Origin: Candidatus Zixiibacteriota bacterium
GTDB taxonomy: Bacteria; Zixibacteria; MSB-5A5; GN15; JACZUZ01
Direction of reading: 5' to 3'
NCBI GenBank assembly: GCA_024280835.1
Contig: JAJRPJ010000010.1
Coordinates: 124,001 to 188,000 of the forward strand
DNA length: 64,000 nt
Of the stretch, positions 1-64,000 are shown in pieces (positions within the stretch are counted from its first letter, which is position 1; the number at the start of each line of letters is the position of its first letter). The notes beneath the pieces were generated by a model. The model was not told where the DNA came from, made no database searches, and saw nothing but the letters and a program-made list of their open reading frames with translations. The translations under genes and the position numbers were made by a program.

Positions 1-587
1 TCTTCGAGTAACAGATTTGGGGCTGCGGTGGTGATGAACTTACGTTCTTTGGCGCTTAGGTTTTTTAGAGCTGAATCTGTGGCCGCTGGAAGTGTTACGA
101 AAATCGTACTGTGTAAGGAAGTCAGTAGAGCATTGAGGTCGTCATTTTGGTAATACAAATTGACACCACTGAGCATATTTATTGGCGCTTCGGCAACTGC
201 GGAGTGTTTGTTTTCATTAAACCCTTCGGCCTGTCGCGAATCCTCTAGCGCTCGGGTTAGTGTCTGCTCGATTGATTCATGGTTGGCATTTGACCAATCA
301 TCGACAAAATTGATTAGATCGAGTGGATTGTGGTTGAAGTGTAGGAAGCGCTCAAGGGCATATTTGTCGGGGGGCATGTAATCATCTCGAAAGCCAAAAT
401 CCGAGCGCCGCAGGTTTTGATATTCAAGCAAGGCCGCGAAACCTTCGCGCTCACGGTTTTTGATTTTTTCGAGAGAGAGAGCCGTTGTGTCATTTGTTTG
501 GGCGTTGACTGTCTCAGCGCCAAGAAACATGAGAGCGCTGACGGTGATTATTGATATTGTTTGAAGATGGGAGATGAGTTGTTTCAT
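1..587 (-). CDS. Secreted protein of unknown function (3' end outside window)
   Basis: An open frame starts at the ATG at 587 and runs off the left edge with no stop, giving 195 codons. Residues 1-33 look like a signal peptide: a short basic start (MKQL), a hydrophobic stretch with SIITVSALMFLGA, and a probable cleavage after VNAQ. The mature part is polar and helical in appearance, with segments such as DDYMPPDKYALERFLHF and FVDDWSNANHESIEQTL. I recognise no family. Export beyond the inner membrane is inferred from the signal peptide. The long open frame with a secretory start argues for a real gene; the forward ORFs over the same bases have no such support. Confidence 0.75.
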   Translation of the reverse strand, partial: MKQLISHLQTISIITVSALMFLGAETVNAQTNDTTALSLEKIKNREREGFAALLEYQNLRRSDFGFRDDYMPPDKYALERFLHFNHNPLDLINFVDDWSNANHESIEQTLTRALEDSRQAEGFNENKHSAVAEAPINMLSGVNLYYQNDDLNALLTSLHSTIFVTLPAATDSALKNLSAKERKFITTAAPNLLLE

Positions 588-717
588 GCCACCAGAATAA
601 TGCCAGTGAAATGGGGATACAAGATAGAAAGAATGTTGGTGGAGCTATTGTTATTCTGAACTAGCGTGTCTTTTCTTGCGGTCAAAGAGGATTCGAATTG
701 ATTGGTTGAAACGAACC

Positions 718-1521
718 TTAGTTGGAGCTGGAATTGATTAGTGGGACGAAGATGTTGATGAAATCTAGGAGGAAATGCGCGAAGACGCAGGGCCAGATTG
801 AGCGAGTGTAGAGGAAGAGGAGTGAGATCATGACTCCGTAGGCGGTTATCATTACGAAGCCAGAAACGCCTTGATAGGTGTGGCCGAGTCCGAAGACGAG
901 GGCCGAGAGAGCGACAGGGGCTAGCCAGCGGACTTTGCTGGGCCAGCTTTTGGGAGTCATTTCTCTGAAACGGGTGATGAAGTAGCCGCGGAAAGCCGCT
1001 TCCTCACAAACTCCTGCGGTTATCGAAAGCGCTATCCACATGATTCTTTCAAGATTGTCATCCGGTAAGAGCAGTGAGATTTCTCCGATCGAATGATAGC
1101 CTAGTCCTTCGAGGATAAATTCTAGTCCTTTGAGAACCACGGCGCTGACGAGGAAAAATGTAAAGCCTTGCATGAAGTGTAGTCCGCGCAGGCCAGTGAA
1201 GCCTATTGAGCGAAATGTTTGTCCTTCTTTCCAAACCGCGACATAGACCATCGCAAACAGCGCCCAAAGGAAGAGCATGGTTGTGACATAGAAGACGATT
1301 GGGAATTTTGCTAGTAATTTGATGGTGTCGGCGGGGTCACCAGTGGCGAGAAGGTTTGAAAGCGGAAAGGCAATCAGGATGAAGAGGGCGATATAGGTCA
1401 TCCATGAGCGCTGATAGCCCTCAGTTTCAAAGATGTCACCAGTATCGGCAGGAGCGATAGGGCTTTCTGCTAGGTGAGAGATGTTCTCGAGATTATTTAT
1501 GTCGTCTGTATTGTTTGTCAT
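718..1521 (-). CDS. CPBP-family intramembrane metalloprotease (Abi/CAAX-like)
   Basis: 267 residues from the ATG at 1521; a TTG start at 1608 would add 29 residues but has no better ribosome site. Several membrane segments lie after residue 40. The three motifs of the CPBP (type II CAAX prenyl endopeptidase / Abi) family are present in order: EEAAFR at about 173-178, FGLGH ending at His214, and AHFLLD with His249. In the family these residues form the metal site of a protease buried in the membrane. The substrate cannot be told from sequence; bacterial members include bacteriocin-immunity and regulatory proteases. The gene stands alone, with unrelated neighbours on both sides. Confidence 0.85.
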   Translation of the reverse strand: MTNNTDDINNLENISHLAESPIAPADTGDIFETEGYQRSWMTYIALFILIAFPLSNLLATGDPADTIKLLAKFPIVFYVTTMLFLWALFAMVYVAVWKEGQTFRSIGFTGLRGLHFMQGFTFFLVSAVVLKGLEFILEGLGYHSIGEISLLLPDDNLERIMWIALSITAGVCEEAAFRGYFITRFREMTPKSWPSKVRWLAPVALSALVFGLGHTYQGVSGFVMITAYGVMISLLFLYTRSIWPCVFAHFLLDFINIFVPLINSSSN

Positions 1522-1734
1522 CAGAATTAGTCCATTTGATTGACTGATTGATGCCTCTGCTAGCGTAACTCCCAATCCTTTGGGAGGGCAGAATGACAGA
1601 AAGCCCAATATATACTCTTATCGGCTGTAGACAACTCAACCTTCGCAGATGTTTTTCGGTCTCGCGTAAGGGCTTGAAATGTTTCAATATGAACTAACTG
1701 GTTTTTTTCGGTTTGTGGGTTAGGTGTGGGCTCC

Positions 1735-1813
1735 AAGGGCTTGTTGATCAAGCGCCACTCGTTGTGTTGGGTCACACGACAGTCGAAATGCTGTCGCAAG
1801 ACCCCGACGCAAC
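1735..1813. repeat. Intergenic hairpin repeat, copy B
   Basis: Begins AAGGGCTTGTTGAT, as does the element at 46714. It then has outer arms GTTGTGTTGGGTC (1761-1773) and GACCCCGACGCAAC (1800-1813), and an inner stem CGACAG/CTGTCG. The same order (GGGTCACACGA, inner stem, CGCAAGACC, GACGCAAC) occurs at 46804-46853, so the two are copies of one element. Confidence 0.7.
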
Positions 1814-1836
1814 AGGAATATTCTTTGAATCGCAAA

Positions 1837-1856
1837 GGGCACAGCGCGCTGTGCCC
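1837..1856. repeat. Perfect 20-base palindrome
   Basis: GGGCACAGCG followed directly by its reverse complement CGCTGTGCCC, then CTACGGG. A perfect palindrome with no loop, 23 bases downstream of the hairpin at 1735-1813. It resembles the short G/C-rich REP-type palindromes of intergenic DNA. Confidence 0.7.
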
Positions 1857-2129
1857 CTACGGGTGTGTGCGTGTGATGGTTGTGATGTGTGTGATATGTG
1901 CTCTTTTTTTTGGGAATGTTTTCTGATAAGCGTATTTGATTACTGCTGTAAACTCTTTCCCCCCAACAATGTGATTGATGTGATGTGAGTGTCACACTAC
2001 TACCCATTTTTGATGTGTCATCGATGTTGTAGACGTGGGCGGTGGTCTGCGGTTTTTTCTGTGTGAGAATCGGCGGCGGAAGTGTTTTTCTGTGCGCTGC
2101 AAACAACATGCGGAAAAGGAGGCAAGAGA

Positions 2130-2633
2130 TTGTCTAAGAAGATTGTTCGCTATCAGGAATGGATGGATGCGATGGTTGTCTTTAGCTCAGATGGGGATTC
2201 AGATGAGAAGAGTGGAGACGTTGAAGTTGAAAGGGCGGTTCGTGGGGCGCTGGAGAAACTCTCGGATTTTGAAAAAGATTTGATAGAGAGGCGTTTTTTG
2301 ATGTGTCAGTCGAGTCAGCGGATTTGCGGGGAGTTGGGAATTAGTGAGCGAGACTTGGAGAGAGGGTTGCGCGAGGCTCAGTTGAGACTGCGGCGGTTGT
2401 TGGCTCCTTTTGTTCAGAGGCGGTTCAAGGTTGGAATTGCAGATGAGAGGCGCTGTTTGATTTGTGATTGTGTTGAGCGAGAGAGGGCGGAGGAAATAAT
2501 TGGTAGTAAGAATCAGGAGGAAACTTGGAGGCGCGTTATGTGTGAGTTGGATGAGCATTTGGGTTTGAAAATTAGCTCGCCGCAGATGTTGATTGGGCAT
2601 GTGAAGTATCATGTTGTTGTTGGGGAGGAGTGA
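2130..2633 (+). CDS. Sigma-region-4-like helix-turn-helix protein with C-terminal Cys/His site
   Basis: 167 residues from a TTG at 2130, chosen because AGGAGG sits 7 bases upstream; an in-frame start at 2082 lacks this. Residues 37-95 look like sigma-70 region 4: a helix with LSDFEKDLIERRF, then ICGELGISERDLERGLREAQ as a helix-turn-helix. The C-terminal third has CLICDC (109-114) and ends LIGHVKYH with His157 and His161. That is the layout of small proteins with a CxIC...HxxxH putative zinc site next to a second DNA-binding helix. There is no region 2, so it is not a complete sigma factor. I infer a DNA-binding regulator. The RHH gene lies 179 bases downstream on the same strand. Confidence 0.65.
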   Translation: MSKKIVRYQEWMDAMVVFSSDGDSDEKSGDVEVERAVRGALEKLSDFEKDLIERRFLMCQSSQRICGELGISERDLERGLREAQLRLRRLLAPFVQRRFKVGIADERRCLICDCVERERAEEIIGSKNQEETWRRVMCELDEHLGLKISSPQMLIGHVKYHVVVGEE

Positions 2634-2649
2634 ATTGGGGAAAGTAAAC

Positions 2650-2690
2650 CGTCGGGTCGCACCTTGCCTTCGGCAAGGAAAGACCCGACG
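2650..2690. repeat. Intergenic hairpin repeat, copy C
   Basis: Outer arms CCGTCGGGTC and GACCCGACGG (10 bp, perfect) enclose an inner hairpin CCTTGCC-TTC-GGCAAGG. The right arm runs straight into the first unit of the tandem array at 2685. It shares its arm sequence with the hairpins at 1761, 31300 and 46804. Confidence 0.7.
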
Positions 2691-2764
2691 GAACATGAAT
2701 CGGACGGAACACGAATCGGGCGGAGCTTGAATCGGACGGAACATGAATCGGGTTGAGTATGAAT
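2685..2764. repeat. Five tandem 16-bp direct repeats
   Basis: Units at 2685, 2701, 2717, 2733 and 2749, each exactly 16 bp, with consensus CGGACGGAACATGAAT. Unit 1 differs at one position, unit 2 at one, unit 3 at three and unit 5 at several; every unit ends in GAAT. There are no spacers, so this is not a CRISPR. The array ends 48 bases before the start codon of the RHH gene and overlaps the palindrome at 2650-2690. Confidence 0.8.
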
Positions 2765-2812
2765 TGGCAGGATTTGAAACTTTGGAACTAATTGAAAAAA
2801 GGGTATGAAACT

Positions 2813-3103
2813 ATGAAATCGGGAAATACTAGTTTGATAGGTAGTGAGAATAAGGAGAATGGTCAGATTAAGAAGTTGCGTGGTGAACATTGTTTGAATG
2901 TTTTTGTTTCTTATGAATTGAAAGCGGAGTTGAAGGAGTTGGCGACGACTTATGACAGGACGGTTGCTGATATGGTGCGGGCTTTGTTGAAAGTCGGGAT
3001 TCCTGTGATGCGTGGAATCTCGGAGGCTGAGCAGGTGATGATGCGCGAATATGTGGAATTGTTTCGCAAAGCGCGTAAGGTAAAGTCAATCAAGGAGATA
3101 TAG
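2813..3103 (+). CDS. Small ribbon-helix-helix (CopG/Arc-like) DNA-binding protein
   Basis: 96 residues from the ATG at 2813, with AGGG about 9 bases upstream; an in-frame TTG at 2792 would add 7 residues. After a polar 27-residue leader comes LNVFVS (28-33), a candidate beta strand, then ELKAELKELATTYD (35-48) and TVADMVRALLKVG (50-62). This is the strand-helix-helix plan of CopG/Arc/MetJ repressors. A basic C-terminal helix (FRKARKVKSIKEI) follows. Such proteins bind short repeated operators as dimers and usually repress their own gene; the tandem repeats just upstream are obvious candidate targets. No toxin gene follows: the next gene is lpxC/fabZ. Confidence 0.7.
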   Translation: MKSGNTSLIGSENKENGQIKKLRGEHCLNVFVSYELKAELKELATTYDRTVADMVRALLKVGIPVMRGISEAEQVMMREYVELFRKARKVKSIKEI

Positions 3104-3201
3104 GTCGAAAGTGGTCCATCTGGCTGGAGAGCTTGTCTTGTACGGTTCAGGGGGCTATACTCGTTTTCGAGAATAGTGTTAATCGTTTTTTGAGAGAGTC
3201 A

Positions 3202-4593
3202 ATGCATACAAAACAAAGAACAATTTCGGGCGAAGCCACCATTAGCGGTGTTGGACTGCATACAGGCAAAACCTGTAAGATGACATTCCGTCCCGCGGAA
3301 ATCGATAGCGGTGTGCATTTCGTTCGCACCGATTTGCCGGATTCACCGCGGGTCAAAGCTGACATTGATAATGTTGTCGATACTGCGCGTGGGACCACTT
3401 TGGCTGAGGGTGATGTTAGAGTCTATACAGTTGAGCATGTGCTGGCGGCTTTGGCTGGTTTGGAAATCGACAATATTGATGTTGAGCTTTCTGATAATGA
3501 GCCACCAGTGATGGATGGTTCGGCATTGCCGTTTGTTGAGGCGTTGGTTTCGGCGGGGATTGTCGATCAGGATGCCGATAAGCGGTTTATTGAGATTTGC
3601 GAGCCTCTGTCATATGCTGAGCCTGAACGCGCTGTTGATTTGGTGGTGACACCTTCGACTGACATGCGGATTACTTTTATGGTTGATTACCATAATGAGG
3701 CGCTTGGCACTCAGTACACAACTTTGGTGAACCTTGAAGAAGAGTTTGTTAAGGAGTTTGCTCCAGCGAGAACATTTTGCTTTTTGACAGAAGTCGAAGC
3801 GTTGAAGAGCGCGGGTTTGATCAAAGGCGGCTCACTAGATAATGCAGTGGTAATTAGCGACGCCAAAGATGGTCAGGATGCAGTTGAGCGAGTTCGCGCT
3901 GCGCTGGATATCAAGGAAGAAATTTCAGTTGGCAAAACTGGCATTGTCAATGACGTGCCTTTGCGTTTTCCAAATGAACCAGTGCGTCACAAGGCTTTGG
4001 ATTTACTTGGTGATCTGTATTTAGTCGGGGCGCCAATTAAAGGCCATATTCTGGCTGCTCGTAGTGGTCACAAAGCTAATGTCGAGTTGGCTAAGAAAAT
4101 CCGCGTTGTGCAGAAGAAACAGCAAATGCAGCAAAAGTCCAAGAAAGGCAATGAGAATGCTTTTATGGATATCAATGGTTTGTTGGATATTATGCCGCAT
4201 CGGTATCCGTTTTTGCTGATTGATAGAATTATTGATGTTGTGCCTGATAAGCATGTCACGGCGCTGAAGAATGTAACTATCAATGAGCCGTTCTTTCAGG
4301 GACATTTCCCTGGTCATCCGATTATGCCAGGTGTTTTGATTATTGAGTCTTTGGCGCAGGCGGGCGGGGTTTTGTTGCTCAATGCGCTGGATGATCCTCA
4401 GAGCAAAGTTGTATATTTCATGTCAATTGACAAAGTGAAGTTCCGTAAGCCAGTGCTACCAGGCGATCAATTGCGTATTGAAATTGATATGCACTCGTTC
4501 CGTCATTCAATTTGTAAAATGTCGGGCAAGGCCTTTGTCGATGACAGGCTTGTCACTTCGGCGGAGTTTAAAGCTATGGTAATGGATAGGTAA
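3202..4593 (+). CDS. lpxC/fabZ: Bifunctional LpxC deacetylase / FabZ dehydratase fusion
   Basis: 463 residues from the ATG at 3202 (MHTKQRTISG); an upstream in-frame TTG at 3133 adds a non-conserved leader. Residues 1-300 are UDP-3-O-acyl-GlcNAc deacetylase, the committed step of lipid A synthesis: VEHVLAAL with His79, HKALDLLGD with His263 and Asp267 (zinc ligands), and SGHKAN with the catalytic His290. A lysine/glutamine-rich linker (302-316) leads to FabZ, 3-hydroxyacyl-ACP dehydratase, with MPHRYPFLLIDR (His333) and GVLIIESLAQ (Glu382). The fusion is typical of Bacteroidetes and relatives. It links the lipid A branch to fatty-acid elongation, which compete for hydroxyacyl-ACP. First gene of the lpx block. 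Confidence 0.97.
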   Translation: MHTKQRTISGEATISGVGLHTGKTCKMTFRPAEIDSGVHFVRTDLPDSPRVKADIDNVVDTARGTTLAEGDVRVYTVEHVLAALAGLEIDNIDVELSDNEPPVMDGSALPFVEALVSAGIVDQDADKRFIEICEPLSYAEPERAVDLVVTPSTDMRITFMVDYHNEALGTQYTTLVNLEEEFVKEFAPARTFCFLTEVEALKSAGLIKGGSLDNAVVISDAKDGQDAVERVRAALDIKEEISVGKTGIVNDVPLRFPNEPVRHKALDLLGDLYLVGAPIKGHILAARSGHKANVELAKKIRVVQKKQQMQQKSKKGNENAFMDINGLLDIMPHRYPFLLIDRIIDVVPDKHVTALKNVTINEPFFQGHFPGHPIMPGVLIIESLAQAGGVLLLNALDDPQSKVVYFMSIDKVKFRKPVLPGDQLRIEIDMHSFRHSICKMSGKAFVDDRLVTSAEFKAMVMDR

Positions 4594-4614
4594 GCCAGTA
4601 GGATAGGTAAATCA

Positions 4615-5403
4615 ATGAGCAATGCTATCGAGAATATGATTCATCCGTCGGCGGTTATTTCGCCGCAGGCCGAGATAGGTGAGAATGTGACTATTGGCCC
4701 TGGGGCTATAGTTGAGGCTAATACGGTTATTGAAAGCGGTTGCAAAATCGGCGGAAATACGCTGATTGCCTCAGGCGCTCGGCTTGGCGAGGATGTGATT
4801 ATCCATCATGGAGCGGTAGTGAGCAGTGTGCCGCAGGATTTGAAATTTGGCGGCGAAGAAACATTGATGATAGTCGGCGCTGGGACTGTTATTCGCGAAT
4901 ATGTCACTCTTAATCGGGGAACATCCGAAAGCGGTGAGACGCGAATCGGCAAGAATTGTTTGATTATGGCATACGCGCATGTGGCGCATGACTGTCAGCT
5001 TGGTGACGAAGTGATTCTCGCCAATGCTATTCAGATGGGCGGCCATGTAGAGATTGGAGATTTTGCTATTATTGGCGGCGGTGTGACGATTCATCAGTTT
5101 ACGCATATTGGCAAATATGTGATGATTGGTGGCGGGTTCCGGACTGTGCAGGATGTTTGTCCTTATGCGCTGGTGGGTGGTTATCCGCTGCGTATTTCAG
5201 GATTGAACCTGATTGGTCTTAAGCGCCGTGGATTCAAACGGGAAACAATTCGGACAATCAATAGCGCCTATAAACTATTGTTTTCCTCAAATTTGAATAC
5301 GTCTCAGGCAGTTGAGAGAATCAAGAGCGAAGTTGAACAGATTCCTGAAGTGCAGTATTTGTTGGAGTTTATCGAGAAGTCTACACGTGGTTTAGTAAAG
5401 TAG
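4615..5403 (+). CDS. lpxA: Acyl-ACP--UDP-GlcNAc O-acyltransferase LpxA
   Basis: 262 residues, the usual LpxA length, starting 21 bases after lpxC/fabZ. Residues 9 to about 190 are hexapeptide repeats (IHPSAVISPQAEIGENVTIG and many similar) that build the left-handed beta helix. AYAHVAHDCQ and GGHVEIGD match the active-site part of the family, including the conserved His of the AHDC segment. The C-terminal region (RRGFKRETIRTINSAYKLLF) is the helical LpxA tail. It transfers a 3-hydroxyacyl chain from ACP to UDP-GlcNAc in the cytoplasm. Whether it prefers a 3-amino sugar, given the oxidoreductase next door, cannot be judged here. Confidence 0.96.
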   Translation: MSNAIENMIHPSAVISPQAEIGENVTIGPGAIVEANTVIESGCKIGGNTLIASGARLGEDVIIHHGAVVSSVPQDLKFGGEETLMIVGAGTVIREYVTLNRGTSESGETRIGKNCLIMAYAHVAHDCQLGDEVILANAIQMGGHVEIGDFAIIGGGVTIHQFTHIGKYVMIGGGFRTVQDVCPYALVGGYPLRISGLNLIGLKRRGFKRETIRTINSAYKLLFSSNLNTSQAVERIKSEVEQIPEVQYLLEFIEKSTRGLVK

Positions 5404-5492
5404 ATACGTTGCTAAGCAAACACCTTGAGCAGTAAGTACTAAAAAAGTCAGTCGAGAAGTATTGTCGCCTCAATCAGCTATAGAGTAATCCA

Positions 5493-6485
5493 ATGCAAAA
5501 AACAAAAGTTGCGGTAATCGGTGTCGGTCGTTTGGGCGGGCATCATGCGCGCTGGTATAGTAAGATTTCCGCATGCGAGCTGGTTGGTGTTTTTGACCAG
5601 AGTCCTGAACGTACAGAAGCTTTGGCCAGTGAGTTGTCAGTTAAGGCCTTTGGTTCACTTGGGGAAGCGCTAGATAGCGCTGATGCTTTTTCGATAGTCA
5701 CTACAACTTCTGCGCATTATGATGTGGCTTTGCAGGTTCTTGAGCGTGGAAAGCATGTCCTAATAGAGAAGCCGATTACAGCTAGAGTTGCTGAGGCGCA
5801 AGAGTTGATTGACAAGGCCAAGCAGAACAATTGCACATTGACTGTTGGACATATTGAGCGCTTTAACCCTGCGACATTGGCTCTTTCTGGGGCTACGGTG
5901 AAGCCGCGTTTTATTGAGGCGCATCGGTTGGCGGCTTTTAACCCACGCGCGACTGATGTTGCGGTGATTTTGGATTTGATGGTGCATGATATTGATTTGG
6001 CGCTGCATTTTGTTGGTTCTGCAGTTAAGGCGATTCATGCTTCGGCGGTGCCAGTTATCTCTGACTTGGCTGACATTGCTAATGTGCGCATTGAGTTTGA
6101 AAACGGCGCGGTTGCGAATTTAACAGCTAGTCGGATATCATTGCAGGCGATGCGCAAAATGCGAATTTTTCAACGTGACAGTTACTATGCGCTGGATTTT
6201 GCGAGTAAGACGGCTGATCTTTACAATCTGATTGATTGTGATGATCCGTCACAACGTCCCGAGAGTGGTTCAGTTTTTCCACTTGGTGATTCAGGACGTG
6301 GGTTGATTCACCGTCAGGAACGTGAGCATGCCGATGAAGATATGTTGTGTATGGAGTTGACTGCATTTCTCAAGGCGATTACAGGCGAGGCGCCAGTGGT
6401 TGTGAGCGGCGCAGAGGCTTTGCAGGCGCTGGAAGTGGCGATTGAAGTTGAACGTGTGGCGCAGGCTGGAAGATTAATTGATTGA
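5493..6485 (+). CDS. Gfo/Idh/MocA-family NAD(P)-dependent oxidoreductase
   Basis: 330 residues from the ATG at 5493. The N-terminal Rossmann fold has VAVIGVGRLGGHHARWY (GxGxxG) and the family motif EKPITARVAEAQELI, where the Lys of EKP is the usual catalytic lysine. The C-terminal half carries LDLMVHDIDLALHFVG, with the HDID motif of the family. It lies between lpxA and lpxB in the same direction, 89 bases after lpxA. Some organisms with 2,3-diamino lipid A have GnnA, a member of this family, beside lpxA; its aminotransferase partner GnnB is not in this window. A role in making a modified UDP-sugar is possible but not shown. Confidence 0.85.
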   Translation: MQKTKVAVIGVGRLGGHHARWYSKISACELVGVFDQSPERTEALASELSVKAFGSLGEALDSADAFSIVTTTSAHYDVALQVLERGKHVLIEKPITARVAEAQELIDKAKQNNCTLTVGHIERFNPATLALSGATVKPRFIEAHRLAAFNPRATDVAVILDLMVHDIDLALHFVGSAVKAIHASAVPVISDLADIANVRIEFENGAVANLTASRISLQAMRKMRIFQRDSYYALDFASKTADLYNLIDCDDPSQRPESGSVFPLGDSGRGLIHRQEREHADEDMLCMELTAFLKAITGEAPVVVSGAEALQALEVAIEVERVAQAGRLID

Positions 6486-6556
6486 GTCATCGCGATGAGC
6501 TCTCATTGTCCAGCCTCATTGTCCAAGTTGCAATTGGTTAAGCTAGGGTGATTGAA

Positions 6557-7690
6557 ATGATTCCCCCATCTGGAAATAAGTCATTATTTGTTTCAGCCGG
6601 CGACCCCTCGGGGGATATCGCCGGTTTTCATTTTTTGGAGCGCTTTGGTAAGAGTTCTCCTGAAGTGCAGGTCTTTGGTTTGGGTGGGGAACGTATGCGC
6701 CAAACTGGTCAGGAGCAGCTTGTCGCTGGTGAGAAACTTGCGGCATTAGGTTTTTGGGAAGTGGCCAAGAAGTATCCGTTTTTTCGAGCGCTTTTCAATA
6801 AAACTTTGCAGGAAATTGACCGTCGTCAGCCAGCGGTGGCGTTATTGATTGACTACCCTGGATTCAACTTACGGCTGGCCAAGCAACTTAAGAAACGTGG
6901 TGTGCCAGTTATTTTTTACATCTCTCCGCAAGTTTGGGCTTGGGGTTCGGGGCGTGTTAAAGAAATGAAAGAAGTTATTGACGAATTGCTTTTGATTTTG
7001 CCTTTTGAAGTGGATTTCTTTGCTAAAAGCGGTATGGAGGCGAAGTATGTTGGACATTATTTGCTGGACGATATTACTTCGGAGATTCTGCAAACACCAT
7101 ATGACAAAGATTCACGTATTGTGGCGCTTCTGCCTGGTTCTCGTCAGCAAGAAATTGAGCGCATGTTACCTGTGATGCTTGAGACTGCTCGCAAGATGGG
7201 AACTGATAGATGGGACTTTCGGATTTGTGGGCGTTCTGCTGGGCTGGACTATGAGTCGGTGTTGAGTAAGTTTGATGATTTCCGAGGGAAATTGTTGATC
7301 GACAAGACTCGTGAGACGGTTGCCAGCGCGGCTTTGGTGATTAGCAGCTCTGGAACTGCGACACTTGAGACGGCGTTGATTGGTAGGCCGATGATAGTGA
7401 TTTACAAGACTGGCGCTTTGACCTATGCAATTGCCAAGCGCTTGATAAAGTTGCCGCGAATTGCGTTGGCCAATATTGTCGCTGATGCGTCAGTGGCGCC
7501 AGAGTTTATTCAACATGAAGCTAGCGCTGAGAATATTGCTGATTGTGCGAATCAACTTTTGCAGAATGAAAGTGAGCGAGTGAGTATGGTGAGTCGTTTT
7601 ATGACTGTGCGCAAAAAGTTGGCGCTGACTGGTGAAACATCACCTTCGGAGCGAGTTGCAAAAATTGTTTCGGGATACTACGAGCAATAG
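6557..7690 (+). CDS. lpxB: Lipid-A-disaccharide synthase LpxB
   Basis: 377 residues from the ATG at 6557, with AGGG 8 bases upstream; a GTG at 6548 would overlap that site. The N-terminal motif SAGDPSGDIAG replaces the more common AGExSGD. QVWAWGSGRVKEM, LLPGSRQQEIERMLPVM and SSSGTATLETALIGRPMIVIYKTG are diagnostic LpxB/GT-B segments. It joins lipid X and UDP-2,3-diacyl-GlcN into the tetra-acylated disaccharide at the inner face of the inner membrane. Part of the lpx block, with waaA starting 41 bases later. Confidence 0.96.
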   Translation: MIPPSGNKSLFVSAGDPSGDIAGFHFLERFGKSSPEVQVFGLGGERMRQTGQEQLVAGEKLAALGFWEVAKKYPFFRALFNKTLQEIDRRQPAVALLIDYPGFNLRLAKQLKKRGVPVIFYISPQVWAWGSGRVKEMKEVIDELLLILPFEVDFFAKSGMEAKYVGHYLLDDITSEILQTPYDKDSRIVALLPGSRQQEIERMLPVMLETARKMGTDRWDFRICGRSAGLDYESVLSKFDDFRGKLLIDKTRETVASAALVISSSGTATLETALIGRPMIVIYKTGALTYAIAKRLIKLPRIALANIVADASVAPEFIQHEASAENIADCANQLLQNESERVSMVSRFMTVRKKLALTGETSPSERVAKIVSGYYEQ

Positions 7691-7731
7691 TTTATAGAAT
7701 ACACTTCACAAAAAAACTTGTCTGATAAGTT

Positions 7732-9036
7732 ATGCTATTTGTTCTCTACAGAATTGTTGTTTTCGTCTTGTATGCGCTGGCTTTCCCTGTTCTGGGTTTG
7801 CTAGCGTTAGCAGGTTCGGTGAAGTGGCGCAATCGTTTGGGGCGGGGTTTTGGGATTAGTTTTGCAGCGCAAGGTAAATTGATTTGGGCTCATGCGGCCT
7901 CGGTTGGTGAGGCGCGCGCATTGGCGCATTTTGTTCGCGTTTATTGTCGGCGTAATAGTGACACGCGAGTTGTTGTGACGGTTGTGACTGATAGTGGTTA
8001 TCAAACTGCTAGCGCTGATCTTGATGATTTATTGCGTTCGGGAATTGTGGCTGTGCGTTATTTGCCGTTGGATTGTCCGCAATCAATTCGCAAAGCGTTG
8101 AAGAGTATTCGTCCTGATATAGTTATTTTCACTGAAACGGAAATTTGGCCAAATTGGACTGCGGCCTTGAGGGCGCGTGAGATACCCTATGTTTTGCTGA
8201 ATGCGCGTTTGACAGAGCGTTCACTGAAAGGGTACTTGAAAGCGCATTCATTTGTGGCGTCGACAATGGCGAACTACGAGATGATTATGTGCCAAAGTTC
8301 TGAGCATGCCGAGCGCTTTGCGGCACTGGGAGCGCCAATGGCGCGGATCTGTGTTTCGGGAAACATAAAGAATGATGCTCCGATCAATCTGGTTTCTTCT
8401 GAGAGGCAAGAAGCAGTACGCACTAGTTTGGGAGTAGCGCAGGAAGATTTTCTGGTGGTTTGCGGTTCGATTCGCACTGGTGAATTTGTGGGCGCTTTGG
8501 AAGTTTATCAGCGTTTATCAGTGCAATATCCACAGTTGCGTTTTGTTTTGGCGCCGCGACATCTTGAGCGTTGCGCAGAGATTCAGAATGAAGCTGAAAG
8601 ACTGGGGATAGCAGTTGAGATATTCAACGGAGAAACTGGTATTGATTGTAGTGGAACAAACGCTGTCATAATTGTTGATGTCTTTGGGGCGTTGCAGGAA
8701 TTGTATGGGGCCGCTGATTTGGCTTTTGTGGGTGGGACTATGGTTCCAATTGGTGGACATAATATTCTGGAGCCACCACAAGTTGGGACGCCTGTTGTTT
8801 TTGGGCCGCACACTGCTAATGTCACTGAAGGTGTCGCTTTGGTTGTCCAGCGCAACTGCGGTTTGCAGGTTGCCGATTGGAATGATTTTGAGGCGCAGGT
8901 CGAGCGAGTAGTTCTAGGTAAAGTTACTTTTGGGAAGTGGAATGACGAGAGTCATGATTCCATCCAAGGAGGAGCGGTTAGTCCTATGTTGTATTCGATT
9001 GAAAAGATTGAAGGAATCTTAGGGCATGGACTCTAG
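7732..9036 (+). CDS. waaA: Kdo transferase WaaA (KdtA)
   Basis: 434 residues. Residues 1-28 form a hydrophobic membrane anchor, followed by WAHAASVGEARAL, in which Glu60 is the family's proposed catalytic base. TETEIWPNW, LNARLTERSLKGY and the C-terminal FVGGTMVPIGGHNILEPP are characteristic of GT30 transferases. It adds 3-deoxy-D-manno-octulosonate from CMP-Kdo to the lipid A precursor at the cytoplasmic membrane. The number of Kdo residues added cannot be read from sequence. No Kdo synthesis gene (kdsA, kdsB) lies in the window. lpxK begins inside its last codons. Confidence 0.95.
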   Translation: MLFVLYRIVVFVLYALAFPVLGLLALAGSVKWRNRLGRGFGISFAAQGKLIWAHAASVGEARALAHFVRVYCRRNSDTRVVVTVVTDSGYQTASADLDDLLRSGIVAVRYLPLDCPQSIRKALKSIRPDIVIFTETEIWPNWTAALRAREIPYVLLNARLTERSLKGYLKAHSFVASTMANYEMIMCQSSEHAERFAALGAPMARICVSGNIKNDAPINLVSSERQEAVRTSLGVAQEDFLVVCGSIRTGEFVGALEVYQRLSVQYPQLRFVLAPRHLERCAEIQNEAERLGIAVEIFNGETGIDCSGTNAVIIVDVFGALQELYGAADLAFVGGTMVPIGGHNILEPPQVGTPVVFGPHTANVTEGVALVVQRNCGLQVADWNDFEAQVERVVLGKVTFGKWNDESHDSIQGGAVSPMLYSIEKIEGILGHGL

Positions 9037-10153
9037 TCGGCAAAATAGCAAGAATACTTCTGAGACTTTGTGGCTCAGAATTGTTTACGCCAAGTCAGGC
9101 TCAGTTTTGGGAGTCTTTCGGGCGTTTTTTCTGTGGCCTTTGTCATTGGTTTATCGTTTTGGTTTTGCCATTAGCAAATTATTGGCTCCAAAGGCGCTGG
9201 AATTACGGATACCTTTGATTGTCGTTGGTGGTATGACAGTTGGGGGGGCAGGTAAGACTCCGCTGGTGGCTTTGCTTGTTAGGCTTCTTCAAGCCAAAGG
9301 CAAAAATGTTGCTGTCGTTTGTTCGGGTTATGGCCGTAAAGACAAGACTGCGCTGATCGCCAATGGTGTGACACTTCTATCACGACCAGCGTCTGAAACG
9401 GGTGATGAACCTCGCGAATTGGCAGAGCAGTTTCCTGAAGTGTTTTTTGCAGTTTGTGAATCGAAGCGTGAAGCCCTTGGGGCGCTGTCGATGATGAAAT
9501 CACTGGATGTGATTGTGGTCGATGATGGTTTCCAGAGTCGGGGATTGGATCCAGATTTCTCAATTGTGCTAATCAACTCACGGTCTGTCGCGGCAGATTT
9601 TCGTCTTTTGCCTGTGGGACGCCTGCGAGAGCCGATGGAGGCTCTCCAAAGAGCAAATGTTGTGATTTATAGTAAGCTCGACTCTATTGATAATAAACCC
9701 GAACAACAGATTACAAAAGCAGTCGGCAGTAATTATACTGGGGTCACTTTTAATTCGGCTATTAATCTGGCTGTTAGTTGCGTCTATCCGACACACTCTG
9801 AAGCCTCTCAGGGGCAAGAGTTGCTTGGGGCAGTTTTGCTGGTTTCGGGGTTGGCGGATAATTCGGACTTTTGCCGTAGCGCAGAGCGTTTGGATATTCA
9901 ATCGGTTGGTTCGATTGGATTTCCTGACCACTTTCAGTATGATACAGAAAGCGTGGCGGATATCGCTACTCAGGCGAAAGAGCTTGGCGCAGCAGCGATT
10001 CTGACGAGCGCCAAGGATTGGGTTAAGCTCAAAGAGTTTGATTGGAGTTTGCAGGTTTGGGTTATGACTGTGCGAGCGGAAATTAGTGAAGAGGAAAAGT
10101 TTTCGGGCTTAATGTTTAGTGAAATTTTTCCAATTTCGAACATGCTTGATTGA
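9026..10153 (+). CDS. lpxK: Tetraacyldisaccharide 4'-kinase LpxK
   Basis: 375 residues, overlapping waaA by 11 bases, which suggests translational coupling. After an N-terminal hydrophobic segment (about 30-50) comes the P-loop VGGMTVGGAGKTPL (67-80), typical of LpxK. CSGYGRK, GDEPRELA, VDDGFQSRGLDPD and LLPVGRLREP follow, all family landmarks. It phosphorylates the 4' position of the lipid A disaccharide at the inner membrane. It is last of the lpx genes in this run; late acyltransferases (LpxL/M) and lpxD are not present here. Confidence 0.95.
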   Translation: MDSSRQNSKNTSETLWLRIVYAKSGSVLGVFRAFFLWPLSLVYRFGFAISKLLAPKALELRIPLIVVGGMTVGGAGKTPLVALLVRLLQAKGKNVAVVCSGYGRKDKTALIANGVTLLSRPASETGDEPRELAEQFPEVFFAVCESKREALGALSMMKSLDVIVVDDGFQSRGLDPDFSIVLINSRSVAADFRLLPVGRLREPMEALQRANVVIYSKLDSIDNKPEQQITKAVGSNYTGVTFNSAINLAVSCVYPTHSEASQGQELLGAVLLVSGLADNSDFCRSAERLDIQSVGSIGFPDHFQYDTESVADIATQAKELGAAAILTSAKDWVKLKEFDWSLQVWVMTVRAEISEEEKFSGLMFSEIFPISNMLD

Positions 10154-10176
10154 ACAAGTTAAGAGACAATACAAAT

Positions 10177-11889
10177 ATGACTATGAAACCAGAACGCATA
10201 GAATGTGACGTAGTTGTCATTGGCTCGGGTATCGGCGGACTGTCATACTCGCTGGCAGTAGCTGAGGGCAATCCCCAGCTGTCGGTTGCGATTGTCACTA
10301 AGAAGGAACAGCGCGAGTCTAATACGAATTATGCTCAGGGTGGCATTGCCACAGTTATGTCGCCGCTCGACAGTTTTGAAAGTCATCTAGCTGATACTAT
10401 TAAAACAGGCGCAGGACTTTGTCACCCAGAAGTAGTAGAAAAAGTTGTCAGGCGTGGCCCGCAGGCGATTAAGCGCTTAACTGAAATCGGAGTTTGTTTT
10501 ACACAGTTATCTTCCGGATCAACTTCCGAATCAGCTTCTGAGAAAGATAGCTCTGACAAGCAAGAGTTCGACCTTGCGCTTGAGGGGGGGCATAGCGCCA
10601 AGCGTGTGATTCATGCTGATGATTTAACGGGTCGAGAGATTGAACGCGCGCTTTTGACTGCTTGCCGTAACGCGCCCAATATGCGGCTCTATGAAAACCG
10701 TATTGCCTCGGATGTTTTGACCGCTCGTAGCGGAAACGGAATTTGCGCAACAGGTGTTGTGACATTTGATTCGACTACCGAGCGCTATGTGATTTTTGAT
10801 GCGAGGATTGTGATGCTGGCCACTGGTGGTGTTGGGCAGGTTTATCAATACACTACTAATCCTTCGATTGCCACAGGTGATGGCATTGCGATGGCCTTTC
10901 GGGCTGGCGCGGCGGTTGCTAATCTTGAATTTGTTCAGTTTCATCCAACTGCATTCTATGAAGAGGCCGAGCGTTCATTGCTAATCTCCGAAGCTGTGCG
11001 TGGGCATGGCGGAATATTGCGAACAATCAAAGGCCATGCCTTTATGCAGGACTATGACTCACGAGCGGATCTGGCGCCAAGAGATATTGTGGCTCGGGCA
11101 ATTGATAGTGAGTTGAAAAAATCTGGTGAGTCGCATGTGCTGTTGGATATCTCCAGTATTTCCACAGAAGACATACACAGCAGATTCCCCAATATTTATC
11201 AGGGTTGTTTGGATCGCGGAGTTGATATAACTAAAGAGGCGATTCCAGTTGTGCCCTCGGCGCATTATTTGTGTGGAGGTATTCGCGCTTCGCTTGAAGG
11301 AGTCACCAATGTCAAAGGTCTCTTGGTTTGTGGCGAAAGCGCACATACAGGCATGCACGGCGCTAACCGTCTGGCGAGTAATTCATTGCTGGAGGCGGTG
11401 GTGATGGCTGAATTTTCCGCTGAATGGACGGTCGCAAATATCGAAAAGTTCAGCCCGACATTTGGAGTGGCGGCGCCTGAGTATACGCGTATTGTTAATC
11501 GTGATACAGAGAACATAATCTTGGCTCATGAGCGTAAAGGTTTGAAGCAATTGATGTCTGATTATTTGGGTATTGTGCGCTCGCTTGATCGGCTTTCCTT
11601 GGCTCGTGAGCGATTGCTAAATATCAACGCCTTGATTGGGCGTGAATTTGCGCATTTGCCTGATGTCTATGCGGCGCTTGAGTTGCGCAATGTAGCATTA
11701 GTGGCGTTATTGATGACCGAGATGGCGCTACAGCGTCATGAGTCACGCGGATTGCATTATTTGGCGGACTATCCCGAAGCCAATGATTCGCGCTGGAAAC
11801 ACGATAGTATTATCGAACCGAAATCTGACTCAGTTTCTGGTTTGCTCAGAGAAATTGGAGAAATAAGCGGATACCATGTCTCAGATTGA
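10177..11889 (+). CDS. nadB: L-aspartate oxidase NadB
   Basis: 570 residues from the ATG at 10177; an in-frame TTG at 10150 would overlap lpxK by 4 bases. The FAD fold starts with CDVVVIGSGIGGLSYSLA. NTNYAQGGIATV, EGGHSAKRVIHADDLTGRE, EFVQFHPTAFY and RGHGGILRT follow in the order of the succinate dehydrogenase/aspartate oxidase flavoproteins. GANRLASNSLLEAVVMAE and the C-terminal helical domain complete the enzyme. It oxidises aspartate to iminoaspartate, the first step of de novo NAD synthesis. nadA and nadC are not in the window. The 3' end overlaps guaA by 14 bases. Confidence 0.95.
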   Translation: MTMKPERIECDVVVIGSGIGGLSYSLAVAEGNPQLSVAIVTKKEQRESNTNYAQGGIATVMSPLDSFESHLADTIKTGAGLCHPEVVEKVVRRGPQAIKRLTEIGVCFTQLSSGSTSESASEKDSSDKQEFDLALEGGHSAKRVIHADDLTGREIERALLTACRNAPNMRLYENRIASDVLTARSGNGICATGVVTFDSTTERYVIFDARIVMLATGGVGQVYQYTTNPSIATGDGIAMAFRAGAAVANLEFVQFHPTAFYEEAERSLLISEAVRGHGGILRTIKGHAFMQDYDSRADLAPRDIVARAIDSELKKSGESHVLLDISSISTEDIHSRFPNIYQGCLDRGVDITKEAIPVVPSAHYLCGGIRASLEGVTNVKGLLVCGESAHTGMHGANRLASNSLLEAVVMAEFSAEWTVANIEKFSPTFGVAAPEYTRIVNRDTENIILAHERKGLKQLMSDYLGIVRSLDRLSLARERLLNINALIGREFAHLPDVYAALELRNVALVALLMTEMALQRHESRGLHYLADYPEANDSRWKHDSIIEPKSDSVSGLLREIGEISGYHVSD

Positions 11890-13474
11890 ATCGGCAAAAG
11901 CTACATTGGAAAATAAACCTTCGTCTTCACATCTAGGTGAGATGATTTTAATTATAGATTTTGGCTCGCAGTTCACCCAGTTGATTGCGCGTCGTGTCCG
12001 CGAGGCGCATGTCTATTGCGAAATTATGCCCTGCACACATTCTTTGGCTGAATATGCTAACGCTGATGTGCGTGGCTATATCCTCTCTGGCGGTCCGAGT
12101 TCATTGACTGACGCAGAAGCGCCTCGGGCTCCTGAAGGTCTTTTTGAGACTGACAAACCGATTCTTGGTGTTTGCTATGGTATGCAGTTGATTGCCGACG
12201 AATTCGGAGCCAAGCTCGAAAAATCGAGTTCACGTGAGTATGGAAAAGCTGAACTATCGATTGGCGGAGGCCAAAAAGATGATCCGCTCTTTTCGGGATT
12301 GAAAGCAAATAGTAAGGCTTGGATGAGTCATGGCGATTCGATAGTTACATTGCCTGATGGATTTGAAACGACCGCGAGCACAGACTCTCTGACGATTGCG
12401 GCTTTCAAAAATCTCAAGCGCAACATTTTTGGTGTACAGTTTCATCCAGAAGTTTCGCATACCGAAGAAGGTCGCGGAATCATAAATAATTTCCTGACAG
12501 GGATTTGCAATTGCTCTGGAGATTGGACCGACGAAAAGTTTATTGATACTGCTATCGCTAGTATTCGCGAAAAAGTCGGCGATGGAAAAGTTGTTCTTGG
12601 AATCTCAGGCGGAGTAGATTCGTCAGTGGCGGCGATGTTATTGCACCGTGCGATTGGTGACCGTTTATATCCGATATTTGTTGATAACGGTCTTTTGCGC
12701 AAGGATGAGTTCACCTCGGTGATGGAGATGTTTGAGGAGCTTGAGATATCTGTTACTGGAGTGGATGCGACCAAGTTGTTTATGGAGCGACTTAGCGGTG
12801 TTAGCGATCCTGAGAAAAAGCGTAAAATAATCGGCGCGGCGTTTATTGATATTTTTGAAGAGGAATCTGAGAAAATCGGCGGTGTCGATTTTCTGGCTCA
12901 AGGGACATTGTATCCTGATGTGATTGAATCTGTTTCTTTCAAGGGGCCTTCGGTGACTATTAAGTCGCATCACAATGTTGGTGGCCTTAAAGATCGTATG
13001 AAGTTGAAGTTGGTCGAGCCACTTCGAGAGCTATTCAAAGACGAAGTTCGTTCGGTTGGGGTTGCTTTGGGATTGGCGCCGAAGTTTCTGGCTCGTCATC
13101 CATTTCCAGGGCCTGGGCTGGCGGTTCGTATTTTGGGAGATATAACCGATGAGCGCCGGAGGATACTGCGTGAGGCTGATGCGGTATTTATTGAAGAATT
13201 ATATTCGACAGGTCAATATGATCTCATCTGGCAGGCATTTGCGGTATTGTTGCCGATTCGTACAGTTGGTGTGATGGGCGATGAGCGCACTTATGAGCAT
13301 GTGATTGCTTTGCGCGCGGTGACCTCGCTGGATGGAATGACCGCTGATTGGGCGCGGATTCCTGGTGATATACTGGCAAAAATCTCAAATCGGATTATCA
13401 ATGAAGTTTCTGGTGTGAATCGTGTGACCTATGATATTTCCTCAAAACCGCCTGCGACTATTGAGTGGGAATAG
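11876..13474 (+). CDS. guaA: GMP synthase (glutamine-hydrolysing)
   Basis: 532 residues. The N-terminal class I glutamine amidotransferase has GVCYGMQ with the nucleophile Cys100, and FGVQFHPEVSHTEEG with the His and Glu of the triad. The ATP pyrophosphatase loop is GISGGVDSSVAA at about 243-254. The C-terminal dimerisation domain ends KPPATIEWE, as in nearly all GuaA proteins. It converts XMP to GMP. An extension of about 22 residues before MILIIDFGSQ is longer than in E. coli; an internal ATG at 11942 could be the true start, but the upstream ATG is kept because the frame is open and coupled to nadB. Confidence 0.96.
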   Translation: MSQIESAKATLENKPSSSHLGEMILIIDFGSQFTQLIARRVREAHVYCEIMPCTHSLAEYANADVRGYILSGGPSSLTDAEAPRAPEGLFETDKPILGVCYGMQLIADEFGAKLEKSSSREYGKAELSIGGGQKDDPLFSGLKANSKAWMSHGDSIVTLPDGFETTASTDSLTIAAFKNLKRNIFGVQFHPEVSHTEEGRGIINNFLTGICNCSGDWTDEKFIDTAIASIREKVGDGKVVLGISGGVDSSVAAMLLHRAIGDRLYPIFVDNGLLRKDEFTSVMEMFEELEISVTGVDATKLFMERLSGVSDPEKKRKIIGAAFIDIFEEESEKIGGVDFLAQGTLYPDVIESVSFKGPSVTIKSHHNVGGLKDRMKLKLVEPLRELFKDEVRSVGVALGLAPKFLARHPFPGPGLAVRILGDITDERRRILREADAVFIEELYSTGQYDLIWQAFAVLLPIRTVGVMGDERTYEHVIALRAVTSLDGMTADWARIPGDILAKISNRIINEVSGVNRVTYDISSKPPATIEWE

Positions 13475-13681
13475 ATTCGGTGAGAATATTCCAAGAGTAG
13501 TGAACTTGGCGGCTGATTTTGCGTTGCAAGTTATTGTGGATTTGACAGTTGGCTTCCACAATGTATATTCACCCTCCGATGGGTTGGTTTCTCATCAGGG
13601 CTTGAGATAGTTCAAGTTTTTTGCCAAAGTTCAATAGAGAAATATTACAAATAAATCTACAAGAAGAATCAAAAAGATATT

Positions 13682-14758
13682 GTGGTTCAAGACGTTATGA
13701 ATTTTGAGACAGCCGAAGTAAATTTACGCAATGGGTCTAATAGTGGCTCATCAGATGGCTCTCAATCTGAGAAACGCCTCGATTCTTCGGAGTTGGTGCG
13801 CTTAATTGAACCAGTCAAAGCTGATTTTACTGTCTTTGATGACAAAATGGCGGAATTTATGAAGGGCGACAGTCCGCTGATTTCTTCGATTGCTCAGCAT
13901 TTACTCAAGAGCAAAGGCAAACGTATTCGCCCAGCATTGCTGTTTCTCCTGACTCGCGCCGCGGGCGCTTGTAACAAACATACTGTAGACGCTTCATTAG
14001 CGATTGAGCTAATTCACGCCGCAACATTGTTGCATGATGATGTTGTCGATGAATCTTATATGCGCCGCAATCAAGAGACTGTCAATGCCAAATGGACGAA
14101 TTTGATTTCTGTGCTAATGGGCGATTATCTGTTTGCCAAGGCTTTCAAAATCATGAGTTCGATTGGTTCATTGCAATTGATGAATGCAATCTCACGGGCT
14201 ACTGAGCAAGTCTCAGTTGGTGAATTGCGGCAAATTGAAGAGACTCGTAACTATGATGTCTCTGAAAGAGAATATCTTGGCATAATCGGCGACAAGACGG
14301 CTTCGCTTTTTGATGTGGCCTGTCAGGTTGGCCCGATTCTGGGTGGTCTGGATGAAGAAACTCGGATTAAGTGTTCGCAGTTTGGCTCAGCTTTGGGCGC
14401 ATCTTTCCAGATTGCTGATGACCTCTTGGATTTTGTTGGTGATGCGCGTGTCACTGGTAAAGAGCCAGGCAATGATGTCATGACTGGCAAGGTGACTTTG
14501 CCGCTGATCTATTCATTGCAACATGGCGACAGCGCTAAAGCTGAAAAGGTCAAGAAGTTGCTGACCGAGGGTGTCAACCAAGAGGGTTTCCAGCAGGTTC
14601 TCGAATTTGTTCGTGTTTCTGGTGGTATTGATTATGCTTATAATCGCGCTGAGCAAATTTGCGAAGAGGGTTTCGCTGGCGTGAAATTCCTTGATGGCTC
14701 CGAATATTTCGAATCTCTGACTGAAATAGCACATTTTGCCACTCGACGAGCTGGTTGA
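13682..14758 (+). CDS. Long-chain polyprenyl diphosphate synthase (IspB-like)
   Basis: 358 residues from a GTG at 13682; an ATG at 13697 is an alternative and neither has a strong ribosome site. The trans-isoprenyl diphosphate synthase signature is complete: KGKRIRPALLFLL, the first Asp-rich motif LLHDDVVDESYMRR, GDYLFAKAFK, the second motif QIADDLLDFVG, and GKVTLPLIY. The first 40 residues are polar and serine-rich. The product is probably the C35-C50 tail of the respiratory quinone, which fits the ETF-quinone oxidoreductase downstream. Chain length cannot be fixed by eye. About 200 bases separate it from guaA, so it probably has its own promoter. Confidence 0.9.
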   Translation: MVQDVMNFETAEVNLRNGSNSGSSDGSQSEKRLDSSELVRLIEPVKADFTVFDDKMAEFMKGDSPLISSIAQHLLKSKGKRIRPALLFLLTRAAGACNKHTVDASLAIELIHAATLLHDDVVDESYMRRNQETVNAKWTNLISVLMGDYLFAKAFKIMSSIGSLQLMNAISRATEQVSVGELRQIEETRNYDVSEREYLGIIGDKTASLFDVACQVGPILGGLDEETRIKCSQFGSALGASFQIADDLLDFVGDARVTGKEPGNDVMTGKVTLPLIYSLQHGDSAKAEKVKKLLTEGVNQEGFQQVLEFVRVSGGIDYAYNRAEQICEEGFAGVKFLDGSEYFESLTEIAHFATRRAG

Positions 14759-14878
14759 GCGTTTATTTTTGTGGCTCTTTTCACGGTGCATGGTCTTTGT
14801 GCGTTGTTCATTGTCTTTCTCTAAACTTTCTCGGCTTGTTTCTGGCGCTAATCGAGCGAAAGCGCAGTATAAGACACT

Positions 14879-17197
14879 ATGAGTGACATCTCCCATTTCT
14901 CAATAGAGTTTCTTAGCAAATCACCGTTCCTTGGCTGGAGCGCGTTGGCTATGCTTTTGGCTCTTTCATTCTATCATTATCGTCGCACTAATCCACCATT
15001 GCCCGCCAAAGTGAAGTATCCATTGCTGGCATTGCGCGCTATTGCTTTGATAGCTTTGTTTTTGACGCTGTTGGAGCCAGTGATTTCATATGGTCTCAAT
15101 GGTGAGCGTCGTCAGAGAGTGACTGTTGCTTTGGATGTCTCGGGTTCGATGCGCCAGTCGCAAGATGGCTCATCGCGTTTGAAAACTGTTGATAGCGTTT
15201 TTGCTAGCGGTGATAATCTCTTGGGGAGATTGTCTGAGGATTACGATATTACTTGGCGGTATTTCGCTGATAGTTTGATGAAGACTCGTGAGGCGGTTAA
15301 TGCTGAAAGTTCTGATAAGAATACTTCTGGGTCGATTAGCGGCACGGCGCTTGGTGAGTCAATTGCAGAGTTAGCGCAAAGTGATATTGATCAACCCGCG
15401 GATTTTTGGCTTTTGATTTCTGATGGCATCAATAATTCTGGTCGGGAGCCAGTTCAGGTTAGCGATGAGTTGCAAACACCGCTGTATACGATTGGCGTGG
15501 GTGAGCAGTCTCAGGATTTTGATATTGAAATTGCCGAAATCGGATTCAACCCTGTGGCGTATGTTGGCGCTGAAACTCCAATCAATATCTCTTTGCGATG
15601 GCGTGGAGTAGGCGAGACGGCGCTTGAAGCGCAGGTTGTTTTGCGTGAAGTTGACTCCGATGGCGCTACCGTTAAACCCTCTAGTTCGACATCTTCAAAA
15701 ACAATACAGAGAATCAAACTTGGCCGAGGAGAGTTAAGCTCTGAAATTGAACTGCAATACACGCCGACTAAGCCTGGGGCTGTTTTTCTGTCGGCGATTG
15801 TTACTACTGCGGCTAATGAACGTCGCGCCGAGAATAATTCTCGTGTGTTTTCAATTAAGGTTCTCAAGAGTCGATTGAAAGTGGCGCTAGTTAGCGAAAC
15901 GCTTAGCTGGGATTACAAATTTATCAAGCAGGCGCTAAACGAGAATGAGCGTGTTGAGGTAAGTGATTTTGTGGAGAAACAAGAGGGGCTTTATCTGGGA
16001 GATAAGTTTCCGGCGACCCAAGGTGCGGTCAATGAATTTGATATTATTATTCTCCTGAATCCATCAGCGGCCAGAGGCGACAATCGCTATCGACTTCTGC
16101 AGAACTATGTGAGTGGTCATGGTGGGGGACTGTTTGTTGTTGGTGGGGCTGTGATTGGGAATGGGAATGGTGTTGGCTCGTTGTTGCCGCTGACTGTGGC
16201 TTCGGGGTATCGCGCTGACCTTCAGCGTAGCACTGCAATTAGTTTACGTGGCGAGAATATACTGCACCCTGCATTGAGAATAGCCAAAGAGAATGAAGAT
16301 GTGCGTGAAGTTTGGCGGAGTTTCCCACCGTTTGTTTCGGTGACCCCGTTGACTGAAGTTGATTCCGATTCAGGTGAGGTTTTGGTTTTGGCGGAAAGTG
16401 ATTACCAAATCGAAGTTCCTAAGCCTAGGGTTCTCAATAGGATTGTTCCGCCAGGTGACACCGCCCAATCTGGACCGACTAAGCCAATTATTTTATTGGC
16501 GGCGCAAAAACGTGGCTCGGGTAAGGTCTTGCAACTCCATGGCGCTCCGCTTTGGCGAATGGCTTTCCAGTCGGTGTCTACCGAACAAACCACAGAGCAT
16601 TTTAGTGAGTTTATCAATGGGGCTGTTAATTGGCTTTCGGTGACAGAGGATATTTCACCTGTGAAAATCGAACCTGAGCGCTCTATTTATTCTCGCGGCG
16701 AGGTTATGGTATTTTCTGGTTCAGCTTTTGATCAAAGTTACAGAGCTTTAGATGGCTATAGCGCTGATGTATTTCTCTATGGCCAGAATAATACAACAGA
16801 TACTTTGGTAGCGACTCTACAAGAGGTGGGAGTTGGGAGTTATCGCGCTGAATTCAGCGGACTAACACCTGGGACATATCGCTATGAGGGACGTTCATTT
16901 GTCGATGGTGAGTTAATCAAAACCGACACTGGCAGAGTGCAAGTCACTCAGTATTCACTTGAACAACGCGAGACCAGACCAGATTTTGGTTCGCTACAAA
17001 CTATAGCGCAAAAGACGGGTGGCAAGTATGCGCATATCTCACGTCTAGATGATTTGGCGCAGGTGTTCTCTGGTGAGAAGATAATCGTTTCTGAAGAAGT
17101 AGAATTCCCGCTCCGTGGTGATTGGCGTTTTCTTGCGATTTTCATAGCGGCGCTTTCTATTGAGTGGTTTATTCGCAAACGCTTGCAACTGCTTTAG
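14879..17197 (+). CDS. Membrane-anchored VWA-domain protein
   Basis: 772 residues. Two membrane helices (about 15-33 and 47-70) precede a von Willebrand A domain with the MIDAS motif DVSGSM (86-91), TALGES and a later LISDGINNSG. The middle resembles Ig-like and glutamine-amidotransferase-like modules (IILLNPSAARGDNRY, SGHGGGLFVVGGA). The C-terminus ends in another membrane helix (DWRFLAIFIAALSIEWFIRK). The plan matches large BatA-like/membrane VWA proteins of FCB and planctomycete genomes whose function is unknown. No MoxR ATPase or BatA/B partner is adjacent. The ATG at 14879 is taken because the first helix begins just after it. Confidence 0.75.
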   Translation: MSDISHFSIEFLSKSPFLGWSALAMLLALSFYHYRRTNPPLPAKVKYPLLALRAIALIALFLTLLEPVISYGLNGERRQRVTVALDVSGSMRQSQDGSSRLKTVDSVFASGDNLLGRLSEDYDITWRYFADSLMKTREAVNAESSDKNTSGSISGTALGESIAELAQSDIDQPADFWLLISDGINNSGREPVQVSDELQTPLYTIGVGEQSQDFDIEIAEIGFNPVAYVGAETPINISLRWRGVGETALEAQVVLREVDSDGATVKPSSSTSSKTIQRIKLGRGELSSEIELQYTPTKPGAVFLSAIVTTAANERRAENNSRVFSIKVLKSRLKVALVSETLSWDYKFIKQALNENERVEVSDFVEKQEGLYLGDKFPATQGAVNEFDIIILLNPSAARGDNRYRLLQNYVSGHGGGLFVVGGAVIGNGNGVGSLLPLTVASGYRADLQRSTAISLRGENILHPALRIAKENEDVREVWRSFPPFVSVTPLTEVDSDSGEVLVLAESDYQIEVPKPRVLNRIVPPGDTAQSGPTKPIILLAAQKRGSGKVLQLHGAPLWRMAFQSVSTEQTTEHFSEFINGAVNWLSVTEDISPVKIEPERSIYSRGEVMVFSGSAFDQSYRALDGYSADVFLYGQNNTTDTLVATLQEVGVGSYRAEFSGLTPGTYRYEGRSFVDGELIKTDTGRVQVTQYSLEQRETRPDFGSLQTIAQKTGGKYAHISRLDDLAQVFSGEKIIVSEEVEFPLRGDWRFLAIFIAALSIEWFIRKRLQLL

Positions 17198-17293
17198 CAG
17201 TTCCATCACCACAGGGTTGGTCAAACGCCTAAAACAGCGCTACTCAGGCTACTCTATACATACATTGTAATGATAATTCCAAAGGAGAGGACA

Positions 17294-17710
17294 ATGAAAC
17301 GTAAAAACATCTCAAGTGGCGCTCCATGGGAAGATATCGTCGGCTATTCACGAGCGGTGCGTTCTGGTAACATGGTGTTTGTCACTGGTACTATAGGTCT
17401 CGGATCTGATGGGGCTGTTGTTTCTCCTGACGATATCTACGCGCAGACTAAACGTGCTTTGGAGATTGTCACTATTGCGCTGAAAGAAGCTGGCGCTGAA
17501 GTGAGTGATGTTGTGCGCACCAGAATGTTCGTGACGGATATTTCAAGGTGGCGCGAAGTTGGAAAAGCTCATGGGGAAGTGTTCTCCCAAATTAAGCCAG
17601 CGACAACGATGGTGGAAGTTAGACGGTTGATTGATGATGAGGCGCTGGTTGAGATTGAAGTTGATGCGGTGATTGAAGCTGAATCTGTGATTGAAGAAAA
17701 CTCTCGATAG
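17294..17710 (+). CDS. RidA/YjgF-family protein
   Basis: 138 residues from the ATG at 17294, preceded by AAGGAGAGG; an in-frame start at 17270 lies upstream of that site. YSRAVRSGNMVFVTGTIG near the N-terminus, VVRTRMFVTDI in the middle and ALVEIEVDAVIEAE at the end match the chorismate-mutase-like RidA fold. Classical RidA removes reactive 2-aminoacrylate, using a conserved Arg and Glu; this protein looks closer to the COG0251 paralogues, so the exact substrate is open. It is last in its direction and converges on the gene at 17733. Confidence 0.88.
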   Translation: MKRKNISSGAPWEDIVGYSRAVRSGNMVFVTGTIGLGSDGAVVSPDDIYAQTKRALEIVTIALKEAGAEVSDVVRTRMFVTDISRWREVGKAHGEVFSQIKPATTMVEVRRLIDDEALVEIEVDAVIEAESVIEENSR

Positions 17711-17732
17711 TGTGCTCTACAAAGGAGAGAGG

Positions 17733-18080
17733 CTAGTCTTCGCAGATGACATCACTGAGGTCAACAGCTTCCTGCAAGCGGCGTTTGGACTTGACGAATT
17801 CTTGAATTAGCTCATCCATTCGGTTAGCGCATTTTTGAACATTGAGAAGCAACTCTTTGGGACGCTCAGGGATTGACTCTTTGCCTGTTAGCGCCAACTC
17901 CAAATAGCCGACAACTCCTGCCAATGGATTATTGAGGTCGTGATTCAATTCAAATTGGGCAGAGAAGAATTCCTTGAGACATTCCTGCCCTTCGGGTGAG
18001 TCCAACGCAAACAACTGACGCTCGTCATTATCCATTGGAGAGCTTGCAGAGTTTGAACCAGTTGTTGTCTTGTCATTCAT
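17733..18080 (-). CDS. Orphan histidine-kinase dimerisation (HisKA) domain protein
   Basis: 115 residues. After a Ser/Asn-rich start, FFSAQFELNHDLNNPLAGVVGYLELAL (about 39-64, interrupted here only by description) is a typical H-box with His47 followed by D-L-N-N-P-L. A second helix with RMDELIQEFVKSK completes the hairpin. There is no ATP-binding (HATPase) domain and no membrane or sensor region. Such a protein cannot autophosphorylate by itself; it may act as a phosphotransfer intermediate, partner a separate ATPase, or be a remnant. No response regulator is adjacent. The start ATG at 18080 gives the only complete form. Confidence 0.7.
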   Translation of the reverse strand: MNDKTTTGSNSASSPMDNDERQLFALDSPEGQECLKEFFSAQFELNHDLNNPLAGVVGYLELALTGKESIPERPKELLLNVQKCANRMDELIQEFVKSKRRLQEAVDLSDVICED

Positions 18081-18358
18081 GTTGAGTTCTACTCCAAAAG
18101 TTTAGCAGTTCTGTCCTATGATACGCTAAGGGCGATAGTTTCAAGAAGAGTTTGATATATAGCTAACTCTCTTGTACTATTGTCATCGGCAGATTTGATT
18201 GATTCGTAAGCTGCTGAGTTGGACTGTTTCAGATAAATGTTTCGTTATAGAGAATAAACGGTAGTCATGTTTCTCGGTGAACGAATATTTTCCGTTTTTT
18301 GTGAGTTATACGGAATGGTTCACAAGGGGCATCAAAAGCTGGAAGGATATGTGGATAA

Positions 18359-19504
18359 ATGAAAATCACGGTTGTTGGCGCAGGTTTGATGGGACGAGCA
18401 GCAGTTTATGATCTTGCTCGCGCAGATGGAGTTACGGCAATAGATGTCTTTGATATCGATGGTGAATTGGCCAAAATGGTCGCCGAGAAATATGGCGATA
18501 GCAAAGCAACTGGGAAGAGCTTGGATGTTTCGAAAGCGGTAGCGTCAGATAATCCGTTTGATGGTTCTCTGGCCGTTATTTCGGCTGTGACATATAAGTT
18601 CAATCCGCTCTTGACTGATTTGGCGATTGCCGCTGGCGCTCATTTCTTTGATTTGGGTGGCAATAATGATACAGTGGCCGCGCAATTCGAAAGAGATTCC
18701 GCCGCCAAGAGCGCCGATGTAATTATTATTCCTGATTGTGGTTTGGCTCCAGGGATGGTTTCGGTTTTGGCGGCTGCTGGAATCCGTGAGTTTGAACATG
18801 TTGATTCGCTGAAAATTCGGGTTGGCGGATTGCCGCAGAACCCACACCCGCCGTTGAACTATCAAATGGTGTTTTCTGCTGAAGGATTGATTAATGAGTA
18901 CTGGGAACCTGTTGTAATTCTCGAAGGTGGTCAGGAGAAAACTGTTGAGCCAATGAGCGGAGTCGAGTCGCTTGAGTTTGCAGAGATTGGCCAGCTCGAA
19001 GCCTTCTATACATCTGGTGGGACTTCAACTTTACCGAAAACTTATCAGGGTGTTGTCGATTTCTTGGACTACAAGACAATTCGATATCCGGGGCATTGTG
19101 ATTTATTTCGTCCGATGCTGGAAATTGGACTGGCCTCTCGTGAGGAAGTTACTGTTGATGGTGTGAAGGTTCAGCCGCGTTCTGTGCTGCGTGAAGTTCT
19201 CGATAAGAATCTCAGCTTTGGTGAGCCAGATTTGACTTTGGTGAGGGTAGATTTTTCAGGCAAACAAAACGGACAGCAAAAACAACTACGTCTTCAGATT
19301 CTCGATAGGCAGGATGAAGAAACTGGTTTGACAGCCATGATGCGTACGACGGCTTTTCCAATTGCGATTATCGCCTGGATGGCGGCTTCGGGTCGGATTG
19401 AAAAACGAGGGGTTGTTCCGCAGGAGTTGGCGGTTGATCCAGATATTTTTATGGCCGAATTGACAAAGCGCGGAATCGAAATTCAGCGCTTTGATTCATT
19501 CTAG
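18359..19504 (+). CDS. Saccharopine dehydrogenase-like NAD(P) oxidoreductase
   Basis: 381 residues. The N-terminus ITVVGAGLMGRAAVYDLA is a Rossmann GxGxxG motif. DLGGNNDTVAAQF, IPDCGLAPGMVSVLA and RVGGLPQNPHPPLNY are segments of the saccharopine/lysine dehydrogenase (Lys9-like) family. The usual reaction is reversible reductive coupling or cleavage at a lysine side chain; L-lysine 6-dehydrogenases also belong here. The C-terminal part (GLTAMMRTTAFPIAIIAWMAASG) closes the second domain. No other lysine gene is nearby, so the substrate is unresolved. The gene converges on the ferredoxin at 19513. Confidence 0.82.
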   Translation: MKITVVGAGLMGRAAVYDLARADGVTAIDVFDIDGELAKMVAEKYGDSKATGKSLDVSKAVASDNPFDGSLAVISAVTYKFNPLLTDLAIAAGAHFFDLGGNNDTVAAQFERDSAAKSADVIIIPDCGLAPGMVSVLAAAGIREFEHVDSLKIRVGGLPQNPHPPLNYQMVFSAEGLINEYWEPVVILEGGQEKTVEPMSGVESLEFAEIGQLEAFYTSGGTSTLPKTYQGVVDFLDYKTIRYPGHCDLFRPMLEIGLASREEVTVDGVKVQPRSVLREVLDKNLSFGEPDLTLVRVDFSGKQNGQQKQLRLQILDRQDEETGLTAMMRTTAFPIAIIAWMAASGRIEKRGVVPQELAVDPDIFMAELTKRGIEIQRFDSF

Positions 19505-19512
19505 TTCAGGTG

Positions 19513-19836
19513 TCAATCGAAGTCGTCAAAGTCGGCGAATTGGGCAGAGGTGTCTGGGATAGTGACAGTCACATTTTTGGTCAGTTGACATTGGCAAGCC
19601 AAACGAGAGTTTTCGGTTAAGCCGATGGCTTCGTCGAGCATATCCTGTTCGTCTTCGGTAATTGGATTGACACTTTCGATACCTGAGTCAACTATGACAT
19701 GGCAGGTTGAGCAGGCGCAGTTACCGCCGCAATTGTGGTCGAGTTCAACATCGGCCTCTAGGGCCGCGTCGAGAATGGTAGTTCCCTCTGCTGTTTCGAC
19801 TTCCACTCCGCTTGGTTCAAATCGTACTTTAGGCAT
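19513..19836 (-). CDS. fdx: Adrenodoxin-type [2Fe-2S] ferredoxin
   Basis: 107 residues. Cys36, Cys42, Cys45 and Cys81 form the pattern C-x5-C-x2-C-x35-C of adrenodoxin/ISC ferredoxins; HNCGGNCACSTCHV and RLACQCQL carry them, with two extra cysteines (40 and 83). The acidic stretch before the last ligand (EDEQDMLDEAIGLTENS) matches the partner-binding helix. It donates single electrons, in many bacteria to Fe-S cluster assembly. It is on the same strand as the DUF2480-like gene and the A-type carrier, which supports a role in cluster assembly. The C-terminus is very acidic (FADFDDFD). Confidence 0.93.
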   Translation of the reverse strand: MPKVRFEPSGVEVETAEGTTILDAALEADVELDHNCGGNCACSTCHVIVDSGIESVNPITEDEQDMLDEAIGLTENSRLACQCQLTKNVTVTIPDTSAQFADFDDFD

Positions 19837-19998
19837 ATCTAGAAATTCCGTTTTCGTTAATTCTTATGTTCTTGTTTGCTCTACAATGTTATGCTAACGA
19901 ATTACGAGCGGTCATATATTATGCCAAACAGCCCAGCATGTCAAAGAGTCTCTCGGTGAATTTATTGGTCTTCATTCGAGAAAAAAGTGAGCGAGCAT

Positions 19999-20280
19999 TT
20001 AGCTCGAAATTGGTGGTGTTTTTGGCGTCAGGGTTTTGGAACGTCTGAAGACAACGATATTCGAATGCTCATTGCCGTAGCGGATGTTTTTAGCGAGGCC
20101 CGACAATTTGGCTGTAACTGACATATAGGCCCAAGTCGGGATAATAATATCACTGCAACCACGAATCAGAACCATTTCGTCTTGAAATTGGCTCCAATCG
20201 TAGTCCTCAATTTTATTGAGGAATTCGCTTTCGATCAATATATCACCATCGACAAACGATTTGATATCAACGATTTTCAA
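19999..20280 (-). CDS. DUF2480-like protein
   Basis: 93 residues from a TTG at 20280, with GGAG 8 bases before it. DYDWSQFQDEMVLIRGCSDIIIPTW-type sequence (about 27-50) followed by AYMSVTAKL matches the core of DUF2480, a small family known mainly from Bacteroidetes and relatives. Family members are usually near 170 residues, so this looks like a shortened form without the N-terminal part. A single conserved cysteine lies in RGCSDI. Function is unknown. Its position between a ferredoxin and an A-type Fe-S carrier hints at iron-sulfur biology, by context only. Confidence 0.65.
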   Translation of the reverse strand: MKIVDIKSFVDGDILIESEFLNKIEDYDWSQFQDEMVLIRGCSDIIIPTWAYMSVTAKLSGLAKNIRYGNEHSNIVVFRRSKTLTPKTPPISS

Positions 20281-20323
20281 AGAGGTTTCTCCAAGGCCCT
20301 AGGCAATCTTTTTTGATAAATTC

Positions 20324-20698
20324 TTAGACGCTAAAGCTAGAACCACAGCCACAGCTACGCTGAGCTTTCGGATTGATAAACTTGAAGCCGCCGCCCATCA
20401 TGCCGCCGCTATAATCGAGGGTTGTGCCCGCCATATAGAGTAAGGCTTTGGCATCAACCAAGGTCTGAACACCGTCGAAGTCGAAAACGCGATCGCTATC
20501 GGTTTTCTTGGTGTCGAAGCCCATAGCATAGGAAAGTCCGCTACAGCCGCCTGCTTCCACTCCTAGGCGCAGATAAATACCTTCTTCACCCTCTTCGGCA
20601 ATCAGGCGCTTGATTTCTTTGACCGCTGGTGGGGTTATCGCCAAAAGTGGTTCGGTTCCAGTTGAGGCGGCTTGTGGTGTTGGATTTGGTGTGCTCAT
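20324..20698 (-). CDS. A-type iron-sulfur carrier (IscA/ErpA/HesB)
   Basis: 124 residues. A low-complexity N-terminus of about 18 residues precedes the HesB fold: LAITPPAVKEIKRLI, LRLGVEAGGCSGLSY with Cys52, and the C-terminal RSCGCGSSFSV with Cys116 and Cys118. These three cysteines hold an Fe-S cluster in the family. It delivers clusters to target enzymes; LipA and IspH, both 4Fe-4S proteins, are encoded 3-4 kb away. It is divergent from the Rrf2 regulator across a 460-base gap. Whether it equals IscA, ErpA or SufA cannot be settled by eye. Confidence 0.93.
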   Translation of the reverse strand: MSTPNPTPQAASTGTEPLLAITPPAVKEIKRLIAEEGEEGIYLRLGVEAGGCSGLSYAMGFDTKKTDSDRVFDFDGVQTLVDAKALLYMAGTTLDYSGGMMGGGFKFINPKAQRSCGCGSSFSV

Positions 20699-21159
20699 AT
20701 AACTTATTATCCTTCATTAGGTTAATTCTAGTAGCAACCGTAAGTGATTGCGAACAGAGACCTAGAAGGTCTCTGAGTAATAATATCCCTCTGTTTATCG
20801 GCAGTCAAGGCTAGATGGCACAATCAAAGCCATAAACAATCAAAGATATAAACAATTGATTGGCCAAAAAGTTCGCCAGCGAGGTAGCCCTTTGCGAACC
20901 AATTCAAATATAACAAGTTTTGTAGATTCTCAAAGTGGATTATTGTGGGTGATTTATTGCTTAGGGTTTGATTGAAATCTATCAATTAGTATGGCTAGTA
21001 GCAGAAAGAAAGACTCCAGGCTAGATGCTAGGTATTATCCTAGCTTGCGAAGTCCATGTTTACTTACTATACTATCGTAGACAGTTTCGTCTATGTTACG
21101 GAAATTGAATGTAGAGCCGAGAGTGTCAGAATCAAAAAACAAACAAAGGGGACACGACA
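20699..21159. promoter_or_regulatory. Divergent intergenic region with two inverted repeats
   Basis: 461 bases between the A-type carrier (leftward) and the Rrf2 regulator (rightward). It contains a perfect inverted repeat GCTAGG-N6-CCTAGC at 21027-21044 and another, TAGAC-N6-GTCTA, at 21078-21093. Both lie 65-135 bases before the Rrf2 start. No ORF here has support. Placement suggests operators for the Rrf2 protein, but the sequences do not match the classical IscR sites I know. Confidence 0.5.
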
Positions 21160-21588
21160 ATGAAATTAACCAAGAAAGCCGACTACGCATTGCGAGCAGT
21201 TTATCATATCGCACAACTACCTGAAGGCAAACTGGCCTCCATCGGCCAAATTGCCCAAGCTCAAGGAGCTCCTAGAGAGTTCCTAGCCAAGATTCTGAAG
21301 CAATTGACCAGAGTTAAAATTCTGCGCTCCTTTCAGGGAATCCATGGGGGCTATCAATTGGCCCGCGAGGCCAACAAGATTTCATTCCTTGATGTTGTCG
21401 AGGGAGTGGAGGGGCCGATTTCGTTGAACCAGTGTTGCCGTGAGAATCTTGGTTGCTGTGATATGTACCAAGATTGCAAGATGCGCCATTTCTGGAAACG
21501 CCAGCAAGACTCCTATACTTCCAGTCTCGCCAATGAGACGATGGATCTATATGTCAATGCCGAAACTGTAGCCAAAGCGGCTGTCTAG
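21160..21588 (+). CDS. Rrf2-family transcriptional regulator
   Basis: 142 residues with AAAGGGG upstream of the ATG. MKLTKKADYALRAVYHIAQ and APREFLAKILKQLTR form the winged helix of the Rrf2 family (IscR, NsrR, RsrR). GIHGGYQLA is the conserved wing. The metal-binding part is unusual: Cys-Cys, Cys-Cys and a further Cys within NQCCRENLGCCDMYQDCKM, more cysteines than the three of IscR. It probably senses an Fe-S cluster or a redox signal. It is divergent from Fe-S assembly genes and 200 bases before pdxS. Confidence 0.9.
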   Translation: MKLTKKADYALRAVYHIAQLPEGKLASIGQIAQAQGAPREFLAKILKQLTRVKILRSFQGIHGGYQLAREANKISFLDVVEGVEGPISLNQCCRENLGCCDMYQDCKMRHFWKRQQDSYTSSLANETMDLYVNAETVAKAAV

Positions 21589-21689
21589 CACTTAGTAAGA
21601 CCATCGTAGCGCCAATCAGAGAGAATCGACTAGAAAGACCTTCTTTTCGGGCTGGACAGCGGCAACTCTGTGTAGCATCATTGGATGTC

Positions 21690-21706
21690 TTCCGCATTGT
21701 GCGGAA
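21690..21706. repeat. Short perfect hairpin between rrf2 gene and pdxS
   Basis: TTCCGCA, a three-base loop TTG, then TGCGGAA. It lies 95 bases before the pdxS start. There is no T-tract, so it is not an obvious terminator; an operator or mRNA hairpin is possible. Confidence 0.45.
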
Positions 21707-21800
21707 TGCTGGTTGTAGAGCTTTGCGTATTGGAGAATTAGTTACTTTCTTGAAGGCGCATATTGAGGACAATAATTTTTTTGATAGGGTAGTGTAGAGT

Positions 21801-22694
21801 ATGAATATCGACGAGCAATTTGATTCAAAGGAACATCGTGTCCATGTCGGCCTGGCAGAAATGCTTAAGGGCGGTGTGATTATGGATGTTACTAATGCCA
21901 GTGAGGCAAAAATTGCGCAAGACGCAGGCGCGCAGGCAGTGATGGCTTTGGAGCGTGTGCCTTCGGATATCAGGCGTGACGGTGGTGTGGCGCGTATGTC
22001 TGATCCACAAATGATTGAAGAGATTAAGGCCACTGTTAGTATTCCTGTGATGGCCAAGTGTCGTATCGGACATATTAGTGAAGCTCGTGTGCTTGAAACA
22101 CTTGAAATTGATTTCATTGATGAATCCGAAGTATTGACACCAGCTGATGAAGAGCATCACATCAATAAATGGAAATACAAAGTTCCGTTTGTTTGTGGTT
22201 GTCGTGGATTGAGCGAAGCGCTCAGGCGTATTGGTGAAGGCGCGGTGATGATTCGTACTAAAGGTGAAGCGGGAACTGGCGATGTTTCTCACGCGGTGAG
22301 ACACTTGCGAAAGATCAACGGCCAAATGCGTTGGTTGGCGTCACTAGATGAAGATGAACTATTTTCGGCTGCTAAGACGTTGGCCGCGCCGTTGAATTTG
22401 GTGCGCTGGGTGGCTAAGCATGGCAAACTGCCTGTGCCGAATTTTGCCGCTGGCGGCGTGGCGACTCCCGCTGATGCGGCATTATGTATGGAGCTTGGCG
22501 CTGAAGCGGTGTTTGTTGGTAGTGGTATTTTTAAGTCAAATGATCCTGCTTCTTTTGCTAGCGCAATTGTCAAAGCCACTGCTCGTTTCAAAGATTACAA
22601 AGTTGTCGCCGAAACGAGTCGGGGGCTGGGGAAGGCTATGCCGGGCATTGAGGCTTCTGCTATTCCTGAGAGTGAATTATTGCAGGTGCGTTAA
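21801..22694 (+). CDS. pdxS: Pyridoxal 5'-phosphate synthase, synthase subunit PdxS
   Basis: 297 residues. [42 protein letters not shown] and VMAKCRIGH are near-invariant in PdxS; Lys86 in VMAK is the lysine that carries the chromophore intermediate, and Asp29 lies in the ribose-phosphate lysine region. It builds PLP from ribose 5-phosphate, glyceraldehyde 3-phosphate and ammonia supplied by PdxT. pdxT follows after 21 bases. This is the deoxyxylulose-independent route. Confidence 0.97.
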
Positions 22695-22715
22695 GCGAAG
22701 TTTCTACGGTTGACT

Positions 22716-23399
22716 ATGAGTGAATTGATTTCAGATATTAAGTCTAACCTAATGGTTGGTGTCTTGGCGCTTCAGGGTGACTTTGAGTGTCATGTGCATT
22801 CGTTGGAGCGTGTTGGTGTTAAGGCGCGTGAAGTGCGTTCTGTCGAAGACTTTGATGGTCTTGATGCGTTGATTTTGCCAGGTGGTGAGTCGACGACGAT
22901 GGCGCTTTTGTTGCGTGAGTTTGATATGTGGGAATCTCTGAAGTCTTTTGTGAAGACAAAACCGACATGGGGAACTTGCGCAGGGTTGATATTGCTCAGT
23001 TCGGCGATTGAAGATGGCTCTGGCAAGGCTGATATGATATTTGAGCCGTTGAAGGTTTTGGATGTGACAGTTACTCGCAATGCCTATGGTCGTCAGATAC
23101 ATTCCTTTGAGGATGACATAGAAATTATTGACGGCGCTACACGTTTTGTCGTGCCTGTGTCATTTATTCGCGCGCCGAAGATTGTGCGTGTTGGCTCTGA
23201 TGTTGATGTGCTTTCGACTACTGCTGACACACCGACTTTAGTTCGTCAAGGGAATATTCTTGGTAGCGCTTTTCATACAGAGTTGCATGATGACACGACA
23301 TTCATTCGATATTTTTTGAATATAGTATCAAGTAGCATGACAAACAGCGAAGAGCAAAAACTGACGGACATTGAGTTGCGTTCAAGAGAAGTCGCTTAA
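22716..23399 (+). CDS. pdxT: Pyridoxal 5'-phosphate synthase, glutaminase subunit PdxT
   Basis: 227 residues from the ATG at 22716; an internal ATG at 22752 (MVGVLALQGD) is where most PdxT proteins begin, so the true start could be there. LILPGGESTTM and WGTCAGLILLS carry the oxyanion region and the nucleophile Cys88, and GSAFHTELHDD supplies the His and Glu. It releases ammonia from glutamine for PdxS. About 20 residues after HTELHDD extend beyond many homologues. Confidence 0.95.
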   Translation: MSELISDIKSNLMVGVLALQGDFECHVHSLERVGVKAREVRSVEDFDGLDALILPGGESTTMALLLREFDMWESLKSFVKTKPTWGTCAGLILLSSAIEDGSGKADMIFEPLKVLDVTVTRNAYGRQIHSFEDDIEIIDGATRFVVPVSFIRAPKIVRVGSDVDVLSTTADTPTLVRQGNILGSAFHTELHDDTTFIRYFLNIVSSSMTNSEEQKLTDIELRSREVA

Positions 23400-23454
23400 G
23401 TGAAGTAACACAATTTCATCAACACAATTTCATTTTAGAGATAAGCATATTCCA

Positions 23455-24435
23455 ATGAAGAAAAACATTTACACCCAACCGCTAGATAACGCTCAAGCGG
23501 AGTTGGATTCTACTGGCGCCGCGACTGGCGGTGGCGGAGGATGCGCTGGTGGCGCTGCTATGCCTCGTTCGGCGCGTCTTCCCAAATGGCTAAAAATCTC
23601 GGTTGGATTTAATGAAGAATACTTGCGTGTCAAACGTATCATGAAGGACAACCGCTTGCACACAGTTTGTGGTGAGGCGGCTTGTCCAAATATTCGCGAG
23701 TGTTGGGGCGAGGGCACTGCGACATTTATGATTCTTGGTAAGTTTTGCACTCGTGGTTGCCGGTTTTGTGATGTGCTGACTGGCCGTCCATTGGGGCTAG
23801 ATAGAGATGAGCCGCGGCGTTTGGCCGAAGGAGTTGCTGAGTTGGGTTTGAAGCAAGTGGTTATCACTTCGGTGACTCGCGATGATTTGCCCGATGGCGG
23901 CGCGGAGATTTTTGCCGAAACTTTGCGGGAGTTGCGGATGCACGATCCGCTGGTTAAGGTGGAGTTTCTTATCCCTGATATGCAAGGTAATATGGATGCT
24001 GTGCGGGTAGTTCTGGAGAGCCATCCCGATGTATTTGCTCATAACGTTGAGACAGTCAAGAGGTTATATCGAAGAGTGCGGCCTGGGGCCGAGCTTCATC
24101 GCTCGTTAGCTATTTTGAAAGAAGCGCATAATTTCAAACCACGTTCGGTGGTCAAAACTGGTATAATGGTTGGACTCGGTGAAACTCTCGCTGAGATTAC
24201 CGATCTGTTTTATCAATTACGCGATGTAGGAACCGATATAGTAACAGTGGGGCAGTATTTGCGGCCTTCGGATGATCATCTGCCTGTGGAGCGTTTTTAT
24301 CCGCCAGAGGAGTTTGAAGAAATAGCCGCAATTGGTAAACAAATTGGTTTCGGTCATGTCGAAGCCGGGCCGCTAGTGCGGTCGTCGTATCGCGCGTTCA
24401 ACCAGTCGAAGCAACTGCTGGCGAATGCGTCATAG
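23455..24435 (+). CDS. lipA: Lipoyl synthase LipA
   Basis: 326 residues. The auxiliary cluster ligands are Cys72, Cys77 and Cys83 (VCGEAACPNIRECW), the radical SAM ligands Cys98, Cys102 and Cys105 (FCTRGCRFCDV), and the C-terminal RSSY motif is GPLVRSSYRAF. It inserts two sulfurs into protein-bound octanoate. The N-terminus holds a glycine-rich patch (ATGGGGGCAGGAA, 22-34) before LPKWLKI, longer than usual. LipB is not in the window. Confidence 0.96.
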   Translation: MKKNIYTQPLDNAQAELDSTGAATGGGGGCAGGAAMPRSARLPKWLKISVGFNEEYLRVKRIMKDNRLHTVCGEAACPNIRECWGEGTATFMILGKFCTRGCRFCDVLTGRPLGLDRDEPRRLAEGVAELGLKQVVITSVTRDDLPDGGAEIFAETLRELRMHDPLVKVEFLIPDMQGNMDAVRVVLESHPDVFAHNVETVKRLYRRVRPGAELHRSLAILKEAHNFKPRSVVKTGIMVGLGETLAEITDLFYQLRDVGTDIVTVGQYLRPSDDHLPVERFYPPEEFEEIAAIGKQIGFGHVEAGPLVRSSYRAFNQSKQLLANAS

Positions 24436-24492
24436 GTTGCCTCATCGAGGAATTTACAAGGGAGCTAGGTAACAATCTTGATAAGAAACAAT

Positions 24493-25464
24493 ATGGATAA
24501 TACTGCAACGGATATTATTGCCGCAGATTTGAAAAATATTATCATCGCGGATCATCATGGTTTTTGCATGGGTGTCAAACGCGCAATCACTATCGCTGAA
24601 GACACAAAGACTCGCGGTGTGGAGAATGTGACTATTCTCAAAGAGATTGTGCACAATCATGCTGTAGTCGAGAAGTTCCGCAAAGATGGAATCGATCAAC
24701 AGTTTGAAGTGCAAGACATTGACGATGGCACAGTCATCGTTTCAGCGCATGGTGTTTCACCGCATATCATTCAGGCTGCTAAAGACAAAGGTCTTGATGT
24801 TATTGACGCTACTTGTCCACTGGTGACACGTATTCATGATATCATCGACAAGCTGGATGTTCGCGGATATAAGATTCTTCATTTTGGCGATAAGCATCAT
24901 GATGAGACTATGGGTGTTCTTGGTCATGCCAAAGAAGGGATGATGACAATCATCCCTGATATGGCTACGCTAATGGCTCAGTCCGAAGAGCAACCTGAGA
25001 AGCTAGCGTTGACTACGCAGACAACTGCCGAGGCGACAGACTACGCAGAGGCCGAAAAGAAAGCGATTGAGCGCTGGCCGCATATCAAGGTCTTTAATAC
25101 GATCTGTAATGCCACCAATCAACGTCAGAGTGCGATTATGAAACTCGCGCCGCAAGTTGATATGATTATTGTTGTTGGCTCGACAACTTCGGCGAACTCT
25201 GTGCGTTTGGCCTCGATGGCCGAGGTTTTGTGTGGCGAAGCGTATTTGATTGATTGTGAAGCAGACATGCAGATGGAATGGTTCACTAATAGAGAAACAC
25301 CTCTCAAAAATATAGGTGTTAGCGCGGGCGCCTCGACGCCGGAGTTTCTGGTTGATGGCGTTGTAGATAGATTGCTTGAACTTTCTGGCGGGGTTGCAAG
25401 TGTTGTGCGGCCAGTTAAGTCACGAAATGTGAATACGCTCGCCTTGAAAGATGATTGTTCCTGA
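24493..25464 (+). CDS. ispH: 4-hydroxy-3-methylbut-2-enyl diphosphate reductase IspH
   Basis: 323 residues from the ATG at 24493; a TTG at 24478 with a weak upstream AGG is an alternative. HHGFCMGVKRA, DATCPLVTR and NTICNAT carry the three cysteines that bind the [4Fe-4S] cluster. AHGVSP and SAGASTPEFLVDGV are further IspH motifs. It makes IPP and DMAPP in the last step of the MEP pathway, feeding the polyprenyl synthase at 13682. Its cluster needs fit the nearby A-type carrier and Rrf2 regulator. Confidence 0.95.
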   Translation: MDNTATDIIAADLKNIIIADHHGFCMGVKRAITIAEDTKTRGVENVTILKEIVHNHAVVEKFRKDGIDQQFEVQDIDDGTVIVSAHGVSPHIIQAAKDKGLDVIDATCPLVTRIHDIIDKLDVRGYKILHFGDKHHDETMGVLGHAKEGMMTIIPDMATLMAQSEEQPEKLALTTQTTAEATDYAEAEKKAIERWPHIKVFNTICNATNQRQSAIMKLAPQVDMIIVVGSTTSANSVRLASMAEVLCGEAYLIDCEADMQMEWFTNRETPLKNIGVSAGASTPEFLVDGVVDRLLELSGGVASVVRPVKSRNVNTLALKDDCS

Positions 25465-25616
25465 AACAAGATTAATTGTGATTTATTTCATGCACATTTG
25501 GCGCTTGGAATAAATTGAGTTGTTACATAATACGTGAGACGTTTGTGATTAAGGATTGTCCGAGCGTTCTCAGTTTGGATAAATGAATCAGTAAGGTAAA
25601 TAGATAGGGGCGCTCC

Positions 25617-27878
25617 ATGTTACCTTCAATGGGTGATTTTTTCATATACAATGCCGGCTTGCTGACGCTGGCTTCTGTGGTTTGTTACTTCCTCGCTTGG
25701 CGGGGGAAAGAAAGCTATGTCAAACCTGGACGAATACTTTTTACCGCTGGTGCGCTATTTTTGTTTGGCGCCTGCGCGGTTTTGCTGACCTCAATTCTGA
25801 CACATGATTATAATGTTGCCTATGTCGCTAGCTATTCTAACAATGACTTGCCGCTTTACTTCTTGATCTCAACTTTTTGGGGTGGGCAAGAAGGCACGTT
25901 CTTGATGTGGTTGCTCTTCATGTCTATTATGGGGGTGGTCCTCTATCGCACAGTTGGCAAAAAATACGAGTGCGGCACAATGTTCTATCTCGGACTAATT
26001 ATTCTATCTGTGCTAATTATCATTGTTAAGAAGTCTCCGTTTGATGTGTTGGCATTCACGCCGCCTGATGGCAATGGTCTCAATCCACTGTTACAAAATT
26101 ACTGGATGACGATTCATCCGCCGACTATGTTTGTTGGCTTTGCCGCCACTGCAATTCCATGTGTCTTTGCGCTAACGGCTTTGACCCAGCGTTCCTATGA
26201 TGACTGGGCGGCGAAGTCTCGTAACTGGACTTTGTTTGCTTGGTTGATTCTTGGCATTGCTTTGATTGAGGGTGGCTATTGGGCATATGAAACACTTGGC
26301 TGGGGTGGCTTTTGGGCTTGGGATCCTGTGGAAAACGCTTCGTTTATTCCTTGGATTTTCCTGACTACACAAATCCACACAACCTTTATCAGTCAACGCC
26401 GCAAGGGTATGAATCGTTTTGGCCTCTTTATGGTCAACCTGACTTTTCTTTCGATTCTCTATGGCACGTTCCTGACACGTTCAGGTGTGCTTGCTGATTT
26501 CTCTGTACATTCATTCGTTGATTTAGGAATAAACAATTTCTTGATTGGCGGCTTGATGTTCTTTGTTATTCTCACTACGGTTTTGTTTATGATGCGCTGG
26601 AATGATATTAAGTCTGGTTCATCATTTGCCTCGGTTCTTTCACGTTCGTATTTTGTGACACTTGGAATTGTTATTCTTTTCCTTGGCGGTGTCTTGACTC
26701 TGTTGGGAACTTCAGCGCCGTTGTTGACACGTTTCACTGAGAATCCTTCGGCAGTCAGCCTGAGTTACTATCAGTTGACCATGAATCCGATTGCGATAGC
26801 AATTTTGACATTGCTGACGCTGTTTCCAACTTTCAAATGGGATTCGGGAGTGCAAAAGAAAGCGATTCTTTTCACTGCTATTGGACTGGCGCTGGGGATG
26901 TATCTAGTTCTGTTTTTCTTTGCGGATATCGCTTCACTGGCGCATATGGCAATGATTTCGCTGGGAGTTTCTGCGGCGTTTAGTAATGGTTATTTGCTCT
27001 ACAAGCGTAGTTCAAAGGGCCATATCGCTGCGCCGTATTTGATTCATGTCGGGCTGGCGCTTCTAATTATTGGCGCCACTACTTCGGCTGGATTGGATAA
27101 GACAATCAATATCAGTATGCCTGAAGGTCAGACGGTTGAGGCTTTTGGTTACAATTTCAAGTTTGTGGGTGTTGACAACCCTGAAGGCAAAGAGGAGTAC
27201 CAGAATATTGAAGTCACTGAAGTCGACGGTGATGAAATGTATTTGGCGAAGACGATTGCCAAGCCAGGGATGGGCGGCGAGGGTGTCATGCGTATTCCTT
27301 ATGTTAAGAACTACTTGCTTTATGATTTATATATCGCTCCCCAAGCTGTGCAAGTTCAGGGCGGCGAAGATCCAGGGTTGATGGAATTGAGCACTGATGG
27401 TGTTGATTCTTTGGGGCCTTACAAAGTGACGTTTAATGGATTCGAATTATCGGGGCATGACGGCGAGTCGCAGGCGCCGACACAAGTTGACGCGCAGCTC
27501 ACTTTAGAGTTTGATGGCCAGAGTATAGATATTTCACCAGCATTGGTGATGGGCGCTAACGGACTTGAGCCAACTGGTGTTAAGTTTGATGATGACAAGG
27601 GTGAAGTTTATGTTGCCAATATTGATGCGAACACTGGTTCGGTTTTGTTGAAGTTCTTTGGTAAGTTTGTGCCCGAGCCGAAAACAAAAGCGGTACATAT
27701 TATGGCCGCGCAAGTGACTGTTAAGCCGCTAATCAATTTGTTTTGGTTGGGCGCAATCTTGGTATTCATCGGTGGTGGAATTACGATTCGTCAGGGCAAC
27801 GCTAAACGCAAGAGCGCAAAGTCCGCAAGAATGTTAGCGGAACAAGCGAAGACCAAAATTCAAAGTGTGAGTTCGTGA
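25617..27878 (+). CDS. ccmF: CcmF-like haem lyase / cytochrome c assembly protein
   Basis: 753 residues; the start is fixed by AGGGG just upstream of the ATG. It has about fifteen predicted membrane segments. WGGQEGTFLMW (88-98) and WGGFWAWDPVENASF (229-243) are the conserved periplasmic haem-handling motifs of CcmF/CcsA proteins, and histidines in IHPPTMF and DFSVHSF fit the family. Residues from about 490 to 700 form a periplasmic domain, followed by a last helix. It attaches haem to apocytochrome c outside the inner membrane. CcmE and CcmH are not adjacent. Confidence 0.92.
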   Translation: MLPSMGDFFIYNAGLLTLASVVCYFLAWRGKESYVKPGRILFTAGALFLFGACAVLLTSILTHDYNVAYVASYSNNDLPLYFLISTFWGGQEGTFLMWLLFMSIMGVVLYRTVGKKYECGTMFYLGLIILSVLIIIVKKSPFDVLAFTPPDGNGLNPLLQNYWMTIHPPTMFVGFAATAIPCVFALTALTQRSYDDWAAKSRNWTLFAWLILGIALIEGGYWAYETLGWGGFWAWDPVENASFIPWIFLTTQIHTTFISQRRKGMNRFGLFMVNLTFLSILYGTFLTRSGVLADFSVHSFVDLGINNFLIGGLMFFVILTTVLFMMRWNDIKSGSSFASVLSRSYFVTLGIVILFLGGVLTLLGTSAPLLTRFTENPSAVSLSYYQLTMNPIAIAILTLLTLFPTFKWDSGVQKKAILFTAIGLALGMYLVLFFFADIASLAHMAMISLGVSAAFSNGYLLYKRSSKGHIAAPYLIHVGLALLIIGATTSAGLDKTINISMPEGQTVEAFGYNFKFVGVDNPEGKEEYQNIEVTEVDGDEMYLAKTIAKPGMGGEGVMRIPYVKNYLLYDLYIAPQAVQVQGGEDPGLMELSTDGVDSLGPYKVTFNGFELSGHDGESQAPTQVDAQLTLEFDGQSIDISPALVMGANGLEPTGVKFDDDKGEVYVANIDANTGSVLLKFFGKFVPEPKTKAVHIMAAQVTVKPLINLFWLGAILVFIGGGITIRQGNAKRKSAKSARMLAEQAKTKIQSVSS

Positions 27879-27888
27879 GTGTTAGATT

Positions 27889-28533
27889 ATGAGTGATTTA
27901 CATCCTAAGTTAGATAAGTATCTGCAAAACATAATTCCAACTCGCTCCCGAACACTGGCGGCGATGGAGCTGTATGCCAAGAAGCATGACTTTCCGTCAA
28001 TTGGCCCACTCGCTGGTAGGTTACTTTTTCAGCAGGCGTACTTGTTTGGTGTCAATAATCCCAAGGCTAAGATTCGTGTGTTTGAGTTTGGTTCGGGGTA
28101 TGGTTACACAGCCTATTGGTTTAGTTTGGCTTTGGGTAAGCGCGCGGAGATTCATCTGACCGACGATGATCCGTCAAATTTTGATATGGCCAAGGAATAC
28201 TTCAGCAGAGGAAAGCTCAAGAGCAAGTTTGTTTATCATGTTGGTGATGCTCTTGAGTCATTTGGCAAGACACGCGGTAAGTTTGATATTGTTCTCAATG
28301 ACATTCACAAAATAGATTATCCGCAAGTTGTTAAGGTTGTGACACCCCGCCTGAACAAAGGCGGTTTGCTAATTTCCGATAACTTGATTTGGTCGGGCAA
28401 AGTATTCGGTAGCAACCGCGACAAAGACACAGAAGCAGTCCGCAAGTATACAAAGCTGGTCTACAAGCATCCTAAACTCTTTACTACAATCGTCCCGATT
28501 CGTGACGGTGTTGCGATTTCTGTGAAGCTGTAG
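27889..28533 (+). CDS. SAM-dependent O-methyltransferase
   Basis: 214 residues, 10 bases after ccmF. VFEFGSGYGYTAYW is the SAM-binding motif I, HLTDDDPSNFDMAKEYF motif post-I, and FDIVLNDIHKIDYPQ plus GGLLISDNLIWSGKVF match the class I catechol/caffeoyl-CoA O-methyltransferase family (methyltransferase family 3). The usual metal-binding aspartates appear within NDIHK and SDN. The substrate is unknown. It is followed by a strong terminator, so it ends the ccmF transcript. Confidence 0.87.
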   Translation: MSDLHPKLDKYLQNIIPTRSRTLAAMELYAKKHDFPSIGPLAGRLLFQQAYLFGVNNPKAKIRVFEFGSGYGYTAYWFSLALGKRAEIHLTDDDPSNFDMAKEYFSRGKLKSKFVYHVGDALESFGKTRGKFDIVLNDIHKIDYPQVVKVVTPRLNKGGLLISDNLIWSGKVFGSNRDKDTEAVRKYTKLVYKHPKLFTTIVPIRDGVAISVKL

Positions 28534-28555
28534 CGAGAAATCGAAATCTGAATAC

Positions 28556-28586
28556 AAAAAAAGGCGCCTCTGGGGCGCCTTTTTTC
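28556..28586 (+). terminator. Rho-independent terminator after O-methyltransferase
   Basis: Stem GGCGCC (28563-28568) and GGCGCC (28574-28579) with loop TCTGG, flanked by A7 and T6, which extend the pairing. It lies 23 bases after the stop codon. The flanking A-tract would let it act in both directions. Confidence 0.9.
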
Positions 28587-28753
28587 GTTGAGTTAGGCGC
28601 TCAGGCCTGACGATTTTCCGTTCCTTTACTTACCTCCTTCATCAACTATATTCCTGCTGGGACTTTGTATATGGAAACCCAGTATTTGGAAAGCCTGTGC
28701 ATGGTCTTTGAACAATTGGATATTACTCAATAGGTTATAAAAGAGGAGCTGCT

Positions 28754-30442
28754 GTGAACACCGAAGCCCAACAAGAAGCCATCATACGTGAAGAGATCGA
28801 GGTTGATGTACTCATAGTGGGGGCGGGCCCAGCTGGGCTGGCCTGTGGCTATCAACTAGCCAAGAAATTCAAAGCCGCTGGCGGCGAAATGCCAGAAATT
28901 GTGATTATCGAAAAGGCCGAGGAGGTCGGACAACATTCGCTTTCGGGCGCGGTGATGGACCCTCGGGCAATTGCTGAGCTGATGCCTGATTATCTGGCGC
29001 AGGGTATGCCTGTTGAGTCTGAGACTGGCAAAGATTCGCTGGTTTATTTGAGCGAGAATGGTTCGTTCAAGTCTCCGTTGACTCCTCCGGGGTTGGGTGT
29101 GCATGGCATGTACATCATTTCTCTGAACAAACTTACCGCTTGGTTGGCTGAAAAGGTCGAGGAGATGGAAGTCAATATTTTCACTGGCACAGGTGGCTTT
29201 GAGTTGCTGATTGAAGACGGCAAGGTTGTCGGCGCGCAAACTGTGGATATGGGGCGCGGTGTTGACGGCAAGCCGCGTGACAATTTTGAAGCTGGTTCAT
29301 TGCTCAAGGCTAAGGTTACGGTCTTGGCCGAGGGTGTGCGTGGCTCATTGACCAAGCAGGCTTACAGTAAACTGGGTATTGGCGAGGGCAAATTGCCGCA
29401 TTCGTATTTGACGGGTATCAAAGAAATTTGGGAAGTTCCGACTGGGCGGATTGCCGCTGGTGAGATTATTCACACTTTTGGTTTTCCGCAGCCTAATGAC
29501 GAGTTTGGTGGTGGGTTTATTTATGGGATGTCTGACACCACAGTGTCAATCGGTTTGGCGACTGCGCTTAATGGGGCGAATCCGACTAATGACCCGCATA
29601 TGAAGTTCCAGCGTTATAAGAATCATCCGTTGGTCAAGAAGATTCTTGATGGTGGTAAGTTAGTGCGTTATGGCGCTAAGACTATTGCCGAGGGTGGTTA
29701 TTTTGCTATGCCGAAGTTTTATCATGCTGGGATGTTGGTGATTGGTGAGTCGGCGGGGTTGTTGAATGCTCAGCGTCTTAAAGGGATTCATCTGGGAATG
29801 AAGTCGGGAATGATGGCTGCTGATACGATTTTTGATTGTCTTGGCGCTGAGGACTTTAGCGAGAACGCATTGTCGGCTTACAAGAAGCGTTTCGATGATT
29901 CATGGGCGCATGCGGAAATGTATAAGGTTCGCAATTTCCATGCTGGGTTTGAGGATGGACTGTTTATGGGTATGGTGCATACTGCATTCCAAACTATTAC
30001 TGGTGGACGTGGGTTGTTTGATCGCCGCGAAACTGCGGCTGACCATCAGCATGTTATGAAGCTCACTGACTATCGCAATAAGTATGGCGGTGATCCTGTT
30101 AAAGAAGAAGTCAAGTTCGATAATTCCTATACTTATGATAAGCTGACTGATGTTTTCAATTCGGGGACGATGCACGAAGAGCATCAGCCGTCGCATTTGG
30201 TTATCTCCGATTATGATATTTGTAACACTAAGTGCACAGTTGAGTATGGCAACCCCTGTCAGCACTTCTGTCCTGCCAATGTATACAATATGGTCGACGA
30301 CGAATCCAAAGCTGGCCAAAAGAAATTGCAATTGACCCCTTCAAATTGTGTTCACTGTAAGACCTGCGACATAGCTGATCCGTATCAGATTATTACTTGG
30401 GTAGTGCCTGAGGGTGGCGGACCGAATTATTCTGGGATGTAG
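28754..30442 (+). CDS. Electron transfer flavoprotein-ubiquinone oxidoreductase
   Basis: 562 residues from a GTG at 28754 with AGAGGAG upstream. VLIVGAGPAGLACGYQLA binds FAD, and GQHSLSGAVMDPRA, GVHGMYIISLNKLTAWL and GESAGLLNAQRLKGIH are ETF-QO segments. The C-terminal ferredoxin-like domain holds CQHFCPANVY and CVHCKTCDIADP, the ligands of the [4Fe-4S] cluster. It passes electrons from ETF to quinone at the inner membrane, coupling fatty-acid or amino-acid oxidation to respiration. EtfA/EtfB are not in the window. Confidence 0.96.
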   Translation: MNTEAQQEAIIREEIEVDVLIVGAGPAGLACGYQLAKKFKAAGGEMPEIVIIEKAEEVGQHSLSGAVMDPRAIAELMPDYLAQGMPVESETGKDSLVYLSENGSFKSPLTPPGLGVHGMYIISLNKLTAWLAEKVEEMEVNIFTGTGGFELLIEDGKVVGAQTVDMGRGVDGKPRDNFEAGSLLKAKVTVLAEGVRGSLTKQAYSKLGIGEGKLPHSYLTGIKEIWEVPTGRIAAGEIIHTFGFPQPNDEFGGGFIYGMSDTTVSIGLATALNGANPTNDPHMKFQRYKNHPLVKKILDGGKLVRYGAKTIAEGGYFAMPKFYHAGMLVIGESAGLLNAQRLKGIHLGMKSGMMAADTIFDCLGAEDFSENALSAYKKRFDDSWAHAEMYKVRNFHAGFEDGLFMGMVHTAFQTITGGRGLFDRRETAADHQHVMKLTDYRNKYGGDPVKEEVKFDNSYTYDKLTDVFNSGTMHEEHQPSHLVISDYDICNTKCTVEYGNPCQHFCPANVYNMVDDESKAGQKKLQLTPSNCVHCKTCDIADPYQIITWVVPEGGGPNYSGM

Positions 30443-30454
30443 AGGGATACAGGA

Positions 30455-31249
30455 ATGAATCGTTCAGATGCAAAGAAAAGGTTCGATGGGCTAAGCCAAC
30501 AATTCGAAGCTGAGTTTTCTCCAGAAATTTTGGGTGAGACGGCCTTGCGAATTGCATGGATGGAAAGAGCTAGAAGATTGACTTCAGATGTATTTGGTCC
30601 GCAAGATGGTCTCTATTCTGAATTTGAAAAATGTGTGAATTTAAGCAGCACATATGAAAGCGTTGATGCTCATGACAAGAAAACTGTTGGTAGGCAGTGG
30701 TTTGGTGATGTTGATCAATGGCTTGATAAACTTGAAGTAAGCATAGATGTGAGTGACGTCCTATCAGACGAAAAATTCTATCAAACTAGATTGTTCACGT
30801 TGACTTATCCGCTCATTTCTGCCTTGGTCGCTGTCTTGGTTACTTTGTATTTCTCCAGCAAGCAGTTTGATTCAGAGCAGGCGCTTATTGATTCAAGGAT
30901 TGAGCAAGAAAACAAAATAGAGTTGGCGGGCGTTATGGCCGAATTCGAATTTTGGGTCAAGGGTGTGCCGCTTGATCAAGCTGACTCAGTAAGAGCGATC
31001 ACATCCGACTTTAATAGGAGGGGGATGATACAACATGGTCCTTATGTTTTGGTTTTGACAGAATGGGCACGAAGGAAGCGATTCAGCATTGATAGCGCTC
31101 GTACTTCTTATTTTGCACAAATCAATGCTTTAGGAGGAGACACTCTGAGCCTTAAAGCTCCTCACAAGCTATCATTTGACCTGATGGGTCATTTCAAGAG
31201 AATGGGGTTGACCAGGAACCTTCATGCTTATGGAGTAGATACTCTTTGA
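30455..31249 (+). CDS. Single-pass membrane protein of unknown function
   Basis: 264 residues, starting 12 bases after the ETF-QO gene. The N-terminal 110 residues are polar and charged (KKRFDGLSQQFEAEF); one hydrophobic segment follows at about 116-138 (LFTLTYPLISALVAVLVTLYF). A glutamate-rich helix comes next, then a C-terminal domain of about 100 residues with FEFWVKGVPLDQADSVRAI. I recognise no family. Base composition is more A-rich than that of the ETF-QO gene, and the gene sits at the edge of a repeat-rich stretch, so it may be accessory despite the close spacing. Confidence 0.65.
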   Translation: MNRSDAKKRFDGLSQQFEAEFSPEILGETALRIAWMERARRLTSDVFGPQDGLYSEFEKCVNLSSTYESVDAHDKKTVGRQWFGDVDQWLDKLEVSIDVSDVLSDEKFYQTRLFTLTYPLISALVAVLVTLYFSSKQFDSEQALIDSRIEQENKIELAGVMAEFEFWVKGVPLDQADSVRAITSDFNRRGMIQHGPYVLVLTEWARRKRFSIDSARTSYFAQINALGGDTLSLKAPHKLSFDLMGHFKRMGLTRNLHAYGVDTL

Positions 31250-31299
31250 AGTAGCAACCGTAGGTCAAGAGCCCTGCGCTTCTGACACTCACAACGCAA

Positions 31300-31327
31300 T
31301 TCCGTCAGGTCTGAGGACCTGACGGAA
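31300..31327. repeat. Perfect hairpin repeat, copy D
   Basis: Twelve-base arms TTCCGTCAGGTC and GACCTGACGGAA around a TGAG loop. The arms are near-identical to those of the hairpin at 2650-2690 (CCGTCGGGTC) and to an internal stem at 46744-46788. No T-tract follows. Confidence 0.8.
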
Positions 31328-31378
31328 CAAAGAAAATCACTGAAGCAACATTCAATAGTTAAATACTGAGAGTATAGA

Positions 31379-31855
31379 ATGATGAAAGTAACAGCGATTA
31401 CAGTCTTGTTCATGTTGTTGGTGAGTTCAACGTTGGCTCAAAGACTCAAGAATGCTAGTCCAGACGACATGCTAACTGTTGTCGAGAAGAAGGCAATTGG
31501 GTTTGATAAGCTTACATCAGAGGAACAGGAAAACTTAAGACTTATTCTTGTCGATTCCTATGATCGAGCATATAAGGCGGGCCACCAAAAGGGGGTGGAG
31601 GATGCCATAGAATATATGCAGGGTAAATTAATATCACCTTCTGTGATTGAAACCCAAATAGAGGATGATTTCGAGGGATGGGACGGTGAAACTGTGGTGA
31701 AACTGCTCAATGGACAGATCTGGGAACAAACTGAATATTACTATGAGTATCACTACTCATTCATGCCTAACGTTCTCATATACAAGTCAGGACTCTCATA
31801 TAAAATGAGAGTTGACGGTATTGCTAAAGCTGTAGGAGTGGTTAGGTTGAAGTAA
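31379..31855 (+). CDS. Small secreted protein of unknown function
   Basis: 158 residues. MMKVTAITVLFMLLVSSTLAQ is a clear signal peptide with cleavage near residue 21 (the run is 21 residues including the Q, so described from 1 to 20 as the leader). The C-terminal 55 residues, with WDGETVVKLLNGQIW, YYYEYHYSFMP and KMRVDGIAKAVGV, form an aromatic beta-rich module that I recall from many small hypothetical secreted proteins, without known function. The middle has a YDRAYKAGHQKGVEDAIEY helix. It lies between two palindromic repeats in an accessory stretch. Confidence 0.7.
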   Translation: MMKVTAITVLFMLLVSSTLAQRLKNASPDDMLTVVEKKAIGFDKLTSEEQENLRLILVDSYDRAYKAGHQKGVEDAIEYMQGKLISPSVIETQIEDDFEGWDGETVVKLLNGQIWEQTEYYYEYHYSFMPNVLIYKSGLSYKMRVDGIAKAVGVVRLK

Positions 31856-31900
31856 TTCAAAGCTGAGGGAAACTCACGATATGACTAGGTGCCCCATGGG

Positions 31901-31980
31901 TACCCCACCCCTTGGGGTGGGATTTTGTTTTGTGGAGAGTGTTGCTATTATTAAGGAAACCCACCCCAAGGGGTGGGGTA
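31901..31980. repeat. Long inverted repeat with self-palindromic arms
   Basis: Arm 1 at 31901-31921 and arm 2 at 31960-31980 are perfect reverse complements of 21 bases, separated by 38 bases. Each arm is itself nearly palindromic (CCACCCCTTGGGGTGG). The structure could fold as two hairpins or one long stem. It ends 41 bases before the glycosyltransferase start. Confidence 0.85.
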
Positions 31981-32021
31981 CAGCGTGCAAGCGCTAGAAA
32001 GACCAGTATCTAGCGCCTACT

Positions 32022-33341
32022 ATGAGCCTCAAGAGATTTTTCTCAAATATCATATTCCGCGACAAGACGTTTTGGATTATTACAGGTGTGGCGCTAAGCC
32101 TACGTCTAATATACTGGCTAATAATTTCAACCCAATCACCAATAGAATCACTACTGTCAGGCCCACCTGACACCGTCCTATATATCAACATAGCAAACGG
32201 CTTTTCAAACTTCACAATAGCAAACGAACACTATCTGTATATGACGGGGTTTGGTTATAGCGCTTTTCTGGCGGCGCTACTTCTAGTTTCATTCAAATCC
32301 TATTACTTTGCCTTGACAATACAAATTATTATCTCAGCGCTAACAGCTGGCCTTATCTACAAAATCGGAGAAACCTTAACAGGAAACAGAACTGTAGGAA
32401 TTGTAGCGGGGCTGATAAATGCCACCTCACTAACTGCGCTCGGCCTAAGTGTAATGTTCCTCTCAGAATCCCTATTTGTCTTTATCCTCTGTATCTGCAT
32501 CCTACTTTTTCTAAAACAAATAGAAAACCCAAACCTAAAAAGAGCGCTTATCCTCGGAGCGCTCTTAGCGCTAGCAACATTCACCCGCTCAGTAGCTCAA
32601 TTCCTACCACTACTCTTCCTAATAATTACATTACTAATTCCACAAAGCTCCCTAAAGATCGCCAAACGAAAAATAATAATCTTCACCAGCGTCTCAGTAG
32701 CTTTGACAGCTTTATTAGTAGGCAGCTGGATAATCCGGAACTACAAAGTTCACGGAACAGCAGTAGTAGCCGGAACAGGCCTCGCCGCAGCTGGTGTATA
32801 CCTCGGCGCCAAAACGATAGCTGACAAAACCCCAGGTTTGGATTTCTATGCGGTAAGAAAGAATTTCGAAAAAGAATTAGAAGAACAAAACCCAGACGGA
32901 ATAACAAACAAAGCCGAAAACCAATACTATCTAAAAGTTCTGAAGGATCTAATAGCAAATCACCCCAGAAAACTATTCAAAGCCTATACTGAGCTGGTAA
33001 TAGAAAACACACTCGCCGCCGACGGGATGACAGAATACCTTCTCCGAAAAAATTATGACGAAATTCGAGAGCTGGTAAGACAACCCGAAAAACTTTACAT
33101 AAACTACATTCCAGTAATAGCTACAATAGCGGGCTTAATAATACTATTTGTAAGCGGAAGAAAACCCGAATCCATCATACTCGCAGGAATATACGCATAC
33201 TTCATCCTGACATCAGGCTTCACCTTTTGGCAAGGCTCAAGAGTCTGCTATCCCGCACAAATATCATGGTCAATACTATTCGGAGTAACAGCTGTACACT
33301 GCAAAGAATGGATAACGACAAGAATCAGTAGGAAAAGTTAG
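32022..33341 (+). CDS. Polytopic membrane glycosyltransferase-like protein (GT39/ArnT-like), foreign-looking
   Basis: 439 residues with about ten hydrophobic segments. PDTVLYINIANGF in the first periplasmic loop, GFGYSAFLAALLL, and MFLSESLFVFILCICILLF followed by ALATFTRSVAQFLPLLF follow the layout of dolichyl-phosphate-mannose/ArnT-type glycosyltransferases, which use lipid-linked sugars at the outer face of the inner membrane. Codon choice differs strongly from neighbours: ATA, CTA, AGA, and A- or C-ending codons are frequent, where other genes favour TTG, CGT and GTT. This suggests recent acquisition. Acceptor and donor are unknown. Confidence 0.75.
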   Translation: MSLKRFFSNIIFRDKTFWIITGVALSLRLIYWLIISTQSPIESLLSGPPDTVLYINIANGFSNFTIANEHYLYMTGFGYSAFLAALLLVSFKSYYFALTIQIIISALTAGLIYKIGETLTGNRTVGIVAGLINATSLTALGLSVMFLSESLFVFILCICILLFLKQIENPNLKRALILGALLALATFTRSVAQFLPLLFLIITLLIPQSSLKIAKRKIIIFTSVSVALTALLVGSWIIRNYKVHGTAVVAGTGLAAAGVYLGAKTIADKTPGLDFYAVRKNFEKELEEQNPDGITNKAENQYYLKVLKDLIANHPRKLFKAYTELVIENTLAADGMTEYLLRKNYDEIRELVRQPEKLYINYIPVIATIAGLIILFVSGRKPESIILAGIYAYFILTSGFTFWQGSRVCYPAQISWSILFGVTAVHCKEWITTRISRKS

Positions 33342-33346
33342 CAAGC

Positions 33347-34519
33347 CTAAGAATCGCGGCGTGAGCGGATTAGGACCTGATTGTAACGTGCCATGTCTTC
33401 GAGAGCGGCGCCACAGCCACGGACTACGCATGTAATCGGGTCTTCGGCGGCATAGACTGGGAGATTTGTTTCTTGACGTAGGCGTTTTTCGAGGCCGCGG
33501 AGTAATGCTCCGCCGCCAGTTAGGATGATGCCTCTATCGAGGATATCCGAAGCGAGTTCTGGTGGGGTGGCTTCGAGTGATTCACGCACCGCCTCGACAA
33601 TCCTATCAATCGGTTCAACTAGCGCCTCGCGGACTTGGGCTGACGAGAGTTTCAAAGTCTTCGGCACACCTGCGACCAAGTCACGACCCTTAACTTCCAT
33701 GGACAATTCTTTATCCATCGGATAAGCCGAACCGATATTGATTTTGATATCTTCGGCGGTTAGTTCGCCGATAAGCAAATTGAAATTTTTCTTGAGATAA
33801 GTAATCAGCGCTTCGTTCATCTCATCACCTGCGATACGAATCGAGGTGTTAGTGACGATACCATTGAGAGCGATTACGGCGATTTCAGTTGTGCCGCCGC
33901 CGATGTCGATAATCATGATTCCGCTAGGTTGCTCAACTGCGAGGCCCACACCAATTGCGGCGGCCATCGGTTCCTGCATGAGGAAAACTTCACGAGCGCC
34001 AGCGTTTTCGGCTGAGTCACGCACGGCACGTTTTTCAACTTCGGTAATTCCTGAAGGCACAGAAATTACGATTCGTGGTTTCATTAGATAGCGTCTGCGA
34101 ACAACGCGTTTGATTACATCAGATAACAATTTTTCGGAAGTTTCAAAGTCAGCGATGACGCCGTCTTTGAGCGGGCGGATAGCTTCGAGAGCGCCGGGTG
34201 TACGTCCGATCATTTCTTTGGCGGCTGAACCAATAGCCACAGGGCGTCCAGTGGCGCGTTCAACTGCGACAACTGAAGGCTCATTGAGGACGATACCCTG
34301 ACCACGCACCCAAACCAAAATATTGGCTGTGCCGAGGTCGATCCCGATGTCATTGGAAATTACGTCAAACAATCCGTGTGTTTTCCCTGTCTGTAGGCCG
34401 CCCGAGGCGACTGTTCTATAACCTACTTGCGCGTTCCGTGCTCTTGTTGCTTCAGCGCCATTTCGGTCTACTAGATTTTTTTCTGCTGGCGTTGTGCTCG
34501 CCGTCTCTGTCTCAATCAT
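33347..34519 (-). CDS. mreB: Rod shape-determining protein MreB
   Basis: 390 residues from the ATG at 34519, preceded by GAGGG; a GTG at 34540 lies upstream of that site. [20 protein letters not shown] is the phosphate 1 motif of the actin fold, [17 protein letters not shown] phosphate 2, and [15 protein letters not shown] the adenosine motif. It polymerises under the inner membrane and directs cell-wall synthesis. About 45 residues precede the conserved core, against roughly ten in E. coli. mreC, mreD and mrdA are not adjacent, so the gene stands alone here. Confidence 0.96.
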
Positions 34520-34898
34520 AATATATACCCTCAGCGCCACATTCGGGCAAGTCCTACTAGCAAGATTATCGCGGAAGATTTTGCCGTGACTAGGCCTCTA
34601 TCTGCCTTTGTCTTGGCCACTTACGTCGAATCGCGCTATCTGGCCAGTTCTAGCCTTTTTCAGCTAGGTTCTCTCATCTCTATATATCGACAGCGAAGCT
34701 GAGAATCTGAGCGAAAGTTGCACAATGTGTGGGGGGTGAGACATATATTGCTTATCCTTCACGCTATTTGAGGAACCAATAAGTATCTTTAATAAAAAGT
34801 TGCTTATTAAAGAATGGGGCCCTTTCTTTAATAAGGTTTAGTAGTAATAAAGAAACTTTAATAATAAAATAAGAGTCAGTACTGGAAAATCGTCGAGA
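34520..34898. promoter_or_regulatory. mreB-fic divergent region with TCTTTAATAA operators
   Basis: 379 bases between divergent genes. The 150 bases before fic are A/T-rich and carry TCTTTAATAA or its complement at 34786-34795, 34804-34813 and 34825-34834, with an imperfect copy at 34855-34864. The middle pair forms a perfect 12-base inverted repeat (34803-34814 and 34824-34835) around TGGGGCCCT. These are strong candidate operators for a winged-helix regulator, most simply the Fic protein itself. The half nearer mreB shows nothing distinctive. Confidence 0.7.
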
Positions 34899-36062
34899 AT
34901 GAGAAGAATAACTGGTAAATACGTTTCAATATCCAGCTCAGGAGAGAAATGTGAAGCGTTTGTTCCGCAACCTCTCCCGCCAGAACCACCAGTGGTGTTG
35001 GTTGGGGAATTGCAGGAATTGCACGATAAAGCTTTGCTCGCAATCGGAAGACTAGATACAATTTCAGCATTACTCCCCGACACTTCACTTTTCATCTACA
35101 TGTACATAAGAAAAGAGGCGGTGTTGTCTTCGCAGATAGAGGGTACTCAGTCATCATTATCTGACCTTCTCTTATTTGAAAATGACGTTATGCCAGGTGT
35201 TCCAATAGATGATGTCCAAGAAGTTTCAAACTATGTTGTGGCAATGAAGCATGGACTGGAGAGGCTCGAAGAGGGCTTCCCTCTTTCCTTGCGACTGATA
35301 AAGGAAATCCATCAGCAACTTCTCAGCAAAGGTCGTGGGGAAGAAAAAAATCCTGGCGAGTTCAGAAGATCACAAAACTGGATTGGTGGAACTGGCATCA
35401 CCAATGCCAAATTTGTTCCTACTCCACCAGAGTTGGTAGTTCAACAGATGGGAGAACTTGAGAGCTTCATGCAAGAAAGAGAGTCAGGACTTTCGGTGTT
35501 AATGAAGGCTGCTCTAGTTCACGTACAATTCGAAACAATTCACCCATTTCTGGATGGAAATGGACGACTTGGGAGGCTACTTGTGACGCTAATCCTCTGT
35601 GAGGCCAAAGTACTCAATGAGCCTTTACTTTATTTGAGTCTTTATTTCAAACAGAATAGAGAGAGATACTACGAGTTATTGCAAGACGTGCGCACAACTG
35701 GTGACTGGGAAAGCTGGTTGAAGTTCTTTCTATCTGGCGCTATTGACACTGCTGAGCAGGCTGTCAAGACTGCAAAGTCTTTGGTTAAGCAGATAAATAT
35801 CGACTTGGGAGAGATACAGCAAATCTCAGGACAGATTAGAGGGTCGGCCACTCAAGTACATTTGGCGCTACAGAAACGACCCGTTATATCAATTCCAGAG
35901 CTTGCCAAGTTGTCGGCTTTGTCACAGCCAACTGTAACTTCTGCGCTCCAAAAGCTTCAACGCTCTGGAATGGTTAAAGAAATCACGGGTAAGAAGCGAA
36001 ACAAGATGTTCGTTTATGACAGCTATTTGAAGATCCTTAGCGATGGTACTGAGCTTAGCTGA
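34899..36062 (+). CDS. Fic-family AMPylase-like protein with C-terminal winged helix
   Basis: 387 residues. The Fic motif HPFLDGNGRLGR (215-226) is intact, with the catalytic His215. SSQIEG (77-82) matches the inhibitory helix (S/T)xxxE(G/N) placed N-terminal to the Fic core, a class II arrangement in which Glu81 blocks ATP until relieved. The C-terminal 90 residues (ISIPELAKLSALSQPTVTSALQKL) form a winged helix-turn-helix. Known members transfer AMP to target proteins; the target here is unknown. There is no separate antitoxin, as expected for class II. The upstream inverted repeats suggest autoregulation. Confidence 0.92.
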   Translation: MRRITGKYVSISSSGEKCEAFVPQPLPPEPPVVLVGELQELHDKALLAIGRLDTISALLPDTSLFIYMYIRKEAVLSSQIEGTQSSLSDLLLFENDVMPGVPIDDVQEVSNYVVAMKHGLERLEEGFPLSLRLIKEIHQQLLSKGRGEEKNPGEFRRSQNWIGGTGITNAKFVPTPPELVVQQMGELESFMQERESGLSVLMKAALVHVQFETIHPFLDGNGRLGRLLVTLILCEAKVLNEPLLYLSLYFKQNRERYYELLQDVRTTGDWESWLKFFLSGAIDTAEQAVKTAKSLVKQINIDLGEIQQISGQIRGSATQVHLALQKRPVISIPELAKLSALSQPTVTSALQKLQRSGMVKEITGKKRNKMFVYDSYLKILSDGTELS

Positions 36063-36105
36063 TATTGTATCGTACTTGATGTGTAATTACCAAAGACCAC
36101 TTTCG

Positions 36106-38364
36106 CTATTTTTTGCGGGCTAGCCATTCGGCGTCTACTGTGGCTATGGCGGCCATGTCTACTATCTCGGAAACTGACGAGCCGCGTTGGAGCAAGTGGG
36201 CCGATTTGTTGAGTCCCATCAGGATTGGGCCGATGACATCAGCGCCAGCGAGGCGGTGTAGTAGCTTGTAGGCGATATTGCCAGAATTCAAGTCTGGGAA
36301 GATGAAGACATTGGCTTTGCCTTTTAGTGCGCTGAACGGGAAATCTTGTTTCATAGTGTCAGGCATCATCGCTAAGTCCACTTGCATCTCACCGTCGATT
36401 TCTAGTTCAGGAGCGCGTTCTTTGACTATCGCCGTAGCACGAGCGACTTTGTCGGCTTGCTTGGAGCGCGCTGAGCCAAAGTTACTGAAGGAAAGCATGG
36501 CTACTTTGGGTGTTATGTGAAACCGTCGCGCGACATCAGCTGTCAAAAGCGCTATCTCGGCGAGTTCTTCATCGGTTGGGTCAATGTTCACCGTTGTATC
36601 GGCGAAGAAATAGACTTTGTTGTTTAGGATGACAATGTATAAACCTGAAACACGGGAGACACCTTCGCGCAAGTCAAAGACTTCAATGGCGGGGCGGACA
36701 ACTTCATTGTAATGCTTGCTGACACCGACTAGAGTTGCATCGGCGAGTCCTTCGGCGACCATCATCATGCCGAAGTAGGTGCGCGACTCTAGATTTTTGC
36801 GAACGTTTTCGAGAGTGGCGCCTTTGCGTTCACGGCGGCGCCAGAAGGCTTGGACTAAGTTTTCAGTGTGTGCGGAATCCAAAATGTCAATGACTTCAAT
36901 GTCACCTAGGTCAATTTCAAATTGTGCGGCGGCATTGCGTACGCGTTTACGTTTGCCGAGTAATATTGGGCGACAGATTCCTTCATCGGAGGCTTCAACA
37001 GCCGCGCGCATAACGCGCTCATTATCTCCTTCGGGGAAGACAATTGTTCTTTGTGAGGTTTTGGCATAACGCACCACTGGGCGCATCACTGCTCGTGAAA
37101 GTCCGATGCGCTCTTCAAGCGCTTGTTTGTATTGCTCAATGTCTACTTGGCGTCTGGCGACACCACTGTCCATTGCCGCTTGCGCCACAGAGGCTGACTC
37201 CCACATTAGAATGCGTGGATCAAATGGTTTGGGGATAATATACTCGCGTCCGAATGAGAAACGTTCGACACCATAGGCCTGAGCTACAACATCTGGCACA
37301 TCTTCTTTGGCGAGATTCGCGAGTGAATAGGCGGCGGCGAGTTTCATTTCGTCATTGATGTGGGTGGCGCTAACATCTAGAGCTCCGCGGAAAATGAACG
37401 GAAAGCCCAGCACATTATTTACCTGATTGGGAAAGTCCGAACGCCCAGTGGCGACGATTGCGTCACTACGAGCGGCAGTGGCTTGTTCGTAGGTGATTTC
37501 TGGGTCTGGATTCGCCAGTGCAAAAACCAAAGGATCTTTGGCCATCGATTTTATCATCTCGGGTGTCACTAAGTTAGCTCCCGAAGCTCCCACGAAAACA
37601 TCAGCGCCTTTTAGTGCGTCTGTGAGTGTTCTTGCCGAAGTGTCAACTGCGAATTCTTGTTTGTATTTATTCATGCCCTGTTCGCGGCCGTTGTAAACTA
37701 CGCCGCGGCTGTCACACATAAAGACGTTCTCTGGTTTGACGCCAAGTTTGCGATGAAGCCGCGCGCAAGAAAGTCCCGCGGCGCCTGCTCCAAGATAAAC
37801 AACACGGACATCGGCGATGTCTTTGCCGACGATCTCAAGACCATTCAACAGAGCGGCCGCTGAGATGATAGCTGTGCCGTGTTGGTCGTCGTGGAAAACG
37901 GGAATATCCATTTCGGCTTCAAGACGTTCTTCAATGATGAAACAGTCGGGGGCCTTTATGTCCTCAAGATTGATACCGCCAAAAGTTGGTTCCAACGCTT
38001 TAACAACCTGAATCATTTCTTCAACAGTGTGAGCATTGACTTCTAAATCGAAGACATCAATGTCAGCGAAGCGTTTGAAGAGTCCCGCTTTGCCTTCCAT
38101 GATCGGCTTTGAAGCTAGAGGGCCAATGTCGCCCATGCCCAGCGCGGCTGTGCCATTGGTAACAATTGCGACCAAATTGCCTCGGGCTGTGTATTTGTAG
38201 GCATTTAGCGGATCTTTTTGGATTTCGCGACATGGCTCGGCGACGCCTGGGGTGTAGGCGAGTGAGAGGTCTAGCTGTGTGCGGAATGGTTTTGTTGGTA
38301 CGACCTCGATTTTGCCTGGTCGTCCTTTGCTGTGGTATTCTAAAGCGTCTTCGCGTGTAATCAT
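36106..38364 (-). CDS. maeB: Malic enzyme fused to phosphotransacetylase-like domain (MaeB type)
   Basis: 752 residues, the usual MaeB length. The malic part has [42 protein letters not shown] and the NAD(P) loop [16 protein letters not shown]. From about residue 425 a phosphate acetyltransferase-like domain starts with [17 protein letters not shown] and ends [24 protein letters not shown]. It decarboxylates malate to pyruvate with reduction of NADP (or NAD). In known hybrids the PTA-like part is regulatory, binding acetyl-CoA. It converges on fic with no terminator visible. Confidence 0.96.
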
Positions 38365-38574
38365 GATTGAATCTTTGCCTTAACTTATAGAGAGTCTTAT
38401 CAGGAGAAGTGGAGCTGACTAGCACGCTCCACTATGTAGCTCCTGTAACTTCAATAGACTATGTCTTGTTCAAAGTCTTACTTCAGATTCGCGCTAAAAC
38501 ATGTAGTTAGCGCTTTTGATAATGTAGGAATAATATTTGAAAACTAGAAGATTCAATTTTAGTACTTCGCAGCG

Positions 38575-39348
38575 CTAATATTTCATTCGGTAAACTTGAT
38601 GTCTATCGCCGCCATCGGTGAAGTTTTGTGGGCCGCCGCGTTTGATAGTGAGCAATTTGAGTAGCGCCCAGCCGAAGATGAAACCACCTATATGCGCCCA
38701 ATAGGCGACTCCTCCGCCACTGGAGCCGATCGAGGTAACTGAGTAGAAAACTTGAGCTACAATATAGAACCCTAGAACCCATTTGGCGGGTAGCCAAGTT
38801 GTGCCGATGAAGAAAAACCAATAGACGATCATGACTCTGGCTCTTGGATAGAGGACAAAATAGGCTCCCAGCACAGCTGAAATCGCTCCTGAGGCGCCGA
38901 TCATTGGGATTGGGGAGTTTGAGTCAAACAGTATATGTAGGCCCGCGGCGGCTAGGCCACCGATAAGATAGAATGTCAAGAAGCGAACGTGACCGAAATA
39001 GTCTTCGATATTGTTACCATAAATCCAAAGGAATAGCATGTTACCAGCGATGTGCATGAAGCCACCGTGCATGAACATGCTGGTGAACGGAGTCAGCAGA
39101 ATCGGTATGCCAAGATTGCCACTGTCAAAGTATCCGCGAATACTGCGCTCGGCGATTAGTCCTGAGATTTCTTCAAAGTGGGTTAGTTCATAGGGAATCA
39201 AGCCTAGTTTCAAACTATATAGATGCGATTGAGTTCCAGTGGCAAAGAGGTCAGTTAGCAAATAGACTAGGCCGTTGAGGACAATGATTCCGATAGTCAC
39301 ATAGGGAGTGCGTATCGTCGGATTGTCATCTTTAATTGGTAAGAACAT
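38575..39348 (-). CDS. Rhomboid-family intramembrane serine protease
   Basis: 257 residues with six or seven membrane segments. FMHGGFMHIAGNMLFLWIYGNNIE is cut here as HGGFMHIAGNMLFLW (94-108), the L1/TM2 motif; GASGAIS holds the nucleophile Ser153, and AYWAHIGGFIFGW the general base His219. It cleaves membrane proteins within the bilayer; its substrate is unknown. It lies 62 bases downstream of the M23 peptidase gene and may share its transcript. Confidence 0.93.
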   Translation of the reverse strand: MFLPIKDDNPTIRTPYVTIGIIVLNGLVYLLTDLFATGTQSHLYSLKLGLIPYELTHFEEISGLIAERSIRGYFDSGNLGIPILLTPFTSMFMHGGFMHIAGNMLFLWIYGNNIEDYFGHVRFLTFYLIGGLAAAGLHILFDSNSPIPMIGASGAISAVLGAYFVLYPRARVMIVYWFFFIGTTWLPAKWVLGFYIVAQVFYSVTSIGSSGGGVAYWAHIGGFIFGWALLKLLTIKRGGPQNFTDGGDRHQVYRMKY

Positions 39349-39410
39349 GGTATGTGGTCAATCTATTTTAGCTAATTGTTGTTGTCTAGTTGCTTCGGTG
39401 CAGTGTTGTT

Positions 39411-41840
39411 CTATTGTACGCGAAAGGTCACCTTGCGTTGCGTTTGATTTCCCGCATTGTCTCGAACCCGAATCACTAAAGTGTGTTCCCCGGCTTTGAG
39501 GGGTTGATTGGGTTCGGTGACTAAGAGTTTGTCTTCATTATCGTATTCAGGAATCAGCCACTGTCCGTCGAGTCTTATATCAAATAGTGTATCCGCCCAG
39601 ATCCCAGAGAGTTCATCGGCGATTCTGGCTGTGATTCTTGGCATTGAGTTTTTGAGAGTTTTGCCATTGGCTGGGCGAATTATTGTCACTTGTGGCGGAA
39701 CATTATCTATCATCAGCGCGAAAATCCCATTGGTCTTAGTTTCGGCGCTAAATGGCGCTGCAAAGAAATCTTCATTGTAATCAGTGGTGAACCAGTTCCA
39801 TTTATCGGCTTTTTTTGAGAGCGAGCATATTGCGACATTGGAAGCGGGGTTGACCGCAGAGTCGGCATTCAGGCGAATTAGAGTTGGGGAATCGTAGCGA
39901 ATGTTGTTGGGCCCGAGGTAGAAAGGGCCCGCGAGAATAGACTTTCGCTGGGGGACGCTCTTTTTGTAGTTATGAAGTTCTAATAGGTGATTGACTTCTG
40001 GTCCAACTATTGGCGCATAGAAAACTCCATGGCCTCTGATATTATCGCTGGCCTTGGTTGCGTTCGCCAGACTTGGTGGAACGCTAATGTGGAGGTTTGT
40101 AATTTCAGCGGCTGTATCGGGATATTGTTTGGCGATATAAGCGCGTAGTGTCACTATTGTTTCTTGGTCAGTGTTATATGGCACAAATGCGCTGAAAGTA
40201 TTGGCGCCTACCTGATGGACTGGTAGGTTTTGTTCAATACCTGCGGCGCTTAGCGCTTGTAGTTCTGGTTTGTCGGTTGTTGGAGAACTTGTTGTGGCTG
40301 TGACATAGAGTCCACCGTCAGTGAGGTGATGTTTCAATACCACTTTTGTTTTTGCTGTTGCTGGAACATTGCTGAAGATAACATCGGGCTTGTACCATCC
40401 GTCACGACCTTTGAGGACTGCGCGATAGACTCGTTTGCGATTGCGCATATGTTCGCTAACAGTTATGCGAAAGGCGCCTTTACCGACGGTAGTGACTTTT
40501 GTTTTTTCGGAGAGACCCCAGCCACCGTTTTCTTTGAGTTCATAGACAAGCAGTTCGCTAAAAAGTAGACGCTTATCTAGTAGTTTCCAGTTTGGAGTTG
40601 TTAGTAACGCGTAATTAGTCCCGATGTCTGTTACTTCAAACAAATCTCCTGGGGGGCCATAGCAAAATGAGTAGTCCAGAACCGACAAATTCCCCGAGGC
40701 GTCAGTGACTTCGATTCGCGCAGGGTAGACACCGTAGAGTTTTCTTGCTGAGATATTTAGCCGCGCGGGAACTCTTCCAGGTCGTGTAACTGTCACATTG
40801 CCGTTTGCAGTATCGCTGTTCTTAGTTTCCAGACGTTGATAAAGTAGGAATGAGTTTTTCTCACCTCTGAGGGCTCGCGCTTGGTCGTAGACATCCAAAG
40901 AAAGAGCGCCTTCGCCGTACTTTAGCGAATCTAGTTTACGTTTGAATTGTGTTTTATAGAGGATGACTGTTCCGTCTGGAAGAGTGTCTGAGAGAGCCGA
41001 CTTGCCAATTTTGTAGCGTAGTTCTCTTGGGCTGGAATTGAAGCTCTTATTCGTTGGGTAGTCTGTGGTGGTAATAGTCACTCCGTAGGGAGCGCTCAAG
41101 TATGGGAATGAGCTTAAGTTGTAATGCGCTGCTCCATCGCCACTGACTCCGACAGGATTGCAATCTAAAGTTTTTGTGCGTTTTCCCGTGGCAAAAAGAG
41201 ATTGGTAATCAAGGTAACGGAAGGTCAATGACTTTATAAGCGGGCCAGTTTTATCTGAGATGCTCAGGCCTTGCTGGAGAGGGGAGCGAGGAACGTTTTC
41301 GCTGTCGCGAATCTCGAAGTGCATATGTGGGGCGCCGATTCCAGTTTTACCAGAAAAGGCCAGAGTGTCGCCTTGGCGCACACGGTAGCGACTTGGTTCA
41401 AACCATTCGCGGATATTATAGCTCTCTTTGGTGACTTGAATCTTGCGGACTGTTTTGTCTATTGATGGTGCGTAGCGCGCAAGATGCGCAAAGACATAGG
41501 TGCGGCCGTCATCACCCGCTAGATACAGCGCCTTGCCATAGCCGAAATACTGCAGCCAAACCTGCGAGACATAGCCATCAACAGGCGCGACGACAGCCAA
41601 GTTTTTAGGGCCAGTGCGTAAATCAAGGCCATAATGGAAACGTCCTGAACGATAATCTCCAAATCCTGATGAGAGGTCTGTTCTTGCTGGCATGGGCCAA
41701 ATTGGATCCAATCTTGGGCCATTATTTGCGGATTTTGAGGAAGATGTTGCCCCAGAAAGGACGGTTGTTCCTAGCAAAGAAAGGGTAATTGCTGAGATAG
41801 TTATTGAGCAAATGGCTTGTAGCCAACGATTCGTTTTCAT
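39411..41840 (-). CDS. Secreted M23-family metallopeptidase with C-terminal Ig-like region
   Basis: 809 residues. A signal peptide covers about 1-32 (ICSITISAITLSLLGTTVLSG). The peptidase domain follows at once: SGFGDYRSGRFHYGLDL with the first zinc His and Asp, YVFAHLARY, and HMHFEIRD with the HxH ligands. About 600 residues follow, rich in beta structure, with DKTGPLIKSL, VTDASGNLSVLDYSF and a final Ig-like repeat (NAGNQTQRKVTFRV). It probably cuts or binds peptidoglycan in the periplasm or at the surface. Unusually, the catalytic domain is N-terminal with a very long tail. Confidence 0.9.
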   Translation of the reverse strand: MKTNRWLQAICSITISAITLSLLGTTVLSGATSSSKSANNGPRLDPIWPMPARTDLSSGFGDYRSGRFHYGLDLRTGPKNLAVVAPVDGYVSQVWLQYFGYGKALYLAGDDGRTYVFAHLARYAPSIDKTVRKIQVTKESYNIREWFEPSRYRVRQGDTLAFSGKTGIGAPHMHFEIRDSENVPRSPLQQGLSISDKTGPLIKSLTFRYLDYQSLFATGKRTKTLDCNPVGVSGDGAAHYNLSSFPYLSAPYGVTITTTDYPTNKSFNSSPRELRYKIGKSALSDTLPDGTVILYKTQFKRKLDSLKYGEGALSLDVYDQARALRGEKNSFLLYQRLETKNSDTANGNVTVTRPGRVPARLNISARKLYGVYPARIEVTDASGNLSVLDYSFCYGPPGDLFEVTDIGTNYALLTTPNWKLLDKRLLFSELLVYELKENGGWGLSEKTKVTTVGKGAFRITVSEHMRNRKRVYRAVLKGRDGWYKPDVIFSNVPATAKTKVVLKHHLTDGGLYVTATTSSPTTDKPELQALSAAGIEQNLPVHQVGANTFSAFVPYNTDQETIVTLRAYIAKQYPDTAAEITNLHISVPPSLANATKASDNIRGHGVFYAPIVGPEVNHLLELHNYKKSVPQRKSILAGPFYLGPNNIRYDSPTLIRLNADSAVNPASNVAICSLSKKADKWNWFTTDYNEDFFAAPFSAETKTNGIFALMIDNVPPQVTIIRPANGKTLKNSMPRITARIADELSGIWADTLFDIRLDGQWLIPEYDNEDKLLVTEPNQPLKAGEHTLVIRVRDNAGNQTQRKVTFRVQ

Positions 41841-42379
41841 CTCTTGATTCTACCCTCAAAGCTCCCATGAAGTCAAACTCAAACGAGTTTGGCAGGCATA
41901 TATAGTGGATTATTATGGCAGTTTGCCTTTTCGCCGAAATGCTACTGACTTGTTGAGAGCAGTTATTTTTGAGTTTCAGGCTCAATCATGGCTCTTGGAC
42001 GAGATTTGGCCCGAATCTTGCGGAATTACTAGCGAATCCAGCCCACAGAAATGGGTTAGAGGCAGACAAAATCTCAAGTCGCACTTGCCGAATTGCCAGT
42101 TAGGCGTATATTTGTCACCCATTGCCTGTTTTCTGGTTTTGAGAGATTTTCAGGTTGAAAAGCACGATGGGAAAAGCAGCAATGAATTGTAGAACTAGCC
42201 TATAAGGCAGTAGTGTAGATAGAGATATCGATATTGTAAGGTTATGTTGTAAGTATTATAGGCCATGAGAGTTGGCGCCTAGAATGTGAATAAGCATGCA
42301 AAAGTATGCTTTGATTCTGAAGACAACGATATAAATGAAGAAATAATAATCATTCAAAGCCCTTTGTTCGGAGAAGCTC
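41841..42379. other. Divergent intergenic region, no supported gene
   Basis: 539 bases between the M23 peptidase and PpiD-like genes. One 95-codon frame (41905-42192) lacks a ribosome site and family resemblance. A sequence matching the GG-N10-GC spacing of a sigma-54 promoter (TGGCCC then TTGC) lies at 42007-42021, pointing right but about 360 bases before the next start. I see no other structure. Confidence 0.4.
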
Positions 42380-44242
42380 ATGTTTTCTTTACTTCGCAGT
42401 TGGATTAAACCAATCACATACATCAGTATTGTCGCTTTTATGGGGACAATTGTTCTTGCCTGGGGCATGGACATTGCCAATTCAGATAAATATGGCGGCC
42501 CAACAGCCGCCGCAGGTCTAGTTAATGGCCAAGAGGTAACTCGCGACGAATACAACGCTACATATCAGAATTTGCGTAACCAGCAATTCGGGAACTCTTC
42601 GGTTGAGCCAACCGAGGCCGATCTTCAGCGTATCAAAGAGCAATCTTGGGCAAACCTTGTCGCCCAAAAAGCTCTTGAGCAAGAAATGGATCGAATGGAT
42701 TTGGTCGTTAGCGATGAGGCGGTTTACACATACTTGCGAATGAATCCGCCAGATTTCATGCAGAGTCAGGCTCAGTTCCAGACTGATGGAGTTTTCGATT
42801 ATCAACGTTACTTACAAATTATGGCCGAGCCAACCAATGCGCCGATGTGGGCGCAAGTGGAAGCGGCTGTTCGTCCGCAAGTGCGAACTTCTATGATTCA
42901 AGAGATTGTTACTTCTGCGGCGCGTATTACACAATTCGAAGTCAAAAGCTCATTCTTGAGTTCGCGTGAATTGGCGCGTTTTGGTTTTGTTTCGGTATTG
43001 ACTTCGTCATTCCCGGATTCGACGGTTACTGTTAGTGACGCAGAAATCAATGAATACTACAATTCACATATGTATCGTTTCAAATCGGAGCCTCGGCGCG
43101 GAATTCTGTTGGCGTTGTTCTCGAAAGACATTACTGAGCTTGATTGGGAACGTGTCAAATCAGAAATCCAAGAGTATGCTAATGATGCGCGTAAGCCCAA
43201 TCAGGACTTTGCTGAATTAGCGCGCTCATTTAGTGATGATGGCTCTGCTCCAAACGGTGGTGACTTGGGATACTACCCCATTGCTAATCTTGATCCCCTT
43301 TATGTTGCTGGCGCAATAGCTCTGGAGATTGGCGCTATTTCAGGGCCGATTAGAAGCTCATTTGGTTGGCATATTATCAAGCTTATCGAAATGAAAGATA
43401 AAGACGACAAAGTCACAACCGACTCTGAGAAAGCCACTAGCATTCATACAGCGCATATTTTGTTGAAAGTAAAGCCATCAGATGAGACAGTCGATAATGC
43501 TCAGCGTCAGGCTCGTGATTTTAGAGTTATTGCCAAGGAACATGGAATGCAAGCGGCGGCTGATTCACTGGGTGTCGATTTGAAAACTGTTGTGCCGTTC
43601 CGTCGCAATGACGCTATCAATTTCTTGGGGCAGAACTATTTTGCGGGCGAATGGGCTTTCAATGCCAAGCTTGGTGATCTCTCTGGTATCTATGACAACG
43701 CTTCGAATTTCTTCATCATGGAACTCAACGCAATTAAGACCAAAGGCGACATACCTTTGTCTGATGTTCGCGCTAGCGTCAAGAATTTGGTCAAGAACGA
43801 AAAGCTCAAAGCTCTCTGTTTGGATACAGCGCGTGTGATTTACCAAGAGGTGCAGGCCGGGGCCGACATCGCTGATGCGGCTCGCGCACATAACCAGAAT
43901 TATGTAGAGACAACAAAGTTCTCGCGTAAAGCGGCTTTCCCACCGCCACTCGGTTCAGATCCACGAGCAATCGGTGGGGCTTTTTCTCTGACTAGTGTCG
44001 GTGATGTCTCTGAGCCGATTGCCACCGACCGTGGCGCGGCTCTTTTCAAGCTCTTAGAAAAAGAGACACCAGGGCTAGAAGAGTTCAATACCGCCAGCGA
44101 CTCTGTTGCAGCATCTTTGCTTTCACAAAAGCAAAGCGCTGTCTGGCAAAAGTGGTATACTGCGCTAATTCTTGAGGCCAAGTCTGAGAACTTTATTGAG
44201 CGACAGATTGCCGAGCAACGTACGATAGTGGAAGATTTCTAA
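42380..44242 (+). CDS. PpiD/SurA-like periplasmic peptidyl-prolyl isomerase
   Basis: 620 residues. One N-terminal membrane anchor (ITYISIVAFMGTIVLAWGM, 12-30) is followed by a SurA-N-like chaperone region with GLVNGQEVTRDEYNATY. A parvulin domain lies at about 240-345, with FAELARSFSDDGSAPNGGDLG cut as FAELARSFSDDGSAP and IRSSFGWHIIKLIE; a second, degenerate parvulin-like segment begins at TAHILLKVKPSDE. This is the PpiD plan: a foldase tethered to the inner membrane that helps proteins leaving the Sec channel. The long tail is typical. It is followed by a hairpin terminator. Confidence 0.9.
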   Translation: MFSLLRSWIKPITYISIVAFMGTIVLAWGMDIANSDKYGGPTAAAGLVNGQEVTRDEYNATYQNLRNQQFGNSSVEPTEADLQRIKEQSWANLVAQKALEQEMDRMDLVVSDEAVYTYLRMNPPDFMQSQAQFQTDGVFDYQRYLQIMAEPTNAPMWAQVEAAVRPQVRTSMIQEIVTSAARITQFEVKSSFLSSRELARFGFVSVLTSSFPDSTVTVSDAEINEYYNSHMYRFKSEPRRGILLALFSKDITELDWERVKSEIQEYANDARKPNQDFAELARSFSDDGSAPNGGDLGYYPIANLDPLYVAGAIALEIGAISGPIRSSFGWHIIKLIEMKDKDDKVTTDSEKATSIHTAHILLKVKPSDETVDNAQRQARDFRVIAKEHGMQAAADSLGVDLKTVVPFRRNDAINFLGQNYFAGEWAFNAKLGDLSGIYDNASNFFIMELNAIKTKGDIPLSDVRASVKNLVKNEKLKALCLDTARVIYQEVQAGADIADAARAHNQNYVETTKFSRKAAFPPPLGSDPRAIGGAFSLTSVGDVSEPIATDRGAALFKLLEKETPGLEEFNTASDSVAASLLSQKQSAVWQKWYTALILEAKSENFIERQIAEQRTIVEDF

Positions 44243-44346
44243 GTCGCTTTATTGGACAGTATTACACTTGAGTGGTTATTACTTAGAGAAACTATTACGC
44301 TAGAGTAGCAATAATGGTAGAGAAGCAATAGTGACAATTCACTGCA

Positions 44347-44386
44347 AGGGACTCCCGAATCGTCGACGTTTCGGGAGTCTCTTTAT
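44347..44386 (+). terminator. Probable terminator after ppiD-like gene
   Basis: Stem GACTCCCGAA (44350-44359) and TTCGGGAGTC (44370-44379), perfect over 10 bp. The loop itself contains CGTCGACG. The T-tract is short (TCTTTAT), so termination may be partial. Confidence 0.65.
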
Positions 44387-44431
44387 AAGAATGATATTCT
44401 ATCCTCATCAATAATATGAAATAGGGTGGTT

Positions 44432-44893
44432 ATGGATACTAGACCTACATGGCAAGTGTATCTCTCTGGAGAAATACACAGTGATTGGCGCCAGCGACTA
44501 ATCGACGGCGCCAAAGCTAGGGGATTGTCCTTTGAGTTCTTATCTCCTGTAACAGATCATTCAGCAAGTGACAATTGCGGTGTTGAGATTTTTGGTGAGG
44601 AAGAAAAACCATTTTGGAAAGACCATAAAGGCGCCAAACTAAATGCGGTTCGCACTCGTACTCTGATTGGACGCGCTGATATTGTAATTGTTCGTTTCGG
44701 TGAGCAATATCGTCAGTGGAACGCTGCCTTTGATGCGGGCTATGCCAGCGCCCTTGGCAAACCATTGATAGTGATTCACCCACCAGAGTTTACACATGCG
44801 CTCAAAGAGGTTGACGCTACTGCATTGGCAGTCGCTGAAAATGTTGAGCAAGCGCTCAAAGCTTTGTCTTATATTGTTAGCGGCAAGTTATAG
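44432..44893 (+). CDS. YtoQ-family protein
   Basis: 153 residues from the ATG at 44432, with AGGG 5 bases upstream; a GTG at 44426 overlaps that site. WQVYLSGEIHSDWRQ, LSPVTDHSASDNCGVEIFG and YRQWNAAFDAGYASALGKP match the YtoQ family, which has a nucleoside 2-deoxyribosyltransferase-like fold. The biochemical role is unknown as far as I know. It stands alone between a terminator and a glycosyltransferase gene. Confidence 0.85.
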   Translation: MDTRPTWQVYLSGEIHSDWRQRLIDGAKARGLSFEFLSPVTDHSASDNCGVEIFGEEEKPFWKDHKGAKLNAVRTRTLIGRADIVIVRFGEQYRQWNAAFDAGYASALGKPLIVIHPPEFTHALKEVDATALAVAENVEQALKALSYIVSGKL

Positions 44894-44923
44894 AACTCAA
44901 GTCAGACTAAATTAGATATTGTC

Positions 44924-46642
44924 ATGCCCACACAGACAAAAGTTATTAATCTTAGTTTTCGAGCGTTGATAGTTTTGACTATTATCATGGCGGTTGGGAC
45001 ATATTTGCGAGTTGTAGATGTTTGGCGACCGATTGATGGTACAGCGACAATTAATTCCACGCTTTGGCGTGAGACTGATGTGGCTTCTATCGCCTACAAC
45101 TTTTACAATGAAGACAACAATATTCTCTATCCTCGCACTCATTGGCGAGAAGACACTCCTGGTTTTGTCGAAAGTGAATTCCCGCTCTACCCTTGGTTAG
45201 TGGCTCAGTCCTATAGTATCTTTGGCTTTCACGAGGAACTAGCGCGACTGTTGTCACTGATATTGTCAGCGCTGACACTGCTTGTCTTGACGCGCATGTC
45301 GTTTATGCTGTTTGATGAAATTGGCGCTTTGATAGCGACTGCGTTTTTTGCAGTTAATCCTCTTTTGATATATCTTTCGACCGCAGTGCAATCTGATACA
45401 TTGATGTTTCTGTTCTTGTCTTTGGCGTTATACTATTATTTCCGTCACATACGTGAACCATCGCAAGCTCGTGACTTTCTGATTAGCTCTGCATTCTTGA
45501 CATTGGCGATTCTCTGCAAGGCAACAGCGGCGCCGTATGCGCTATTTTTTGCTGCCGACACATTGCGTCGCAATGGATTGCGAAAGACACTTACCAATAA
45601 AGTAACCTATATCGCCTCGGCTATTATTGTCCTGCCGAATTTGGCGTGGGTGACTCACTCACATCAGTTTTGGTTAGACTATGGATTGTCTTTGGGCGTT
45701 ACCAATGAATCCCATCTTATTGGCTCTGATATATTGTTCATGTGGAAGTACTATCACGGGTTTCTTGAGAATTCTGTCTCTTATGTCACCAGTTATCCTG
45801 GTGGAGTGGCTCTAATTGTCGGGCTCTGGACACTAAGGAAATCGAAGCTTGCCAAGCCGATCTATATTCTTGGAGCTTCACTGAGCGTCTTTTATTTTGC
45901 CACTCTCTATACAACGGGAGCGCCTTGGGCATTTTATTATCATGCTTTGACAATTCCTCTGGCTGGAATAGTTCTTGGCGCCTTCGGCGAGGAAATAGCC
46001 CTGTCGGACAAAAGGGCGAAGTTCGGTGTGTCTTTGATTGTAGTTGGCATCCCTACAGCAGTAGCAGGTGTTGGTATCGGATTGGCGCTTGGTTTTTCGC
46101 TGACCTTGGCGTTGGCGCTTGGTTCTCTGACTTTCACTTTGGCAATAGCTATGTTATTGTATCGAAGTATATTCCTACAAAGTGAGTCTGCGGGCGCTAC
46201 TACAAGAAAACCTTCATTCACCAATAACTTTGTCATCACTGTTATGGCGATTGTTTTGGTAGCGCTGACCGCGAGAAGTTTCAGGTTAGTTCCGCAGGAG
46301 AAAACTTATGTGGATTGGAGAGATTGCGCAGAGCGCTTTGTTGTTAATGTCCCCGAAACGTCGCGTTTGGCTTGCTGGGGCGCCCATTCGCGTTCGGCTT
46401 TGGGACGGGATGTTGCTTACAACGCCGCTTGGATGTTCTATTGGATGGATCGTCGGGGATTTAGTATTCCTGAAAATATTCAAAGCATTGCAGTTGTTGA
46501 TAGTGTTAGAGACCTTGGGGCTGATTACTATATTGAATTCTTGCCTGGCTCCGCGCGCACTCCTGGTTTCCATCAGGCGCTGCGGGAGCGATACCCAATG
46601 GTTGATAGCTGTGGTGTGCATATGCTTTACAAGCTCAAATGA
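44924..46642 (+). CDS. GT39-type membrane glycosyltransferase
   Basis: 572 residues with about twelve hydrophobic segments. LWRETDVASIAYNFY in the first outer loop holds the acidic pair used by PMT/ArnT enzymes, and ESEFPLYPWLVAQSYSIFG plus ARLLSLILSALTLLVL continue that layout. The C-terminal soluble part has LACWGAHSRSALGRD and ends in a small folded domain. It probably transfers a sugar from a polyprenyl-phosphate donor at the periplasmic face. The acceptor is unknown. A strong terminator follows 30 bases after the stop. Confidence 0.85.
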   Translation: MPTQTKVINLSFRALIVLTIIMAVGTYLRVVDVWRPIDGTATINSTLWRETDVASIAYNFYNEDNNILYPRTHWREDTPGFVESEFPLYPWLVAQSYSIFGFHEELARLLSLILSALTLLVLTRMSFMLFDEIGALIATAFFAVNPLLIYLSTAVQSDTLMFLFLSLALYYYFRHIREPSQARDFLISSAFLTLAILCKATAAPYALFFAADTLRRNGLRKTLTNKVTYIASAIIVLPNLAWVTHSHQFWLDYGLSLGVTNESHLIGSDILFMWKYYHGFLENSVSYVTSYPGGVALIVGLWTLRKSKLAKPIYILGASLSVFYFATLYTTGAPWAFYYHALTIPLAGIVLGAFGEEIALSDKRAKFGVSLIVVGIPTAVAGVGIGLALGFSLTLALALGSLTFTLAIAMLLYRSIFLQSESAGATTRKPSFTNNFVITVMAIVLVALTARSFRLVPQEKTYVDWRDCAERFVVNVPETSRLACWGAHSRSALGRDVAYNAAWMFYWMDRRGFSIPENIQSIAVVDSVRDLGADYYIEFLPGSARTPGFHQALRERYPMVDSCGVHMLYKLK

Positions 46643-46672
46643 TCCCTTCCTGAGGATATCGTTAAAGGATGT

Positions 46673-46710
46673 AAAAAGGCGCTGTTTATTTGGAGAAACA
46701 GCGCCTTTTT
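46673..46710 (+). terminator. Rho-independent terminator after GT39 gene
   Basis: AAAAAGGCGCTGTTT (46673-46687) pairs with AAACAGCGCCTTTTT (46696-46710) around an 8-base loop. The A/T flanks make it usable in both directions, but the leftward gene ends 200 bases away. Confidence 0.9.
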
Positions 46711-46713
46711 CTT

Positions 46714-46880
46714 AAGGGCTTGTTGATAAATTCCCGATTTGTTGTGTCAGGTCTTGATTTTCACTTTTTGAAAATTGTGACCTGACACCTCTTCATAGAG
46801 AAAGCGTCGGGTCACACGATAGCAAGAAGCGCCATCGCAAGACCCGACGCAACCTTTTTAGGGTTTATCAACAAGCGCTT
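46714..46880. mobile_element. Palindromic element A, MITE-like, with two internal hairpins
   Basis: The ends are inverted repeats: AAGGGCTTGTTGATAAA at 46714-46730 and its near-complement ending at 46880 (17 of 18 outer bases pair). Inside are two perfect 10-bp stems: GTGTCAGGTC/GACCTGACAC (46744-46753, 46779-46788) and GCGTCGGGTC/GACCCGACGC (46804-46813, 46841-46850). There is no ORF. A shorter relative lies at 1735-1813. Terminal inverted repeats plus copies elsewhere suggest a non-autonomous mobile element; the transposase is not in the window. Confidence 0.65.
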
Positions 46881-46911
46881 AATGCCGAGTTTGTTTGTAC
46901 AAGACTCTGTA

Positions 46912-47862
46912 CTATTGAATATCGTAAGTTTCAATACGTAAACTTTGTAAGTCGTCGGTGACACTCACTCTTACTTGGGGGGTTAGTGTGTCAAATCCTG
47001 GTGAGACAAATGCTTCGCCGTCCTGAACTAGGCCTTGTCCTGACAAGTAACCGCTCAAGTCAGAGGTGATACCGTTGCCGTCGAGTCGTACACCGCCGCC
47101 ATTTGGGAAAAGTAAAACTAATTTGTTGTCTTTTCCTGAGAGAGTGACATCCACCAAGGGCTCATTGTCACCGACTTTAATCTTCAATTGCACTTCTTCG
47201 AGATTTGCTATCAATTTACGGAGAGAGGCATGGGTCATGTTTAATTCCGCGAAAGAATCTGAACCGCTCAAGGTCAAGTCAAGAGTCGTTTGGGCTGGTA
47301 CGTCCAGTCGAAACTCGGGGTCGCGATTTGAACCGAATCCATGGGAAGTAAATAAGAGCGGAATGCCGTGACTGCCCCAATTAAACCATCTATCGGAGTC
47401 TGTGACTTCCAAGTCCGCTGTAGTTCCAGACTGGGTGAATACTAGGTTTGTCCCTGGGTGCGAGCCAACCATTTTGCCGCGAATTCTTTCTCCAGTTCGT
47501 GCGCGAACATAGAGGTCATAGTTACCTAACTCAACTGAGGCGTGTAAAGTTTCAACGCCAGTGTCGAGGTTGCGATTAAATGACGAATGATAGGCTGTGC
47601 TTTCACCTTGCTCGAGATTGTAGGCCTCAACACCAATTAGTGTGAGGGTTAGTCCCAGTAATAGGGGAGAAATGAACGCGAGAGCTTTGAGTTGGGTGCG
47701 CTTGAAAATCATTTCAATTCCGATAGCTATCAAGAGTATCGGCCACAGCGCTAAGGCGTATACGAACACTTCTGACGCAATGACACCTTTTTCAATCAGC
47801 AACCAAAACACACCAAAGGCGATGAATGTTAGTCCCCAACGAAGTGAACGAGCAGAAGTCAT
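46912..47862 (-). CDS. LiaF/DUF5668-like membrane protein
   Basis: 316 residues. The first 85 residues hold three or four membrane segments (WGLTFIAFGVFWLLIEKG, ALALWPILLIAIGIEMIF) of the LiaI/DUF5668 type. The remainder is a beta-rich domain of repeated short strands (LDLTLSGSDSFAELNM, PLVDVTLSGKDNKLVLLF) resembling the toastrack/DUF4097 or LiaF C-terminal fold. Its start overlaps the PspC gene by 4 bases. PspC plus LiaF-like proteins occur together in envelope-stress systems; a sensor role is inferred from that pairing. Confidence 0.78.
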   Translation of the reverse strand: MTSARSLRWGLTFIAFGVFWLLIEKGVIASEVFVYALALWPILLIAIGIEMIFKRTQLKALAFISPLLLGLTLTLIGVEAYNLEQGESTAYHSSFNRNLDTGVETLHASVELGNYDLYVRARTGERIRGKMVGSHPGTNLVFTQSGTTADLEVTDSDRWFNWGSHGIPLLFTSHGFGSNRDPEFRLDVPAQTTLDLTLSGSDSFAELNMTHASLRKLIANLEEVQLKIKVGDNEPLVDVTLSGKDNKLVLLFPNGGGVRLDGNGITSDLSGYLSGQGLVQDGEAFVSPGFDTLTPQVRVSVTDDLQSLRIETYDIQ

Positions 47863-48491
47863 GAGATACCTCCGTTATTGCTGGGAGGGGTATCAGATGA
47901 TGTCTCATCTTTTGTTGGCGGCGCAGGTGTGGCGCTGGTTGTTGTTGCGCCGACTGTTGCCGTTGTAGCAGAGAATTCAGTGGCGCCTGCGACGTGGGTG
48001 TCACTATCTCTCTTGGAAATAATAGAGAGGTCAAGGTGACGCACAATCAAGTAAATGCCTATGACAACCAAGCCTACAGGGATTAGGTCGTCCCAATGCC
48101 ACCAGAAGTAACCTTTGAGGAGGGCAAAAAGACCTAGCGCTACCATCACCATGCCTGGGATCATTGCCGACATGCCGGGTTTTGATTTATCGTCAGGCGC
48201 CTCGGTAGCGTTTGGGCCAGGATATGCCATTGGGGCCGTGTCAGCCGCAGTCGTTTCTTTGTTGACTGTTTGGTCTGTGTGCGCATTGTCAGTGTGCACA
48301 GCCACCAATGGTCGGCGTGGGATAATTATCCAGCCTACCAAATAGGCGACAACTGGAAAACCAAGTCCTAGGACTAAGAGAATTGTTGCCAGACGAACGA
48401 TAGTTGGGTCGATGTCATAATACTCGGCGATTCCACCGCAGACTCCGCCGATCACTTTTTCTTGTCGTGATCTAAATAGTCGTTTATTCAT
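47859..48491 (-). CDS. PspC-domain envelope stress protein with long tail
   Basis: 210 residues from the ATG at 48491, preceded by a near-perfect AAGGAGG; an upstream TTG at 48509 is in frame but lies on the other side of that site. The PspC domain fills residues 1-60: RLFRSRQEKVIGGVCGGIAEY, cut as VIGGVCGGIAEYYDIDP, then a membrane helix ending GWIIIPRRP. A linker rich in Thr, Ala and Asp leads to further membrane segments (MIPGMVMVALGLFALLKG and LIPVGLVVIGIYLIV). The tail is Thr/Ala/Pro-rich. First gene of a two-gene unit with the LiaF-like protein. Confidence 0.88.
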   Translation of the reverse strand: MNKRLFRSRQEKVIGGVCGGIAEYYDIDPTIVRLATILLVLGLGFPVVAYLVGWIIIPRRPLVAVHTDNAHTDQTVNKETTAADTAPMAYPGPNATEAPDDKSKPGMSAMIPGMVMVALGLFALLKGYFWWHWDDLIPVGLVVIGIYLIVRHLDLSIISKRDSDTHVAGATEFSATTATVGATTTSATPAPPTKDETSSDTPPSNNGGIS

Positions 48492-48707
48492 GTTATTCCT
48501 CCTTTGCACCTGTTAGCAGGAGACTACCTGCAGAACTCTCCTAGGTTAATCAAACGAGAAATTAGAGAAATAGTTGCATTGGGTGTGAATTGAGGCGTGG
48601 GAGGGGATTAAGTGGTGGAGCAACTGCCACAGGTAATCACGTAGTTGTAGCGTGGTTAGAATACGGATCCATTCTGTCGCAGTTGTGTTTGACAGGCAAG
48701 GAGATTT

Positions 48708-50810
48708 CTATGGAGCTGTTTTCAACGAGTTCTCTGTGCGTTTTATGAGATTGATCAATTCATAGAGATGGAGTTTTGTTGCGACAAAAGGGTTTAGCTC
48801 AATTACTTTTTCGTATTCTTCGCGCATGTTTTGGAAAATATTCCGATCTCTCGTAATCTTTGCTATCGGTACGTATGACTGCCCCACCAAATAATGGACA
48901 TAGAAGAGGTTGTTATATTCTTGTGAGAGGCGCTTCAGTTCTTTGACCGCTAATTCAACTTTACCGATAGTTGCGTAGATATTAGCACGCTCTAATTGAG
49001 CCGTGAGATTATTTGGGAATTCACCTAAGAAACGATCCAAATAAAACAGCGCTGAATCCAAACGATTCCTTGTTCGACTACTCATTGCCAATTCATAATC
49101 AGTGGGAGTGTAGTTAGGCAGTTGAAGGCTGTAGATCATATATGTAGCCTCGCGAGCCCAAACTTTCATAACGCGCAAAGTATCAGGTGTCCGTAAGTGT
49201 TGAATTGCCACGCGTACGAGAGGTTGTGGGTCGGCAAGATGGGTGATACCAGCTGCACTAATGACATCCTTGTTGATTGAACGGAGCCCTCCATATGGAT
49301 AGAAATTCTTGTGTGTATTGTCTATTGTGAAGGCTGGTGCGAAATTACCAGCTAAGACAGCTTTGTCTCCAAGAATTTGGGCAATATCCATGTTCTGGCG
49401 CTCTAAGATTTTTCTTGGATAGTACATGCCCTGATAAATTAGGTAGGATTGGAATACGAGAAATGATGATAGAAGGACTGTTACAGAAATATAGCTTGGG
49501 ATTCTAGGTAATGTAATGCTCTTGCGGTATAACAACGCTGAAACAATCAGCTCACAAACGATTCCAGTTACTGTCATTCCTAAGCTGAACCATTTTGTAC
49601 CAATTGTTACAGCTTGATTGTAGTGAGCCCACCAAAACGAGGCCTGTTCAAAGACGTATCCACCAACAAAAACTAGAATTACGACTGCGAAGGCGCCTCG
49701 TTTTCTTCTCAGTTGGAGTTTCACTTCTCCGTTGACGAGTTGTGCTATTCCATAGGCGGCCAGGACACACACAGGAATAAGGTATGGTATGAAATATCTG
49801 TATGGACGATATTCGAACGGAATTAGCATCCCCAACCCTGCTATTATCCAAACAATCATGAAGGTCAGGACTCTTCCCTTTCCTCGCTCTCCTTGAGTGT
49901 CGCTTTTTCTTGTTACTTGGGTTGCGGCAAGAGCTACTCCTACCGAAGCTAGCAACAGCAGAAATGGATGAAATGGCGCTATACCAGTGTCACCGTAAGA
50001 AAAAATGGATTGCATAGCGCCACCAAGTGAACTTGGCATGCTAGGCGAAATTCCAACAGCAGACGTAATTGTCTTGTAGTAATTAATCAACGCCACTGGT
50101 GACCAATTCGAAAACATTCCAGCATAGAACATAAGTCCGGCCGAGAATCCGCCTCCCATGGCCAGCCCATTACGTAACGCTTCTTTTCTAGAATAGATTA
50201 GATGGTCTACAATTAATGGAGCCGCAATAGCGACGGCAGTAAGTTTGCCGCCGAATACAGCTATCGCTAGGAGGAATCCTACCCCCAGAGCGCCCTGAGT
50301 CGACCAGCCATAGCGAAAGTGTGCGAAGACGATTAGCCCTGATGCAAAGACAACACCTGTTTCAAGATACGGGGCTCTGCCTCCGAAAAAAAATAGATTA
50401 GTAACGGCCAATAAAAATATTGTGAGAATCATTTCATTACGAGATAACAGTTTTCTTAATCCAAATAAAAAGAATACTAACCCAGTCAATTGAAGAATGA
50501 GGGCAGCAATGTTTGCAGTAACTCGTGACACACCAGCTATCGAGAATACTAAGTATGCCATCCCCGATACAAGTGAACTCTGAATTGAGATTAGTCTTTC
50601 TGAGTCATAGAGATTCCAAGTTCCATATAGTACTTTATTACGAGCGAAGCTGGTGTACATGTATGGGTCGGTTAGTTCAGAAGTGCCAAGATTTGAGTAG
50701 AAGAGCGGTGTGTCATAGCCAAGATTGACAAATCGCAGAAGGATAAAGACTATCGAAACAATGGCCAATACCAAGTAAAGCCACCGTGAGTTCAAGTCTT
50801 GTCGTACCAT
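48708..50810 (-). CDS. Polytopic glycosyltransferase-like protein with C-terminal TPR region
   Basis: 700 residues from the ATG at 50810; an upstream TTG at 50846 adds 12. About a dozen membrane segments occupy residues 10-490. The first outer loop has TSELTDPYMYTSFARNKVLYG cut as TSELTDPYMYTSFA, with an acidic pair as in PMT-type enzymes; PYLETGVVFASGLIVFAHF and the RPYRYFIPYLIPVCVLAAYG helix fit the same class. The last 150 residues look like tetratricopeptide repeats (LDRFLGEFPNNLTAQLERAN, KELKRLSQEYNNLFYVHYL). I infer lipid-linked sugar transfer to envelope proteins or glycans. Confidence 0.75.
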   Translation of the reverse strand: MVRQDLNSRWLYLVLAIVSIVFILLRFVNLGYDTPLFYSNLGTSELTDPYMYTSFARNKVLYGTWNLYDSERLISIQSSLVSGMAYLVFSIAGVSRVTANIAALILQLTGLVFFLFGLRKLLSRNEMILTIFLLAVTNLFFFGGRAPYLETGVVFASGLIVFAHFRYGWSTQGALGVGFLLAIAVFGGKLTAVAIAAPLIVDHLIYSRKEALRNGLAMGGGFSAGLMFYAGMFSNWSPVALINYYKTITSAVGISPSMPSSLGGAMQSIFSYGDTGIAPFHPFLLLLASVGVALAATQVTRKSDTQGERGKGRVLTFMIVWIIAGLGMLIPFEYRPYRYFIPYLIPVCVLAAYGIAQLVNGEVKLQLRRKRGAFAVVILVFVGGYVFEQASFWWAHYNQAVTIGTKWFSLGMTVTGIVCELIVSALLYRKSITLPRIPSYISVTVLLSSFLVFQSYLIYQGMYYPRKILERQNMDIAQILGDKAVLAGNFAPAFTIDNTHKNFYPYGGLRSINKDVISAAGITHLADPQPLVRVAIQHLRTPDTLRVMKVWAREATYMIYSLQLPNYTPTDYELAMSSRTRNRLDSALFYLDRFLGEFPNNLTAQLERANIYATIGKVELAVKELKRLSQEYNNLFYVHYLVGQSYVPIAKITRDRNIFQNMREEYEKVIELNPFVATKLHLYELINLIKRTENSLKTAP

Positions 50811-50981
50811 GTGATGAAGTGTACCACCGTTTGTCAGAATGTGCAACCAAACAGGGTCCTGTATTTGATGAAATCATGTTACGCTGATAGTTTGCAATAC
50901 ACACCACATAATATTGATAGGATTGTGCCATGCGCATCCATTCTTGTAAATCAAGAATATTTTGGCGGGATATTGAACAAT

Positions 50982-51179
50982 CTAATCGACTGTATAGGGA
51001 CGCTCGGGGATTACTATCCAGGCTATTAGGTAGGCTAGGCCGGGGATGCCTGTGAAGACTACGGCTAAGGCGGTGACTACTCTGACTATTGTTGGGTCGA
51101 CATCTAGGTATTCGGCTATGCCGCCGCAAACACCGCTGATGACTTTGTCTTCTCTTGAACGATATAGTCGTTTCTTCAT
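50982..51179 (-). CDS. Minimal PspC-domain protein
   Basis: 65 residues, entirely a PspC domain: RLYRSREDKVISGVCGG, IAEYLDVDPTIVRVV, then a membrane helix ending WIVIPERP. It is a paralogue of the N-terminal part of the protein at 47859-48491. A clear AGAAGGA ribosome site lies 6 bases before the ATG and 4-10 bases after the holA stop, so it is probably read from the holA transcript. Function as an envelope stress sensor is inferred from the family. Confidence 0.9.
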   Translation of the reverse strand: MKKRLYRSREDKVISGVCGGIAEYLDVDPTIVRVVTALAVVFTGIPGLAYLIAWIVIPERPYTVD

Positions 51180-51189
51180 GGTATTCCTT

Positions 51190-52221
51190 CTATCTGTAAT
51201 TCAGAGCCTGTGCTTGTTGTCTTGGCTGCGCTTGTGGTGCGCAAAGCGTTAGTATTAGTTCATGCAAAGCGGCTTTGCCTTCGGTGGGGCCGTTGGCGAT
51301 TCCGCCTTTTAGCGCCGCTTCGGTGGCGGTTATCGATGAGAGCGCAGACTCGATTTGTGCAAGTGACAATCGATTGGCCTGACGCTCGAGTTTACCGCGA
51401 AATCTTTCTTTGTAGGGCGGCAGTTTGCGGCCACCCTTGACAAGGTAAATATCTAAGAAACTAGCTCCCAGCCAATATAAAATACCTGTTGGTGTGTCGC
51501 CGCCTTCGAGAACTGGTTCAAAGGCTTCAAGGGCGCCAGAGGTATTGCCAGCTAGGACATAATCAACCAACTGATAAACACTGCGATTGGTGGTTTCGGA
51601 GGCAACTTGACGAACCATCTGCAGGGAAACTTTCTTTTCCTCAGCGGCAAAGGCAATGAGCTTATCGATTTCACCAGTCAATCTGCCTGAATCACAACTG
51701 GTCATTTCGGCTAATTCTCGCGCGGCCAGTGGTTCAATCTCGATTTCGCAGGCTTGCATCGCTCGTGTGGCTCGATTCTGCGCTTCTATAGGAGTCAGTT
51801 TCGGAAACTCAACAACTGTCGCGACTATCTCCAGTTTTTTGGGTAGTGACGAACGTCGATCGGGTTTCTTGGCGGCGCGTGTATAGAAAATGACTACTCG
51901 GCTTTCGGCAGGAACTTTTAGGAGAGCTTGGGTTTCGGTCAATTGCTTGGGGGATAATTTTTGCGGATTGACAATTGTCACTAATGAACTTTCACCAAAG
52001 AATGGGAGAGCCATCAGCGCATCACGAACATCGCCGAACTTTTGCGAGTTCAAATCAATTCGTGAACTATTGGATTGTTGTAAGGCAAAGGGCAGGAACT
52101 TCTCTCGAATGTAACGGATTGCCTCATTCATACGGAAATCGTCATCGCCATAGAAATAATAAGCTGCTGCAAATTTTCCTTGGGTGACAGCTTTTCCCAT
52201 TTGTGATGGTGTCATTTTCAT
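51190..52221 (-). CDS. holA: DNA polymerase III delta subunit
   Basis: 343 residues from the ATG at 52221 (MKMTPSQMG); an in-frame start at 52269 adds an unlikely Cys-rich leader. AAYYFYGDDDFRMNEAIRYI at the N-terminus, DALMALPFFGESSLVTI, VIFYTRAAKKPDRR and the middle TSCDSGRLTGEIDKLIAFA are HolA segments, followed by the C-terminal collar domain with GALEAFEPVLEGGDTP. It opens and loads the sliding clamp. The start of the family (G-x-D-x-x-L-x) is recognisable though the P-loop is absent, as in all delta subunits. Confidence 0.92.
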   Translation of the reverse strand: MKMTPSQMGKAVTQGKFAAAYYFYGDDDFRMNEAIRYIREKFLPFALQQSNSSRIDLNSQKFGDVRDALMALPFFGESSLVTIVNPQKLSPKQLTETQALLKVPAESRVVIFYTRAAKKPDRRSSLPKKLEIVATVVEFPKLTPIEAQNRATRAMQACEIEIEPLAARELAEMTSCDSGRLTGEIDKLIAFAAEEKKVSLQMVRQVASETTNRSVYQLVDYVLAGNTSGALEAFEPVLEGGDTPTGILYWLGASFLDIYLVKGGRKLPPYKERFRGKLERQANRLSLAQIESALSSITATEAALKGGIANGPTEGKAALHELILTLCAPQAQPRQQAQALNYR

Positions 52222-52335
52222 AAATGCAGTATAGCGCCAGAGTCGCGTCTGGCACAATGATACACACAATCATACATTAGAAACAGTCGGAGGTGTGAAG
52301 CAAAAGAGAAAGTTGAGGAGGATTAGCGCTTGAAA

Positions 52336-52853
52336 TCAATCAGGTCGGAGGGCAGGATTATTGTCAGCGGAGGTCCAGTCGAGGGAATAGCGATACTTTT
52401 GTTGGTACTTGAGAGCTTTGGCCAGAAATGGCACAAAGTCTTCGTCTGAGGCGCGTTTGGTCTTGACTTGCTCGACAATACGGAGGTTGCCGCCAAAAAT
52501 TTGCAGTGACTTATCGCCGAAAAGTTTGCGATTTAGATCAATGAATTCCAGTAGCGCCAGTAGAGATGCAAAGTCAGTGTGGTCCTTGCCGCCTTCGAAA
52601 GGGGCCTTGAAAGAGATGCCCAATTCGGGTATCCGAAATGAGACCAGCTTACTTTTCTGTTGGGCTTCCGCCTCTGTCCGTAAATATGATCCGAAGAAAC
52701 AATCCATAGTCAAAATAAGTGTTGCAAATTCGGCGCCTCTCTCAAACGCCCTAGCGCTAATGCATGGCAGGCCAGTCGGTTAGCTATTCGTGGGGTTTGT
52801 TGATAATGCTTCGGGCCGTCGATAATCAAAGAAAGTTGTCCTTTGCTAGGCAT
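52336..52853 (-). pseudogene. Frameshifted gene, possibly RNase H-like
   Basis: Two overlapping frames join into one sensible protein. From an ATG at 52853 the first reads MPSKGQLSLIIDGPKHYQQT then RIANRLACHALA. If the frame shifts by one near 52753-52757, it continues RAFERGAEFATLILTMDCFFGSYL and on to the stop at 52336. Without a shift, the first frame stops at 52710 and the second has only a start at 52707. The pattern DG ... NRLACHALARA ... LILTMDCFFG weakly recalls an RNase H fold (Asp-Gly, NRxxxxAL, Asp). It could be a real pseudogene, a sequencing error or recoding. The family call is tentative. Confidence 0.55.
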
Positions 52854-52940
52854 GGATACGCATCTGATTGCACATAGCGAAGAAAAGTGGAAACAGCTCG
52901 CGTATTCGGTCATAATGGCATAATAACTGCCAGTTTTGGC

Positions 52941-52970
52941 TTGACTCTCTGCGATTTACGTCGATATTGT
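52941..52970 (+). promoter_or_regulatory. Possible sigma-70 promoter of rnr
   Basis: TTGACT at 52941-52946 and TATTGT at 52965-52970 with an 18-base spacer, 110 bases before the rnr start. The match is moderate and by eye only. Confidence 0.3.
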
Positions 52971-53078
52971 GGAACATAATGGAAATATGGGGCTAAAATA
53001 GAAATAGGGCGCATGGAATTAACAATAATAGCGCTTTGGCTCACAAAACAGTTTTAGACAGAAATAGTTAAGGATAGA

Positions 53079-55436
53079 ATGAAAGCATTTACAGAAGAAA
53101 TTATTAAGTACGTCCGCAATTCCGCCACACGTCCATTGCGAGTTCGTGAATTGGCCAAGGAAATGGGAATCTCCGATGAGGAGTACCGCGATTTTCGCAA
53201 GGCAGTTGAAGGGCTGATGACAGAGGGGCGGCTGATTTCGCTTAAAAGAGGTCGGCTGGGTTTGCCAGAGCAAGTGGATTTGGTTATCGGGCGGATTTCG
53301 ATTACTAGATCTGGCACGGGTTTCGTTGGTGATGAGAATGCCCCAGAAGGTTCTTCGAAGGCCGAAGATATTCTTATTCCGCCGCAGCATTTACTAACCG
53401 CTATGGATGGTGACAGAGTATCTGTGCGTCGCGAGGGGATTTCTCGCGGTAGACAATTGGGCGCGGTAGTGACAGTTCTCGAACGTGCGCGCCATGCGAT
53501 TGTTGGTGTTTTTCATCGTTCGCCGCACTTTTGCTTTGTTGATCCTGATGACAGGCGCATGCACCGCGATATTTATATTCCCGCTGAGGAGACCAACTCC
53601 GCTAAACAAGGTGACAAGGCTAGTGTAGAGTTGTTCGAGTGGACTGATCCGTATAGAAATCCTGAAGGAAAAATTACCGAGGTTCTTGGCAAGCCAGGTG
53701 ATCCGCGAGTTGAACTTGAGGGGATTATTCATTCCTATGATTTACCGACGGATTTTCCCGCTAAGGTTTTACGTGAGGCCAAGAAGTCTGCGCAGGGTTT
53801 TACACCTGAAGAATTCAAGCGCCGTGAGGATTGGCGTGAGAAGGTTATTTACACAATTGATCCTGCCAGCGCTAAAGACCATGATGATGCTGTTTCGGTT
53901 GAAGAAACCGAAAGTGGCTATCGCTTGGGAGTGCATATTGCCGATGTTTCATTTTTTGTGCAACAAGGGACTGCTTTGGACGCTGAGGCCTATGGCCGTG
54001 GTAATTCGGTGTATTTACCTGGCAGGGTTATTCCGATGTTGCCTGAGTCACTCTCGAATGATCTTTGCTCATTGAAAGAGCATGAAGATCGTTTGGCTCT
54101 CTCTTGCATTATTGATTACGACCAAGACGGTAATGCTCTTGATTGGCGAATTGCTGATACAGTGATTCGTTCGCGCGCCAAACTTTCCTATGAGGATGCG
54201 CAGTCGGTTTTTGATGGCGCTCCAGCCAATGATTTGGCTGCGAGTATGCGCGAGCCGTTGTTGTTGGCGCAAACTCTAGCGCGAAAGATTGCTGCGCGTC
54301 GATTCGCTGACGGGTCTTTGGATTTTGAACTTAGTGAGGCGCGGATTGATTTTGATGAAGAGACAGGCCAGATAGTGGCGCTGGGTATTCGTAAGCGTCT
54401 TGAGGCGCATCGTCTGGTTGAGGAGTTTATGTTGGCGGCCAATAAGGCTGTGGCTTTGACTTTTTCACGGGCGTCACTGCCGATACTTTATCGAGTGCAT
54501 GACAAACCTGATCCTGATAAATTGAAGGCCTTCGCTGAATTAGCTAGATCATGCGGGCACAAGTTTCCGTTTAGTGAGCATATTACACCATTGATGTTAC
54601 AGCGTTTTCTCAAGTCTATCAAAGGCGCTCCTGAAGAGGAGTATCTCAATGAACTGGCTTTGCGCTCAATGAAGAAAGCAGTTTATCAGGAGCAGAATCT
54701 GGGACATTTTGGTTTGGGTTTCAAACATTACACACATTTTACTTCGCCGATTAGGCGCTATGCGGATTTGGTTGTTCATCGTTCTTTGCGTGAAATTAAA
54801 AACGGGAAATATTCTGTAGCTTATGGCCAAGCTCTTAATGAGAGCTTGGGAACAATTGGCAAGCATATTTCAGGAACCGAACGATTTGCAGTTGAAGCCG
54901 AACGCGAGGCTATCAAGGTCATGCAGGTTCTGTTTCTTGAGAAACATGTTGGTGATGAGTTCTCGGGGGTGATTACAGGAGTTGTGGCGCGTGGAATTTT
55001 TGTGCGTTTGAGTGATGTGCATGCCGAGGGTATGGTGCGGGTCAGTTCAATTGATGATGATTTCTATCATTTTGATAGTGAGCGTCATCGTTTGATTGGT
55101 TCGCGGACACGGCAGGTGTTTCGTCTTGGCGATAGTGTGCGGGTGACATTGGTTAGCGTTGACGCACAGCGTCGTGAGATTGATTTGGCTCTGGTGGCGG
55201 GATCACTAAAGCACTCCGCTGGGAAGGGTGATGATAAACGCGACAGGAGAGGCAGAGCAGGCAAGTCAGGCAAGTCAGGTGTTTGGGGCAAGAAAGGCGC
55301 CAAGAAGGATAAGGCCAGTCGTCCGAAGAAGAATTCAAAGAGTAAAACTGGGGCTAAGAAGTTTGTCAAGAAAAGCGCTAAGAAGAGCGCCACAAAGAGC
55401 GTCAAGAAAAGTTCCAAGAGACGGAACCGAGATTGA
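53079..55436 (+). CDS. rnr: Ribonuclease R
   Basis: 785 residues. An N-terminal winged helix (PLRVRELAKEMGISDEEYRDF) leads to cold-shock domains, then the RNB catalytic core with IDPASAKDHDDAVSVEE, whose aspartates bind magnesium, and PIRRYADLVVHRSL. An S1 domain (FSGVITGVVARGIFVRLSDV, about 630-700) follows. The last 80 residues are lysine-rich (KKSAKKSATKSVKKSSKRRN), longer than in many homologues. It degrades structured RNA from the 3' end. The stop codon shares a base with the next start (TGATG). Confidence 0.96.
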   Translation: MKAFTEEIIKYVRNSATRPLRVRELAKEMGISDEEYRDFRKAVEGLMTEGRLISLKRGRLGLPEQVDLVIGRISITRSGTGFVGDENAPEGSSKAEDILIPPQHLLTAMDGDRVSVRREGISRGRQLGAVVTVLERARHAIVGVFHRSPHFCFVDPDDRRMHRDIYIPAEETNSAKQGDKASVELFEWTDPYRNPEGKITEVLGKPGDPRVELEGIIHSYDLPTDFPAKVLREAKKSAQGFTPEEFKRREDWREKVIYTIDPASAKDHDDAVSVEETESGYRLGVHIADVSFFVQQGTALDAEAYGRGNSVYLPGRVIPMLPESLSNDLCSLKEHEDRLALSCIIDYDQDGNALDWRIADTVIRSRAKLSYEDAQSVFDGAPANDLAASMREPLLLAQTLARKIAARRFADGSLDFELSEARIDFDEETGQIVALGIRKRLEAHRLVEEFMLAANKAVALTFSRASLPILYRVHDKPDPDKLKAFAELARSCGHKFPFSEHITPLMLQRFLKSIKGAPEEEYLNELALRSMKKAVYQEQNLGHFGLGFKHYTHFTSPIRRYADLVVHRSLREIKNGKYSVAYGQALNESLGTIGKHISGTERFAVEAEREAIKVMQVLFLEKHVGDEFSGVITGVVARGIFVRLSDVHAEGMVRVSSIDDDFYHFDSERHRLIGSRTRQVFRLGDSVRVTLVSVDAQRREIDLALVAGSLKHSAGKGDDKRDRRGRAGKSGKSGVWGKKGAKKDKASRPKKNSKSKTGAKKFVKKSAKKSATKSVKKSSKRRNRD

Positions 55437-56992
55437 TGGGTAACGATTTTGCACAAGATTCAATAGCTAGGGAAGTTGTCGCGCTGATTGATGATAACCA
55501 GCAGAAAGTTTCGGTCAAAGTTCGCAAGTCGTTGATGAAGTTTCAAGGACTTGTTGGTGTCTCTGATATTGAAACTGTTGGACATGATGTCAATGAGTTG
55601 GCTACTGCGCTGGCGGAGGCGCAGATTGTTTTTCTTACAGAAGAAAGCGCCAAGAGGTTTCCTGAATTACTAGGCTGGATTCGTTCGCTGCGACCTTTGG
55701 TGGACCTTTGGGAAATCACCGCAGCTCCGCGCTCGTCAGAATCTCTGAGTGATGGTTTTGACGACTCTTTGGGGATGGAGTTATTTAATACGGTGCGCTT
55801 GAAGCCCTTGCGCGAAAAAATTGAGCGACGTTTGCATCAGAAGACCTTGCTGGCTGGGATGGGGATTGTCTCACGTTCTCTGCGCATGGGTTTAATAGCT
55901 GAGACTATTGAGCGCGTGGCGCCAACAGATGCTAGTGTTTTGATTGTTGGCGCTTCGGGTAGTGGCAAAGAGTTGATTGCTGGAGCACTTCACAATTATT
56001 CACGACGCAAGGGAAAGCCGTTTGTGGCGCTGAACTGTGGGGCTATTCCAGAGGGTTTGATTGAGTCCGAATTATTCGGACATCGGAAGGGCGCGTTTAC
56101 TGGTTCGATTGGTTCGCGGTCTGGTTATTTTAGTCAAGCGGATGGCGGGACGATTCTGCTGGATGAAATCGGTGAAATGAAACCGGATATGCAGGTAAAA
56201 CTTCTGAGGGCTCTTGAAGAAGGTTCGTTCTATCCACTTGGTAGTGACCGTCCTTTGAGTGTGGATGTGCGCACGCTCTCGGCGACAAACAGAGAACTTG
56301 AGCAAGCAATTGGTGAAGGTCGGTTTCGCGAGGATTTGTATTACCGTCTGTCAGCAATAAAGCTTTCGATTCCGTCACTAAGCGAAAGACCAGAGGATAT
56401 TGCGCCCTTGTTGATGACTTTTGCTTCTGGTTCACAGTTGAGTGGGTTTTCATCTGAGGCTTTGAGCGCATTGGAGGAATACTACTGGCCAGGTAATGTA
56501 CGGCAGTTGAAAAATTTTGTTACGCGGATTTCGGCGTTGATTGGTGACGGTGAGGTTAGTGTCTCAGATGTCAAAGCCTATATTGCTGAGCAACAGTTTT
56601 CAGCGCCGACACTGCCAGTAGTCGCCCAGCAACCGCAAGAGGAAGTTGGCATGGACCTAGTGTATCGGGCTTTGATGCAACTGGGTTCGGAGGTTAAGAA
56701 TTTGCGTGAACTGATTGTCTCTAATTTGCCTGACCAACAAAATCATGCTAACAATGCTACACAAACGGCCGCTCCTAGCTATAGGCCGAATTCATCAGCT
56801 ACTCAGGGTGGAGAACAGATTATAGTCAGCGCTGAGGAAGTGGCGACAGTCGAGTCGGTGGATGCTATGGAGTCCAAGTTAATCGGCGAGGCTTTGCGTA
56901 TCACTGGTGGCAATCGTCGCATTGCCGCTGAACGACTGGGTATTGGTGAACGCACTCTTTACCGCAAAATGAAGAAGTACGGTCTGAGTTAA
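55436..56992 (+). CDS. Sigma-54-dependent transcriptional activator
   Basis: 518 residues, coupled to rnr by a 1-base overlap. Residues 10-130 resemble a degenerate receiver: the hydrophobic pattern remains (VVALIDD, IVFLTEESAKRF), but the phosphoacceptor Asp is unclear. The AAA+ domain has Walker A GASGSGKE (172-179), the sigma-54 loop GAFTGS (219-224, where most have GAFTGA), Walker B TILLDEIGE and the Arg finger segment RFREDLYYRL. A Fis-type helix-turn-helix ends the protein (ITGGNRRIAAERLGIGERTL). It activates RpoN promoters; its targets are unknown. Confidence 0.93.
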   Translation: MGNDFAQDSIAREVVALIDDNQQKVSVKVRKSLMKFQGLVGVSDIETVGHDVNELATALAEAQIVFLTEESAKRFPELLGWIRSLRPLVDLWEITAAPRSSESLSDGFDDSLGMELFNTVRLKPLREKIERRLHQKTLLAGMGIVSRSLRMGLIAETIERVAPTDASVLIVGASGSGKELIAGALHNYSRRKGKPFVALNCGAIPEGLIESELFGHRKGAFTGSIGSRSGYFSQADGGTILLDEIGEMKPDMQVKLLRALEEGSFYPLGSDRPLSVDVRTLSATNRELEQAIGEGRFREDLYYRLSAIKLSIPSLSERPEDIAPLLMTFASGSQLSGFSSEALSALEEYYWPGNVRQLKNFVTRISALIGDGEVSVSDVKAYIAEQQFSAPTLPVVAQQPQEEVGMDLVYRALMQLGSEVKNLRELIVSNLPDQQNHANNATQTAAPSYRPNSSATQGGEQIIVSAEEVATVESVDAMESKLIGEALRITGGNRRIAAERLGIGERTLYRKMKKYGLS

Positions 56993-57087
56993 TTTGACCA
57001 GCGGTTGCAATTGTCTGGTGAGTTACTTTTGAGAATGCTTGACAATCTGAGTCCTGAGCGCTTCTGTGTATTGTGTGTGATTCTGAA

Positions 57088-58821
57088 ATGCAATACCGTT
57101 TTCCGATTTCTTCCGCCTATTTCGCTGTCTTTCTTATGATATTCAAGGCGGCGCTATTGGCGTTGTGTTTTGTTTATTTTGTTGACTCCCAAACTCTCTA
57201 TGCTCAAAGCGTTTCTAATCTCACTATTCCATCTGAAGAAGAGCTACGGGATGCGCTATTCAATTCTGAAATAACATTTGAGGAGTTCGAGCTTCTACTT
57301 GAATACTTCTACGGAACAACTCTGCCAGAGTTGCCAATTGTTGCAGGCTCTATTCCGAATCTGGACTTGGTAGGGATAACTAATAGCGCTGAATTGGATA
57401 AGTTGCAACAAGAGCAACTAGCTGGAATCAAAGGCTCCAAGGCCAAAGATTTGTCGAAAAATAACAAGGGTCTAGGGGCTTGGGTGCGAATGTATATTGA
57501 TCAGGAACTAAATGGTGGTGAACGTTCAAGGAATGTCTATCAATTTCGAGTGGGACAAAATAGTGGCTGGAGATTTGAGGGCGCAATCGGTAGCGCCTAT
57601 GGACGAGAAGCCCTTTGGCGTTCTCGGTCATTGAAGTGGCAGTCTGCCGAGAAATCTAAGCTTTCAATAGTTTTGGGCAATTATGATTTGATTTGGGGCG
57701 CTGGTTTGGCTCTTGGTCGTCGCGGACGTCTTCTTGGGCGACAAAATTCGCTTTCGTTTGAGTCATTGCTGACACCTGACCGCGGTGGTTTTAATGGAGT
57801 CAGCGTGGCAGGTGTGACATCAGTGACCGCGAGTCGAAAAATCCAGTGGCAGGCTATTGGTTCGGGTCATCGGGACATTACAAATCGTCTGGGGACTTTG
57901 GCTTTGATGGGTAAGACGACCTCGGGTTTTTTGACGGTCGGTGTCTTATGGGGGAGAAACTCACTTAGAGCGCGTGATGGGTCAGGTGAGTTTGTTCAAG
58001 ATCAGTATTCTCTTTCTCTTGGGGCCGCCAAATCCAAGCCGCTGTGGTTCAATGCGGAAATCAATACACAGGTTAGTAAACAAAGTGATGCGAAAGTTTT
58101 GACTATTGCGGCCAGCGCCGAGTGGCGGTACACTAGCTCTGCAGGAAATGTGCGCGGGGCGGCTTGGCGCTATCCGCGCTCCTACCGGAATCTAACTGGT
58201 GGCGCTCGCTCTGGGATTCTATATGAGTCAATTGAATTTGAAGAATTGGAGTTTTCTTATCGTGACAGACGGATTAACCAAACGGGTGGGTTGTTGCGCA
58301 GTGTCACGACACTAAGTAGTGTGAGTAAAGTAGAGACAGGCATTGAATTCAGCAGTCAGGGCCGTAGCGGCGCTACACGTGGAGATTATATTTTGGCATA
58401 TCATCGAAAAATCAATGGGCATGATCTCAAGCTTGAAGCGGGAGGTAGGACAGTTACAAACTCTACTTCAACTCTGGGAAGTCGCTGGCGCCTGCGAGCG
58501 CAACTGAGCTCCAAACCAAAAATGACGAGTTTTCGAACTGCAGTAACTTATCATAAGGAAACAGACAAGAGCCCTGCGATTGGTGTCTTCGCGCGGATTT
58601 CACGGAGCTTTCGGACAGGGAGTAAGTTGGAGTTGTGGCTGAATGTCTCACGCTATAGATTCCGAGAGAGTAGGATTGAAAGGTTTTACAGTTACTTGCA
58701 ATATCTTGCGCCAATTAACAAAAGTGGTTCTATTGTGGCTTTGACGAAACTGGTTTATCGCTATAATGATTCGAGCGCTTCGCGAGTTGTTGCGCGGTTT
58801 GAGGTGCAAACACAATGGTGA
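57088..58821 (+). CDS. Predicted outer-membrane beta-barrel protein
   Basis: 577 residues from the ATG at 57088; a GTG at 57073 would add 5. A signal peptide covers about 1-40 (FKAALLALCFVYFVDSQ then TLYAQS). An acidic segment with ITFEEFELLLEYFYG, reminiscent of helix-hairpin regions, precedes about 430 residues of alternating short strands (WRFEGAIGSAYGREALW, LSIVLGNYDLIWGAGLALG). The last residues RVVARFEVQTQW end in an aromatic, the outer-membrane barrel signature. I recognise no named family. It is the first gene of a three-gene unit. Confidence 0.75.
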   Translation: MQYRFPISSAYFAVFLMIFKAALLALCFVYFVDSQTLYAQSVSNLTIPSEEELRDALFNSEITFEEFELLLEYFYGTTLPELPIVAGSIPNLDLVGITNSAELDKLQQEQLAGIKGSKAKDLSKNNKGLGAWVRMYIDQELNGGERSRNVYQFRVGQNSGWRFEGAIGSAYGREALWRSRSLKWQSAEKSKLSIVLGNYDLIWGAGLALGRRGRLLGRQNSLSFESLLTPDRGGFNGVSVAGVTSVTASRKIQWQAIGSGHRDITNRLGTLALMGKTTSGFLTVGVLWGRNSLRARDGSGEFVQDQYSLSLGAAKSKPLWFNAEINTQVSKQSDAKVLTIAASAEWRYTSSAGNVRGAAWRYPRSYRNLTGGARSGILYESIEFEELEFSYRDRRINQTGGLLRSVTTLSSVSKVETGIEFSSQGRSGATRGDYILAYHRKINGHDLKLEAGGRTVTNSTSTLGSRWRLRAQLSSKPKMTSFRTAVTYHKETDKSPAIGVFARISRSFRTGSKLELWLNVSRYRFRESRIERFYSYLQYLAPINKSGSIVALTKLVYRYNDSSASRVVARFEVQTQW

Positions 58822-60503
58822 GGTCAGATGTGAGACTGAATATGGGAAGAGTATTGCGTTCGGCTCTAGTGAGTGGGGCAGTGGGTCTGCTATTGCTCTT
58901 GTTTACACATAGAGTGGCTACTGCGAGTGGTCTGGTAGTCAACGAAGCGCTAGTCAATGAGCCAGACGGGAAAGTGTCTTTGGAATGGTTTGAGTTGTTC
59001 AATAGCGCTCAAACCCCTGTGACACTTCTGGATGACACACTACGGATAGACAATCAATTTGTGGCTGTCTTTGGGAATATCACTTTGCAACCTGATGAGT
59101 ATTTGGTAGTCAGCCGTAATGTTGTGTTATTTGAAGAACATTTTGGGGATAGTAGTGGTGTTTGGGGTGATGATTCGTTGCTTGAAAATTATGCTCTCAT
59201 ACAGCTCGGCTTTTCTCTCAAGAATAGCGCAGGAGAACTGTCTATCAGCAATGACACTACAATCACTAAGTTGGTCTGGCCTAGATCTGGCTCCGATGGT
59301 GTTTCATGGGAGCGGGTCACTGTCGGGGTTGATTCGGTGGCTTCTTCTGTGGATGTCTCAGGAGCTACACCTGGTCGAGCAAACTCTGTTAGTCCTTTGG
59401 GGCGTGACTGGGAAATTGTTGGATTTGAGATTGTCCCTGCGCGTGGAGCGCCGACACGTGTGGATGTCACGGTGCGCAACTCTGGGACACTGGCTCTTCC
59501 AAGCGCTTGTTTGTTAGTCTACGGTGACCCAATACTATCCCCAGTGGCGCAGTTTGGAATAGATGGTGATAGTTTGTTTTGTGAGCCGTTTTCAGCTTTG
59601 AGTTCATCTGAGAGTGTGGTGGTCAGTGTTTTTGTCTCTGGTCTTGGAGTCTATGACACTATCGGATTGGCAGTGGCTGTGATAGATGAGCGACTACCAA
59701 ACAATACTATTGTCACAACAATTCTAGGTGTTGATTTCCCACCATTATTGATAAATGAGTTTTTGGCCAACCCACAAGCACCGTTGGGTTCGGAATGGGT
59801 AGAGCTAAAGAATATTTCTAGTGTTCCAATCGACCTTAGAGGATGGGGGCTAGGTGATGAACTTGGATTTGGGTTATTGGACACGACAGGCGCCGCTCAG
59901 CTAGTTATTCAATCGGGTGACTATCTTGTTTTGGCGCAAGACCCATTTGCATTTTCCATGTTTTACAATCAGGTTCCTACTCCCAATGTTGTTATTGGTT
60001 GGCGGACGCTCAATAATGCTGGTGATATGCTGCGCTTGATTGATCGATTTGGTTTTCTGGTTGATAGTGTTACTTATTCGACTGTTTTTGATGCGAACGT
60101 GAGCTGGAGCAGGAGTGAGGAAGAAGGGACTCACGAATTGTGGGGACGTTCAGCACAAAATGGTGGCACACCTAGTGATAGCAATCGAACTTTGCTGACT
60201 GCAAGTGCGGCTGGTCTGTCTGTTTCGATCAATCCGAATCCCTTTTCGCCCGATGGTGATGGAATCGACGAAGCAACTTTGATTGAAATTAAGGCGCCTG
60301 ATGGCGGCGAGATGTCGGTCGTTGTTTACGATTCCTATGGACGTGTGGTGCGGCGTTTGTTTGATGGCGCTCCATTTTCGGGAAGTTTAAACTGGGATGG
60401 CAGAACCGATTCAGGCCGACGAGTTCCTGTTGGTCTTTACATTATCTACGTTGAGATAGAAAACACGGCTTCGATAAAAAAAACGGTGGTAGTGGCGCGA
60501 TGA
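58815..60503 (+). CDS. Secreted lamin-tail-domain protein with FlgD-like C-terminus
   Basis: 562 residues, overlapping the previous gene by 7 bases. After a signal peptide (about 1-38, SALVSGAVGLLLLLFTHRVA), a lamin-tail domain begins VVNEALVNEPDGKVSLEWFE; a second begins LLINEFLANPQAPLGSEWVE. Between them is a CARDB/Ig-like stretch. The C-terminus (SINPNPFSPDGDGIDEAT then GSLNWDGRTDSGRRVPVGLY) is the FlgD-Ig-like module common in FCB surface proteins. LTDs are thought to bind polymers or nucleic acids, but roles in bacteria are unclear. Extracellular or surface location is inferred. Confidence 0.85.
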   Translation: MVRSDVRLNMGRVLRSALVSGAVGLLLLLFTHRVATASGLVVNEALVNEPDGKVSLEWFELFNSAQTPVTLLDDTLRIDNQFVAVFGNITLQPDEYLVVSRNVVLFEEHFGDSSGVWGDDSLLENYALIQLGFSLKNSAGELSISNDTTITKLVWPRSGSDGVSWERVTVGVDSVASSVDVSGATPGRANSVSPLGRDWEIVGFEIVPARGAPTRVDVTVRNSGTLALPSACLLVYGDPILSPVAQFGIDGDSLFCEPFSALSSSESVVVSVFVSGLGVYDTIGLAVAVIDERLPNNTIVTTILGVDFPPLLINEFLANPQAPLGSEWVELKNISSVPIDLRGWGLGDELGFGLLDTTGAAQLVIQSGDYLVLAQDPFAFSMFYNQVPTPNVVIGWRTLNNAGDMLRLIDRFGFLVDSVTYSTVFDANVSWSRSEEEGTHELWGRSAQNGGTPSDSNRTLLTASAAGLSVSINPNPFSPDGDGIDEATLIEIKAPDGGEMSVVVYDSYGRVVRRLFDGAPFSGSLNWDGRTDSGRRVPVGLYIIYVEIENTASIKKTVVVAR

Positions 60504-61318
60504 GACTCTGGACTGTTTTGGTGATTATTGCTATCGTTCTGTTCGCAAAAGCGGATGCTTTGGCATTTGGTATTCGTTCTAGCCGCGCTGATATGCTGGG
60601 CGGCTCATTGTCACTATCCGCGCCATCTGCTACTGATTTCCTTTCTGCGCCTGGATTAGTTGGGAAAGATCGCAGGTTGTATGTCGATGCTGGTGTGGCT
60701 CGGCGGTTTGAGTTGAGTGAGCTGGATGTTGGGTTTTTGGCGTTGGGTTATCGGCGCGGTGATGTGTTGTTTTCCTTGGGTGTCCAGCAGTTTGGTTCTA
60801 GTGATTTGTTTGCTGAACAAATTGCGCGTGCGGCTCTGGGTTATCGCTTAAGGAATGTATCTGCTTCGGTGACACTTTCGTTTAAGCGTTTCGAATTTGG
60901 AGGAGGTTATCAAAGTTTGAACTCCAGAGCGCTTGGTTTTGGAGCTGGACTGCGAACAAGACATGGAACTGTGCATCTTGCAGTAGATAATCTCAATCGA
61001 CCGACATTTTCTGAATCGGCCCCTGCCGAACCTCGACAGGCTTCGGTTTTTGCTGAACTTTCGGGAAGGGCCTCATTTACCATCGTTGCCAGCGCGCGCT
61101 TTGAGGAGAGAGCGCGTCCGAATTTTGGTTTGGGGCAAACTGTTACGCTCACCGACTTTGCTAAGTTGTCTTGGGGGATTAGTTCTGAGCCATTGATTTA
61201 TGGAGCGGGATTTGAAATTAGTAAGAGTCGTGTTACATTCATTTATGCTGGTTCGATTCATCCAGCCTTGGGATTTTCGCAAAGTTTGACACTTAGCTTA
61301 CTACTTACAGGAAAGTAG
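60500..61318 (+). CDS. Small predicted outer-membrane beta-barrel protein
   Basis: 272 residues, overlapping the previous gene by 4 bases (ATGA). A signal peptide of about 23 residues (LVIIAIVLFAKADALA) leads to amphipathic strands with regular glycine: SELDVGFLALGYRRGDVLF, FGAGLRTRHGTVHLAVDN, WGISSEPLIYGAGFEIS. A ten- to twelve-stranded barrel seems likely, in the style of PorV/UPF0164-like proteins, though I cannot assign it. The tight overlaps suggest the three products act together at the outer membrane. Confidence 0.72.
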   Translation: MRLWTVLVIIAIVLFAKADALAFGIRSSRADMLGGSLSLSAPSATDFLSAPGLVGKDRRLYVDAGVARRFELSELDVGFLALGYRRGDVLFSLGVQQFGSSDLFAEQIARAALGYRLRNVSASVTLSFKRFEFGGGYQSLNSRALGFGAGLRTRHGTVHLAVDNLNRPTFSESAPAEPRQASVFAELSGRASFTIVASARFEERARPNFGLGQTVTLTDFAKLSWGISSEPLIYGAGFEISKSRVTFIYAGSIHPALGFSQSLTLSLLLTGK

Positions 61319-61366
61319 AAGCTCAATTACCAAACAGAAAAAATAGATAGAAAAAAGCCTGCCATT

Positions 61367-62524
61367 ATGTTACGCCGCCAACAACTTGAAGAGCTTGAAG
61401 ATGAAGTCCTCGCCAGCTACGCCGCCAAGGCTGTCACTAGCCGTGGGCGCTCTTATCCACTAACCGAGAGCCCTAACCGAACATGTTTCCAGCGTGATCG
61501 TGATCGGATTGTGCATTCCAAAGCGTTTCGCAGGATGGAATACAAAACGCAGGTGTTTGTCTTTGCTGAAGGGGATCACTATCGGACTCGATTGACACAT
61601 ACGATGGAAGTCGCTCAGGTTTGTCGCGGGTTAGCGCGGAGTTTACGACTCAATGGAGATTTAGCGGAGTCTGTGGCTTTGGCGCATGACTTGGGGCATC
61701 CACCTTTCGGTCATGCTGGTGAGCAGGCGCTAAATGAGATTCTTGCGGATTCAGGTGGATTTAATCACAATGAGCAGTCGTTACGCGTCATTGATTATTT
61801 AGAAACGCGCTACCCTGACCATCAGGGATTGAATCTGAGTTATGAAATTCGTGAAGGTATTGCCAAGCATGATTCGCCAGGCGCCAAGTTTGATCAGGAT
61901 GAGTTCAAGCCTACAGAGGCGTCGACACTAGAGGCGGCTATTGTTGATATTGCCGATGAGATAACTTACAACAGTCATGATATTGATGATGGGCTGGCCA
62001 GCGGTTTGTTCATGCTTGATGATTTACGTGAGCTGGCGCTGTGCCGTAGTGTGCTTGAGGAGTCTGAATCAGAATATCCACAAATGCGAGATGAATTACG
62101 GCGCTATGCTTTGGTGAGAGCATTGGTTCGTCGTCAAATACAAGATTTGGTTGAAGCGGTTGAGCGTGAACTTGTAGCGCGAAAGATTGAATCACTTGAT
62201 GACGTTCGGGCGCAAACTGAACCGATTGCTGGTTTTTCTTCTGAGTTAGCAGTTGAACTTGATGAACTACGTTTATTCTTGCGAGATCGGCTCTATCGGC
62301 ATTCGCGAGTGGTGGCTATGGCTAATCGGGGTAAGAATATTGTCCGAGAGGTTTTCAAACATTTTATTGAAACACCAGGTCGAATGCCTGAGAACTTCAC
62401 TGCGCGTCTCAAAGATGAGCCACGTCCGATTGTGGTTCGTGACTATGTAGCGGGGATGACCGATCGTTATGCAGAATTGGTGTTCAAGAGCTTTGAAACT
62501 GGCGCTCCTTGGCCGATTAGTTAG
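61367..62524 (+). CDS. dgt: Deoxyguanosinetriphosphate triphosphohydrolase-like protein
   Basis: 385 residues. RDRIVHSKAFRRMEYKTQVF, RLTHTMEVAQVCRGLAR, LAHDLGHPPFGHAGE and FNHNEQSLRVIDYLE carry the HD-domain metal ligands and the dGTPase family motifs. ADEITYNSHDIDDGL is the later conserved segment. It removes triphosphate from dNTPs, typically dGTP, and limits dNTP pools. Family members of this shorter type (about 385 residues) often have unclear specificity. A strong terminator lies 57 bases downstream. Confidence 0.93.
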   Translation: MLRRQQLEELEDEVLASYAAKAVTSRGRSYPLTESPNRTCFQRDRDRIVHSKAFRRMEYKTQVFVFAEGDHYRTRLTHTMEVAQVCRGLARSLRLNGDLAESVALAHDLGHPPFGHAGEQALNEILADSGGFNHNEQSLRVIDYLETRYPDHQGLNLSYEIREGIAKHDSPGAKFDQDEFKPTEASTLEAAIVDIADEITYNSHDIDDGLASGLFMLDDLRELALCRSVLEESESEYPQMRDELRRYALVRALVRRQIQDLVEAVERELVARKIESLDDVRAQTEPIAGFSSELAVELDELRLFLRDRLYRHSRVVAMANRGKNIVREVFKHFIETPGRMPENFTARLKDEPRPIVVRDYVAGMTDRYAELVFKSFETGAPWPIS

Positions 62525-62581
62525 GTCAGCTTGGTGAAAGTTGTTCTCTAGAGTCTGTCGACAGGCCACTATACCACTAAT

Positions 62582-62623
62582 AAAAGAGCCACAAACCCTA
62601 ATGAGGTTTGTGGCTCTTTTTTT
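62582..62623. terminator. Bidirectional terminator between dgt and PEP-CTERM gene
   Basis: GAGCCACAAACC (62586-62597) pairs with GGTTTGTGGCTC (62605-62616) around a 7-base loop, with AAAA before and T7 after. It separates two convergent genes and can serve both. Confidence 0.92.
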
Positions 62624-62661
62624 ATCTTACTGATGGTCTTGAAAAAGTTAGGCGGCGTTTT

Positions 62662-63225
62662 TCAAACGTAGACCTTTTTGCGGCGACGGAAAGCCAAGGC
62701 CGAGACACCGATTCCGAAGAGCAACATTGTCGCTGGCTCTGGAACTGCGGAAGCGCCAGAGCGGGCGAGTACTGCAGGATACGAATGTTGTAAGTAGCCG
62801 TTGTCATCATATCCCCAAAAATCAAAATTCATGTATCCATCGCCTTGGATGCTGATAGTAAATTTGGTCAAACTCCATTGGCCGACACTACCTAGGTCAT
62901 GGGTTAGGTATGATTCGATTCCAGTAGTTCTGCGACCAAATATTGACGGCGAACCCGAAGAGAAATCGGTGTCAGTATAACCATAGCCGTCAACTGCCAT
63001 TGTACCAGAGAAGGATGATCCGAAGGTCGTGGAAGCAGTCATCTGTAGATTGCTGATACTTGAGGCCGAATAAACATAGACATCAATTTCAGATGAATAG
63101 CTCACGAACGTGTTGGTAGCAACGTCATAATCTGCTCCTGGAACATAAACTAGCAAACCAGGAAAGGCCTGGGCGCTGCCTGTAAATGATAGCGCGAGGA
63201 TGAGTGTCAATAATATTTTCTTCAT
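62662..63225 (-). CDS. PEP-CTERM sorting-signal protein
   Basis: 187 residues. A signal peptide (1-20, ending GSAQA) and a C-terminal VPEPATMLLFGIGVSALAF-RRRKK tail (161-184) form the PEP-CTERM signature: VPEP motif, hydrophobic helix, basic end. The middle is rich in Ser, Thr, Tyr and Gly. In known systems exosortase (EpsH/XrtA) cleaves the signal and the protein is displayed at the surface, often with exopolysaccharide. No exosortase is in this window. Function of the mature part is unknown. Confidence 0.92.
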   Translation of the reverse strand: MKKILLTLILALSFTGSAQAFPGLLVYVPGADYDVATNTFVSYSSEIDVYVYSASSISNLQMTASTTFGSSFSGTMAVDGYGYTDTDFSSGSPSIFGRRTTGIESYLTHDLGSVGQWSLTKFTISIQGDGYMNFDFWGYDDNGYLQHSYPAVLARSGASAVPEPATMLLFGIGVSALAFRRRKKVYV

Positions 63226-63635
63226 GGTGCAATTGCCCTAACTCAGATGATCTGACCCAAACTTGTGGTTCATAGTGATGTTATTAAAACGAAGTAGTAA
63301 CGATTCGGTAAAAAATGCGCGTTAAATATATGTTCATTCGTCAAGTACATTGACGAACTCACATGGGAATATACATGACAAATTCAATAAGGCAATGAAA
63401 AAGTAGTAAAATATTTGAGCTAAGCTAGTTTATTTTAATAAGTTGCAAGAATTTGCAACATTACTATCTAGTATGGCCCTTAGAACGGTTATGTTAACCA
63501 GACCATGAGAGGCAGAATTGAGACTGGTTGGGGCAAATGGTGTTTCTATTCTAATCTAGGCTTAAAGATGCTGAAGATACTTGGTTTGAAAAATGGATTT
63601 AGACGGCCTAGATTTGCGTCAAATGTTTTGCTTCC
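63226..63635. promoter_or_regulatory. Intergenic region upstream of PEP-CTERM gene with two inverted repeats
   Basis: 410 bases without a supported gene. It holds a perfect inverted repeat TTCGTCAA-N5-TTGACGAA at 63337-63357 and another, GTTGCAA-N4-TTGCAAC, at 63442-63459. Both lie 110-235 bases before the PEP-CTERM start. They look like operator sites. I found no TGGCAC-N5-TTGC sequence on the minus strand here, so no sigma-54 promoter is evident. Confidence 0.5.
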
Positions 63636-64000
63636 TCAGAACTTTTCTTGATAAGAATGGCAGTATGGTTTCTTGCCATTGTGATTGTAATAGTCCTGAT
63701 GATAGTTTTCAGCTGGCCAGAACTTTTCGGCTTTGACTACTTCGGTGGCGACTGTGTGCCCTTTGTCGCGCAAGAGTCCGATTAGTTTCTCAGTGACGGT
63801 TTTTTGTTCTTCGTCGGTGTAGAAAATCGCTGAACGGTATTGCGGGCCAATATCTGGGCCTTGTCGGTTGACCTGATCTGGGTCATGAATTTCAAAAAAC
63901 AGTCGCGCTAGAGATTCGAAACTTGTTTTGGTGGGATCGTATTCGACCTCAACTGTTTCGGCATGTCCAGTGGTTCCAGAGCAGATTCGCTCATAGCTGG
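63636..64000 (-). CDS. msrA: Peptide methionine sulfoxide reductase MsrA (N-terminal part outside window)
   Basis: The frame enters at the right edge and ends at a TGA at 63636-63638, giving 121 codons. SYERICSGTTGHAETVEVEY, DPDQVNRQGPDIGPQYRSAI and FWPAENYHQDYYNHNGKKP are classic MsrA segments in the right order. The catalytic GCFW motif would lie upstream, outside the window. It reduces methionine-S-sulfoxide in damaged proteins. The C-terminal YCHSYQEKF contains a cysteine that could be a resolving residue. Confidence 0.95.
   Translation of the reverse strand, partial: SYERICSGTTGHAETVEVEYDPTKTSFESLARLFFEIHDPDQVNRQGPDIGPQYRSAIFYTDEEQKTVTEKLIGLLRDKGHTVATEVVKAEKFWPAENYHQDYYNHNGKKPYCHSYQEKF

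Follow-up and report, generated by a model that had tools for sequence, protein, structure and literature searches.

Related anti-phage fic genes of many unrelated bacteria probably keep themselves off through evenly spaced sites before the gene

How a lone, toxic anti-phage SoFic enzyme stays silent is a question raised by a fic gene of the SoFic type in the 64-kb stretch of DNA analysed here (the window). EcSofic is a dimer whose toxicity prevented its cloning behind a single lac operator; a downstream gene encodes AS1, an antitoxin of 47 aa, and an antitoxin has been proposed to account for the silencing of SoFic (PMC12249575). The fic gene of the window, by contrast, stands by itself between mreB, which is transcribed away from it, and maeB, which is transcribed towards it, with just 43 bp between the fic stop and the maeB stop; the locus thus has no room for an antitoxin, and no antitoxin gene adjoins fic, which is flanked by maeB and mreB. 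Given the toxicity of EcSofic, tight self-repression would be sensible for such a lone gene. Kinch et al. (2009) proposed a possible role for fused HTH domains in the regulation of fic (PMC2686095), and DNA binding by SoFic was described as undemonstrated as of 2023 (PMC10628234). A family-wide operator that can be predicted from sequence would be a direct and testable answer to the question and would give the SoFic winged helix a job.

Within the window, the gene and the relevant parts of its protein were placed as follows.

34899-36062, plus strand: fic gene, SoFic type, 387 aa, sole copy in the genome
35127-35144, plus strand: N-terminal inhibitory motif SSQIEG, residues 77-82
35541-35576, plus strand: Fic motif HPFLDGNGRLGR, residues 215-226, from the sequence and conserved alignment columns
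35835-36041, plus strand: C-terminal winged helix domain, about residues 313-381, from HTH_24 and the AlphaFold2 model
35925-35963, plus strand: codons of the predicted recognition helix, residues 343-355, from the AlphaFold2 model and covariation

Pfam profiles give the domain order Fic_N (PF13784), Fic and C-terminal winged helix, the last of these matched by HTH_24 above its cut-off at residues 323-360. The Fic and inhibitory motifs agree with the definitions HPFx(D/E)GNGR and (S/T)xxxE(G/N), respectively. In the AlphaFold2 model, built from 42 sequences (pLDDT 89 overall and 92-95 in the recognition-helix block), helices at residues 332-339 and 343-355 are followed by the strands of the wing, an arrangement that points to residues 343-355 as the recognition helix. 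The PADLOC SoFic profile is the closest defence profile (2.2e-117, residues 17-381 on positions 5-359 of 361), and the NCBIfam equivalog ProtAdlyltaseSoFic (NF046030) scores 147.4 bits, below its cut-off of 550; judged by these profiles, the protein is a relative of ProtAdlyltaseSoFic and not that equivalog. Its neighbours among solved structures are the Mycobacterium marinum Fic protein 7CB8 and Shewanella oneidensis SoFic, and the fold match to 3ZCN/3EQX reaches a TM score of 0.75-0.77 on the query.

A sequence-only reading of this DNA had described three perfect copies and one degraded copy of a decamer, two of them forming a perfect 12-bp inverted repeat, upstream of a Fic protein with its own winged helix, and all of this was borne out. 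Three exact copies and one near-exact copy lie at 34786-34864, 35-113 bp 5' of the lone fic gene; the 12-bp inverted repeat consists of CTTATTAAAGAA (34803-34814) and TTCTTTAATAAG (34824-34835); and the winged helix is found both by Pfam HTH_24 and in the AlphaFold2 model. Together with its core, the repeat forms palindrome arms of 16 nt (34803-34818/34820-34835, 94% complementary) and a palindrome of 33 bp overall, and the array has a G+C content of 22% versus 46% for the window. Read as half-sites of 9 bp, the same DNA resolves into an array of five, listed here with the decamer copies and the putative promoter elements.

34786-34795, plus strand: exact decamer TCTTTAATAA, by sequence search
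34804-34813, minus strand: exact decamer TCTTTAATAA, by sequence search
34825-34834, plus strand: exact decamer TCTTTAATAA, by sequence search
34855-34864, plus strand: decamer copy with one mismatch, ACTTTAATAA
34787-34795, minus strand: half-site 1 (CTTTAATAA on the plus strand), exact
34804-34812, plus strand: half-site 2 (TTATTAAAG), exact; left arm of the 12-bp inverted repeat (34803-34814)
34826-34834, minus strand: half-site 3 (CTTTAATAA on the plus strand), exact; right arm (34824-34835); 39 bp from half-site 1
34844-34852, plus strand: half-site 4 (GTAATAAAG), degenerate (7/9), by register search and spacing mode; 40 bp from half-site 2
34856-34864, minus strand: half-site 5 (CTTTAATAA on the plus strand; the one-mismatch decamer copy); 30 bp from half-site 3
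34800-34805, plus strand: putative -35 element TTGCTT, by analogy; N17 to the putative -10 element
34823-34828, plus strand: putative -10 element TTTCTT, by analogy; overlaps half-site 3

The half-sites alternate in direction, with N8-9 between diverging and N13-14 between facing ones. Exact 9-mers recur at spacings of 30, 39 and 69 bp, to which a spacing of 40 bp is added at an 8/9 match. A scan of the window with consensus promoters found no promoter for fic. Among the sequences of 11 relatives from the same phylum, however, six (L011, L014, L015, L135, L137 and L138) show promoters, read by eye, of the form TTGNNN-N17-TATCTT/TATCCT/TATTCT, and in these six the facing pair of half-sites spans from the end of the -35 element into the -10 element; by analogy, which is not proof, TTGCTT-N17-TTTCTT in the same place of the window is the putative fic promoter. 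In 36 of 71 loci (19.2 expected), a half-site and the best sigma-70-like -10 candidate overlap; for -35 candidates the count is 18, with no excess over the 19.0 expected.

To place the array in its family, we drew loci from named genomes (the best 80 of 576 matches), from the window's own order and phylum, and from IMG/VR contigs (71 loci). Locus L084, which is the same record as L016, was excluded, as were then 7 of 170 loci with a short upstream region or an incomplete protein; removal of loci at least 85% identical to one already kept left 112, the window included, of which 63 formed a first-round training set and 49 a hold-out set fetched later. The relatives are 38-63% identical to the window protein, the distant loci L017-L039 stand outside the family tests, and start codons were taken from the alignment rather than from annotation. 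The test applied to each locus (the triple test) uses no motif: it scores the 130 bp 5' of the start for three 9-mers of alternating direction against shuffles of the same DNA. At p<=0.01, 53 of the 112 upstream regions passed, versus 1 of 105 far-upstream and none of 112 coding controls; at p<=0.05 the figures were 71/112, 4/105 and 3/112, respectively, counts in which some kinship persists even after clustering at 85%, as in the phage clade L184-L216 with its shared neighbours. The hold-out set alone gave 22/49 at p<=0.01, with 0/49 in the far-upstream and 0/49 in the coding controls. The remaining 41 of the 112 loci miss p<=0.05; half-sites are still visible in some of these (L013, L137), and none are seen by eye in others (L171). 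A simple inverted-repeat score was weaker than the triple test (27/84 at p<=0.02, a count that includes L011, L012 and L015 on the wrong strand).

The spacing of half-sites recurs as well. When same-direction pairs of 9-mers matching at 8/9 or better were counted by spacing, 44 of the 112 loci had a pair at 30/31 bp and 47 at 40/41 bp; one or the other was present in 75/112, versus 2/105 far-upstream and 8/112 coding controls, and the other spacings were nearly empty (25/26 bp, 3/112; 35/36 bp, 3/112; 45/46 bp, 1/112; 50/51 bp, 3/112). The two favoured spacings correspond to three and four turns of B-DNA and would align bound subunits along one face of the double helix. Both occur in the window, between half-sites 3 and 5 (30 bp) and between half-sites 2 and 4 (40 bp), so that the fourth decamer copy, degraded as it is, occupies a standard family-wide position, 30 bp from the third.

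While the arrangement recurs, the half-site itself differs among relatives, with TTATTAAAG, TTATTTTAG, CAAAGAAAG (in the TTTCGTTAG register), CTATTNARS and others. The exact decamer therefore fails as a family marker: it is present upstream of only 10 of the 112 loci, the window included, and the expectation that it would precede orthologous fic genes does not hold literally, although in many other orthologues the arrangement is kept with another half-site. We compared operator similarity with the similarity of each 12-residue protein segment, given whole-protein identity and with no prior for any helix. The best segment was residues 342-353 (SQPTVTSALQKL; partial rho 0.369, max-statistic p 0.001, 45 loci, 2000 permutations), with residues 347 and 344 leading individually, and this segment coincides with the recognition helix of the AlphaFold2 model, residues 343-355. 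It kept first place in the 63 training loci (p 0.001), in the 76 loci from both sets whose triples were strong (p 0.002) and in the full set of 112 (p 0.001). The hold-out set by itself, which has strong clade structure and in which operator similarity already tracks overall identity (rho 0.45 for all 49 loci and 0.34 for the 31 with strong triples), put segment 140-151 in the Fic domain at the top, and not the recognition helix. The three training loci nearest in the helix nevertheless matched the 49 hold-out operators better than the three nearest in the Fic domain (0.642 vs 0.585, p 0.0014), against a baseline of 0.530 for all training loci. The relatives thus supply naturally varied pairs of operator and helix from which recognition rules could be read. 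In the training set, a second covariation peak, near the null limit, falls on the segment with the inhibitory motif (residues 74-85; window 35118-35153) and possibly reflects clade structure.

On this comparative evidence, SoFic very probably binds, as dimers, to a helically phased array that covers its promoter, and represses its own gene. The recognition helix would read one half-site of about 9 bp (TTATTAAAG in the window); the alternating half-sites would bring same-direction sites three or four turns apart, so that subunits, as dimers, would bind cooperatively along one side of the double helix, across the -35 and -10 elements; and Fic bound to the array would block RNA polymerase, the blocked promoter in turn keeping down the level of a defence enzyme that AMPylates, is potentially toxic and has no antitoxin gene at this locus. 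Gene and operator would travel jointly between lineages, while operator and recognition helix would change jointly, and fic with its operator would make up a self-contained module able to function as soon as it reached a new host. What the computation shows is the array, its recurrence across the family, its phasing and its statistical coupling to the recognition helix; binding, dimers and purpose we infer. As for the earlier claim that Fic represses its own gene, self-binding is supported by the family arrays, the phasing and the helix covariation, all comparative, while repression rather than activation is what we infer from the overlap with the -10 element and the precedent of CccR.

A further claim, that the AMPylation state is linked to transcription, gained no support here; in CccR, a dimer-interface mutant loses repression with its toxicity barely changed (PMC9755527). 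Compared with its position in ATP-bound SoSofic, the C-terminal domain of apo EcSofic is twisted (PMC12249575), and these different orientations are indirect hints that there may be room for an AMPylation input. It seems improbable to us that, beyond its role as an operator, the array is also the antitoxin and sensor of a one-gene defence module. SoFic on the phased array would then be held inactive, its winged helix, needed for toxicity via contacts with the catalytic domain, being tied up on the DNA, and a phage that destroys, modifies or titrates host DNA would free the dimers and at once derepress the gene; if so, loss of the operator would be coupled to AMPylation-driven abortive infection.

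The sites could instead be bound by some other regulator encoded by the host, with the Fic winged helix acting inside the enzyme in folding, target choice or control of toxicity. In EcSofic, toxicity does depend on contacts that the C-terminal domain makes with the AMPylase domain, and neither 'DNA-binding' nor 'transcription' occurs in the main text of that paper (PMC12249575). We nevertheless regard a separate regulator as distinctly unlikely, as arrays stand before fic across many phyla and on viral contigs with sequences that track the Fic recognition helix, which the sites of a host regulator would not do, and as the paired form TTATTAAAG-N11-15-CTTTAATAA occurs once in the 3.31-Mb genome, at the fic array, so that no wider regulon is visible. 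Fic might also bind the array and activate its gene, or bind mainly for a purpose other than transcription, since the family test speaks to the logic of binding and not to the sign of regulation, and since the activity of CbFic2 is altered by DNA (PMC10628234). Activation is opposed by the excess of half-sites over -10 candidates, by the repression exerted by CccR (PMC9755527) and by the need of a toxic lone gene for low expression, and we hold these variants to be unlikely.

The repeats could alternatively act in RNA or owe nothing to regulation. An RNA hairpin in the fic transcript, as a terminator or leader element, is very improbable: the 33-nt palindrome folds well alone, but its fold z-score is -1.79 with 9 of 200 shuffles folding equally well, there is no Rfam match, and a hairpin has no place for three- and four-turn spacing or for coupling to a protein helix. 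That the repeats are the ends of a mobile element that carried fic in, or a product of chance in an AT-rich stretch, is hardly credible, even though the array is so poor in G+C and fic lies in a segment missing from a same-genus genome. No matching repeat lies 3' of fic, and arrays recur in relatives. With regard to chance, any 10-mer was present three times in only 2 of 2000 dinucleotide shuffles of the AT-rich stretch 34728-34898, a count not tied to the chosen decamer; for the decamer itself, which was chosen after the fact, 0.23 copies are expected in the whole 64-kb window and at least three were reached in 1 of 100 shuffles. Genome-wide (3.31 Mb) it occurs nine times, three of them at the fic array.

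In the same-genus genome (G001), which has no match to the protein, maeB and mreB are adjacent; homology ends at window position 36107 and resumes at 34728, which places fic and the array together inside a differing segment of 1.38 kb, which, with one genome compared, could reflect either gain or loss. An ORF behind mreB in that genome (L131:2296-2793) looks, by its motif, like a REP-associated transposase. Near mreB in the window, ORFs 30455-31249 and 31379-31855 have no Pfam, PADLOC or NCBIfam match.

Autorepression in type II toxin-antitoxin systems (Phd/Doc and others) likewise has a toxin-related protein limit its own transcription through multiple operator sites, but in the window enzyme and repressor domain are joined in one polypeptide, with no conserved partner gene. 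A close precedent is CccR of Yersinia pseudotuberculosis, described as a dimeric Fic protein that carries an HTH at its C-terminus and acts as its own repressor through an inverted repeat over the promoter (PMC9755527); the fic gene of the window similarly combines Fic and HTH with inverted repeats in its own putative promoter. CccR, however, protects two boxes, AGATAATCAT-N26-ATGATAATCT, whereas the window has three to five half-sites at N8-9/N13-14 with three- and four-turn phasing, and CccR, a T6SS effector, has an N-terminal part described as DUF4172-type, where the window protein has Fic_N (PF13784). SoFic of S. oneidensis and EcSofic (3EQX, 3ZCN; PMC12249575) share domain order, inhibitory motif and winged helix with the window protein. 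CbFic2 of Coxiella burnetii, a class II Fic protein with a C-terminal wHTH, binds DNA with nanomolar affinity and dimerises on it, but as described it was tested with random DNA alone and has no specific operator known (PMC10628234). In the open-access literature, to which our search was confined (subscription papers and preprints lay outside it), we came across no description of a conserved operator for fic genes of the SoFic type; autorepression by a Fic-HTH protein is already known from CccR, and a phased SoFic array that covaries with specificity was not found in print.

Across 104 loci, no conserved partner gene accompanies fic except within two phage-borne groups, L184-L216 and L160/L164/L165/L166, plus a few pairs. 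In the former, a phage or provirus clade from IMG/VR whose fic is 42-45% identical to that of the window, 17 loci share neighbours on both sides and half-sites such as CTAGTAAAG lie around a TTGACT promoter; the clade would appear to be a lysogen-borne SoFic module. Of four plasmid copies from laboratory strains, only that of S. meliloti pSymA reaches p<=0.05 in the triple test (p 0.01), the others being those of PCC 7002 (p 0.11), PCC 6803 (p 0.80) and T. thermophilus HB8 (p 0.055, on a G+C-rich repeat). In Synechocystis PCC 6803 pSYSX and Picosynechococcus PCC 7002 pAQ6 (L219, L220), ATTAACGAAA/TTTCGATAAT half-sites are visible by eye despite the failed test, and fic adjoins toxin-antitoxin and restriction genes. 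On Thermus thermophilus HB8 pVV8 (L218:1731-2426), fic shares a few bases with a DUF1156 gene and adjoins a helicase gene, a defence-like context.
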